The notes under the pieces were generated by a model. It was given only the letters and a program-made list of their open reading frames with translations, searched no databases and was not told the DNA's origin. A DNA stretch of 39,548 nt from Candidatus Nitrosopumilus sp. (lineage in GTDB: Archaea > Thermoproteota > Nitrososphaeria > Nitrososphaerales > Nitrosopumilaceae): positions 1 to 39,548 of the forward strand of contig JAOTTS010000020.1 of the NCBI GenBank assembly GCA_029864335.1, written 5' to 3'. Below, piece after piece: positions 1-39,548 of this stretch (positions within the stretch are counted from its first letter, which is position 1; each line of letters starts with the position of its first letter). The translations under genes were made by a program, and so were the position numbers.

Positions 1-533
1 AAAAATACATAGGCATCAACTTCTTTTTTTAATTGTGATGCAGGATAAAATTCACAACCAAATACTTGACCGTCATTTAACTGTCCCTTTCCTTTTCCAA
101 TTTTGACTATAATTCCATTTTCTGTTAGAATTTTTTTAACTTTGTCTATTTGGTGTAAATGTTGGCTATCTGTAACTAATGAGATGGTTTTTCCTTTTAA
201 TAATTCTGGGCACTTTTTCGCAACACTATCAAATTCTACATCATCAAAAGCATCAATTAAAACAAGATTTTTTTCTAACGATTCTGTATTTATTGTGTGT
301 CCTATATTGAATTGAATTTCTGCTCCAAGAACTTTAGAGCCATTTGTATTGAGATCACATGTGCCCCATGTAGTATCTGCTAAAACATAAGCTGGTATTC
401 CAAATTTCTCTGATATTTTCATTGCAGTTTCTTGAACTTGAGGTAAAATTCCATCTGGACCGTTTAATGAAACTGATACTGGATTTTTATTCTCAATTTC
501 TTTGAAGATTCTTTCTTCATCAATTATAATCAA
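1..533 (-). CDS. dph2: Diphthamide synthase Dph2 (partial, 3' end outside window)
   Basis: Translating the minus strand gives about 177 residues of an archaeal Dph2-like protein, the radical-SAM-like Fe-S enzyme that moves the 3-amino-3-carboxypropyl group of SAM onto a histidine of elongation factor 2 (first step of diphthamide synthesis). Two of the three expected cluster cysteines are visible: C59 in the segment ADTTWGTCDL and C160 in GQVFGCEF, spacing that fits the first two of the three cysteines of characterised archaeal Dph2. The third should lie beyond position 1. The reading frame is closed by a stop just upstream and the only reasonable start is TTG at 533; a TATA-like TTTAAAT at 560-566 lies about 30 nt away, as expected for a nearly leaderless transcript. 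Divergent from tiaS. Confidence 0.85.
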   Translation of the reverse strand, partial: MIIIDEERIFKEIENKNPVSVSLNGPDGILPQVQETAMKISEKFGIPAYVLADTTWGTCDLNTNGSKVLGAEIQFNIGHTINTESLEKNLVLIDAFDDVEFDSVAKKCPELLKGKTISLVTDSQHLHQIDKVKKILTENGIIVKIGKGKGQLNDGQVFGCEFYPASQLKKEVDAYVF

Positions 534-559
534 TTTAGCTTGGAATGTGACTTTATTAA

Positions 560-566
560 TTTAAAT
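560..566 (-). promoter_or_regulatory. TATA-like box for dph2
   Basis: TTTAAAT (reads ATTTAAA on the minus strand) is centred about 30 nt upstream of the TTG start of dph2. That is the usual archaeal box A to transcription-start distance, so it supports a very short or absent leader. Inference from position only. Confidence 0.4.
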
Positions 567-615
567 CAACTGAACTATCCAACAACTAAAAATGTCTTAA
601 TTATCAAAGTGAATT

Positions 616-1944
616 GTGGAAAAAGAAACCATTCTAAATATTGGATTTGATGATACTGATTCACATAAAGGAATGTGTACTACATTCCTAGCCTACAAAA
701 TTGTTGATTTACTCAAAAAACAAGAAACAAAATTTCTAGATTTTCCAAGATTAATTCGATTTAATCCTAACATTCCTTGGAAAACTAGAGGTAATGGGGC
801 AGTATCCATAAAAATTAAAACCAAAAATCCATCAAATATAAAAAACCAAGTAAAAAATCTTGTTTCGAAATATTCTGATATTAAAAATGGTGCAAATCCT
901 GGGTTGGTATTTTTTGAAAGTGATTCAATACCATCTAATTTTATTGATTTTAGTAACTTAGCTTTATGGAGATTAATTAATAGAAATAATGCAAAAAAGT
1001 TTGCAAAAAAAAATAATCTTGAATTTTTTTACAAAGGTAATGGTCAAGGATTAGTGGGAGCTATTGGTGCAATAGGATATAATTTCCATGATCACACATT
1101 GGAACTTTTGAGCTATCGTAAAAAGTCTAAATTTGGTAAAGAAAGAAAAATTTCTACTAAAAGCGTTAAAGTTATGCAAGAAAAAACTTTTCCAAATACA
1201 TTTAACAGTTTTGATACAAAGAAAGGACGAATTCTAATTACACCGCATGGACCCGATCCTGTTTTCTATGGTATTAGAGGAGAAAATGTTGATTCACTAC
1301 TTTATGCAACTAAGATTCTAAAAAGTGAAGAAAAATTAGATGGATACATGATATTCAAATCAAATCAGGGAACTGGGGATCATTTGAAAAATGAATTAAA
1401 TTTTGAAAACATGTTGCCTTATGCTTCTGGAAAAATAACTGGAATAGTATCTAATACTCCTAAAATTATTAAAGGAGGACACGTATTTTTCAAGATTACT
1501 TCAAATAATCATGAATTTTTGTGTGCTGTTTACAAACCAACAGGAATCAATACCATCGCGTCACACTTGATTAAAGGAGATAAAATTTGTGTGGGAGGTG
1601 GAGTTAGAAAAGCATCGAAAAATTTTCCTCGTACAATTAATCTTGAATTTATTGAAATTATCAATCTTGAAAAAAACCTTTCAACAACAAATCCATTTTG
1701 TAAAAAATGTAATAAAAAAATGAAATCTAAAGGCAAGAATCAAGGATTTCAATGTATACGTTGTGGGAAAAAAACAATTAGTAAAACTACTAATGAAATT
1801 TCAAGAAAAATCAAAAAACAACTGTACATTCCAAAAACATCTGCACATAGACATCTTACAAGACCTTTACAACGAATGGGTTTGATTAATAAATCCACAA
1901 AATTTGATAAATCTCTCTCATGGTTTTGTGTTTATAGAAACTAA
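616..1944 (+). CDS. tiaS: tRNA(Ile2) 2-agmatinylcytidine synthetase TiaS
   Basis: 442 residues with GTG start. TiaS modifies C34 of tRNA-Ile2(CAU) with agmatine, using ATP, so that it reads AUA and not AUG. The N-terminus carries the family motif GFDDTDSHKGMCTT (residues about 10-23, acidic kinase-like site), followed by IRFNPNIPWKTRGNGAV (about 47-63), both typical of archaeal TiaS. An OB-fold-like region (GKITGIVSNTPKIIKGGHV) follows, and a C-terminal zinc ribbon has CKKC and CIRC pairs at roughly 379-382 and 398-401. Length matches the family (about 420-450). The stop codon ends two bases before the 3' end of a convergent CAU-anticodon tRNA, which is initiator tRNA, not the TiaS substrate. 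Confidence 0.95.
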   Translation: MEKETILNIGFDDTDSHKGMCTTFLAYKIVDLLKKQETKFLDFPRLIRFNPNIPWKTRGNGAVSIKIKTKNPSNIKNQVKNLVSKYSDIKNGANPGLVFFESDSIPSNFIDFSNLALWRLINRNNAKKFAKKNNLEFFYKGNGQGLVGAIGAIGYNFHDHTLELLSYRKKSKFGKERKISTKSVKVMQEKTFPNTFNSFDTKKGRILITPHGPDPVFYGIRGENVDSLLYATKILKSEEKLDGYMIFKSNQGTGDHLKNELNFENMLPYASGKITGIVSNTPKIIKGGHVFFKITSNNHEFLCAVYKPTGINTIASHLIKGDKICVGGGVRKASKNFPRTINLEFIEIINLEKNLSTTNPFCKKCNKKMKSKGKNQGFQCIRCGKKTISKTTNEISRKIKKQLYIPKTSAHRHLTRPLQRMGLINKSTKFDKSLSWFCVYRN

Positions 1945-1945
1945 G

Positions 1946-2035
1946 TAGCGGGGAGTAGATTTGAACTACTGAACTGCGGGTTATGAGCCCGCCGGGATGA
2001 CCTAGCCCTAATTAGTCTGGCTTCCCCACCCCGCT
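1946..2035 (-). tRNA. Initiator tRNA-Met (CAU) with a 15-nt D-loop intron
   Basis: On the minus strand the sequence folds as a tRNA: acceptor AGCGGGG/CCCCGCT, D stem GGGA/TCCC, anticodon stem GCGGG/CCCGC with loop CTCATAA (anticodon CAT), variable loop AGTTC, T stem AGTAG/CTACT with loop TTCAAAT, and discriminator A. A1:U72 and three G:C pairs (G29-31/C39-41) next to the anticodon loop mark an archaeal initiator tRNA. The D loop is 25 nt unless a 15-nt intron at 2002-2016 is removed; the mature tRNA is then 75 nt before CCA, which is not encoded. A TATA-like palindrome lies 25 nt upstream (2056-2065). Confidence 0.93.
2002..2016 (-). other. tRNA intron, bulge-helix-bulge type, in the D loop
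   Basis: The intron ACTAATTAGGGCTAG (minus strand) interrupts the D loop, probably between the two conserved G residues. The precursor can form a bulge-helix-bulge: outer helix = D stem GGGA/TCCC, central 4-bp helix AGCC/GGCT, and two 3-nt bulges AGA and AGG. Cutting after the second base of each bulge leaves AGCCAG joined to GTCA. The inner hairpin is tiny, so this is a relaxed motif. Exact boundaries can slide by 1-2 nt because AG flanks both ends; the chosen cut follows the usual endonuclease rule. Confidence 0.75.
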
Positions 2036-2055
2036 GAAAATAAATGAAGTTGTGC

Positions 2056-2065
2056 CGTATATACG
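2056..2065 (-). promoter_or_regulatory. TATA box of the initiator tRNA (perfect palindrome)
   Basis: CGTATATACG is a perfect 10-bp palindrome centred 25 nt upstream of the first base of the initiator tRNA, the expected box A position on the minus strand. Being symmetrical it could also bind TBP in the other direction, but the sugar dehydrogenase start is 57 nt away and has its own better-placed AT-rich box. Confidence 0.55.
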
Positions 2066-2085
2066 CTTTATCAAATTTTTGAAAG

Positions 2086-2094
2086 TAATTAATA
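2086..2094 (+). promoter_or_regulatory. TATA-like box for the sugar dehydrogenase gene
   Basis: TAATTAATA is centred 28 nt before the GTG start at 2118, consistent with a leaderless transcript. Position-based inference. Confidence 0.4.
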
Positions 2095-2117
2095 GGATTT
2101 GAAAAGATTACTTTTTT

Positions 2118-3209
2118 GTGAATAAAAAAATCCAAATCATTGCAATTGTTGGTGCTATAATATTTTCAGTATTGGTTTTAACATCACCTTCTGATCCTAT
2201 ACCATTACCAAAACCTACTTTAAATTCTCAAAATGATTTTGTAACTATTTTAGCTAAAAATCTTGATAAACCTCGTGCAATTGCAGTTTCAGACAATAGA
2301 GTTTTTGTTACCGAAAAAGATGGATTCATCAGAGTTATTGAAGATGGAAATCTATTAGAATCACCACTTGCTGCATTTCGTCCTGCAAATGTATTTGATG
2401 GAGGATTACTGGGAATTGCTCTTCATCCAAATTTTTCAAATAATCATTACATCTATGTATTTTTGACATATGAAGAAGATGGAGACTTATGGAATAAAAT
2501 TCTGCGAATTACTGAATCAGAAAATAAATTACAAGATGCTGAAACAATATTCGATAAAATTCCTGGCTCTTCATTTACTAATGGTGGTTTTATTAAATTT
2601 GGACCTGATAGAAAATTATATGTTGGCACTGGAACAGTTTCAGATGCATCTCATCTTCCACAGGATCTTAATTCTTTATCTGGAAAAATTTTAAGATTAA
2701 ATGATGATGGAACAATCCCTGATGATAACCCCTTTTTAGATTCACCTGTTTACTCTTTAGGACACAGAAATCCTCAAGGAATGACTTGGGATGATGATGG
2801 TAACTTATTTGTAGCAGAATTTGGACCTGAAAAAAATGACGAAATCAATATTATTCAAGCAGGAAAAAACTATGGTTGGCCTGAACAGCAATGCTCTGGT
2901 GATGTGAATTTTGAAGATGCCATTCTCTGCTATGATCCAAGTATAGAGCCTGGAGGTATATTGTTTTATTCTGGAGATAAACTTGATTTTGAATTTCCAT
3001 TTATTATGGCTTCCATGAGATCCGCAAATCTCTATCAGGTAGATTTTGAGCAGGGGCTAAGCTCCCAAAAATCTATTCTTAGTGGAATTGGAAGAGTTCG
3101 TGATGTAGTTGAGAGTAATGATGGAAGTCTTTATGTAATTACTTCAAATACAGACGGAAAAGGTTTTCCAGATAGAATGGATGATAAATTATTGAGGATA
3201 TTGAAATAA
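2118..3209 (+). CDS. PQQ-type glucose/sorbosone dehydrogenase, membrane-anchored
   Basis: 363 residues, GTG start. Residues about 5-22 form one hydrophobic segment after a lysine-rich N-terminus (signal anchor; no lipobox cysteine), so the catalytic domain should be outside the membrane. The rest is a beta-propeller of the soluble glucose dehydrogenase (GSDH) family: GGLLGIALHPNF (about 95-106), GGFIKFGPDRKLYVGTG (about 156-172), GHRNPQGMTWDDDGNLFVAEFG (about 216-236) and DEINIIQAGKNYGWPE (about 242-257) are the family's hallmark blades. Known members oxidise aldoses or other sugars with PQQ, but many archaeal members are uncharacterised, so the substrate is unknown. It ends one base before the HMG-CoA reductase start. 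No PQQ-synthesis gene is in the window. Confidence 0.85.
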   Translation: MNKKIQIIAIVGAIIFSVLVLTSPSDPIPLPKPTLNSQNDFVTILAKNLDKPRAIAVSDNRVFVTEKDGFIRVIEDGNLLESPLAAFRPANVFDGGLLGIALHPNFSNNHYIYVFLTYEEDGDLWNKILRITESENKLQDAETIFDKIPGSSFTNGGFIKFGPDRKLYVGTGTVSDASHLPQDLNSLSGKILRLNDDGTIPDDNPFLDSPVYSLGHRNPQGMTWDDDGNLFVAEFGPEKNDEINIIQAGKNYGWPEQQCSGDVNFEDAILCYDPSIEPGGILFYSGDKLDFEFPFIMASMRSANLYQVDFEQGLSSQKSILSGIGRVRDVVESNDGSLYVITSNTDGKGFPDRMDDKLLRILK

Positions 3210-3210
3210 A

Positions 3211-4467
3211 ATGCCAGATTCATCAATTTCAAAATTCTTTGAAAAATCAAGAAAAGAAAGATTAGACATTGTTGCAAATTTTGCAAATCTATCTAGTGAT
3301 GAAATTAATATTTTACAAAGTGAAAATGGAGGAATTTCGTTTGATAAAGCAGATAAAATGGTTGAAAATGCTATTGGTACATTTTCATTACCATTGGGTA
3401 TTGCAACAAATTTCAAGATTAATGGTAAAGATTACATTATTCCGATGGTGATTGAAGAACCATCTGTTATTGCCGCAGCTTCAAAGGGAGCAAAAGTTGC
3501 ACGAATTAAGGGAGGATTCGAAGTTTCAGCAATTGAATCTTACAGTATTGGTCAAATACAAGTTTTAGATATTGATATTCCTGTTGCAATCAAACAAATT
3601 GAAAATTCTATCAATGAAATTTTAGATTTGGCAAATTCTAAAAGTAACACTTTATCTAAAATGGGAAAAGGTGCAAAAGAGATCTCTTGTAAAGAAATTG
3701 ATACCTCTTCTGGCAAAATGCTAATTGTTGAACTCTTAATTGATGTTGGAGATGCTATGGGTGCAAATGTAACAAATACAATGTGTGAGGCTGTTTCACC
3801 ATTAATTGAAAAGCTCTCCGGTGGCAGAACTCTACTTCGTATATTGTCAAACTATTCCACTAGAAGAATTGCAAAGGCAAAAGCAGTGTTTGAAAAAGAA
3901 GCAGTTGGAGGAGAAGAAGTTGTTGATAATATTATCCTGGCGTTTGAATTTGCTGATAATGATGTTTATCGAGCAGTTACTCACAACAAAGGAATCATGA
4001 ATGGAACTATAGCAGTTGCAAATGCTGTTGGTCAGGATAGTCGAGCTATTGAAGCTGCGGCAAATGCATATGCTGCAGAATCTGGTAAATATCGTTCTCT
4101 TAGTAAGTGGAGTAAAGATAAAGAAGGTAATTTAGTTGGAACTTTGGAAATTCCACTCTCTGTTGGAATTGTTGGTGGAATTGCAAATGTCCACCCTGTG
4201 GCTAAAGTTTGTACAAAAATTCTTGGAGTTTCATCTGCACAAGAACTTGCATGTGTTATGACTGCTACTGGATTGGCTCAAAATTATAGTGCCATTCGCA
4301 CCCTTGCAACTGAAGGAATTCAAAAAGGTCACATGCGTCTTCATGCTAGGAATCTTGCAGCAGCCGCAGGAGCTACAACTGAACAAATTGATGATATTGT
4401 TCAAAAAATGATTGAAGAAAAGAAAATTTCACTTGATGGGGCTAAAGAATTACTTAAGCAAATTTAA
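3211..4467 (+). CDS. hmgA: HMG-CoA reductase, class II-like
   Basis: 418 residues. Reduces HMG-CoA to mevalonate, the committed step of isoprenoid (archaeal lipid) synthesis. The motif ENAIGTFSLPLG (about 52-63) and IEEPSVIAAAS (about 81-91, catalytic Glu) match the class II (Pseudomonas mevalonii-like) form, not the ENVIG-YVPIPVG pattern of class I. HNKGIMNG (catalytic Lys), GQDSRAIEAAANAYA (catalytic Asp) and LHARNLAAAAG (catalytic His) complete the active-site set, so the enzyme looks intact. ATG start one base after the preceding stop. An AT-rich segment near 3183-3190 could serve as its own promoter, or it may be read through from the dehydrogenase. The functional link to the upstream dehydrogenase is unclear. 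Confidence 0.93.
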   Translation: MPDSSISKFFEKSRKERLDIVANFANLSSDEINILQSENGGISFDKADKMVENAIGTFSLPLGIATNFKINGKDYIIPMVIEEPSVIAAASKGAKVARIKGGFEVSAIESYSIGQIQVLDIDIPVAIKQIENSINEILDLANSKSNTLSKMGKGAKEISCKEIDTSSGKMLIVELLIDVGDAMGANVTNTMCEAVSPLIEKLSGGRTLLRILSNYSTRRIAKAKAVFEKEAVGGEEVVDNIILAFEFADNDVYRAVTHNKGIMNGTIAVANAVGQDSRAIEAAANAYAAESGKYRSLSKWSKDKEGNLVGTLEIPLSVGIVGGIANVHPVAKVCTKILGVSSAQELACVMTATGLAQNYSAIRTLATEGIQKGHMRLHARNLAAAAGATTEQIDDIVQKMIEEKKISLDGAKELLKQI

Positions 4468-4475
4468 ACATGCGA

Positions 4476-4482
4476 TTATATA
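4476..4482 (+). promoter_or_regulatory. TATA box of the histidine operon
   Basis: TTATATA is centred 27 nt before ATG 4506 but only about 12 nt before the in-frame GTG 4491. This favours a leaderless mRNA starting at ATG 4506 and decides the hisG start. Confidence 0.55.
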
Positions 4483-4505
4483 GCTAAAAAGTGAAAAAAT
4501 TGAAA

Positions 4506-5483
4506 ATGTCTGAAATAAAATTTGCTATTCCTAAAGGGAGTTTAGAAGAGGCAACTTTCAAATTATTAGAAAAATCTTGGACTAAAGTTAATCGAAAGAA
4601 TAGAACTTATCGAGTGTATTTGGATGATCCCAATATCATTGTAAAGATGCTTCGCCCTCAAGAGATTCCTACTATGGTTGCAGAAGGATTGTATGATGTA
4701 GGTATTACTGGTAAGGATTGGGTGGGAGAAACAAATTCTGACGTTGAAGCTATTTTGGATTTAGAATATGGAAAAATTAAACTAGTGATAGCTTTTCCAG
4801 ACATATATCATTATAAAAATCTAGATGAAATGATTGCAGATTATGGAAAAAAGAAAAAAACACTTCGTATTTCTTCGGAATATCTTACAACTGCATCCAA
4901 ATTTTTAAAACAATCAAAGTCATACAAAAAATATCATGGTTCCAAAGATCCACTAATTGTAACACCATGGGTTAGATTGGGAACAAACAAAAGTGTTCAA
5001 ATTCATTTGTCGTTTGGCGCAACTGAAGCAAAACCCCCTGAAGATGTTGATGCTATAATGGATGTCACTGAAACTGGAACAACATTAAAACAAAATAAAC
5101 TAAAAATTGTTGATGAGGTTCTAACATCTTCTGCACATTTGATTGTAAACAAAAAATCCTTAAAAGATCCAAAAAAACGTGAAAAAATATTTGACATTAT
5201 TACTCTTATGAGGGGTGCTGTTAACGGTAGAAAATATTTGCATATTTACCTCAATGTTGAGGAAAAAAATCTAAAGAAACTTTTAACAGAGATGCCTTCT
5301 CTCAAAAAACCAACTGTTAGTCCATTAAGTGAGGAAGGATGGTTTGGAATAAATACAGTCATAAAAAAAGAAGAATTTCACAAACTCATTCCTAAACTCC
5401 GAAAGATTGCTCAAGGCCTTGTAGTTCACGAACCACGACAAATTCTTGAGCTTGAGGAGATCAAGCGTGACGAAGAAAATTGA
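4506..5483 (+). CDS. hisG: ATP phosphoribosyltransferase, long form
   Basis: 325 residues from the preferred ATG (330 from the upstream GTG at 4491). Catalyses the first step of histidine synthesis, ATP + PRPP to phosphoribosyl-ATP. MSEIKFAIPKGSLEEAT at the N-terminus and GLYDVGITGKDWV are the periplasmic-binding-protein-like catalytic half. The phosphoribosyl-binding loop is recognisable as DVDAIMDVTETGTTLKQN. The last roughly 90 residues, including VSPLSEEGWFGINTVI, form the ACT-like regulatory domain of long-form HisG, so HisZ is not needed and feedback inhibition by histidine is expected. The start choice follows the TATA spacing. First gene of a nine-gene operon; it overlaps hisD at TGATG. 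Confidence 0.94.
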   Translation: MSEIKFAIPKGSLEEATFKLLEKSWTKVNRKNRTYRVYLDDPNIIVKMLRPQEIPTMVAEGLYDVGITGKDWVGETNSDVEAILDLEYGKIKLVIAFPDIYHYKNLDEMIADYGKKKKTLRISSEYLTTASKFLKQSKSYKKYHGSKDPLIVTPWVRLGTNKSVQIHLSFGATEAKPPEDVDAIMDVTETGTTLKQNKLKIVDEVLTSSAHLIVNKKSLKDPKKREKIFDIITLMRGAVNGRKYLHIYLNVEEKNLKKLLTEMPSLKKPTVSPLSEEGWFGINTVIKKEEFHKLIPKLRKIAQGLVVHEPRQILELEEIKRDEEN

Positions 5484-6754
5484 TGAGAATAATCAAAGTA
5501 ACTAATATTGAAAAATTTGCATCTAAAATTCTTCCAAAACAGCCTCAAAAAAACAAATCTATTGTTGAATCCATTTTAAAAAATGTAAAAAAAAATGGTG
5601 ATGCGGCATTACGAAAATATGAAAAAAAATTCAGCAGAGCAAATATCTCTTCATTCCGTCTATCTCAAGTTGAAATAAAAAATGCATATTCTAAGGTATC
5701 AAAATCTGAACTTAATGCACTGCGTTTAGCAAAAACTAGGTTAGAAAAAACAGAATCTACAATCAAAACTCTATTAAAAACTAAAATAATTAACAATGAT
5801 GTAATTAAAATCACCAAAAAATTTCTTCCAATTCAAAGTACAGGGTGCTACATACCAGGAGGTTTGGCTAGATATCCAAGTTCTGCCATAATGTCTATAG
5901 TTCCAGCTAAAGTTGCAGGAGTTCCTAGAATTGTTGTAGTATCCCCACCAAACTCTGATGGTAAAATTGATCCATTGACAATTGTTGCTGCAGATATTTG
6001 CGGTGCAAATGAAATATACAAAACAGGAGGCGTACAAGCAATTGCCGCACTATCCTTTGGAACAAAAACAATTTCTAAAGTTGATAAAATAGTTGGTCCT
6101 GGTGGTGCATTTGTTACTAGTGCAAAATTTCTAGTTAGTGAACAAACTGGAATTGATATGTTTGCAGGTCCTACCGAATTAGGAATTATTGCAGATAATT
6201 CAGCAAATCCAAAATTTATTGCCTTGGATTTGATTTCTCAAGCAGAACATAGTAATGATACTTTTTGTTATCTTATTACTACCTCAGAAAAACTTGCAAA
6301 GTCAGTAAATAATGTAGTTTCTAATTTATTGCCTAAAATTCAAAGAGCAAATTTTGTAAAATCTAGTTTAAAAAATAATGGATTTATTGCAATTTGTAAA
6401 ACACAATCTGAAATGATAGATCTTGTAAATCTCTTATCTCCTGAACATTTGCAAGTAATGACAAAAAATCCTGAATCAATTTCCTCCAAAATAACTTCTT
6501 CAGGTATTATTTTACTTGGAAATGATACTCCATCTTCTGCTAGTGACTATGTTTTAGGCTCAAATCACATCCTTCCTACCAATGGATTTGGAAAAATTCG
6601 TGGGTCCCTTTCAGTTTTGGACTTTATTAAAATTAGCACTCAAGTTAAATGCTCAAAATCATCATTGTCAAAACTTTCAAAACATCTACAAGTTTTAACA
6701 AAAGCTGAAGGACTATTCAATCATTATGAATCAGTTAGAGGTAGATTGAAATGA
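5483..6754 (+). CDS. hisD: Histidinol dehydrogenase
   Basis: 423 residues from ATG 5483 (a TTG lies one codon earlier). Oxidises L-histidinol to L-histidine in two NAD-dependent steps. Family signatures are present in order: GGLARYPSSAIMSIVPAKVA (substrate/NAD region, about residues 127-146), VGPGGAFVTSAKFLV, DMFAGPTELGI, LISQAEHSNDT (the Gln/His zinc ligands), LSPEHLQV (catalytic Glu-His) and the C-terminal SDYVLGSNHILPTNGFGK. Nothing essential appears missing. Start overlaps the hisG stop by one base and the 3' end overlaps hisC by four (ATGA), so translation is probably coupled. Confidence 0.96.
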   Translation: MRIIKVTNIEKFASKILPKQPQKNKSIVESILKNVKKNGDAALRKYEKKFSRANISSFRLSQVEIKNAYSKVSKSELNALRLAKTRLEKTESTIKTLLKTKIINNDVIKITKKFLPIQSTGCYIPGGLARYPSSAIMSIVPAKVAGVPRIVVVSPPNSDGKIDPLTIVAADICGANEIYKTGGVQAIAALSFGTKTISKVDKIVGPGGAFVTSAKFLVSEQTGIDMFAGPTELGIIADNSANPKFIALDLISQAEHSNDTFCYLITTSEKLAKSVNNVVSNLLPKIQRANFVKSSLKNNGFIAICKTQSEMIDLVNLLSPEHLQVMTKNPESISSKITSSGIILLGNDTPSSASDYVLGSNHILPTNGFGKIRGSLSVLDFIKISTQVKCSKSSLSKLSKHLQVLTKAEGLFNHYESVRGRLK

Positions 6755-7821
6755 AGAAAAATTGGTTTGATGAAAGAATTAAAAAGTTTTCTTCTATTGG
6801 TGGTTACAAAAAACCTGATCTTCTTAAAGATGCTGTTAAACTTGATTCAAATGAAAACTATGTAATTCCAAAACAGTTTCAAAGTGACATTCTATTATCG
6901 GCTAAAAAAAATTCTGACGTCAGAGAATATCCACTAGGTGGAATGGAGAAATTAATTGACATGATTTCTAAATTCATTAAAATCCCTTCTTCAATGATAG
7001 GTATTGGAAATGGTTCTGATCAAATTTTAGATTTGATACTTTCTAATTTTGCATCAAAAGATACCAAAGTTCTAACTTCTAATCCCACATTTGGATTTTT
7101 TGAAGAACGATGTAAGCTATATTCAATTCCTTTGATTGCAATTCCATTTTCAAATACTATGAAACTGGACACTAAAGATTTTATTAAACAATCTAAAGAT
7201 GCAGAAATTCTTTATCTCGACTCTCCAAATAATCCTACTGGATTTCAATTTCCAAAAAATGAATTGCAAAAACTCATTAAATCTTTTGAGGGTCTTGTGA
7301 TAATTGATGAGGCATATGGAGAATTTGGTGATTATTCTCTTGCCAACATGGTAAAAACCCATGAAAATTTGATTGTTGTACAGACTTTATCAAAATCATT
7401 TGGTTTGGCAGGACTTAGATTAGGATATTTTATTGCAAATAAGAAATTCACTGATACTTTTATGAATGTATTACAATATCCATATCCTCTAAGTACTATT
7501 TCTATTGAAGCTGGAGTTTCAGCTTTACAAAAATCAAATATTATGAATGATGCAGTGGATAAAATCAAAACTGAAAGAAAAAGAATAGTTGAAACTCTAC
7601 GGAAATATGATTCCTTTGAAGTCTTTGATTCCAAGGCTAATTTTGTACTTTTTGATGCTCATGGTTCCTACAAACGAGTATTTGCAGCACTTGCAGAGCA
7701 AGGAATCTCAATTCGTAAATTAGGAAAAATCGGTAATCATGAAGGATGTCTTAGAGTTTCAATTGGTACTAAAGAGATGAATTCAAAATTCTTACTTGCA
7801 ATTCGTGATTTATTGGGATGA
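6751..7821 (+). CDS. hisC: Histidinol-phosphate aminotransferase
   Basis: 356 residues, fold-type I PLP aminotransferase. Converts imidazole-acetol phosphate to histidinol phosphate with glutamate. Visible motifs: KLDSNENY near residue 30, GIGNGSDQILDLIL (cofactor phosphate region), LDSPNNPTG (about 153-161), IDEAYGEF and the lysine motif TLSKSFGLAGLRLGY (about 212-226), plus RVSIGT near the C-terminus. The length is normal. ATGA overlaps on both sides (hisD stop and HAD start) place it firmly inside the operon. Confidence 0.96.
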   Translation: MKKNWFDERIKKFSSIGGYKKPDLLKDAVKLDSNENYVIPKQFQSDILLSAKKNSDVREYPLGGMEKLIDMISKFIKIPSSMIGIGNGSDQILDLILSNFASKDTKVLTSNPTFGFFEERCKLYSIPLIAIPFSNTMKLDTKDFIKQSKDAEILYLDSPNNPTGFQFPKNELQKLIKSFEGLVIIDEAYGEFGDYSLANMVKTHENLIVVQTLSKSFGLAGLRLGYFIANKKFTDTFMNVLQYPYPLSTISIEAGVSALQKSNIMNDAVDKIKTERKRIVETLRKYDSFEVFDSKANFVLFDAHGSYKRVFAALAEQGISIRKLGKIGNHEGCLRVSIGTKEMNSKFLLAIRDLLG

Positions 7822-8792
7822 CTTTAACAAAAAAATCTGATGGGATTTACATTGAAAACTCATGTATTGATGTACTTGATGAAATCGATGCTGTAATATT
7901 TGATTGTGATGGTGTTTTAATTGATATTACAAAATCATATGATTTGACAATCATTAAAACTACTAAATACATCTTGGAGACTTATGGAAAAATTAACGAC
8001 TCTATAGATATTGATTTTAAAATTATTGATGGTTTCAAATCCACTGGTGGATTCAATGATGAAGTTGATCTCACATACGCTGCAATAATTTCTCTAGTAG
8101 CAGCAAAAAAATTACAAAAAGATCCATCTAGTTTTATTTTTGATGTAATTCAAAATTCTGATTCCACTGGTATTGAATCTGTAGAAAAATATTTGGAAAA
8201 CCTAACTGATATATCTGAAATCAAAAAACAATTATCCTATCCTGGCCTACATCATGAAAATATTTTATATCAAAATTTTGATCAAATTTTTTATGGCCCC
8301 AAATTGTATCAAAATTTATTTGGAAAACAATCAAAATTTACTGCTCCTGGTTTAATAGAACAAGATGATGTGATTTTAAATGATTCTTTACTTGAAAAAT
8401 TGCAAAACAAATTTGACTCAAAAATTGCAATGGTGACTGGTAGAGGAAAAGAATCAGTTAGCTACTCATTAAAGGAATTATTGTATAAATTTGATTTAAA
8501 AAATTCAGCATTCCTAGAAGATGAATCACGAGAACTTGCAAAACCTAATCCTAAATCTCTTTTGGATTCAATTAGTGGGATGAATAGTGTCTGTACATTA
8601 TATGTTGGGGATTCAATGGAAGATTTTATCATGGCAAAAAAAGCTACCGATTTGGGACACAAAACTATTTTCTGTGGAATAATAGGTACTAGTAAAAATC
8701 CTAAAGAAAAACTTGAATTATTTGAGAAAAATGGTGCTATTCTACTATTAGACTCAATTAAATTACTTCCAAAGGTATTAAATTTAGAATAG
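7818..8792 (+). CDS. HAD-family phosphatase in the his operon (candidate histidinol-phosphatase)
   Basis: 324 residues. All four HAD motifs are visible: FDCDGVLID with D29/D31 (nucleophile and acid), MVTGRG (Thr about 206), the lysine in LAKPNPKSL (about K242) and YVGDSMEDF (acidic, about 263-271). The long insert between motifs I and II (about 40-200) would be the cap domain that sets specificity. It begins inside the hisC stop (ATGA overlap) and lies 26 nt before hisB. Every other step between PRPP and histidine except hisE has a gene here, but no HisN/PHP/HisB-N histidinol-phosphatase is seen, so this enzyme probably fills that step. The general family is certain; the substrate is inference. 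Confidence 0.88.
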   Translation: MTLTKKSDGIYIENSCIDVLDEIDAVIFDCDGVLIDITKSYDLTIIKTTKYILETYGKINDSIDIDFKIIDGFKSTGGFNDEVDLTYAAIISLVAAKKLQKDPSSFIFDVIQNSDSTGIESVEKYLENLTDISEIKKQLSYPGLHHENILYQNFDQIFYGPKLYQNLFGKQSKFTAPGLIEQDDVILNDSLLEKLQNKFDSKIAMVTGRGKESVSYSLKELLYKFDLKNSAFLEDESRELAKPNPKSLLDSISGMNSVCTLYVGDSMEDFIMAKKATDLGHKTIFCGIIGTSKNPKEKLELFEKNGAILLLDSIKLLPKVLNLE

Positions 8793-8818
8793 GGAAAATT
8801 CTATAGTCTGAGAGAGAT

Positions 8819-9406
8819 ATGGTCACCCGAAAAGCATCAATAAATCGAAATACCAAAGAAACTAGCGTTCAAGTATCTGTAAATATAGATGGATTTGGAA
8901 AAACAAACATCAAAACTGGTATTAATTTTCTTGATCACCTGATTGTATCTTTTGGAAAACATGGTATGATGGATTTAAAGATTAATGCAAAATCAAATGA
9001 TGGAATTGAACATCATCTAATTGAAGATACAGCAATTACACTAGGACAAGCAATTGATAAAGCAATGGGGTCAAGAATCGGAATTACAAGATTCAGCTAT
9101 GCTTCAGTTCCCATGGATGAATCTTTAGCTGAAGCATCAATTGATTTGATAAAGCGTCCATTTTGGAAATCAATTCTATTAATTAAGCGAAATAAAATTG
9201 AAGATGTCTCAAAAGAAGATCTTGAGCATTTTTTTCAATCATTACTACAAAATCTTAACAGCTGCATCCACCTTACTGTAAAGTATGGAGATAATGATCA
9301 CCACAAAGTTGAAGCTGCAATTAAATCACTTGCTGTTGCATTTAGAAAAGCATCTACAATAGATAAAAAACAAAAAGGAATTCCAAGTACCAAAGGTTCA
9401 ATGTAA
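8819..9406 (+). CDS. hisB: Imidazoleglycerol-phosphate dehydratase
   Basis: 195 residues, the usual monofunctional length with no phosphatase domain. Dehydrates imidazoleglycerol phosphate to imidazole-acetol phosphate using two Mn ions. Metal-binding motifs [17 protein letters not shown] (about 61-77) and [19 protein letters not shown] (about 160-178) are present, with [13 protein letters not shown] near residue 40. Its TAA stop shares one base with the hisH start. The lack of a fused phosphatase domain is why the preceding HAD gene matters. Confidence 0.96.
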
Positions 9407-10011
9407 TGGTTAGTGTAGCAATTTTTGATTATGGAGCAGGCAATATTTTCAGCTTGAAAAATTCTTTAGAAAAGGCAGATGCTACAGTTAATGTAATAAC
9501 AAACTTTGATGAACCTAACAAATATTCTGGTCTTTTACTTCCGGGTGTAGGGAATTTTGATCCTGCCATAAAGAGTATTCGGAATTACTCTAAAACTGAA
9601 TTTCATGATTATGTATCTGGTATGCCTGTACTTGGAATTTGTCTTGGAATGGAAATGTTTTTTGAAAAGAGTGAAGAAGGAAAAGAAAAGGGATTGAATG
9701 TTATTGATGGTGAAGTAATTGTACTACCACCATCTCTGAAAGTTCCACATATGGGATGGAATGATCTTGAAATTAAAAAATCAGGAAAAATTCTTGAAGA
9801 TGTTGAAAATGGTTCATGGGTTTACTTTGTACACTCTTACAGAGTTAAACCAAGTTCAGATGATGTGATTACTGCTGTTTCTGATTATGGAATAAAAATT
9901 CCAGCCGTAGTTGAACAAGATAATTTTATTGGCACTCAATTTCATCCAGAAAAATCAAGCTCTGTCGGAAAAATAATGATTAAAAATTTTCTTAATTTGT
10001 GTAAAAAATGA
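9406..10011 (+). CDS. hisH: Imidazole glycerol phosphate synthase, glutamine amidotransferase subunit
   Basis: 201 residues, class I glutamine amidotransferase. Supplies ammonia to HisF. The nucleophile elbow GICLGMEMFF (Cys about 78) and the C-terminal catalytic pair in GTQFHPEKSS are intact, as is the N-terminal FDYGAGNIFSLKNSL. Overlaps hisB by one base and hisA by four. Works as a heterodimer with the hisF product three genes' width downstream. Confidence 0.95.
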   Translation: MVSVAIFDYGAGNIFSLKNSLEKADATVNVITNFDEPNKYSGLLLPGVGNFDPAIKSIRNYSKTEFHDYVSGMPVLGICLGMEMFFEKSEEGKEKGLNVIDGEVIVLPPSLKVPHMGWNDLEIKKSGKILEDVENGSWVYFVHSYRVKPSSDDVITAVSDYGIKIPAVVEQDNFIGTQFHPEKSSSVGKIMIKNFLNLCKK

Positions 10012-10715
10012 AAATTATACCTGCAATTGATCTAATGGATGGACAAGTAGTTCGACTTTACAAGGGTGATCCAAAACAAAAAACAGTATATCGTGGCAAT
10101 CCTGTAGAAATTGCAAAAAAATGGGAATCTAATGGTGCGGATATGTTGCATATAGTGGATTTGGATGCGACTTTAGGATTGGGTTCTAACATTTCTATTA
10201 TTAAGCAAATTCTAGAACAAGTAACAATTCCAGTTGAGGTTGCTGGAGGTTTAAGAGATGAATCATTGATTTTAGATCTAATCAAAATATGTGATAGAGT
10301 AGTAATTGGAACTTTGGCATTTAAAGACCAAAAATTACTAAAAAAATTACTCTTATCTTTAGGTGCTGAAAAAATTGTAATTTCTGTAGATCATAAAGAT
10401 GGTGAAATTGTAATACATGGATGGCAAGATAAAACTGGAATAAAATTAATTGATTCTATCAAGGAATTCCTTGAAATGGGTTTTACAGAATTTTTACTAA
10501 CAAATGTAAGTCGTGATGGAACTTTGGAAGGTCCTGACTTGGAATTTTTAGAACAGGCTTGTAATCTAGAGAACACAAACGTGATTGCAAGTGGTGGGAT
10601 ATCAAATGTTAATGATATTAAAGATGTTAAAGAAAAAAACCCATATGGAGTAATATTGGGAAAGGCTCTTTATGAAAATAAGATCACAATAGAGGAAGCA
10701 AAGAAAATATCATGA
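10008..10715 (+). CDS. hisA: ProFAR isomerase
   Basis: 235 residues, (beta/alpha)8 barrel. Isomerises ProFAR to PRFAR. The N-terminus [18 protein letters not shown] holds the catalytic Asp (about D8), and [16 protein letters not shown] (about 164-179) holds the second Asp of the duplicated half-barrel. The phosphate-binding loops VAGGLRD and ASGGISN are both present. ATGA overlaps link it with hisH before and hisF after. It is the internal-duplication sister of HisF. Confidence 0.95.
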
Positions 10716-11515
10716 CATTAACAAAACGAATCATTCCTTGTCTTGATGTAAAAAATGGCAGAGTAGTAAAAGGACTCAATTTTGAATCCATAACCGATGC
10801 AGGTGATCCTGTTGAACTAGCTGCAAAATATAGTGATGAGGGTGCTGATGAATTAGTATTTTTAGATATTACTGCATCAGATGAACAAAGAGAGACAATC
10901 AAAGATTTAGTTAGAAATGTTGCATCCGTAATTGATATTCCATTTACTGTTGGCGGTGGCGTAAAATCATTGGATGATGCAAGAAACATTTTACTTAATG
11001 GCGCTGATAAGGTTGGTATCAATACAGGAGCAATAAAAAATCCCCGAATTATTACTGAACTAATGAAATTGTTTGGTCGTCAATGTATAGTAGTTGCAAT
11101 TGATGCTAAAAGAAATTATGATCTAAGAGATGGTGTAACTGTTTTTTCAGAAAATGGGAAGTCTTTTTGGTTTGAAGTATTCATTTTTGGTGGAAAAAAA
11201 GAAACTGGAATTGATGTAATACGATGGGCAAAAAAAGCAGATCGTTTAGGTGCTGGAGAAATTTTACTAACTAGTATTGATAGAGATGGCACAAAAGATG
11301 GTTATGATATTTTACTTACAAAATCAATCGTTGAGTCTGTATCTATTCCTGTAATTGCATCTGGTGGTTGTGGAAAACCTGATGATATGGTTAATGTCTT
11401 TACAGAATCAAACGTTGATGCAGCTTTAGCAGCTTCAATTTTTCACTATGATACGCATGGGGTAGAAGGGGTCAAAACATACCTAAAAGAAAAAGAAATT
11501 CCTGTAAGGTTATAA
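10712..11515 (+). CDS. hisF: Imidazole glycerol phosphate synthase, cyclase subunit
   Basis: 267 residues. Combines PRFAR with ammonia from HisH to give imidazoleglycerol phosphate and [20 protein letters not shown] (catalytic Asp about 11), VGGGVKS (phosphate site), [15 protein letters not shown] (second catalytic Asp) and [11 protein letters not shown] are all seen. About 10-15 residues longer than typical, with extra sequence around residues 135-165 ([19 protein letters not shown]). Starts in the hisA stop (ATGA) and is followed by hisI after 22 AT-rich bases. Confidence 0.95.
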
Positions 11516-11537
11516 AACCTATTTTAAATTTAAAAAT

Positions 11538-11867
11538 ATGCAAAAATCAATTGATGATATCGATTTTGAGAAAAGTGGAGGTCTAGTTCCAGTAATTGTT
11601 CAAGATGCAAATACTAAAGATGTTTTGACTTTGGCTTATACCAATAAGGAATCTCTTGAGCTTGCAAAAAAAACTGGTAACTCTTGGTTTTGGAGTCGTT
11701 CAAGAAATAAACTTTGGATGAAAGGAGAAGAATCAGGCAATACTCAAAAAATTAAAGAAATATTAGTTGATTGCGACTTTGATGCAATAATTTATCTTGT
11801 TGAGCCATCTGGACCTGCATGTCATTTAGGTGAAAAAGTTTGCTTTCACAATAATTTAGAAAAATAA
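11538..11867 (+). CDS. hisI: Phosphoribosyl-AMP cyclohydrolase, monofunctional
   Basis: 109 residues. Opens the purine ring of phosphoribosyl-AMP (third step). The core WSRSRNKLWMKGEESGNTQ (about 52-70) and zinc cysteines in VDCDFDA and GPACHLGEKVCF are conserved. The protein ends right after the cyclohydrolase domain, so no HisE (pyrophosphohydrolase) domain is fused to it, and no separate hisE follows. Last gene of the operon; its stop is one base from the stop of a convergent gene, with a small hairpin across the junction. Confidence 0.95.
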   Translation: MQKSIDDIDFEKSGGLVPVIVQDANTKDVLTLAYTNKESLELAKKTGNSWFWSRSRNKLWMKGEESGNTQKIKEILVDCDFDAIIYLVEPSGPACHLGEKVCFHNNLEK

Positions 11868-11885
11868 ATCAACATACTGGTTGAT
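11868..11885. terminator. Bidirectional terminator-like hairpin
   Basis: ATCAAC-(ATACTG)-GTTGAT is a perfect 6-bp inverted repeat just after the hisI stop that also includes the stop region of the convergent gene. T-rich sequence follows in both directions. The stem is short and AT-biased, so it is only a candidate; archaeal termination may need only the T tract. Confidence 0.4.
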
Positions 11886-12447
11886 AACTTTCTTCTTCTC
11901 CAGGAAGAATATCTTCCGTAATTTTAAATTCTAGATTTGTGTAGTTTGTTCCCCTAAAAACAACTCGCCAATCTCCAATAAGATCATCTACTGTACAATA
12001 ACCTCTAGTTTTGGCAAGCTGTGGTTCTACATAATAATTGAAAGCGGATTTTGTTGAACCATCAAATGGAATCGTATTGTATACAGAATAATGTGTGCTG
12101 TTTAATGGTCTAAGAAATACAGCCTGTCCTTTTTCATCATAGCTTAATCCACCAATTCTCAGAAAAATTTTCTCTCCTAATACATATTTACTACGATCAA
12201 TTTGAAAAGGCCCTGAAGTAATCCACTCTCTTGGTTTAGGCGAATATTCATTTTCTAAATTTATTTTTTCAATCTCATCTAATTTTTCCTGAACTTCTAA
12301 GGTGTTGTCTTCACTTGGTATTAATTCCTTGTCCAAGACATCCTCAACTTCCATCGAATCTGATTTTTCATTTGGAATCATTATCACTATTGCTATTATT
12401 AATGCCACAATACCTATTGAAATGCTTATTTTTCCAGTATTTTTCAT
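11869..12447 (-). CDS. Small membrane-anchored extracellular protein of unknown function
   Basis: 192 residues. A short basic N-terminus is followed by a hydrophobic segment at about 7-25, then an acidic linker (about 29-70, rich in E and D) and a compact domain from about 70 to the C-terminal Cys. The domain starts with PREWITSGPFQIDRSKYVLGE and looks beta-rich, in the style of Ig-like surface proteins; the segment SKYVLGEKIFLRIGGL resembles the strand pattern of archaeal envelope domains. Two cysteines (in GYCTVDD and the final residue) could pair outside the cell. I do not recognise a function. Convergent with hisI. Confidence 0.75.
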   Translation of the reverse strand: MKNTGKISISIGIVALIIAIVIMIPNEKSDSMEVEDVLDKELIPSEDNTLEVQEKLDEIEKINLENEYSPKPREWITSGPFQIDRSKYVLGEKIFLRIGGLSYDEKGQAVFLRPLNSTHYSVYNTIPFDGSTKSAFNYYVEPQLAKTRGYCTVDDLIGDWRVVFRGTNYTNLEFKITEDILPGEEESYQPVC

Positions 12448-12613
12448 TGATAGGGTTTTTTCTAAAATATCTAAAAACCTTCCTCATAACTAAGAAGTTT
12501 CAATAAAATCTATTTCTCTTAAATTTTTATCAATTTTGAATAATCTATACCCATTTTTTATAAATTCACCAAAAAAATTACACTATATTTTTATCGACTG
12601 AAATTAAGTATTA

Positions 12614-12621
12614 CTTATATT
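12614..12621 (+). promoter_or_regulatory. TATA-like box for threonine synthase
   Basis: CTTATATT is centred about 25 nt before ATG 12642, implying a leaderless transcript that probably also covers the MoaD-E1 fusion gene two bases downstream. Confidence 0.5.
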
Positions 12622-12641
12622 GATATTAGGATTTTTTATCT

Positions 12642-13880
12642 ATGTTATTAAAGGAAAAATTGATCTTGACTAGGACATCACTCCAATGCAGAGAATGTAA
12701 AAAAGACTATGATACTGCCTTCAAGTATGTCTGTGATGAGTGTTTTGGACCCCTTGATGTAAAATATAATTTTCCTAAAATTACAAAGGATACATTTTCT
12801 AACCGTGAGCACACCTATTGGAGATATTTTGAATTGTTGCCAATAGAGAACAGATCAAATATTGTCAGTATTGGCGCAGGAATGACTCCTCTCATCAAGG
12901 CCGATAACCTTGGGAAAAAGTTAGGACTAAACAATCTTTACATCAAAAATGATTCTGTAAATCCAACATTCTCATTCAAAGATAGACCTGCCGGAGTTGC
13001 AATATCCAAGGCCAAGGAATTTGGATTATCATCTGTTGGATGTGCTTCTACTGGTAATTTAGCATCTGCAACTGCAGCACATGCAGCAAAAGCTGGATTG
13101 CCATGTCATGTATTTGCACCAAGTGATATTGAGATGGCAAAAATTGCACAGGCATTGTCTTATGGTGCAAACTACATCGCAGTAGATGGAACATATGATG
13201 ATGCAAATAGAATTGCTGCACAAATTGGTGATAGCAAGGGAATGGGAATAGTGAACATCAACATGCGCTCTCACTATGTAGAAGGCTCCAAGACATTTGC
13301 GTTTGAAGTTGCAGAACAACTTGATTGGCAGGTACCTGATCAAGTGATAGTTCCAGTAGGAAGTGGCGCCATGCTTAATGCAATTTGTAAAGGATTTGAA
13401 GAATTAGGAACAGTTTCATTGCTTGATAATGTTTCTAATATGCACATTATTGCAGCACAACCACATGGATGTGCACCGATCGTTGATGCATTTAAGAAAA
13501 ACTCCAAAGAGGTAATCCCAGTTGAAAATCCTGATACTGTTGCTAAGAGCTTGGCAATAGGTGATCCTGGGGATGGAAGGTATGTGTTAAAACGATTAGC
13601 ACAATACAGTGGATTTGCAGAAGAATGTAACAACAAAGAAATTTTAGATGCAATATTACTTTTGGCTCATACTGAAGGGATCTTTACTGAACCTGCAGGA
13701 GGCGTATCTATATCTGTCTTGCAAAAGATGGTTGAACAAGGAAAGATTGACAAAAACGATAAGGTGGTATGCTATGTTACAGGCAATGGCCTAAAGGCTA
13801 CCGAATCCATCATGGAAGTTTTGGAAAAGCCCAAAGTAATGAAAGCAGACATAGCAGAAATTTCGGCGGTAGTAAATTAA
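12642..13880 (+). CDS. thrC: Threonine synthase
   Basis: 412 residues. Fold-type II PLP enzyme converting O-phosphohomoserine to threonine. An N-terminal zinc ribbon (C16, C19, C31, C34 in LQCREC and VCDEC) is typical of the archaeal/plant-like ThrC group. The PLP lysine is K113 in NPTFSFKDRPAG; the Asn loop ASTGNLASATAAHAAKAG and the phosphate loop VPVGSGAM follow, and the C-terminal YVTGNGLKATE matches. The next gene starts after one base, suggesting co-transcription with a sulfur-carrier activation protein. A related PLP reaction using phosphohomoserine or phosphoserine with protein thiocarboxylate cannot be excluded, but the motifs favour ThrC. Confidence 0.93.
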   Translation: MLLKEKLILTRTSLQCRECKKDYDTAFKYVCDECFGPLDVKYNFPKITKDTFSNREHTYWRYFELLPIENRSNIVSIGAGMTPLIKADNLGKKLGLNNLYIKNDSVNPTFSFKDRPAGVAISKAKEFGLSSVGCASTGNLASATAAHAAKAGLPCHVFAPSDIEMAKIAQALSYGANYIAVDGTYDDANRIAAQIGDSKGMGIVNINMRSHYVEGSKTFAFEVAEQLDWQVPDQVIVPVGSGAMLNAICKGFEELGTVSLLDNVSNMHIIAAQPHGCAPIVDAFKKNSKEVIPVENPDTVAKSLAIGDPGDGRYVLKRLAQYSGFAEECNNKEILDAILLLAHTEGIFTEPAGGVSISVLQKMVEQGKIDKNDKVVCYVTGNGLKATESIMEVLEKPKVMKADIAEISAVVN

Positions 13881-13881
13881 A

Positions 13882-15225
13882 ATGGCAAATATCACATTTA
13901 CCATTCCCTCAATACTTAATCAGGGGGGAGGTGAGAAGAAAATAGAAGTTTCAGCCAACTCTATACAAGATGCATTTGTAAAAATTTCTGAAATGATGGG
14001 TGATGATTTTAAGAGACGAGTATTGGAAAGCAACGGAACTCCACGTTCGTTGATTAACATCTACATCAATGGAAAGAATGCAAAGTTTTCTGGCGGCATG
14101 CAAACTACTCTGAAAGATGGTGATGATGTCTATCTCTTACCTGCAGTTGCTGGCGGTTCAGAAGAATTATCTTCAAAAGAACTTGATAGATTCTCAAGGC
14201 AGGTAATGCTTGAAGAGATTGGATATAATGGGCAACTAAAGCTAAAGAATGCCAAAGTTTGTGTTGTTGGAGTTGGTGGACTTGGAAATCCAATAACGTC
14301 AAGACTAGCTGCGATGGGAGTTGGTGTTTTAAGAATTGTTGACAGAGATATAATTGAATTATCTAATCTGCATAGACAAACTCTGTTTGATGAAGATGAT
14401 GTAGGACAAGTCAAAGTAGAAGTAGCTGCAAAAAAACTAAAAAAACTAAATCCTGATTGTAATATAGAAGCATTGGCAGTCTCTGTCAATGATTATACTG
14501 CACTTGAAGTTGTTGAAGGATGTGATGTTATAATTGATGCACTTGATAGTGTTAATGCAAGATATGCATTAAACAAGGCATGTGTGAAGTTTGGAATACC
14601 ATTTGTTACAGGTGCTGCAGTAGGAGTTTCTGGACAGATATTTACAATACTTCCAAGAATCAGTGCATGTTATCACTGTATGTTCCCTGAATTAGATGAG
14701 GATTCTATGCCTACCTGTAGTATTGAAGGTGTACATCCTTCCATTTTATCTATAGTTGGAGGTATTGAAGTGGCAGAAGCTGTAAAAGTGATTCTAGGTA
14801 AAAAACCAAGCTTGTCCGAGAAAATCCTACATATCGATATTGAAAATTTAGACTTTACTAACACCCGTACATTTAGAGCAGAAGAATGCCCTGTTTGTGG
14901 TACGGGTAAAACCAAAGAAATAGTAAAAGAAGAATTAATTCTAGAGGAACTATGTGGTAGGAATAGAGGGAAGAGAACTTTTTCTATTACCCCAACTAGT
15001 ACTTTTGATCTTGATGTTGATAGCGTAACTAATACTGCAAAAGAACAAGGATTTCTAGTTGAAAATCAAGGTGAATTGGGATTATCTCTTCGAACAAATG
15101 AAATCTCAGTCAGTTTCATGAAAAAAGGTTCTGCAGTAGTTGTTGGACCAAAAGATGAGTCTGAAGCTATTTTGTTATATAATTATTTGCTTGGAAAAAA
15201 GACAATCAAAAAAACAGCAAATTAA
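13882..15225 (+). CDS. MoaD-like/E1-like (MoeB/ThiF) fusion protein
   Basis: 447 residues with three parts. Residues 1-92 are a ubiquitin-like MoaD/ThiS-type domain ending in the expected double glycine (LLPAVAGG, G91-G92). Residues about 97-345 are a full E1-like adenylyltransferase: GVGGLGNPITSRLAAMGVG nucleotide loop, LSNLHRQTLF, catalytic Cys in MPTCSIEGVHPS, and two zinc Cys pairs (CYHC, CPVC). Residues about 350-447 are an extra C-terminal domain that I cannot name. E1 enzymes adenylate the C-terminal glycine of the carrier; here that glycine is internal, so it must be cut free, be non-functional, or the E1 must serve a separate carrier. Adjacent to thrC, which suggests a role in sulfur amino acid or cofactor sulfur supply (inference). 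Confidence 0.9.
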   Translation: MANITFTIPSILNQGGGEKKIEVSANSIQDAFVKISEMMGDDFKRRVLESNGTPRSLINIYINGKNAKFSGGMQTTLKDGDDVYLLPAVAGGSEELSSKELDRFSRQVMLEEIGYNGQLKLKNAKVCVVGVGGLGNPITSRLAAMGVGVLRIVDRDIIELSNLHRQTLFDEDDVGQVKVEVAAKKLKKLNPDCNIEALAVSVNDYTALEVVEGCDVIIDALDSVNARYALNKACVKFGIPFVTGAAVGVSGQIFTILPRISACYHCMFPELDEDSMPTCSIEGVHPSILSIVGGIEVAEAVKVILGKKPSLSEKILHIDIENLDFTNTRTFRAEECPVCGTGKTKEIVKEELILEELCGRNRGKRTFSITPTSTFDLDVDSVTNTAKEQGFLVENQGELGLSLRTNEISVSFMKKGSAVVVGPKDESEAILLYNYLLGKKTIKKTAN

Positions 15226-15229
15226 ATAT
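15222..15229 (+). promoter_or_regulatory. TATA-like box for the 15254 gene
   Basis: TTAAATAT is centred about 28 nt before GTG 15254 and overlaps the stop of the preceding gene. It supports GTG 15254 over the far upstream in-frame ATG at 15140 that lies inside the fusion gene. Confidence 0.4.
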
Positions 15230-15253
15230 CATACTCGACCTGATAATTATTTT

Positions 15254-15700
15254 GTGAACAAATTTGTAATCTTAGGAATTATCCTTCTTGTATTAATACC
15301 ATTAATAGATAATTCTTTTAGTTCATTTCAAACTGAAATTGGTGATGACATTTTTATTTTTGTACAAACCAGTGTTAAAAATTCTGATGGTCAACTAGTG
15401 GCATATCTTGAATCCTCAAAATTTACTAATCTAAATCAATCTGCACTTAATTCGTTCTTGAATTTTGAGGCATCTGGTGACAATGATCCTATAGCAACAA
15501 TTAATGATAAACAATTCCAAATAATAAGAAGAGTACAAACTCAATTATTTAGTTCTGAAAAATTGGTGGCAAGTACCAACTTATTTGATAATGTAGATGG
15601 AAAACCAGTGCTTCTTGCAAGGTTTGCTCACGATGGATATACTGTAATTTCAGGTGATACTTTAGAGTCAGTGTGGACTTTTATCCGACCTGCTTCTTAG
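15254..15700 (+). CDS. Small anchored extracellular protein, unknown function
   Basis: 148 residues from GTG. One hydrophobic segment (VILGIILLVLIPLI, about residues 5-18) is followed by about 125 residues without further membrane segments, so the body likely faces outward. The body contains DDIFIFVQTSVKNSDGQLVAY and ends in DTLESVWTFIRPAS. I do not recognise a family; short anchored proteins like this are frequent in Thaumarchaeota. The frame can be extended to an ATG at 15140, but that would overlap 86 bases of the upstream gene and place the membrane segment internally. The last 20 bases overlap the convergent membrane-protein gene. Confidence 0.65.
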   Translation: MNKFVILGIILLVLIPLIDNSFSSFQTEIGDDIFIFVQTSVKNSDGQLVAYLESSKFTNLNQSALNSFLNFEASGDNDPIATINDKQFQIIRRVQTQLFSSEKLVASTNLFDNVDGKPVLLARFAHDGYTVISGDTLESVWTFIRPAS

Positions 15701-16958
15701 ATAACAATGCTCCAACACCTATTGCAAAAAACACTACTAGTGGCACGAATCTATATGGTTGATTTGTTTGATTAGTAAATCCCGTCAATATTGGGGCTAT
15801 CAATAGTATTCCTGCAATTAACACCATAATTGATTCACCATTTCTTATTCCACTTTTTGATATCAGGAATAATCCAACAATTAATGGAATCATAAAAAGT
15901 ATTACAAGTCCATCAAATCTAAGTTGATATGAAAAAGATGTAAAACCCATCCAAAATTCATTAGGCTCAAATACTTCTTGTGTCTCCTGAATCGGGGAAT
16001 CTGTTCCGATTGCTATTCCACCAATTACTATTATTATGCTAGTAATTCCAGCAGTTATTGCCTTTTGTTTTTTGGATATGTTGCTTCTAAGAATAAAGTA
16101 TATTGACATTGGTAAAAATAATATGGTAAGTGCTTTTGAGGGAATTGAAAGAAGATAAGATACAGGCGATAGAGGCCAAAACTTGTAAACTGTATATAAT
16201 GACACCAAATAAAATAAAACCCAAAAATTTGTGTAAGAAACAGATGTATCATATTTCAGAAACACATTACTTTGCATTAGAATTATCACTGCTATGATTC
16301 CTGCAAATCTTTTCTGAGCAATTCTCTTTGTAATAAAATAAGTTGTAATCAATAATGCAATGCTTGCAAGTAATGGTATTACTTTATAATTCCCAAAAAT
16401 TACCATTGATGATGTTAGGAAAAAATACTTTACATGTGGCTCAAATGATGTTATAACTTGTTCTGGAGACCAAGACTCAAGACGATTTTTAACTCCTTTG
16501 TAGTCTTCTAGTTCTTCCTCATATGCTAATTCTCCTGCACTTGCAGCTGTGTATATTATCAATAATGCTAGTAATGTAATTAATGCAACCTTCTTGGATA
16601 TTTCAAATAAAAAAAATCTTCTGAATACAGATAATATTGATTGAGGTAATTTTTGTTTAAAGTATAAGCCTACAAGAAAAAATATGACTATATTTATCAA
16701 AATTACTCCTCCTGACCATGTACCAAATTCAAAAGGATTTGGAATTAGTGGTTGTATTCCTGGAATTTTAATTGTGCCTAAAGCAAGAATTCCGGGAAAA
16801 ATAACAGGAACAAAACTAATTAAAACAACTGATATTGAAAAAATAAACGCTATCCAACTGATGTATTCTTTTGGTAAATTTCTAATTTGATTTTCGTTAA
16901 TATCTTCATCCTTAATTACTCTCTCACGTTTATTTTTGCTTTTTTTTACCAATTCCAT
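15681..16958 (-). CDS. Polytopic membrane protein, GT-C glycosyltransferase-like
   Basis: 425 residues with about 10 hydrophobic segments after a basic, charged cytoplasmic N-terminus (about 1-33). The first outer loop is followed by AYEEELEDY (about 149-157), an acidic cluster in the place where GT-C enzymes keep their catalytic acid, then EPHVKYFFLTSSMVIFGNYKVIPLLAS, reminiscent of the conserved loop and helix of GT39/ArnT-like enzymes. The C-terminal helices are typical of polyprenyl-phosphate-sugar-dependent transferases. The family is a judgement by eye; it could be another polytopic protein. A TTTAAA element about 24 nt upstream (16979-16984) suggests a leaderless ATG. It faces the glycan cluster head-to-head across 146 bases. 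Confidence 0.6.
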   Translation of the reverse strand: MELVKKSKNKRERVIKDEDINENQIRNLPKEYISWIAFIFSISVVLISFVPVIFPGILALGTIKIPGIQPLIPNPFEFGTWSGGVILINIVIFFLVGLYFKQKLPQSILSVFRRFFLFEISKKVALITLLALLIIYTAASAGELAYEEELEDYKGVKNRLESWSPEQVITSFEPHVKYFFLTSSMVIFGNYKVIPLLASIALLITTYFITKRIAQKRFAGIIAVIILMQSNVFLKYDTSVSYTNFWVLFYLVSLYTVYKFWPLSPVSYLLSIPSKALTILFLPMSIYFILRSNISKKQKAITAGITSIIIVIGGIAIGTDSPIQETQEVFEPNEFWMGFTSFSYQLRFDGLVILFMIPLIVGLFLISKSGIRNGESIMVLIAGILLIAPILTGFTNQTNQPYRFVPLVVFFAIGVGALLSKKQVG

Positions 16959-17076
16959 ATGGATTTAACATTTACTTCTTTAAATCCGCTGTGGAATAGA
17001 TCATATATTCAATTTCACAATTAATAATATACTTGAAGACTAGTAAAAAATTTACTGTCAATAAATTAGTTCAATC

Positions 17077-17082
17077 ATATAT
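17077..17082 (+). promoter_or_regulatory. TATA box for the sugar-phosphate isomerase gene
   Basis: ATATAT within CATATATGG is centred 25 nt before ATG 17105, the canonical box A distance for a leaderless mRNA. Confidence 0.55.
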
Positions 17083-17104
17083 GGTAAAAATTAAAATTTA
17101 GTAA

Positions 17105-18112
17105 ATGGAGAATTGGGAAATAAAAAAATTTGATTCTAATAAAATATGTCAAGTCTATGACAAATGGCCACAACTTGCCAAGGAATCTTATGAATCTGAT
17201 ACAGAAACTATTGATTTTGAGAACATAAACCATATTGTTTTTTCTGGAATGGGCGGTTCTGGGGCTATAGGTGATTTATTTTCTGCAATACTTTCAAAGA
17301 CAGATGTTCATGTAAGTGTTGTAAAAGGATATCTACTCCCAAAAACTATTGATTCCAACACACTTGTTGTAACAACAAGTGTTTCTGGTAACACTGTAGA
17401 AACTCTAACTATTTTGGAATCTATACAGAAATTAAACTGTAAAAAAATTGCGTTTTCCTCTGGTGGTAAAATGGAATCTTTTTGTTTAAAAAATAAAATT
17501 CAATTTAGAAAGATCCCAATCATTCATTCTCCCAGAGCATCATTTGTAAGTTATGTCTATTCAATTCTGAAAGTTCTTAATTCAGTAATTCCAATTAAAA
17601 AGCAAGATATTGTAGAGTCCCTCAATCAATTAGAAGAAACTGCAAAACAAATCTCGTCTAATCATCTCACAGAAACAAATCCTTCATTGAATTTAGCAAA
17701 TTGGATTTCTGGAATTCCTTTAATTTATTATCCTTGGGGATTGCAAGCAGCTGCAATTCGATTTAAGAATTCACTCCAAGAAAATGCTAAAACCCATGCA
17801 ATGGTAGAAGATGTTATTGAGGCTTGTCACAATGGAATAGTTTCTTGGGAAAAATCTACCAATATACAACCAATTTTACTTCAAGGACAAGATGATTATA
17901 TCAAAACTAAAGAGAGGTGGTTAATTCTTAAGAAATATTTTAAAACGAATAATATTGAATATCACGAAATAATGTCTTCAAATGGAAATATTCTTACAAA
18001 ACTCTTAAATTTAATTTACCTTCTGGATTATTCATCAATTTATAGGGCTATATTATTAAAAACAGATCCTTCCCCTACTAATTCAATAGATTTTATAAAA
18101 AAACATATCTAG
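17105..18112 (+). CDS. Bifunctional phosphoglucose/phosphomannose isomerase
   Basis: 335 residues, SIS-fold PGI/PMI family of archaea, interconverting glucose-6-P or mannose-6-P with fructose-6-P. Motifs: VFSGMGGSGAIGDLF (about 45-59), TTSVSGNTVETL (about 94-105), IPIIHSPRASFVSY and the C-terminal pair: Glu about 226 in LQENAK and His about 242 in CHNG, 16 residues apart, as for the catalytic Glu/His of the characterised Pyrobaculum enzyme. The usual HNE after the asparagine reads CHNG here, a divergence. It stands at the head of the glycan locus and may feed hexose phosphates into nucleotide-sugar synthesis as well as central metabolism. Confidence 0.88.
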   Translation: MENWEIKKFDSNKICQVYDKWPQLAKESYESDTETIDFENINHIVFSGMGGSGAIGDLFSAILSKTDVHVSVVKGYLLPKTIDSNTLVVTTSVSGNTVETLTILESIQKLNCKKIAFSSGGKMESFCLKNKIQFRKIPIIHSPRASFVSYVYSILKVLNSVIPIKKQDIVESLNQLEETAKQISSNHLTETNPSLNLANWISGIPLIYYPWGLQAAAIRFKNSLQENAKTHAMVEDVIEACHNGIVSWEKSTNIQPILLQGQDDYIKTKERWLILKKYFKTNNIEYHEIMSSNGNILTKLLNLIYLLDYSSIYRAILLKTDPSPTNSIDFIKKHI

Positions 18113-18132
18113 TAAGGTGGTTATAATAGCAA

Positions 18133-18140
18133 AAATATAA
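18133..18140 (+). promoter_or_regulatory. TATA-like box for the GT2 gene at 18168
   Basis: AAATATAA is centred about 31 nt before the TTG start at 18168. It supports the unusual start codon and a very short leader. Position-based inference. Confidence 0.35.
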
Positions 18141-18167
18141 TTCAACAAAACTTCTGAATTATTTGTA

Positions 18168-19058
18168 TTGCATTTATCAAATGATAAAGTCTCTGTTATA
18201 ATGCCAGTTTATAATTCTGAAATTTTTTTAAAAGATTCAATCAATTCTGTATTACATCAAACATATCAAAATCTTGAGATTATTGCAATTGATGATGGCT
18301 CAACTGATAATTCTTTAAAAATATTGCAAAAATATTCTGATAAGATAACTGTTATTCATCAAGAAAACAAAGGATTAGCTGATGCGCTAAATGTTGGAAT
18401 AAAAAATATGAATGGAAAATGGTTCAAATGGTTCTCTCCTGATGATGTTCTTTACAGTGATGCAATTGAAATTCTTGTTAATGAAGCAAAGAAATTACCT
18501 GAAAACACCATTGTTTACTCTAATTGGGAATTAATTGATGATATTGGTAAAAAAATTAGAGATTTTTTTGAATCAAACTATAATGAACTAAACACATTTG
18601 AATACAATGTACGACTACTTGATGGTCAACAAATTAATGTTAACACAACATTAATTCCTACATCTTTGTTTAAGAAAGGATGTTTAATTCAAAATTTAGA
18701 AGATCCAATTGCCATTGACTATGATTTTTTTCTTCGAGCTGGTATGTTATATAATACAAAATTTTACCTCATTTCGAAATCTCTTGTACAATATAGAATT
18801 CATTCTCTTCAATCATCTCATAAAAATATTGTAAAAACACTTTCTTATCTTCCTAAAATTCGAAATAATGTCATGTCTAAACTTGAAGATACTGATCAAG
18901 GACAATATTTACAACATTTATCCGTATACAAAAAAAATAAACCCTTTTCAAAAAAAACACTAGAATTTGGTTTAAAACTAACAAAAAATCTTTTACCTAG
19001 TGAAATAACGGATAAATTGCTAGTTTTTTATGTAAATCATATTCGAAGTAATAGATAA
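18168..19058 (+). CDS. Family 2 glycosyltransferase
   Basis: 296 residues, TTG start. GT-A fold: VSVIMPVYNSEIFLKDSINS (about 9-28), IAIDDGSTDNS (about 39-49) for UDP/dTDP binding, LADALNVGIKNMNGKW and the metal-binding FSPDDVL (about 89-95). The acceptor region includes AIDYDFFLRAG (about 184-194), resembling the ED-type catalytic motif. No membrane segment; cytoplasmic, likely transferring a hexose or deoxyhexose to a growing lipid-linked glycan. Substrate cannot be read from the sequence. Followed after 42 bases by another GT2 gene on the same strand. Confidence 0.9.
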   Translation: MHLSNDKVSVIMPVYNSEIFLKDSINSVLHQTYQNLEIIAIDDGSTDNSLKILQKYSDKITVIHQENKGLADALNVGIKNMNGKWFKWFSPDDVLYSDAIEILVNEAKKLPENTIVYSNWELIDDIGKKIRDFFESNYNELNTFEYNVRLLDGQQINVNTTLIPTSLFKKGCLIQNLEDPIAIDYDFFLRAGMLYNTKFYLISKSLVQYRIHSLQSSHKNIVKTLSYLPKIRNNVMSKLEDTDQGQYLQHLSVYKKNKPFSKKTLEFGLKLTKNLLPSEITDKLLVFYVNHIRSNR

Positions 19059-19100
19059 AGACTCATAAAACAATTTTTACTTCTACTCAGTAAAATAGTT

Positions 19101-20099
19101 ATGAATAAAAATACTCCCTTTGTGTCAATTATTATAGTTAATTACAATGGAAAAAAATTTCTAGAAGATTGTTTTCATACATTACAAAAAATTACATATT
19201 CAAATTTTGAAATTATTTTAATTGATAATAACTCTACAGATAACAGTATAGAATTTATAAAAAATAGATATCCTTCAACAATTATAATTAAACTTGAGAA
19301 GAATTATGGATTTGCTTATCCAAATAATGTCGGTGCAAAAAATGCAAAAGGTGATTTTTTATTATTTCTTAATAATGATACCAAAGTTCATCCAGATTTT
19401 ATCTCTGAAATGGTTAATGTTTTAAAAAAAGATCCTAAAATTGCTATTAGTCAAAGCATGTTGCTAAAACCTAATGGCGATGTAGATTCAAGTGGTGATT
19501 TTATTGATCTCATTGGTCGTGGTTATAGTTCTAAAGAAAAAATAAATGATATTCGTGAAATTTTAAGTGCAAGAGGTGCCGCTATGATGATCAGAAAAGA
19601 AATTTTTGACAAATTAAAGGGATTTGATGAAAAATTCTTTGTATCTTTTGAAGATGTTGATTTGGGATGGAGAGCATGGATATTTGGATATAAAGTTGTA
19701 GTAATTCCTAATTCTATTGTTTATCATATAGGAGGTCAAACTATAAAGAAAATGGGAACCGAGTTGTCTTTTCACGGATTTAAAAATCTTTTAGCTATGA
19801 AGGTAACAAATTTTGAACCAAAATTTGCGATAAAAAACATTTTCTTATTTTTTGTATTAGAAGGAATAACAATGTTGAAAGTTATGTTTGATTATAAATT
19901 TAAAGGCACAACTAATATGTTGACTTATGAAAAAACTCCTTTATCTAAACCTAGTCTTAGATCAATTTTAAAGGGCATAATCTGGATTTTTAGTAATCAT
20001 AGATATCTCATACACAAACAAAAATGGATAAATTCTCATAGAATATTTGGTACAACTGATTTACAGAAAAAAAACGTGATAAGAAATCCAATTTCTTAA
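19101..20099 (+). CDS. Family 2 glycosyltransferase, rhamnosyltransferase-like
   Basis: 332 residues. VSIIIVNYNGKKFLEDCF (about 8-25), LIDNNSTDNS (about 40-49), LEKNYGFAYPNNVGAKNAKG and FLNNDTKVHPDF (about 91-102) are the pattern of the GT2 branch that includes WbbL-type rhamnosyltransferases. FFVSFEDVDLGWRAWIFGYKV (about 173-193) holds the catalytic ED motif. A hydrophobic stretch at about 244-260 may peripherally bind the membrane. With a dTDP-rhamnose gene set 9 kb downstream, rhamnose transfer is plausible but not proven. Confidence 0.9.
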   Translation: MNKNTPFVSIIIVNYNGKKFLEDCFHTLQKITYSNFEIILIDNNSTDNSIEFIKNRYPSTIIIKLEKNYGFAYPNNVGAKNAKGDFLLFLNNDTKVHPDFISEMVNVLKKDPKIAISQSMLLKPNGDVDSSGDFIDLIGRGYSSKEKINDIREILSARGAAMMIRKEIFDKLKGFDEKFFVSFEDVDLGWRAWIFGYKVVVIPNSIVYHIGGQTIKKMGTELSFHGFKNLLAMKVTNFEPKFAIKNIFLFFVLEGITMLKVMFDYKFKGTTNMLTYEKTPLSKPSLRSILKGIIWIFSNHRYLIHKQKWINSHRIFGTTDLQKKNVIRNPIS

Positions 20100-20138
20100 A
20101 ATTAAGAATTAAATTATGAATATAGACAAAATTCAAAT

Positions 20139-21491
20139 TCATAAGGGAAACATTTCAATTTTTGAGAACAGCAATCCGATTTTTCTAGTATCCCTTAGTA
20201 AAATATTGCTAATTAGTGGACTTTTGGTTCTATTTACTCTAAAAGTGAGACACGTAAATTTTCCTTGAGAAATAAATGATTTTGATATGGTAGCTTCTAA
20301 ACATGTTTTTCCTCCTACCCACATTCTTTTTTGAGATTTTAGTTTTAACTCAATATTGTGATTATTTACATAAAGTTCTAGGCTTTTTAGCACATCTGAT
20401 GCGATTTGATTAAGAATTGTTATCTTTATCTTTAGATCTACCTCATTACTTAACGGAAAATAAATTTCAGATTTTGTTTCAGGTCCACTCCACCTGCAAA
20501 CATTCTCATTGATTTGTTCTCTAGAGTGCCAACCTAAACCTATCATTTGTTTTTCAAACGAATATGATATGTTTTTTGAATACTTTGTTTTTTCTCTTTT
20601 TTTTTCTAAATAATATTTTTCTAACATTTCGTAAATGGCATCATTAAAATCGATTTCATCATGTTTAGGTTCGTAATATTGATCTTTTAGGGCTTTAATC
20701 ATCTCTGAATATCTTGATTCAAAAATTGGTTCTGCAAATTCATACAATTCTTGATCTTCTTTTGTGTATTTCTGAATCAAATCTTCTGTTTCTGATGAAA
20801 GATTTTCTTCTGATTTGTTAGGGTTAATGTTCAATTTTGGTACTGTGCGCACAGGATACCAAGCAAAAGTATAGTATAGAAGCTGAAGAGTTTCTTCAAA
20901 TTTTTCTGTAAGACCAAAAAAAGTAAGATTTTTCAATCTATCTTTTGCTATTTCCAAAAGTTCACCTTGAGAATTTGAATTCAGTTTAGGACGTAGTGTT
21001 TTCATAACTTCATGATTATCTTCTCTGAGGGAATTAGTCCTTCTGGGAACATCAATGTCTAATGTTAGGTGTCTGATATGATGGTTTCTAAAATTGAGAA
21101 TTAACTTTGGATCTTTTAAAACATCTGTAATGTTTTTATGATTTTTTTTTATCAAGCTGTATTTATCACCTTTTTTAAATGCACGTAATTGGTGATTAAA
21201 CAAGGAAATTATCTGCTCTCTTGGATTTCTCAACATTGTTAAAATTATTGGTTTCTTTGTTAGTAGTTTAGTAATCCAATATCCAAAATGTCCTCTAATT
21301 AATTTATAATCTGATAGATTGCTTGGAAAGTTTTTGAATAGTTCTGGATATATTGTTTCACGATAGATACAATTATAATTAAATTGGTTTTCAAGAATAT
21401 TGACAAGAGAAGTCCCAGCAGTTTTTGGAATATGTAGAAAATATACAAGATCTTCTTCATCTAACATTTCTAGTTTATTGATTTTTTGCAC
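20139..21491 (-). CDS. Sulfotransferase with C-terminal beta-rich domain
   Basis: 450 residues, GTG start. PAPS-dependent sulfotransferase fold: FLHIPKTAGTSLV (5' phosphosulfate loop, about residues 18-30), IRGHFGYW (about 65-72) and TMLRNPREQIISLFNH (3' phosphate site, about 85-100), as in the HIPKTAGT group that sulfates carbohydrates. Residues about 310-450 are a second domain beginning IGLGWHSREQINENVCRWSG and ending DTRKIGLLFSKIEMF, a beta-sandwich-like module I associate with glycan-assembly enzymes. No signal peptide, so it acts in the cytoplasm before export. Transcribed alone, divergent from another sulfotransferase-like gene 193 bases away. Confidence 0.82.
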   Translation of the reverse strand: MQKINKLEMLDEEDLVYFLHIPKTAGTSLVNILENQFNYNCIYRETIYPELFKNFPSNLSDYKLIRGHFGYWITKLLTKKPIILTMLRNPREQIISLFNHQLRAFKKGDKYSLIKKNHKNITDVLKDPKLILNFRNHHIRHLTLDIDVPRRTNSLREDNHEVMKTLRPKLNSNSQGELLEIAKDRLKNLTFFGLTEKFEETLQLLYYTFAWYPVRTVPKLNINPNKSEENLSSETEDLIQKYTKEDQELYEFAEPIFESRYSEMIKALKDQYYEPKHDEIDFNDAIYEMLEKYYLEKKREKTKYSKNISYSFEKQMIGLGWHSREQINENVCRWSGPETKSEIYFPLSNEVDLKIKITILNQIASDVLKSLELYVNNHNIELKLKSQKRMWVGGKTCLEATISKSFISQGKFTCLTFRVNRTKSPLISNILLRDTRKIGLLFSKIEMFPL

Positions 21492-21684
21492 CTTGTCTCT
21501 TTCATTTTAGATTATTTATTTTAAAACTTCTATTCTAAAATTCTAAGCATGTATTATGCTGTCTTTTTGTGATTCAAACACTATTTTAAAGTGTATTGTC
21601 TAATATGATATAAAATTAGAAATTATCCAAAACTGTCTACACAAAATATTTAATTTTCCTAGTTTCCTCTAAAAACTATTCAAG

Positions 21685-22689
21685 ATGTATGATCAAAATC
21701 AAAATAATTGCAATACTCACGAGCAAGTTTTCTTTTTGATTACTGGTATGCATAGAAGTGGAACGTCATTTATTGCAAGAGCATTTAATTTAGCTGGAGT
21801 CTATCTGGGTGAATACAAAGACCTGATTTCAGATGAGTGGCGGCATACAAATGAAAATTTACGAGGACATTGGGAAAATAGAGAATTACTTGAATTGACA
21901 GAACAAACACTTTTGGAATCAGATGGAACTTGGCACAACATCCCAGAAAAATTAGACGTAAGTGAAAATATTGGAAACCAAATTCAAAAAGTAGTAAATA
22001 AACTACAATTGAATTCATTAATAACCGCAGGATTCAAAGATCCTAGAATTATTTTTTGTATGGAATCTTGGCGTACATACCTACCAAATAAATTATTCAT
22101 AGTTGGTATATTCAGACATCCACTAAAAGTGGCTGAATCTTTAAAAAATCGTAATAATTTTTCATATGAAAAATCAATCAGTTTATGGTATAGATATAAT
22201 ACACAATTACTTGAACTGTTCAAAAAATATGATGGAATATTACTTAACTTTGACTGGCCAAAAGAAAAAATATTATCAGAATTAAAATTATCATTTAAGA
22301 ATTTACATCTATCCGAGTCAATTGATCTAAATCAGTGGTTTACTGAAGACTTACTTCGTAGTAACCAAACTTATGATGCTTCCTATAAAATTGATTCAAA
22401 AACTACTGACTTGTATAAAAAACTACAAGAACGTTCTATGATAAATTCTCAAATACAATTTCCAAATCTAGTAGAAGGAAAAAGTCTTGAAAAAATAATA
22501 GAAAATTATTCAAGAAATTTTCAGAGAAATGAAGAATATTTTAGGTCTTTGAATTCTCAAAAACAAAAGGAAATTGATCAACTTAATGCTGCAATTATTG
22601 AAAAACAAAAGGAAATTATAGAATTAACTAAAGACATATCTGACCTTTCAAGAAGAATATCACAAATAGACACAACTCAAATCTCATAA
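21685..22689 (+). CDS. Sulfotransferase-family protein with C-terminal coiled coil
   Basis: 334 residues. VFFLITGMHRSGTSFIARAF (about 15-34) holds the PAPS 5' loop GMHRSGTS, and VGIFRHPLKVAESLKNR (about 140-156) is the 3' phosphate site; ENLRGHWENREL lies between. From about residue 275 to the end the sequence is a charged heptad-like coiled coil (QKQKEIDQLNAAIIEKQKEI). In many bacteria such coiled coils link sulfotransferase and glycosyltransferase domains in one chain; here the chain stops and two glycosyltransferase genes follow, so the coil may pair with a partner. Substrate unknown. Confidence 0.8.
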   Translation: MYDQNQNNCNTHEQVFFLITGMHRSGTSFIARAFNLAGVYLGEYKDLISDEWRHTNENLRGHWENRELLELTEQTLLESDGTWHNIPEKLDVSENIGNQIQKVVNKLQLNSLITAGFKDPRIIFCMESWRTYLPNKLFIVGIFRHPLKVAESLKNRNNFSYEKSISLWYRYNTQLLELFKKYDGILLNFDWPKEKILSELKLSFKNLHLSESIDLNQWFTEDLLRSNQTYDASYKIDSKTTDLYKKLQERSMINSQIQFPNLVEGKSLEKIIENYSRNFQRNEEYFRSLNSQKQKEIDQLNAAIIEKQKEIIELTKDISDLSRRISQIDTTQIS

Positions 22690-22770
22690 AAATTAAAATC
22701 TTGATTAGCTTAATTTCATATGAGTAAATAATTACTTAACAGATTAATAGCCAGAAACTCTTTTTTCTTC

Positions 22771-24060
22771 ATGCGTGTAGGAATGACTCTTGATTGGCAT
22801 ATGAATGCAACCAGTCTTGTTAATCTAACAAAAAATATGTTTAGAGAGCTAGGCTTGATTAGTATAGAAAAAAAATCATTTGTTATTGCTGGCATTAAAG
22901 TTAACTCTATTGGTATAGGTGATGTTAACCAGCACTATTCACTCATACATATACCTAATATGGGTGGTTATAGATTCCCAAAATTGAATGTCTTACAAAG
23001 CAAAAATTTGCTGCTAAGCCCATCTGGTATTGATGAAGTTATTTTAGGACAAGAAGTATTCAAAAATGAACAAGACTGGAAACATTCTGAACCCATTATC
23101 TTGGAAGAAATTAAAAAATGGAAAAAATATGGAAAACAACTTAAGGCAATTCATGTAGTTACAGAATCTGAAAAACAAGATATGATGAAATTCTTTGAAA
23201 TACCAGAGGAAAAATTCCATATTATACCACACGGCGTTGATCATGATATTTTCAAACCGCCAAAAGATAAGTACAAAATCAGAAAAAGCATTCTTTCATC
23301 TTTATTTCTAAAAGACTTTCCATTCTTCATTCATGTAAGTGAGTCTAATTGGAGTAGAAAAAATCTTATCAATATTTTAAAAGCATATGAAAAAGCAAAA
23401 TATACTGGTTTAAAACATAACTTAATCATAGTTGGCAAAAATGATCCTATTATTTACGACATGGCAAAACATATTCCAGGAGTTATAGTTTTAGGATTTG
23501 TCTCAGAGCAGAACTTAGTTGATCTCTTAGGTACAGCAGATGCAATAATTTTGCCATCTAAGCATGAGGGTTTTGGGTTACCATTGCTTGAAGCAATGTC
23601 ATGTGGCACTCCCTCAATTACATCAAATGTGTTTAGTCCACCACTGGTAGTTCAAGAAAGTGGAATCCTAGTAGATCCATATAACGTAGATCGAATTGCC
23701 GAAAAAATGATACTTTTGGGTAAAGATGAAAACCTTAGAAATTATCTGGCGAAAAAGGCCCATCAATTATCATTAAATTATTCTTGGAAAAAAACCGCTG
23801 CAAAATTATATGATCTTTACTGTGAAGTTACTGACAATATTTACTCTGATTTTGAAAAAGAGTTGGATATTTGTGCATATCGAACTATTACCACAATATG
23901 CGAAATTAATCCTGATTTGAAAGCTAAAACTACAAATGATCTCCTAAAATTTGACTATTCTAAAATAATAAACTGGTGTCTTGAATCAGGACTGCAAGAT
24001 CCTAGAGTCAAAGACTTTCTTATTCCATACAAAGGCTGGCTAGAAAATAACAGTAAATAA
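22771..24060 (+). CDS. Family 4-type (GT-B) glycosyltransferase
   Basis: 429 residues. GT-B fold: N-terminal half starting RVGMTLDWHMNATSL; the hinge HIIPHGVDHDIFKPP (about 150-165); FFIHVSESNWSRKNLINILKAY for the nucleotide half; and KHEGFGLPLLEAMSCGTPSI (about 270-289), the E-x7-E motif of retaining GT4 enzymes, followed by ESGILVDPYNVDRIAEKM. Residues about 355-429 form an additional helical tail of unknown role. Located between the coiled-coil sulfotransferase and a double GT2 gene, with two bases between its stop and the next ATG, so at least the last pair is co-transcribed. Confidence 0.9.
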   Translation: MRVGMTLDWHMNATSLVNLTKNMFRELGLISIEKKSFVIAGIKVNSIGIGDVNQHYSLIHIPNMGGYRFPKLNVLQSKNLLLSPSGIDEVILGQEVFKNEQDWKHSEPIILEEIKKWKKYGKQLKAIHVVTESEKQDMMKFFEIPEEKFHIIPHGVDHDIFKPPKDKYKIRKSILSSLFLKDFPFFIHVSESNWSRKNLINILKAYEKAKYTGLKHNLIIVGKNDPIIYDMAKHIPGVIVLGFVSEQNLVDLLGTADAIILPSKHEGFGLPLLEAMSCGTPSITSNVFSPPLVVQESGILVDPYNVDRIAEKMILLGKDENLRNYLAKKAHQLSLNYSWKKTAAKLYDLYCEVTDNIYSDFEKELDICAYRTITTICEINPDLKAKTTNDLLKFDYSKIINWCLESGLQDPRVKDFLIPYKGWLENNSK

Positions 24061-24062
24061 AA

Positions 24063-25841
24063 ATGTCTAAAATAAAAATTATCAAGAGTAAAAAGAAAAT
24101 AATTCAAAAACTAGTCCAATTTTCATTGAACATAATCAAAGAACGTGGCTTTAATGAATTTCTTAATATCGTGTTTTCACAATTAGAACAACTTGTAATC
24201 CAAATTCAAGAATCCTTTGCTGTATCATATATAAAAAATATTAAAAAATCTGATCAATACAAATTGTGGTTATCAAATAATGATTTATTTTCAAACAATG
24301 AAGAACTAGCAGGAAATCTCATAAATAAATTCAACTTTACACCATCTTTTAATATAATAGTTCATGAAAACAATAAAACAAACTTTGATAATTTAATCAG
24401 TTGTCTTCAAAAACAATTATACAAAAACTGGAAAATTATTCTGTTTGACTTGAAAGATAATAACAAATCACATATTTTTACAAAACCAAATATCCAAAAA
24501 ATCAAAGATTTTGATGAAATATCAAACAATCCGAATTTTAATATTGAATATTCTGTTTTTATTGAAAATGATGCCATTCTTTATCCTGATACATTGTTAT
24601 GGATTGCAAAATATCTTAATGAAAAGAAAGAAAGTGAAATAATCTATTCTGATGAGGATCAAATGATAGATGACAAGAGAACAAATCCTTTCTTTAAACC
24701 AGATTGGAGTCCAAATCTTTTTTTAAACCATGATTATTTTTCAAAGTTTTTTGTTATTCGTAACGATCTATTATCCAAAATACAATTTGACAAAAAAATA
24801 ATTAATCACTATGACATTCTTTTAAAAGCAACAGAACTAACAAAAAAAATTTCTCACATTCCAATTCCTTTAATTAGTATCAAATCAAACGATGACTACA
24901 AATCAGAGCTTCAAGAAAATATGGAATATCTAAAAAATGCTATTCAACGAAGAATGATCAAAGGAACTTTGGTAAAAACAAATAACCGTAACTTTAGAAT
25001 AAAATATCAATTAGACAAAGAACCAAAAGTTTCCATAATCATACCTACTAAAGATAACATAAGGGTTCTGAAAAGATGTATTAAAAGCTTGAAAGAAAAA
25101 ACCAATTATAAAAACTGGGAATTAATAATTATTGATAATAACAGCAAAAACAAAGAAACTCTTGACTACTTGAATAATCTTCCATACGAAGTTCTTGAAT
25201 TTAATGAAAACTTCAATTTCTCAAAAATGAATAATCTTGCAGTACAAAAGACCAATGGTGATTTTTTACTTTTCATGAATGATGACGTTGCAGCAATAGA
25301 TCCTACTTGGTTACATGAACTAGTTAGTATCGGTATTCAGTCAAATATTGGTGTAGTAGGGCCAAAATTACTTTTTTCTGATAACACAATCCAGCATGCA
25401 GGAATGGTCTTTCTTCCAACTGGAGCAGGATTTCATCCATTTCAAAGAATTTCTTCTAATGGAAAAAGCTACCATGGATTGTCAAATTTGTTGAGAGATT
25501 GTTCTGCAGTAACAGGCGCATGCCTTTTGATAAAGAAAAATATTTTTGATGAGGTGTCTGGTTATGATCCAGATTTTGATTTGTATTATGGAGATTCAGA
25601 TTTGTGTTTGAAAGTTAGGGAAAAAGGATATGATGTAGTATATACCCCATATACTAAACTTCTTCACGATGGTTCAACTAAAACTAAGGAAATATCTGAT
25701 TCGTTTTTTGCAGTTGAGAATCATCGGACTTTTATTCAAAAATGGCAGTTTCTAAAAAATGGTGATCCATTTTATAATCCAAATCTTGATTGGAATTATA
25801 ATGTCGAAACTGAGAAGGAGATCACCAAAAAACCATTTTAA
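24063..25841 (+). CDS. Two-domain family 2 glycosyltransferase
   Basis: 592 residues. A helical N-terminus (about 1-90) precedes a first GT2 module (about 95-300) with SVFIENDAILYP, IIYSDEDQMIDD and FFKPDWSPNLFLNHDYFSKF, and a second complete GT2 module from about 325: VSIIIPTKDNIRVLKRCI, ELIIIDNNSKNKETL, FNFSKMNNLAVQKTNGDFLL, FMNDDVA (metal site), ACLLIKKNIFDEVSGYDPDF and YYGDSDLCLKVREKGYDV (catalytic). The first module lacks an obvious standard nucleotide loop (INIIVHENNKTNFDNLISCL in its place), so it may be degenerate or act on another donor. Such tandem enzymes often build alternating linkages. Confidence 0.88.
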   Translation: MSKIKIIKSKKKIIQKLVQFSLNIIKERGFNEFLNIVFSQLEQLVIQIQESFAVSYIKNIKKSDQYKLWLSNNDLFSNNEELAGNLINKFNFTPSFNIIVHENNKTNFDNLISCLQKQLYKNWKIILFDLKDNNKSHIFTKPNIQKIKDFDEISNNPNFNIEYSVFIENDAILYPDTLLWIAKYLNEKKESEIIYSDEDQMIDDKRTNPFFKPDWSPNLFLNHDYFSKFFVIRNDLLSKIQFDKKIINHYDILLKATELTKKISHIPIPLISIKSNDDYKSELQENMEYLKNAIQRRMIKGTLVKTNNRNFRIKYQLDKEPKVSIIIPTKDNIRVLKRCIKSLKEKTNYKNWELIIIDNNSKNKETLDYLNNLPYEVLEFNENFNFSKMNNLAVQKTNGDFLLFMNDDVAAIDPTWLHELVSIGIQSNIGVVGPKLLFSDNTIQHAGMVFLPTGAGFHPFQRISSNGKSYHGLSNLLRDCSAVTGACLLIKKNIFDEVSGYDPDFDLYYGDSDLCLKVREKGYDVVYTPYTKLLHDGSTKTKEISDSFFAVENHRTFIQKWQFLKNGDPFYNPNLDWNYNVETEKEITKKPF

Positions 25842-26082
25842 ATTTTAAAATCATATTACAAACTAATTTTTTCTATCTATGTGAAAATTATAATTAAATA
25901 CAATTAATTATGACAAAAATAAACTATCTTTTTATAAATCATCCTTTTGCATCAATATACTGACATTTGCACAACCAGTAATCGCCATAACGTCTTTTTA
26001 ATTAACATTGATAAATATACACTTGATTGACATTTATGTTAAAATACTATGGTTTAGATTTGTCACATACTATATTTTCTTT
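25842..26082. other. AT-rich gap between convergent genes, no gene seen
   Basis: 241 bases, very AT-rich, with no ORF longer than about 17 codons and no tRNA-like fold. It separates the 3' ends of the GT2 gene (+) and a sulfotransferase gene (-), so it probably holds only transcription terminators; several T runs are present but no strong hairpin was found by eye. Confidence 0.6.
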
Positions 26083-26838
26083 TTACTTCCAAACAAATTT
26101 TCTTTCTATGTAATCATATAGTTGTTCATTGTATTCTCTAAAATAGTCTGAAAGATATTTTCGAGTATCTTTCTTCATTATTGGATTGTGCCCCTCATTA
26201 AACACTTTAAACTTTTTTGAATTTGATTTTGGTATGTCTAAGAAATCATATACAAGATTCATAGTTTTTTGAGGATTTGAATAGAATTCTTCACTATTTA
26301 AAATCAAAATTTGACTTTTCTTAAAAAAATTATACCAATTTTTAACTTGTTCAAAATATTTTCCACGGCTTAAATATGAAAAGTGTTGATGATTATAACT
26401 ATAGTATTTTTCATCATTCATTATTTTATCCACTTCTCCTTTTAATCTGGATGGCTCTTCTTCTATGGCTTTTTCAAAAGAAAGAGTTTCCGCACCTAGC
26501 CTGATTTCGTGCCAATAATGAGAATATGCTCTATCGATGGGATTTCGAAATAAGATAATTATTTTAACATAAGGAAGTATATCAAAAATTCTTTGTGGGC
26601 AATGTGGATGAAATAAGTAGTATGGACTAGCTTCTGTAGTAATATAATTATCCTCAAATTGTGATTTATACCACTCTATTCCTTTTGAAAAATTAATATC
26701 AAAAAAGTGTAGTTCTTTCTGAGAAGCAGGTTTTATTTTTGGATGTTCTATTAGATAATTATACAAAGATGTGGTTCCACATCTTTGAGCTCCAATAATT
26801 ATAAAATCTGGAAGGGAATTCATACTGAACTTTCTCAT
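26083..26838 (-). CDS. Sulfotransferase (NST/heparan-sulfate type fold)
   Basis: 251 residues. DFIIIGAQRCGTTSLYNYL (about 11-29) is the PAPS 5' loop; KELHFFD (about 41-47) has the catalytic Lys/Glu pair; EASPYYLFHP (about 69-78) and IILFRNPIDRAYSHYWH (about 94-110) complete a textbook sulfotransferase-1 domain, closest in style to polysaccharide N- and O-sulfotransferases. The length equals a minimal catalytic domain and all key residues are intact. Third gene of the minus-strand group wzm-wzt-sulfotransferase, 24 bases after wzt, so sulfation is directly tied to the exporter. A second in-frame ATG six codons in is an alternative start. Confidence 0.92.
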   Translation of the reverse strand: MRKFSMNSLPDFIIIGAQRCGTTSLYNYLIEHPKIKPASQKELHFFDINFSKGIEWYKSQFEDNYITTEASPYYLFHPHCPQRIFDILPYVKIIILFRNPIDRAYSHYWHEIRLGAETLSFEKAIEEEPSRLKGEVDKIMNDEKYYSYNHQHFSYLSRGKYFEQVKNWYNFFKKSQILILNSEEFYSNPQKTMNLVYDFLDIPKSNSKKFKVFNEGHNPIMKKDTRKYLSDYFREYNEQLYDYIERKFVWK

Positions 26839-26862
26839 TTTTTTTGAATAATTATTGTTTAT

Positions 26863-27594
26863 CTAATTTTTGTTATCTTGATATTCTGTATATTTTCTTA
26901 CAACCTCATCAGGATTTCCAATTAAAACAATCTTTCCATTATCCATCAATACTGCACGATCTACCATTTTCAAAAACTGATTACCTAAATTATGAGTTAC
27001 CAATACAACAGTTTTATTTTTTTTCTTAAACGAAAGAAAAGCTTTAAAGCTCTTATCACGAAATTTTTTATCTCCTACTGACAGAATCTCATCAACAAGC
27101 AAAATATCAGGATCAATTTGTAATACTAGAGAAAATGCTAGTCGTGCTCTCATTCCTGTCGAATAATGTTTCAGAGGCATTTGAGAATATTTTTCAAGTT
27201 CGGCATATCTAATAACATCAGAAACCTTCTGTTCAATTTCTGACTTTTTCATACCTAAAAGCAATCCAGACATAATGATATTTTCTTTAGCGTTTAATTC
27301 CTTGTGGAAACCAGTTCCTATGTGCAAAAGTGGAGCGACTACCCCATCTATATGAATTCTTCCTGAATCTGGAGTGTATATTCCTGACATAACTCTGAGT
27401 AATGTTGTCTTACCGCTTCCATTTCTACCAATAATGCCAATAAATTCGCCTTTTTTTATTTTCAAAGAAATATTGTCTAGTACGGATAATTTCGTCTTGT
27501 TAGAGAACAATCTTGCAAACTCTGATTTATTCTTGGATTTTTCAATATCAAATGATTTGTTAATATTTTCTAATTTTATTGCATACTGGTTCAT
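26863..27594 (-). CDS. wzt: Polysaccharide ABC transporter ATP-binding subunit, Wzt-like
   Basis: 243 residues. Walker A GIIGRNGSGKTTLLR (about 53-67), Q-loop region APLLHIGTGFHKELNAKENI, signature LKHYSTGMRARLAFS (about 140-154) and Walker B DPDILLVDEILSVGD, the arrangement of the O-antigen/teichoic acid exporter ATPases. It stops after the nucleotide domain and lacks the C-terminal glycan-binding domain found in some Wzt proteins. Its ATG directly abuts the stop of the permease gene. It powers export of an undecaprenyl/dolichyl-linked glycan across the membrane. Export substrate is inferred from the neighbouring sugar genes. Confidence 0.93.
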   Translation of the reverse strand: MNQYAIKLENINKSFDIEKSKNKSEFARLFSNKTKLSVLDNISLKIKKGEFIGIIGRNGSGKTTLLRVMSGIYTPDSGRIHIDGVVAPLLHIGTGFHKELNAKENIIMSGLLLGMKKSEIEQKVSDVIRYAELEKYSQMPLKHYSTGMRARLAFSLVLQIDPDILLVDEILSVGDKKFRDKSFKAFLSFKKKNKTVVLVTHNLGNQFLKMVDRAVLMDNGKIVLIGNPDEVVRKYTEYQDNKN

Positions 27595-28389
27595 CTACAA
27601 GACCTCAACTATTTTGGAATCAAATTTATGAAATACATAATATCCAAATAAGAAAATAGCAAAACAAAATGTGACCGTGTAAAGCCAATCAGAAAGAGGA
27701 GGAATAGTATTGAATACCACTATATTGTGAGCTAATTCAACTATCTGACCTATTGGATTTACCGCATGAAGGCTCATCAATACATTTCCTAAATCATTTC
27801 CTTTTATGTCATCGACATACCAAATTATCGGCGTTATAAAGAATAATGCATGAACAGTTATTCCCCATAATGGTTGAATGTCTCTTACATACACATGAAT
27901 TATAGAAAGAATATAAGAAAATCCTAATATCAGTAACATCAATAGGCCAATAACTATCGGTAATAGAATAATGGTCCATGTTGGAATAAATTGAAAAAAT
28001 GGCATTAATCCAAAAAATATAGCTAACTGAACAATCAATAAAATACAAGTAGCTAATGTTGCAACTACTGGAAAAAACTCTTTCTGAATGTTTATCGATT
28101 CAAGAATGCTATAATTACTACGAAGACTTGTTAATCCTCCAAGCGTACCGCGTGTAAACACATGATAAATTATGACTCCCGTAAGAAGATATACTCCAAA
28201 ATTCTCTTTAGGTTGGTCTCTGATTGTAGTAAAAACAACAAAAAGTAAGACAAATGTTAAAGTTGGCTCTATGGCAGTCCACGCAACACCTAATTTTGTT
28301 CCTTTAAACCGTATTTTGATATTAATCAAGGCAAAATACAAAAGCATTGATTTGTATTTTCTCAAATTGACAAGAGGAATTGGATACAA
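27595..28389 (-). CDS. wzm: Polysaccharide ABC transporter permease, Wzm-like
   Basis: 264 residues, TTG start. ABC-2 type permease with six hydrophobic segments; the N-terminal amphipathic part LVNLRKYKSMLLYFALINIKIRFKGTKLGVAW (read in two pieces: LVNLRKYKSML and IKIRFKGTKLGVAW) is characteristic of Wzm/TagG, as is GIIYHVFTRG-like sequence (GVIIYHVFTRGTLGG) and the C-terminal NPIGQIVELAHNIVV. The start is supported by a TATA-like element 25 nt upstream (28411-28416). It shares an operon with wzt and a sulfotransferase and is divergent from the rml genes. Confidence 0.92.
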   Translation of the reverse strand: MYPIPLVNLRKYKSMLLYFALINIKIRFKGTKLGVAWTAIEPTLTFVLLFVVFTTIRDQPKENFGVYLLTGVIIYHVFTRGTLGGLTSLRSNYSILESINIQKEFFPVVATLATCILLIVQLAIFFGLMPFFQFIPTWTIILLPIVIGLLMLLILGFSYILSIIHVYVRDIQPLWGITVHALFFITPIIWYVDDIKGNDLGNVLMSLHAVNPIGQIVELAHNIVVFNTIPPLSDWLYTVTFCFAIFLFGYYVFHKFDSKIVEVL

Positions 28390-28410
28390 AGTGACCTATT
28401 TTTATCATCT

Positions 28411-28416
28411 GATAAA
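28411..28416 (-). promoter_or_regulatory. TATA-like box for wzm operon
   Basis: TTTATC on the minus strand, centred about 25 nt before the TTG start of wzm. Supports that start and a leaderless mRNA. Confidence 0.4.
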
Positions 28417-28642
28417 TCTATTTTAGGTTTTAGCAAGTTTTACACAGATTAATAAAATAACAAATTCCAGAGCTATAACTCTTAAAAACTCTAAATAAGA
28501 TTCTCTACAAATTTAGTTTCTTAATGCACTAAAAATTAAAATTTCTCATTAACCCAATTTCAATCAAACCATCATCATAAAAAGAATTTACAATTTTTCC
28601 TACTAATTAAAACCTGTCTTACTGAAAGAAAAATCGTTTCAG

Positions 28643-28650
28643 ATATATTT
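28643..28650 (+). promoter_or_regulatory. TATA box for rmlC-rmlB-rmlD
   Basis: ATATATTT is centred 25 nt before ATG 28671, the expected distance for a leaderless transcript of the rmlC-rmlB-rmlD group. Confidence 0.55.
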
Positions 28651-28670
28651 CCACATCTGTAAAATATTTT

Positions 28671-29165
28671 ATGTTGCCAGGCGTTAAAATAAAAGAACTG
28701 ACAAGATTTCCTGACGAGCGAGGCTCCTTCACAGAAGTCTTTAGAGAAGACTGGTCAAACTTGGTTGAACCTGATGATAAAATTCTACAGGTAAATGTAT
28801 CTTATAGTTATCCTGGCATGATACGCGCATGGCATCGACACAAGAAAGGACAAGTAGACTATTTTATCACCATAAGAGGTGCAACAAAAATCTGTGCATA
28901 TGATGATACTGAGAATTCATCAACACATGGACAGTTAGATCAGATTATTTCAAGTGAAGAAAAAATTCAATGCGTTAGAATTCCTGGATTTTACTACCAT
29001 GGATTCAAATCTGTTGGATTTGAATCTGCATTGGTAGTCTATTTGACTACACGACTTTATGATTACAAAAACCCTGATGAAGAGAGAAGACCATGGAATG
29101 ATTCCACTATAATTGATCCCAAAACAGGAAAACCTTTTGACTGGAATGCAATACCTCATAAATAA
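28671..29165 (+). CDS. rmlC: dTDP-4-dehydrorhamnose 3,5-epimerase-like protein
   Basis: 164 residues, cupin fold. GMIRAWHRHKKGQVDYFITI (about 44-63) carries the catalytic His in the family's R-x-x-H strand, RIPGFYYHGF (about 104-113) the second cupin motif, and TTRLYDYKNPDEERRPWND (about 125-143) the Tyr/Asp segment near the product site. Slightly shorter than classical RmlC (about 180), and the histidine strand reads WHRHKKGQ and not LHFQ, so it belongs to the divergent epimerase group; the exact sugar could differ from rhamnose. Two bases separate it from rmlB. Confidence 0.85.
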   Translation: MLPGVKIKELTRFPDERGSFTEVFREDWSNLVEPDDKILQVNVSYSYPGMIRAWHRHKKGQVDYFITIRGATKICAYDDTENSSTHGQLDQIISSEEKIQCVRIPGFYYHGFKSVGFESALVVYLTTRLYDYKNPDEERRPWNDSTIIDPKTGKPFDWNAIPHK

Positions 29166-29167
29166 TT

Positions 29168-30166
29168 ATGAATTTTCTGGTTTGTGGTGGGGCAGGCTTT
29201 ATTGGCAGCGCCTTCATTAGAAATTTTTTCCAAAATCACAACAATTCAAAAATAACAAATCTTGATTTCCTGACAATTGGTTCAAACCTTGAAAATCTAA
29301 AGAATTTAGAAAATAAAAATTACCAATTTATCAAAGATGACATTAGAAATGAAGAAAAAATTAACAGTCTCGTAAAAGAAGCCGATGTTGTTGTAAATTT
29401 TGCAGCTGAATCTCATGTTGATAGAAGTATAGCAAATCCAAAACCATTCATTGAAACAAACATACTTGGTACATACTCTATACTTGAAGCCATACGAAAA
29501 CATGATAAGATGTTCATCCATGTATCAACTGATGAAATTTATGGTGATGCTGAAGGCAAGTCATCATTTGATGAAGATTCTCAAATAAATCCAAGTAATC
29601 CTTATGCTGCTACCAAAGCAGCAGCTGATCACTTGGTTGCATCATATTACATAACATATGGAATAAAATGTATCACAACAAGATGCACTAACAACTTTGG
29701 GCCATATCAATTTCCAGAAAAACTAATGCCTAAAACTATAATTCGTTCAATAAAAAACCTCAAAGTCCCATTATATGGCAATGGACAGCAGGTTCGAAGC
29801 TGGATTCATGTATATGATCATGTGCAAGCAATTGAATCACTAATATCAAAAGGAAAATCTGGTCAAGTTTACAATATTACTGCCTACAATGAAATTACCA
29901 ACAAAACCATAGTTGAAAAAATACTAGACATCCTTGGAAAGTCCTATGATTTGATAGAATATGTTAAAGATAGACCCGGACATGATAAAAGATACTCCAT
30001 TGATTCTTCAAAGATTCAAAAAGAGATTGGCTGGAAACCAAGATGTCAATTTGATGATGCATTAGAAGAAACTGTCAACTGGTATCTTGAAAATCAACAA
30101 TGGTGGGAACCATTAGTTGATGAAAATACTTTACATCCTCAACCCTGGACATTAGACTGGGAATGA
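29168..30166 (+). CDS. rmlB: dTDP-glucose 4,6-dehydratase
   Basis: 332 residues, extended SDR fold. NAD loop CGGAGFIGSAFIRNFF (about 5-20), NFAAESHVDRSI (about 78-89), the active-site triad segment HVSTDEIYGDAEG (about 118-130, Thr-Asp-Glu) and NPYAATKAAADHLV (about 145-158, Tyr and Lys), then CTNNFGPYQFPEKLMPK. The C-terminal HDKRYSIDSSKIQKEIGWKP is also typical. Makes dTDP-4-keto-6-deoxyglucose, the precursor of rhamnose and other deoxysugars. Overlaps rmlD by four bases (ATGA). Confidence 0.95.
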   Translation: MNFLVCGGAGFIGSAFIRNFFQNHNNSKITNLDFLTIGSNLENLKNLENKNYQFIKDDIRNEEKINSLVKEADVVVNFAAESHVDRSIANPKPFIETNILGTYSILEAIRKHDKMFIHVSTDEIYGDAEGKSSFDEDSQINPSNPYAATKAAADHLVASYYITYGIKCITTRCTNNFGPYQFPEKLMPKTIIRSIKNLKVPLYGNGQQVRSWIHVYDHVQAIESLISKGKSGQVYNITAYNEITNKTIVEKILDILGKSYDLIEYVKDRPGHDKRYSIDSSKIQKEIGWKPRCQFDDALEETVNWYLENQQWWEPLVDENTLHPQPWTLDWE

Positions 30167-31044
30167 AATTTCTTGTTACAGGATCTGCAGGATTAATTGG
30201 TTCCCAAGTAATAAAAGATCTTACATTAGAAAATCATGAGGTTTATTCCTGTTATCATAACAACAAACCAATTTGTGGAAATCCATTACAACTTGATCTA
30301 ACCAATCAAGACAAAATAATTAAAACCATTCAAGAAATTAAACCTGATTCAATAATCCATCTAGCAGCTATGACCAATGTTGATCTATGTGAGACCCAAC
30401 AAGAACTTGCTCATCTTATAAATGTAAAATCTACAGAAATTTTGGCAAAGCAAGCTGCAAAATTAGATACTTTCTTTGTTTATGTTTCAACTGATTATGT
30501 TTTTGATGGAAAAAAAGGCAAATATAGTGAAGATGATTCTACAAACCCCCTTGGGTATTATGGTAAATCAAAATTAAAAGCAGAAAAAGTATTAAATAAA
30601 TTGGCTTCGAATTGGTGTATTGCAAGAACCAGTACACCATTTGGAACTCATTCAAATAAAAAAAGTTTCCCAATTTGGATAAAAGAAAATTTAGAAGCAA
30701 AAAAAGAGATACCGGTACTAATTGATCAATTTACATCTCCGACATATGTTCCCAATCTTTCAAAAATGCTCATAGAAATTGCGAAAAGAAAGATTTCAGA
30801 AATAATTCATACAGCTGGGGCTAGTAGAATATCCAGATACGAACTAGCAATACTGGTGTCAGAAAAACTGCATCTTGATAAAGAATTACTAAAGCCTGTT
30901 CAAATTAGCCAGATGAACTGGAATGCACAAAGACCAAAAGACTCTTCGCTTGATGTATCAAAAGCAGCTGAGATTCTAAATGAAAAACCACAAACAATAC
31001 AGCATAGCCTCAATTTACTAGTAGAAGAAATCTTAAACAAATGA
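30163..31044 (+). CDS. rmlD: dTDP-4-dehydrorhamnose reductase
   Basis: 293 residues, SDR fold. TGSAGLIGSQV (about 5-15) is the NADPH loop; IIHLAAMTNVDLCE (about 63-76), VYVSTDYVFDGKKGKYSEDD (about 106-125) and GYYGKSKLKAE (about 131-141, Tyr-x3-Lys) are characteristic of RmlD. Reduces dTDP-4-keto-rhamnose to dTDP-rhamnose, completing the pathway with rmlC and rmlB next to it. Translation coupled to rmlB by an ATGA overlap; 35 bases, with their own TATA-like box, separate it from rmlA. Confidence 0.92.
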   Translation: MKFLVTGSAGLIGSQVIKDLTLENHEVYSCYHNNKPICGNPLQLDLTNQDKIIKTIQEIKPDSIIHLAAMTNVDLCETQQELAHLINVKSTEILAKQAAKLDTFFVYVSTDYVFDGKKGKYSEDDSTNPLGYYGKSKLKAEKVLNKLASNWCIARTSTPFGTHSNKKSFPIWIKENLEAKKEIPVLIDQFTSPTYVPNLSKMLIEIAKRKISEIIHTAGASRISRYELAILVSEKLHLDKELLKPVQISQMNWNAQRPKDSSLDVSKAAEILNEKPQTIQHSLNLLVEEILNK

Positions 31045-31048
31045 TTAA

Positions 31049-31056
31049 TTTTATAC
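31049..31056 (+). promoter_or_regulatory. TATA box for rmlA
   Basis: TTTTATAC is centred 27 nt before the TTG start of rmlA, giving rmlA its own leaderless transcript even though it follows rmlD closely. Confidence 0.5.
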
Positions 31057-31079
31057 TGGAAAATCTGATTCAATAAGAA

Positions 31080-32147
31080 TTGAAAGGAATTATACTTCAT
31101 GGTGGTCATGGAACAAGACTGAGGCCACTGACTCATACAGGACCAAAGCAACTACTTCCAATTGCAAATAAGCCAATGTCTCAATATGCACTAGAAGATC
31201 TAAAGAATGCAGGAATTACAGATATTGGGATAATAATTGGCGATGTTCATCCAGACAAAGTAAAAGAGTATTATGGAGATGGTGAAAAATTTGGTGTTGA
31301 TATTACCTATATCTATCAAGATCAACCCAAAGGGATTTCGCATGCAATAAGCCTTTGCAAGGATTTTGTAGGTAATGACAAATTTGTTGTGTATCTTGGA
31401 GATAATGTATTGAGAAAAAACCTAGTTGATTATGTAAAAAAGTTTGAAATATCTAAAACTGATGCCCTAATTTTATTATGCAAAGTTGATAATCCTCAAA
31501 GATTTGGGATTGCAGAGTTGGATAAAACTCCAGGAAAGATAAAAAAAATTATAGAAAAGCCCAAAACTTCAGTATCTGATCTAGCTGTGATTGGAATTTA
31601 CTTTTTAACTCCAAAATTTTTTGATATTATAGATCAATTAAAACCATCTTGGCGAGATGAATTAGAAATAACTGATGCGTTACAGCTTTTACTGGATAAA
31701 AAAAATAAAATTGAATATGATCTGGTGACCGGTTGGTGGAAAGACACTGGAACGCCTGAAGATATTATACATGCAAATAAACTAGTTCTTGATTCTATTG
31801 GAACTGAAAATCAATTTCTTATAGATACTGACTCAACAATTAAAGATAATGTAGTGATTGGAAAGAACACTGAAATATCAACGGCCTCTTTAATTGTGGG
31901 TCCTGCAATTATTGGAGAAAATTGCAAAATAGGTCCGGCAGTTAAAATTGGACCATATGTTAGTATTGGAAAAAATTGTATTTTGAAAAATTGTACTGTT
32001 AAAAATTCTATAATCATGAATGACTGTACAATTAACACCGAAACTAATTTTTCATGCAGTATTATTGCCCATGGTTCTGAAATTTTGGATAGCAAGACTG
32101 AGGAAAACAAATTCTTACTGGGCGAGAGATCTAATATTCAAATCTAA
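31080..32147 (+). CDS. rmlA: Glucose-1-phosphate thymidylyltransferase, long (StrD-like) form
   Basis: 355 residues, TTG start. Nucleotidyltransferase loop ILHGGHGTRLRPLTHTGPKQ (about 4-23), VVYLGDNVL (about 100-108, metal Asp), IIEKPKT, GIYFLTPKFFD and WWKDTGTPED (about 220-229). After the catalytic domain, residues about 245-355 are a left-handed beta-helix of hexapeptide-like repeats (VIGKNTEIS, IIGENCKIG, SIGKNCIL), as in long archaeal and StrD-type enzymes; bacterial RmlA lacks it. The loop has HGGHG where most have AGGxG. Makes dTDP-glucose for rmlB, though another NTP or sugar-1-phosphate is possible. Confidence 0.9.
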   Translation: MKGIILHGGHGTRLRPLTHTGPKQLLPIANKPMSQYALEDLKNAGITDIGIIIGDVHPDKVKEYYGDGEKFGVDITYIYQDQPKGISHAISLCKDFVGNDKFVVYLGDNVLRKNLVDYVKKFEISKTDALILLCKVDNPQRFGIAELDKTPGKIKKIIEKPKTSVSDLAVIGIYFLTPKFFDIIDQLKPSWRDELEITDALQLLLDKKNKIEYDLVTGWWKDTGTPEDIIHANKLVLDSIGTENQFLIDTDSTIKDNVVIGKNTEISTASLIVGPAIIGENCKIGPAVKIGPYVSIGKNCILKNCTVKNSIIMNDCTINTETNFSCSIIAHGSEILDSKTEENKFLLGERSNIQI

Positions 32148-32192
32148 TATGGAAATACTTTAGATAAAGGAAATCAAACAAAAATTGTAACA

Positions 32193-33065
32193 TTGAATCT
32201 AGCATGCATTCCAGCATATAATGAAGAATCAACCATACAAGATGTTGTAAAGAAAACATTACCCCATGTAGATAAGGTCATAGTATGTGATGATGGCTCT
32301 ACTGATAATACTGCAAAATTAGCCAAAGAAGCTGGAGCCATAGTGATTTCTCAGAATAATGAGGGATATGGTGCTGCCATTTCTACTCTATTTGAACAGG
32401 CAAGAAAAGAAAATGCTCAGATAATGGTTACTCTAGACGGAGATGGACAACACAATCCAGACCAAATCCCACTATTAATCAACGCTATCACTACTCATAA
32501 TGTTGATGTTGTGATTGGCTCTAGATTTCTGGATGACAAAACAAGTGCTCCGGGATATAGAAAAACTGGAATTAAAATTATTACGTCTGCCTCAAACTAT
32601 GGAACAAACTTCAAAGTAACTGATTCTCAGTCTGGATTTAGAGCATATTCAAAAGATGCCATAGATGCAATACATCCAACTGAACAAGGAATGTCAGTAT
32701 CAACTGAAATTTTACTCAAAATATCAAACAAGGGACTTTCAGTAGCCGAAGTCCCAATAATAGTATCATATGAGGGTGATACTTCAGAACAACATTCCGT
32801 ATCCCATGGTGTATCTGTTTTAGTCAATACCATCAAGTATGTCTCAATTAAACATCCACTTCAATTCTATGGAATCCCTGGGATTGTGTTACTTATTGCA
32901 GGGATTATAATGGGCGGAATATTTCTAGACGCTTATCTTAATGCTCAGAAAATATTCTACGGCTCTCTGTTAGCTTCAATTATGTCATTTTTGTTAGGTG
33001 CAATTCTTGTAGTAACTTCCATTCTGTTATTTTCAATGGCAAACTTAATTCGAGACAGAAACTAA
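32193..33065 (+). CDS. Polyprenyl-phosphate glycosyltransferase, DPM1-like, with two C-terminal membrane helices
   Basis: 290 residues, TTG start. GT2 domain with ACIPAYNEESTIQDVVKKTL (about 4-23), VIVCDDGSTDNTAKLAKEAG (about 29-48), NEGYGAAISTLFEQAR and the DxD site VTLDGDGQHNPDQIP (about 79-93), followed by VIGSRFL and SQSGFRAYS, a hallmark of dolichol-phosphate mannose/glucose synthases. Two membrane segments close the protein (about 227-250 and 256-285). It likely charges a polyprenyl phosphate with a sugar for transfer outside the membrane, for example by GT-C enzymes such as the 15681-16958 protein. The last 21 bases overlap the convergent epimerase gene. Confidence 0.9.
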   Translation: MNLACIPAYNEESTIQDVVKKTLPHVDKVIVCDDGSTDNTAKLAKEAGAIVISQNNEGYGAAISTLFEQARKENAQIMVTLDGDGQHNPDQIPLLINAITTHNVDVVIGSRFLDDKTSAPGYRKTGIKIITSASNYGTNFKVTDSQSGFRAYSKDAIDAIHPTEQGMSVSTEILLKISNKGLSVAEVPIIVSYEGDTSEQHSVSHGVSVLVNTIKYVSIKHPLQFYGIPGIVLLIAGIIMGGIFLDAYLNAQKIFYGSLLASIMSFLLGAILVVTSILLFSMANLIRDRN

Positions 33066-33950
33066 ATCTGATAATCCTTCTTTTAGATTTACTTTTGGAT
33101 TAAATTTCAATTCTTTTTGTGCTAGTGAGATATCTGCTATGCTGTATTGTATGTCTTGTTTTTTTGCAGGTTTGTATGTCATTTGTATTTTGCCCGCAGA
33201 TGTATGCCGAAATATTTCTGCCAATTCCTTGACTGAAATTGATTTTCCACTTGCAATGTTGTATGTTCCAGACGAATTTGTTTTCACTGCAGCATCAAAC
33301 GCATTTACTACATCATTAATTGATACAAAGTCTCTTGTTTGTGAACCGTCTCCATAAATTAAAAGTGGAATATTTTTTGAGATGTTTTCGATAAAATTAG
33401 AGATGACACCTGCATACTGTTTATTTTGTCTTTTTCCATACACATTAAATATTCTTAAGATGGTATAGTCAAAGTTATTTTTTGACATTTCTCTTATTTT
33501 GTTTTCAGCTAGCATCTTGCTTGTGCCATATGGCGATAATGGTTTTGTCTCTGACTTTTCAGTAACTGCAGTACTAGAATCTCCATACACTGCAGCAGAT
33601 GATGCAAAAACTATTTTTTTTATTTTATTTTTAATACAACTATTAAGCACATTAATTGTCCCATTGACATTGATGTTTTTTACTATTCTTGGATGTGATA
33701 CAGATTCTGTAACATCTGACTTTGCAGCCAAATGAATCATCACATCAAATCCTTCGGAGGATTTAGACAGAGTATCTTGGTCTAAAATATCCCCTTTGAT
33801 AAATAGCGCCCCTTTCTTGATTAATGCATCTACAACACTTTGAGAACTAGTTGATAAGTTATCATAAATGATGACTTTGTGTTTGTTTAGAAAAAAATCA
33901 ACCAAATATCCACCAATAAATCCGGCACCGCCTGTAACTAGAATTTTCAA
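33045..33950 (-). CDS. NAD-dependent sugar epimerase/dehydratase, GalE-like
   Basis: 301 residues, TTG start. Extended SDR: KILVTGGAGFIGGYLVDFFL (about 2-21), IHLAAKSDVTESVSHP (about 72-87), VFASSAAVYGD (about 114-124, catalytic Ser), PLSPYGTSKMLAE (about 138-150, Tyr-x3-Lys), LRIFNVYGKRQN and DFVSINDVVNAFD. This pattern fits UDP-glucose 4-epimerase and related nucleotide-sugar epimerases; substrate is not decided by the motifs. A TATA-like GATAAATA about 22 nt upstream (33969-33976) supports the TTG start. It closes the glycan locus and is divergent from the S-layer gene. Confidence 0.9.
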   Translation of the reverse strand: MKILVTGGAGFIGGYLVDFFLNKHKVIIYDNLSTSSQSVVDALIKKGALFIKGDILDQDTLSKSSEGFDVMIHLAAKSDVTESVSHPRIVKNINVNGTINVLNSCIKNKIKKIVFASSAAVYGDSSTAVTEKSETKPLSPYGTSKMLAENKIREMSKNNFDYTILRIFNVYGKRQNKQYAGVISNFIENISKNIPLLIYGDGSQTRDFVSINDVVNAFDAAVKTNSSGTYNIASGKSISVKELAEIFRHTSAGKIQMTYKPAKKQDIQYSIADISLAQKELKFNPKVNLKEGLSDLVSVSN

Positions 33951-34204
33951 CAGTTTTTTCCTGTCCTCTATTTATCTTGGTTTCTATTAATATCCAAAGA
34001 TCGTAAAATTTTTAAAATAATTGCACTTTTAGATTGTTAATCAAATGGACTCAAAAAATGCCCTAGATTGCAAAAATTACAATTTCCGATCTAAAAATTC
34101 CAAAAAGACTGTCCTGAGCCTGAAAAATTAACATGTTTGGACAGATTTGTGGATAAATCGTCCATTAGGCTTAAATACAAACTTTAAAGAAAAAAACCAA
34201 TAAC
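33951..34204. other. Divergent region between the epimerase and S-layer genes
   Basis: 254 bases. It carries a minus-strand TATA-like element (33969-33976) and the plus-strand S-layer promoter (34171-34178). A possible 28-codon ORF (34045-34131) lies within it, too short to support. The unusually long run upstream of the S-layer box, including TCCGATCTAAAAATTCC, could hold regulator sites for a highly expressed gene, but no repeat was recognised. Confidence 0.5.
34171..34178 (+). promoter_or_regulatory. TATA-like box of the S-layer gene
   Basis: TTAAATAC is centred about 30 nt before ATG 34205, leaving a leader of only a few bases. A purine-rich tract (AAAGAAAAAA) lies between box and start. 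Confidence 0.5.
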
Positions 34205-37200
34205 ATGAATAACGAAATAGGACGTAAAATAACTAGTCTTACATTAATGACAATTATGTTAGCAGGCGGTATGGTTATCGCTGCTCCATCTATGATGCCA
34301 GCAGCACATGCAGCCAACGCTAACCTATTTGTTTCCGCAGAAAACTCACAGTTTGATAACTACATGTCAGGACCTCAAGTAATTGAGGTCGTCGTAATTG
34401 ACTCAGATCTGAATGATACTAACGAAGGTGAAGGTGAACCCGATGTTACTGTAAACGGCAAAGAACTAAGAATGGTTCAAGCCACTGACGGTAACTGGTA
34501 TGGTTACTTTGCAGACAAAAACATGGCATTAATTGCTGATAAAACAGCATCAGATAATGCTGGTCTACCTGGTGAAGGTTTAGACTTTGGTTACTTCTGT
34601 AGCAAAGACTTGGTAATACTTGATAGTGCAGGAACCGGACAAAACGCTGATTTCAGCGATACTGTTGGTGTTGCAATTGATCAAGCAATAGGAGGCGCAG
34701 TACAAGCAGGCGCTGTTGGTGCACCAATAGGTGGAACCATCTCAGCATCTTGTACTGGACCAGTTGGACCAGGTACTACTACTGATCACCAAAATGTTCT
34801 TAGAGAAGCAAAACAAGCCAATCCAGGCAATTTAGGAATAAACATTCCAGCAGGACAAATTGGCATAGATGCAAATCTATGGCCTTTCATACAACTCTAT
34901 TCTCTAAACCCAACAGGTAACGTTGTCATACAGTATAGCAAAGGTGGTGGTGTTCAAACAACAACACTTACTTTTGACACTGTTGATCAATTTGCCGGTG
35001 CAAGTTTAGATAGGGCTGTATATACACCAGGTTCACAAGTTCACGCAACAATCACTGATTTATGGTTAAACATTGACCCAACTGATGAAGACTCTTGGAC
35101 ATTTGGTACCACTGGTACAGGTTCAAAATCTTCTTCAATCACTGCTTATCAAGTATTTGATGAGAACGGTGGTCCAGCTGGTGATTCAGCAACAAATACT
35201 GATGCTGATTTAACCCTAAAACTCGGTAATCTGATGTGTGAAGACAATTGTCGTCTCTTAACTAATGCCGATCTTCAGAAAAAAGGATACGTAATTACAC
35301 TTCAGGATAATGATGACTCTAGGATTAGTGGCGATGCCAATGGTCCTACAGGATTTGTAACAGGTGTTCAGAGTGTCTCAACAGACCCTCTAACTAGCCC
35401 ACAAAACCCAACATCATTCCAAACTGAAGGCTTGAATTTCATATCTACAGTTCCAGTTACGATTACAGAACAGGGTCCAAACAGCGGTGTATTTGGCTCA
35501 TATGATGAATCCGATACATCCAACATTAAAATTGTTAGCAATGCAAAGAGGGGAACCTCCGCATCTATCGATTATAATGAGACCCCAGTTACAATTCTTG
35601 TGGGATTAAGCTTTGGTAGTGTTGACATTATGCCAAATGACGATGAATGGAACTCTGGTGAAGAGATTCCAATTCAAGTTGTTGATGGTGATGCCAACAA
35701 GAACAGCAGAGTAGATGAAGACTTAGACTTGAATGATCCAAATGTTAGATTGCTTCCAGCACTAAAAACTGGTATTCCTGCAACAATGCGTGTAGCATCT
35801 AATGCAGGTACACTAGCTGTTACATTAACAGGTGCTACTTCTGGTGATCTCATTGTAGAAAGTGTTCAAAGATTCAGTGACAGAGCAATACTTACACCAG
35901 CATCAAGTACCGATGTAATTGGTATTGATGATGGTGATGATCTTGTTTTGACCATTGGAACAATGAAAAACTTCTATGATGCAGCACCAGTAAACAAGGC
36001 AAACTTCCATGGCTTTGCACTATTCAACTATGATGTTAGATCATTGGCAAATGAAGGTAACATTGATGGCTTATCCACCGTAGACATTACATTCCCACCA
36101 ACAGCCGTATCATTTACGAATCAACCCCTACAGGGATTGCTTCTGATTGATGATACTACAGCTGGTGCAAGTGTATTTGGTGGATTAGGCCCAGCTACCG
36201 CATTTACTGCTAGCTTTAACTTGGATGGTCCAGCAGGACAGACTATTTTAACTGGTACACAACTACCAGTAGTAGCTGATGTCTTTGGATTTGGTTTCTT
36301 AAATGACGGCTTAGAGGACAATGAGAGAATTGCAAGCCAGATAATCAGAATGGAGCTTGAAGAGACTGGTGATAATACCGGCATCTTTGCAGGCACATTG
36401 GAATATACCATGATTAATCAGCTTAACATTCTTGATAGTTCCATATACGAAAATTTGTCCACCATTGCTGATGATCCAAATTTCATCGTAATTGAAGACT
36501 TGGATGATGAAGAATCACCAAGAGTTAATTACTTTGACTTTGGCGCAGACGGTGTACAAACACAGGTAGCCGATCAGGAAGAAGCACCAGCTCATTCAGG
36601 TGTTGTCTCATTTGACATAGATACCTACAAGACTGCTGACACAGTTAACATTACACTTGAAGACTTGGATCTTAACGTAGACTCTGATCTTATTGATATC
36701 TATACTACTGTATCTGGTAGTTCCATCAATGCACTTAATGATGTGGTAGGCAGTGATGCCAATCCATTTGAATTGAGTGATGGAGACAGACTAGGTAGAG
36801 TACTAGATGTCACCTTTGATGATCAACTTTGGACTGCCACAAACGAAGATGTATGTACTGCACTATTAATTGCAGATGGCATTGATACCGGACTTGCCGC
36901 TACAGGCTTTAGCCTGATAGAGACAAGCAAAGATTCTGGTACGTTTGTAGGTGACTTCCAAATTCCAGCCAAATGGTGTAGAGCAGGATCTCAAACTCCT
37001 GAAACTGCAACCGGTCTCGACATTGAGGTCAACTATGTTGACTTTAGAGACGCATCTGGTGAGACCATTGAAGTAGGTGACAGCGCAGGAATTCGCGCAA
37101 GCACCGGTTCAGTAAGTCTTGACAGAACAGTCTATCCAGTACCATTTGGTGTACCTGGCAACTTTGGAACTTTAACCGGAGTAACTGCTCCTGATAATAG

Positions 37201-39548
37201 GTCCATATTCCCAATACATGCAACTGGTATTAACAACGATCTTACCGTACCTGGCAGCTTCCTGCCAAACGGTGATCTGATTGTTCACGTACGAGTTAAC
37301 GATCAAGACTTTGATGTATCTGCAAGTGGTGAAGATAACATTGCACAAAACAGAGCCGACTTACCCGTAGGTCCAGTAAAGATCTCTATAATTAGAGGAT
37401 CTGAAATTGTGATTCTAGGATATGCCGGTGGACCAAACACCATTGATGGAATAATCAATGTTGGAACAAATCTTGTCGGCAACGGCATGATTGATTCACG
37501 ATCTGAATTAAGTGAATTCAGTGGTGGTTCAGGATTTACCGATGGTGCAGTAACTATTACTCAACCTGGTGTAACTCCTGCTGTAGTTCCCGCAGCTGCA
37601 ACCTTTACCAATCTTGGTACTGGTGCAATTGCTGCATCTGAATTAGTAATTACTAATTCAGATAGTGGATTTGGCAGTGGTGTAGTAACCATTACACAGG
37701 GTGCATCTACTGCAACTGCAACATTTACTGACGTTAATGGTGACACCAATGTTGAAGCAAATGAACTACTCATTACTAATGCTGGTTCAGGCTTTACCAC
37801 TGGTACAGTTACCATTACACAAGGTGTACGTACTGCAACTGCAACATTTACCGATGATACTGATTCAATTGATTCAGCAGCAGAACTAACAATTACTCCA
37901 CCACTACCAAGTGGTGCTAACTTTGTTAGCGGTACAGTAACCATTACACAGGGTGCTGCAACTGCAGATGCAACATTCACTGATATCCCAACTGTTACAC
38001 AGTTTGGACCAATGGATGAGATTGCACCAGACGCAGGTATCTTCGAAACTGACCTTACAATTCAATATACTGACGGTCCATCTGATAGCCAATGTCCAAC
38101 AACTACGGACTTTGATAGCAGAGTAGCACTTAGACAAGGCGAATCAACCAGATTTAGCGCTGCCTCACCATCTGGCGAGAACTACTGTATCTTACAAGGA
38201 GATATTCTCCAAGTAGAATACACTGATCCAGCAGATGCATCAGGTGATGTTAACACTGTTACTGATTCTGCTACCTTTGACCTAAGAAACGGTGTATTGC
38301 AATCTGACAAATCAGTTTATATTATCGGATCTGACATGATCTTGACCCTCATTGAACCAGACCTAGATCTGGACAACGATCAGGCTGAGACATGGGACTT
38401 GGACTTGATTGAATGGGACTCTGACGCCGCAACCGTCACCATGGGTGACGCTGACGGAGAAGGAGCAGCATTTGACCCAGAACCACTAAACTTTAGAGAA
38501 ACAGGTGATAGCACTGGTATCTTCCAGATTATCATTGAGATTCCTGAAGTCTTAGCAAATGACAGGTTAGAAAGAGGGGAAGAAATTGTCCTCGAGTATA
38601 CTGACTGGGGTCCATCCGGATCTGACTTTGTAGGTGATGAAGATGAAGATATCAACTTGACACTATTCACTTCTAACTTCGGAGCAACTGTAGAGCTTGA
38701 CCAAAAAGTTTACACTTGGACTGATAAAGTCTACATTACTATTGTCGCACCAGACCACAACTTTGACAGTAACTTAGTTGATGAAATCGGTAACACTGAC
38801 TTGGATCCAATTAAGGTTTCAACCAGAGGTTCTGATATTGACAACTACAAGTTAGTCGAAACTGGTACTGACACTGGCATCTTTACCGGTGAGGTTATCC
38901 TTACTGGATTTACACATGATGCCGATGGTGACAGTACAACTGGTACAAACGGTAATGATGTAGTCTCTAGAGCAGCATCCGGTGTTGGTCCAACTGATGG
39001 ACTATTGCCAGCTGATGATGATGACGGACTCACTGTCTCCTTTGAATTCTCAGAGGATGAAACTGTAGTAGGTTCATCACTTATCAGATGGAATATTGGT
39101 GAAGTTCAGTGGCTTGAAGCAAGCTATCCAGCAAGCGGAACAGGTGTTGTAAGAGTTATTGACCCAGACATGAACTTAGATCCAGAAGCAGTCGACAACT
39201 TCGATGTCGATGTGTGGTCTGACTCCGATGCCGGAGGTATTGACCTTACTGTAACTGAGACTAATGAGGCAACTGGAATTTACGAGGGAACTGTATTCTT
39301 TACAGTTACTGATGAATCTTCTGGTCACAGACTCAGAGTCGCAGAAGGTGACACTGTCACCGCAGAATACGAGGACAATACACTACCTGATCCATACACA
39401 ACTGCAGATGAACTTGATATTACTGCCACTTCACTAATCGGTACTGTTGTACCACCTCTCGAGAGAGCACCAGCTGCTAACTTGAGAATAGTTGACGCAT
39501 TCGGTAACAGTTTAGATACTGTTACAATTGATCAACAGGTGCAAATCA
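34205..39548 (+). CDS. Giant S-layer-type surface protein (partial, runs off the window)
   Basis: An uninterrupted frame of 1781 codons from ATG to the window edge. The N-terminus has a classical signal peptide (residues 1 to about 36: basic MNNEIGRKI, hydrophobic core, then PAAHAANAN). The mature part is a chain of Ig-like beta domains, very rich in Asp, Thr, Gly and Ser and poor in Lys, with recurring D-x-G-I-F-x-G turns (TGDNTGIFAG, SKDSGTFVGD, GDSTGIFQI, GTDTGIFTGE, NEATGIYEG) and repeated strand starts such as VTITQ and LDRAVYTPG. Cysteines occur in pairs (CEDNC) suitable for disulfides. Length and style match the main S-layer protein of Nitrosopumilus. It is richer in G and C than the neighbouring genes and was not closed because the end is missing. 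Confidence 0.9.
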   Translation, partial: MNNEIGRKITSLTLMTIMLAGGMVIAAPSMMPAAHAANANLFVSAENSQFDNYMSGPQVIEVVVIDSDLNDTNEGEGEPDVTVNGKELRMVQATDGNWYGYFADKNMALIADKTASDNAGLPGEGLDFGYFCSKDLVILDSAGTGQNADFSDTVGVAIDQAIGGAVQAGAVGAPIGGTISASCTGPVGPGTTTDHQNVLREAKQANPGNLGINIPAGQIGIDANLWPFIQLYSLNPTGNVVIQYSKGGGVQTTTLTFDTVDQFAGASLDRAVYTPGSQVHATITDLWLNIDPTDEDSWTFGTTGTGSKSSSITAYQVFDENGGPAGDSATNTDADLTLKLGNLMCEDNCRLLTNADLQKKGYVITLQDNDDSRISGDANGPTGFVTGVQSVSTDPLTSPQNPTSFQTEGLNFISTVPVTITEQGPNSGVFGSYDESDTSNIKIVSNAKRGTSASIDYNETPVTILVGLSFGSVDIMPNDDEWNSGEEIPIQVVDGDANKNSRVDEDLDLNDPNVRLLPALKTGIPATMRVASNAGTLAVTLTGATSGDLIVESVQRFSDRAILTPASSTDVIGIDDGDDLVLTIGTMKNFYDAAPVNKANFHGFALFNYDVRSLANEGNIDGLSTVDITFPPTAVSFTNQPLQGLLLIDDTTAGASVFGGLGPATAFTASFNLDGPAGQTILTGTQLPVVADVFGFGFLNDGLEDNERIASQIIRMELEETGDNTGIFAGTLEYTMINQLNILDSSIYENLSTIADDPNFIVIEDLDDEESPRVNYFDFGADGVQTQVADQEEAPAHSGVVSFDIDTYKTADTVNITLEDLDLNVDSDLIDIYTTVSGSSINALNDVVGSDANPFELSDGDRLGRVLDVTFDDQLWTATNEDVCTALLIADGIDTGLAATGFSLIETSKDSGTFVGDFQIPAKWCRAGSQTPETATGLDIEVNYVDFRDASGETIEVGDSAGIRASTGSVSLDRTVYPVPFGVPGNFGTLTGVTAPDNRSIFPIHATGINNDLTVPGSFLPNGDLIVHVRVNDQDFDVSASGEDNIAQNRADLPVGPVKISIIRGSEIVILGYAGGPNTIDGIINVGTNLVGNGMIDSRSELSEFSGGSGFTDGAVTITQPGVTPAVVPAAATFTNLGTGAIAASELVITNSDSGFGSGVVTITQGASTATATFTDVNGDTNVEANELLITNAGSGFTTGTVTITQGVRTATATFTDDTDSIDSAAELTITPPLPSGANFVSGTVTITQGAATADATFTDIPTVTQFGPMDEIAPDAGIFETDLTIQYTDGPSDSQCPTTTDFDSRVALRQGESTRFSAASPSGENYCILQGDILQVEYTDPADASGDVNTVTDSATFDLRNGVLQSDKSVYIIGSDMILTLIEPDLDLDNDQAETWDLDLIEWDSDAATVTMGDADGEGAAFDPEPLNFRETGDSTGIFQIIIEIPEVLANDRLERGEEIVLEYTDWGPSGSDFVGDEDEDINLTLFTSNFGATVELDQKVYTWTDKVYITIVAPDHNFDSNLVDEIGNTDLDPIKVSTRGSDIDNYKLVETGTDTGIFTGEVILTGFTHDADGDSTTGTNGNDVVSRAASGVGPTDGLLPADDDDGLTVSFEFSEDETVVGSSLIRWNIGEVQWLEASYPASGTGVVRVIDPDMNLDPEAVDNFDVDVWSDSDAGGIDLTVTETNEATGIYEGTVFFTVTDESSGHRLRVAEGDTVTAEYEDNTLPDPYTTADELDITATSLIGTVVPPLERAPAANLRIVDAFGNSLDTVTIDQQVQI
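37529..37984 (+). repeat. Tandem array of four ~43-residue repeats inside the S-layer gene
   Basis: VTITQ recurs at 37550, 37685, 37808 and 37937 (residues 1116, 1161, 1202, 1245), periods 135, 123 and 129 nt, all in frame. The unit runs SGFxxGxVTITQGxxTATATFTD followed by an acidic linker ending AxELxITN. The nucleotide sequence is also similar between units (ACCATTACACA in three of them), so the duplication is fairly recent. The first unit is the most divergent (VTITQPGVTPAVVPAAATFTN). Confidence 0.85.

What the first reader, a model, noticed from the sequence alone, without database searches (positions are those of the whole stretch)
13882..15225. Ubiquitin-like carrier fused in front of its own E1 enzyme
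A MoaD/ThiS-type domain with GG at 91-92 is fused directly to an intact E1-like domain and an unknown C-terminal domain. The chemistry of these carriers needs a free C-terminal glycine; here it is internal, so a protease must release it, or the domain serves regulation. The immediate neighbour is threonine synthase, and known thiocarboxylate systems (CysO, HcyD types) donate sulfur to phospho-amino acid enzymes of the same PLP fold. The pair might be a sulfur-transfer module, with the fused carrier as an in-cis switch.
Basis: partly seen in the sequence, partly recalled or inferred. Interest (0 to 1): 0.6.

Follow-up and report, generated by a model that had tools for sequence, protein, structure and literature searches.

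The report
Archaeal sulfur-carrier partner of threonine-synthase-like enzyme
In ammonia-oxidising archaea a ubiquitin-like sulfur carrier is fused to the enzyme that activates it and is always encoded beside a remodelled threonine-synthase-like enzyme; the set probably makes homocysteine, the methionine precursor for which these abundant microbes show no known enzyme.

Summary
[quoted passage not shown] The architecture is already known (Makarova & Koonin 2010, 'Ubl-E1-TBP in Thaumarchaeota'). What appears unreported is its partner. The adjacent 'thrC' is a second copy (ThrC2); a separate threonine synthase lies elsewhere in the genome. All 33 ThrC2 sequences compared have lost the threonine-synthase phosphate-site motif. 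ThrC2 and the fusion are adjacent in every ammonia-oxidiser examined and are absent together from five near-complete genomes. In more distant archaea, and in one actinomycete, ThrC2 is followed by a separate carrier, mostly ending freely in GG. Two archaeal operons read thrC2, carrier, homoserine dehydrogenase, E1, sulfite reductase, TusA. Ammonia oxidisers lack every known homocysteine-forming family tested but keep methionine synthase. Best reading: a protease frees the carrier after GG, the E1 charges it with sulfur, and ThrC2 passes the sulfur to activated homoserine, giving homocysteine: a threonine-synthase-fold counterpart of CysO/CysM and HcyS/MetY. The gene linkage is shown; chemistry, substrate and cleavage are inferred. 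The 'in-cis switch' is not supported.

The parts
12642..13880 (+). thrC2: fold-type II PLP enzyme, threonine-synthase paralogue with remodelled phosphate site; proposed carrier-thiocarboxylate-dependent homocysteine synthase
   Evidence: PF00291 and TIGR00260/NF006050 matches; ThrC2 group separates from threonine synthases on the tree, SH-aLRT 95; motif changes in 33 of 33; stop codon one base before the fusion's ATG
13882..14157 (+). Ubiquitin-like (MoaD/ThiS/CysO-type) carrier domain, residues 1-92
   Evidence: PF02597, NF041918 SAMP1 and TIGR01687 matches (SAMP1 and TIGR01687 below their cut-offs); best solved relative 3dwg chain C
14152..14157 (+). Codons of Gly91-Gly92, the carrier's functional C-terminus and presumed cleavage site (GG|S)
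   Evidence: Invariant in 113 of 113 fusions; P1' is Ser in about 95%; unfused orthologues mostly end at this GG
14158..14190 (+). Linker, residues 93-103, variable in length across relatives; region 88-111 predicted disordered
   Evidence: Predicted pLDDT below 50 at residues 88-111; linker lengths from alignments
14191..14892 (+). E1-like adenylyltransferase (ThiF/MoeB type), residues 104-337; the only PF00899 protein found in the genome
   Evidence: invariant catalytic and zinc-site residues in alignment A2
14716..14718 (+). Codon of Cys279, aligned with the ThiF cysteine that links to its carrier (role from my own knowledge)
   Evidence: Alignment to E. coli ThiF; invariant in A2
14935..15201 (+). 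TBP-like C-terminal domain with the conserved ELCGR motif (Cys358); a possible sulfur relay site (inference)
   Evidence: AlphaFold model pLDDT 83 with TBP-like strand order, Foldseek top hits are TATA-binding proteins, weak E-values; motif in A2/A3

Best explanation
thrC2 and the fusion form a two-gene sulfur-carrier unit that most likely makes homocysteine. Steps: (1) a protease, probably one of the two JAMM metalloproteases, cuts the chain between Gly92 and Ser93, freeing a carrier with a C-terminal GG and an E1 with its TBP-like domain; (2) the E1 adenylates the carrier's terminal glycine and sulfur is loaded as a thiocarboxylate, with TusA or a cysteine of the E1 as relay; (3) ThrC2, a PLP enzyme that has lost the threonine-synthase phosphate site, joins this sulfur to an activated homoserine, giving a carrier-homocysteine adduct; (4) the adduct rearranges and is cut by a JAMM protein to release homocysteine for methionine synthase. 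Shown: the gene unit and its conservation, the active-site changes, the invariant GG, the free-ending unfused form, the operon partners, and the absence of the other known homocysteine-forming families tested. Inferred: the cleavage, the thiocarboxylate, the substrate and the product.
For: ThrC2 is a second copy: the genome has a separate threonine synthase on C48 (TIGR00260 192 bits, above cut-off) that keeps the NSVNPFRIEGQKT motif. In all 33 ThrC2 sequences the residues aligned with Thr88, Ser155, Arg160 and Asn188 of the T. thermophilus enzyme are replaced (STGNL; one-residue insertion and YYVEGSKT; SGA). ThrC2 and the fusion occur together in 39 of 44 family genomes and are both absent from the other 5, which are 98-99% complete and keep the ordinary threonine synthase. 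In 77 of 80 named loci the full fusion follows thrC2 directly; the other 3 are cut by contig ends. In distant relatives, including the actinomycete Nonomuraea, a carrier lies within 140 nt downstream in 22 of 23 evaluable loci; most end freely in GG/GGG. Control: no carrier or E1 near three canonical ThrC loci. Operons in G213 and G051 read thrC2-carrier-homoserine dehydrogenase-E1-sulfite reductase-TusA; G219 has the first four; G055 and G039 have thrC2-carrier-E1-sulfite reductase-TusA. This matches the known class with MetY in place of ThrC2 (row 4e of PMC1779556, which includes Wolinella). No full-length MetB/MetC/MetY family member and no DUF39 protein in 20 ammonia-oxidiser genomes, while methionine synthase is present: PF02574 in 21 of 24 genomes and MetE-type PF01717 in the three that lack it. 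A CysK/CysM-like enzyme or a CysK-like 516-aa paralogue was found in all 16 f1-f3 genomes checked, so cysteine has other candidate enzymes. Fused MoaX is cut at GG|S and inactive uncut (PMC4326299); a JAMM cuts MoaD-MoaE in Deinococcus, and HvJAMM1 cuts linear SAMP1 fusions (PMC8832034). The linker region is predicted disordered.
Against: No biochemistry. Both JAMM genes are kept in the five genomes that lost the pair, so they have other duties and their link is indirect. Homoserine dehydrogenase beside a thrC gene is also what a genuine threonine operon would show. Some non-ammonia-oxidisers with ThrC2 also have MetB/MetY (G085) or DUF39 (G043), so the role may differ there. The five genomes without the pair keep methionine synthase and need another homocysteine source or uptake. 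The roles of the threonine-synthase phosphate-site residues are from my own knowledge, and Asn188 is not kept in the genome's own threonine synthase either. As the only E1 found in the genome, the protein may also serve tRNA thiolation or protein modification.
Confidence: 0.55

Rival explanations
1. Same sulfur-carrier unit, but the product is cysteine: ThrC2 uses O-phosphoserine (or a like substrate) as CysM does with CysO.
For: CysM-CysO-Mec+ is the best-studied precedent, and the nearest solved relative of the carrier is 3dwg chain C (CysO by my own knowledge). Cysteate synthase is a known threonine-synthase relative that uses phosphoserine (own knowledge).
Against: A CysK/CysM-like enzyme or a CysK-like paralogue is present in all 16 f1-f3 genomes checked, with or without ThrC2, and in this genome the CysK/M-like gene lies about 8 kb from a sulfite/nitrite-reductase-family gene on contig C31. 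Three ThrC2 operons hold homoserine dehydrogenase, and homocysteine, not cysteine, is the amino acid lacking a known enzyme.
Confidence: 0.2
2. ThrC2 is simply a second threonine synthase (or another non-sulfur PLP enzyme); the carrier-E1 serves tRNA thiolation or protein modification, and the genes only share an operon.
For: Current family models name it threonine synthase. The genome's only E1 would be expected to serve other carrier tasks. NcsA-dependent tRNA thiolation in Haloferax is associated with this kind of system (PMC4048286, abstract).
Against: A canonical ThrC is also present; the phosphate-site motif is lost in 33 of 33; the carrier, not only the E1, follows ThrC2 in archaea and in an actinomycete; sulfite reductase and TusA join the operon; the pair is lost as a unit.
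Confidence: 0.15
3. The fused carrier is never cleaved: the GG tail folds back into the E1 or ThrC2 pocket as a regulatory element, and a separate carrier does the chemistry.
For: Iyer et al. 2006 suggested a different role for carrier domains fused to bacterial ThiF where a stand-alone ThiS is also present (PMC1779556).
Against: Only one other PF02597 carrier was found in this genome, itself fused (Ubl-Cgi121), so no free carrier is left to serve. GG and the tail are the best conserved part. The unfused form mostly ends at GG, and one relative (G197) has the carrier split off by a frame change just after GG.
Confidence: 0.08

Closest known systems
Ubl-E1-TBP fusion of Thaumarchaeota (Makarova & Koonin 2010, PMC2948915)
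   Same: The same protein architecture in the same lineage; this window is a member.
   Different: That paper's main text has no mention of threonine synthase; no link to ThrC2, homocysteine, an unfused form or a cleavage site was found there.
CysM-CysO-Mec+ with MoeZ (Mycobacterium, protein-thiocarboxylate cysteine synthesis)
   Same: MoaD-like carrier, MoeB-type E1, fold-type II PLP enzyme, JAMM protease in the genome.
   Different: PLP enzyme of the threonine-synthase branch, carrier fused to its E1, context pointing to homoserine rather than serine, E1 without a rhodanese domain.
HcyS-HcyF-HcyD-MetY (Wolinella, protein-thiocarboxylate homocysteine synthesis) and operon class 4e of Iyer et al. 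2006 (PMC1779556)
   Same: Carrier plus E1 lacking rhodanese, with sulfite reductase and a TusA/SirA protein; homoserine-derived acceptor.
   Different: MetY (fold type I, PF01053) is absent from the 20 ammonia-oxidiser genomes and ThrC2 stands in its place; no JAMM gene beside thrC2 in most loci.
MoaX of M. tuberculosis and MoaD-MoaE of Deinococcus
   Same: Carrier with internal GG fused to its partner enzyme; MoaX is cut at GG|S, and a JAMM cuts MoaD-MoaE (PMC4326299, PMC8832034).
   Different: The partner is MoaE, not the E1; the pathway is molybdenum cofactor.
N-terminal Ub-like + ThiF fusions of bacteria (Iyer et al. 2006)
   Same: Carrier domain in front of an E1.
   Different: Most sit in thiamine operons together with a stand-alone ThiS.

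Membership tests
Ubl-E1-TBP fusion (Makarova & Koonin 2010) | Beta-grasp carrier, E1 core and TBP-like C-terminal domain in one chain, Thaumarchaeota | tested here: met
   (TBP-like by fold, weak E-values but a consistent list); Nitrosopumilus relatives
Protein-thiocarboxylate amino-acid synthesis | Carrier with C-terminal GG | tested here: met
   GG invariant but internal in the fusion; at the free C-terminus in most unfused orthologues
Protein-thiocarboxylate amino-acid synthesis | Intact adenylating E1 acting on the carrier | tested here: inconclusive
   Motifs intact and linked to the carrier; activity not testable here
Protein-thiocarboxylate amino-acid synthesis | Partner PLP enzyme encoded with the carrier | tested here: met
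   ThrC2 next to the carrier in 22 of 23 evaluable distant loci and in all uncut ammonia-oxidiser loci
Protein-thiocarboxylate amino-acid synthesis | Thiocarboxylate formed and sulfur transferred to the amino acid | not testable with these tools
   Needs mass spectrometry and enzyme assays
CysM/CysO/Mec+ (cysteine) | PLP enzyme of the CysK/CysM family | tested here: not met
   ThrC2 is of the threonine-synthase branch; its best PDB hits are all threonine synthases
HcyS/HcyF/HcyD/MetY (homocysteine) | MetY (PF01053) as the acceptor enzyme | tested here: not met
   No full-length PF01053 in family f1-f3 genomes
Threonine synthase (ThrC) | Conserved substrate-phosphate motif STGNT / NSxNPxR(I/L)EGQKT | tested here: not met
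   Lost in 33 of 33 ThrC2, kept in the canonical paralogues
SAMP/UbaA protein modification system | Carrier conjugated to lysines of target proteins | not testable with these tools
   NF047750 UbaA and NF041918 SAMP1 models match below cut-off
Cleaved carrier fusions (MoaX type) | Cut after GG by a protease, probably JAMM | not testable with these tools
   JAMM present in all 28 genomes checked, with the HSHP(x6)S(x2)D motif in the two own proteins; linker region predicted disordered

The most novel reading that the evidence does not exclude
ThrC2 with its dedicated carrier is a previously unrecognised, widespread route to homocysteine, shared by archaea and some actinomycetes, in which a threonine-synthase-type enzyme takes sulfur from a protein thiocarboxylate. 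In ammonia-oxidising archaea the carrier is made as a precursor fused to its own E1 and released by proteolysis, and this is how some of the ocean's most abundant archaea make methionine.
Probability: 0.42. Interest if true: 0.78.

Novelty: new variant of a known kind. Interest (0 to 1): 0.62.

Why it matters
Ammonia-oxidising archaea grow on mineral salts (own knowledge), so they must make methionine, yet none of the homocysteine-forming families tested is present in them. A 2018 study stated that at least one homocysteine pathway remains to be found in some autotrophs, naming organisms other than these (PMC5764234). A defined two-gene candidate makes the question testable, would correct the 'threonine synthase' label on ThrC2 genes, predicts methionine or homocysteine dependence in lineages that lost the pair, and gives a third PLP-enzyme partner for ubiquitin-like sulfur carriers, with a carrier that is born fused to its E1.

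Tried and rejected
JAMM co-occurrence as proof of processing: rejected, because both JAMM genes persist in genomes lacking the E1. MetH and sulfite reductase co-loss with the pair: not seen; both are kept. Weak PF01053 matches as MetY: rejected, because they cover only about 120 of 381 positions inside other ~380-aa frames. DUF39 (PF01837) route: absent from ammonia oxidisers. Papers joining threonine synthase with thiocarboxylate and ubiquitin-like proteins: none in the searchable library; searches on homocysteine or cysteine in ammonia-oxidising archaea gave nothing useful; a search for the threonine-synthase phosphate-site residues found none. The Wolinella HcyS paper is not held. The L197 'PGGG' is a pattern-matching artefact; its junction is PAVAGG-S.

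Full report
OBSERVATION. The ORF 13882-15225 encodes 447 aa and starts one base after the stop codon of the upstream thrC-like gene. Pfam finds ThiS (ending at residue 92) and ThiF (104-337), both above cut-off. The carrier's best solved relative is 3dwg chain C (E 2.7e-12), which I know as M. tuberculosis CysO. The E1's best relatives are ThiF and MoeB, with nucleotide loop, zinc cysteines and the ThiF-type cysteine in place. It is the only PF00899 protein found in the genome. The only other PF02597 carrier is an N-terminal domain of the KEOPS subunit Cgi121, also with an internal GG; that fusion too is known (PMC2948915). So both recognisable carriers in this genome are internal.

C-TERMINAL DOMAIN. 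An AlphaFold model of the last 108 residues (mean pLDDT 83) has the element order E-E-H-E-E-E-E-H, and its best solved matches are TATA-binding proteins (probability up to 0.99, but E-values only about 0.05 and TM about 0.47). This agrees with the published 'Ubl-E1-TBP' description. The domain carries a conserved ELCGR motif; a sulfur-relay role for its cysteine is my inference.

ORGANISM. Named relatives are Nitrosopumilus and other Nitrosopumilales; the window's genome is 1.95 Mb in 58 contigs.

PARTNER GENE. Family models call the neighbour threonine synthase. But the genome holds six PLP fold-type II proteins, including another gene passing the threonine-synthase cut-off (contig C48, TIGR00260 192 bits against 167.1), a threonine ammonia-lyase, TrpB, a CysK/CysM-like protein and a CysK-like 516-aa protein. 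The window protein ('ThrC2') groups with distant archaeal relatives apart from threonine synthases (SH-aLRT 95, 33 against 5 rows; quick tree). Every one of the 33 lacks the motif pattern of threonine synthases: STGNT becomes STGNL; NSxNPxR(I/L)EGQKT becomes N(I/V)NxR(P/S)YYVEGSKT with one extra residue (with minor variants); PVGNAGN becomes P(V/M)(G/A)SGA(M/L). From my own knowledge of the T. thermophilus enzyme, Thr88, Ser155, Arg160 and Asn188 bind the substrate phosphate; I could not confirm this from a held paper, and Asn188 is not kept in this genome's own threonine synthase.

CONSERVATION OF THE PAIR. In 300 genomes of the phylum the fusion and ThrC2 were searched separately. ThrC2 matches are bimodal: 46-100% identity, against at most 43% for canonical ThrC. 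In the window's family, 39 of 44 genomes have both and 5 (G068, G263, G203, G221, G291; four genera, 98-99% complete) have neither, while keeping the ordinary threonine synthase. In 80 named loci found with a ThrC2 alignment, 77 have the complete fusion directly downstream and the other 3 are cut by contig ends. The pair is adjacent, so joint loss may be single deletions; I count it as about four events, not as 44 independent data points.

UNFUSED FORM. In distant families thrC2 is followed within 140 nt by a carrier in nearly all cases (22 of 23 evaluable loci including the actinomycete Nonomuraea gerenzanensis; two of the 22 are fused to an E1). Most separate carriers end exactly in GG or GGG; a few have short tails after GG (for example GGG-NPSIF, GG-LV), as in the processed carriers HcyS and QbsE (own knowledge). 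The E1 follows next, or after one gene, in most. On the ThrC2 tree the fused state needs three changes, so fusion arose more than once or was lost. In the fused proteins the GG and its tail are the best conserved segment (113 of 113), the next residue is Ser in about 95%, and linker length varies. The AlphaFold model of the fusion has segments with pLDDT below 50 only at 88-111 and at the last seven residues. In G197 the frame changes just after GG, splitting carrier and E1; a sequencing error is not excluded.

OPERON PARTNERS. In G213 and G051 the order is thrC2, carrier, homoserine dehydrogenase, E1, sulfite/nitrite-reductase-family protein, TusA; in G051 a cysteine desulfurase and a DsrE-like gene lie divergently. 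G219 has thrC2, carrier, homoserine dehydrogenase, E1. G055 and G039 have thrC2, carrier, E1, reductase and a following small gene, identified as TusA in G055. This mirrors class 4e of Iyer et al. 2006, in which the E1 lacks a rhodanese domain, a SirA/TusA protein is present, and the amino-acid enzyme is O-acetylhomoserine sulfhydrylase (PMC1779556); Wolinella, whose protein-thiocarboxylate methionine pathway is cited in PMC5764234, belongs to it. Threonine synthase is not mentioned in that paper. The canonical ThrC loci examined have no carrier or E1 nearby.

THE METABOLIC GAP. In 20 ammonia-oxidiser genomes no full-length PF01053 protein (MetB/MetC/MetY) and no DUF39 protein was found, while controls and other orders gave strong hits. 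Methionine synthase is present, as PF02574 or as PF01717, as is a sulfite-reductase-family protein. A CysK/M-like protein or the CysK-like paralogue was found in all 16 f1-f3 genomes checked, so cysteine has other candidates. Homocysteine does not. Price et al. 2018 noted that at least one homocysteine route remains unknown, naming other organisms (PMC5764234).

MECHANISM. Most likely: cleavage at Gly92-Ser93 by a JAMM protease; adenylation and thiocarboxylation of the carrier by the E1; transfer to an activated homoserine on ThrC2; release of homocysteine by a JAMM protein. Precedents: MoaX is cut at Gly82-Ser83 and needs it (PMC4326299); DRJAMM cuts MoaD-MoaE, and HvJAMM1 cuts linear SAMP1 fusions (PMC8832034). 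The genome's two JAMM proteins have the HSHP(x6)S(x2)D motif; one resembles archaeal desampylase, below that model's cut-off. They are retained where the E1 is lost, so they are not dedicated. In relatives an E1-JAMM pair (G051, contig C16) and a PLP enzyme-JAMM pair (G032) occur.

LIMITS. No biochemistry; the acceptor (O-phosphohomoserine or another activated homoserine) is unknown; cysteine as product is not excluded; the E1 may have other clients such as tRNA thiolation, which I did not test. Absence claims rest on profile searches of draft genomes. The bacterial distribution was seen in one actinomycete only.

Noticed in passing
L003:982-1755 (own genome, contig C30): The genome's only other carrier domain is fused in front of KEOPS subunit Cgi121, with an internal GG (VIHGGTSKK); known since 2010, but it means both recognisable carriers here need processing or are not used as carriers.
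   Followed up: partly
L239:6001-7506 (Nonomuraea gerenzanensis): An actinomycete carries a ThrC2 orthologue (44%) followed about 30 nt later by a stand-alone carrier ending PAVAGG; the pair is not confined to archaea. The record is unannotated at this place.
   Followed up: partly
L041 (G197), just after the carrier's GG: In one relative of the same order the reading frame changes immediately after GG, splitting carrier (tail NSKGYGYG) from E1; natural fission, programmed frameshift or sequencing error.
   Followed up: partly
L232, L233, L234, L235: Separate carriers with short tails after GG (NPSIF, TSKIALIIV, TANINTGLQAA, LV), which would need trimming before activation.
   Followed up: no
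L231:11896-13499 (G032) and L055:3099-4630 (G051): A PLP fold-II enzyme directly followed by a JAMM gene, and an E1 directly followed by a JAMM gene: further sulfur-carrier clusters in relatives.
   Followed up: no
L089:2292-3839 (own genome, contig C54): A 516-aa CysK-like protein with long insertions and an extra C-terminal part; present in most genomes of the family checked, not seen in f2/f3; possible cysteine synthase of unusual build.
   Followed up: no
window 34205-39547 (+): An open frame of at least 1781 aa running off the contig end, signal-like start, acidic repeats; GC of this part 41.5% against 32.5% for the window; looks like a surface-layer type protein.
   Followed up: no
G068, G263, G203, G221, G291: Five near-complete genomes of the family (1.2-1.5 Mb) with no match to the fusion query and no ThrC2, but with methionine synthase and two JAMM genes each.
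   Followed up: partly
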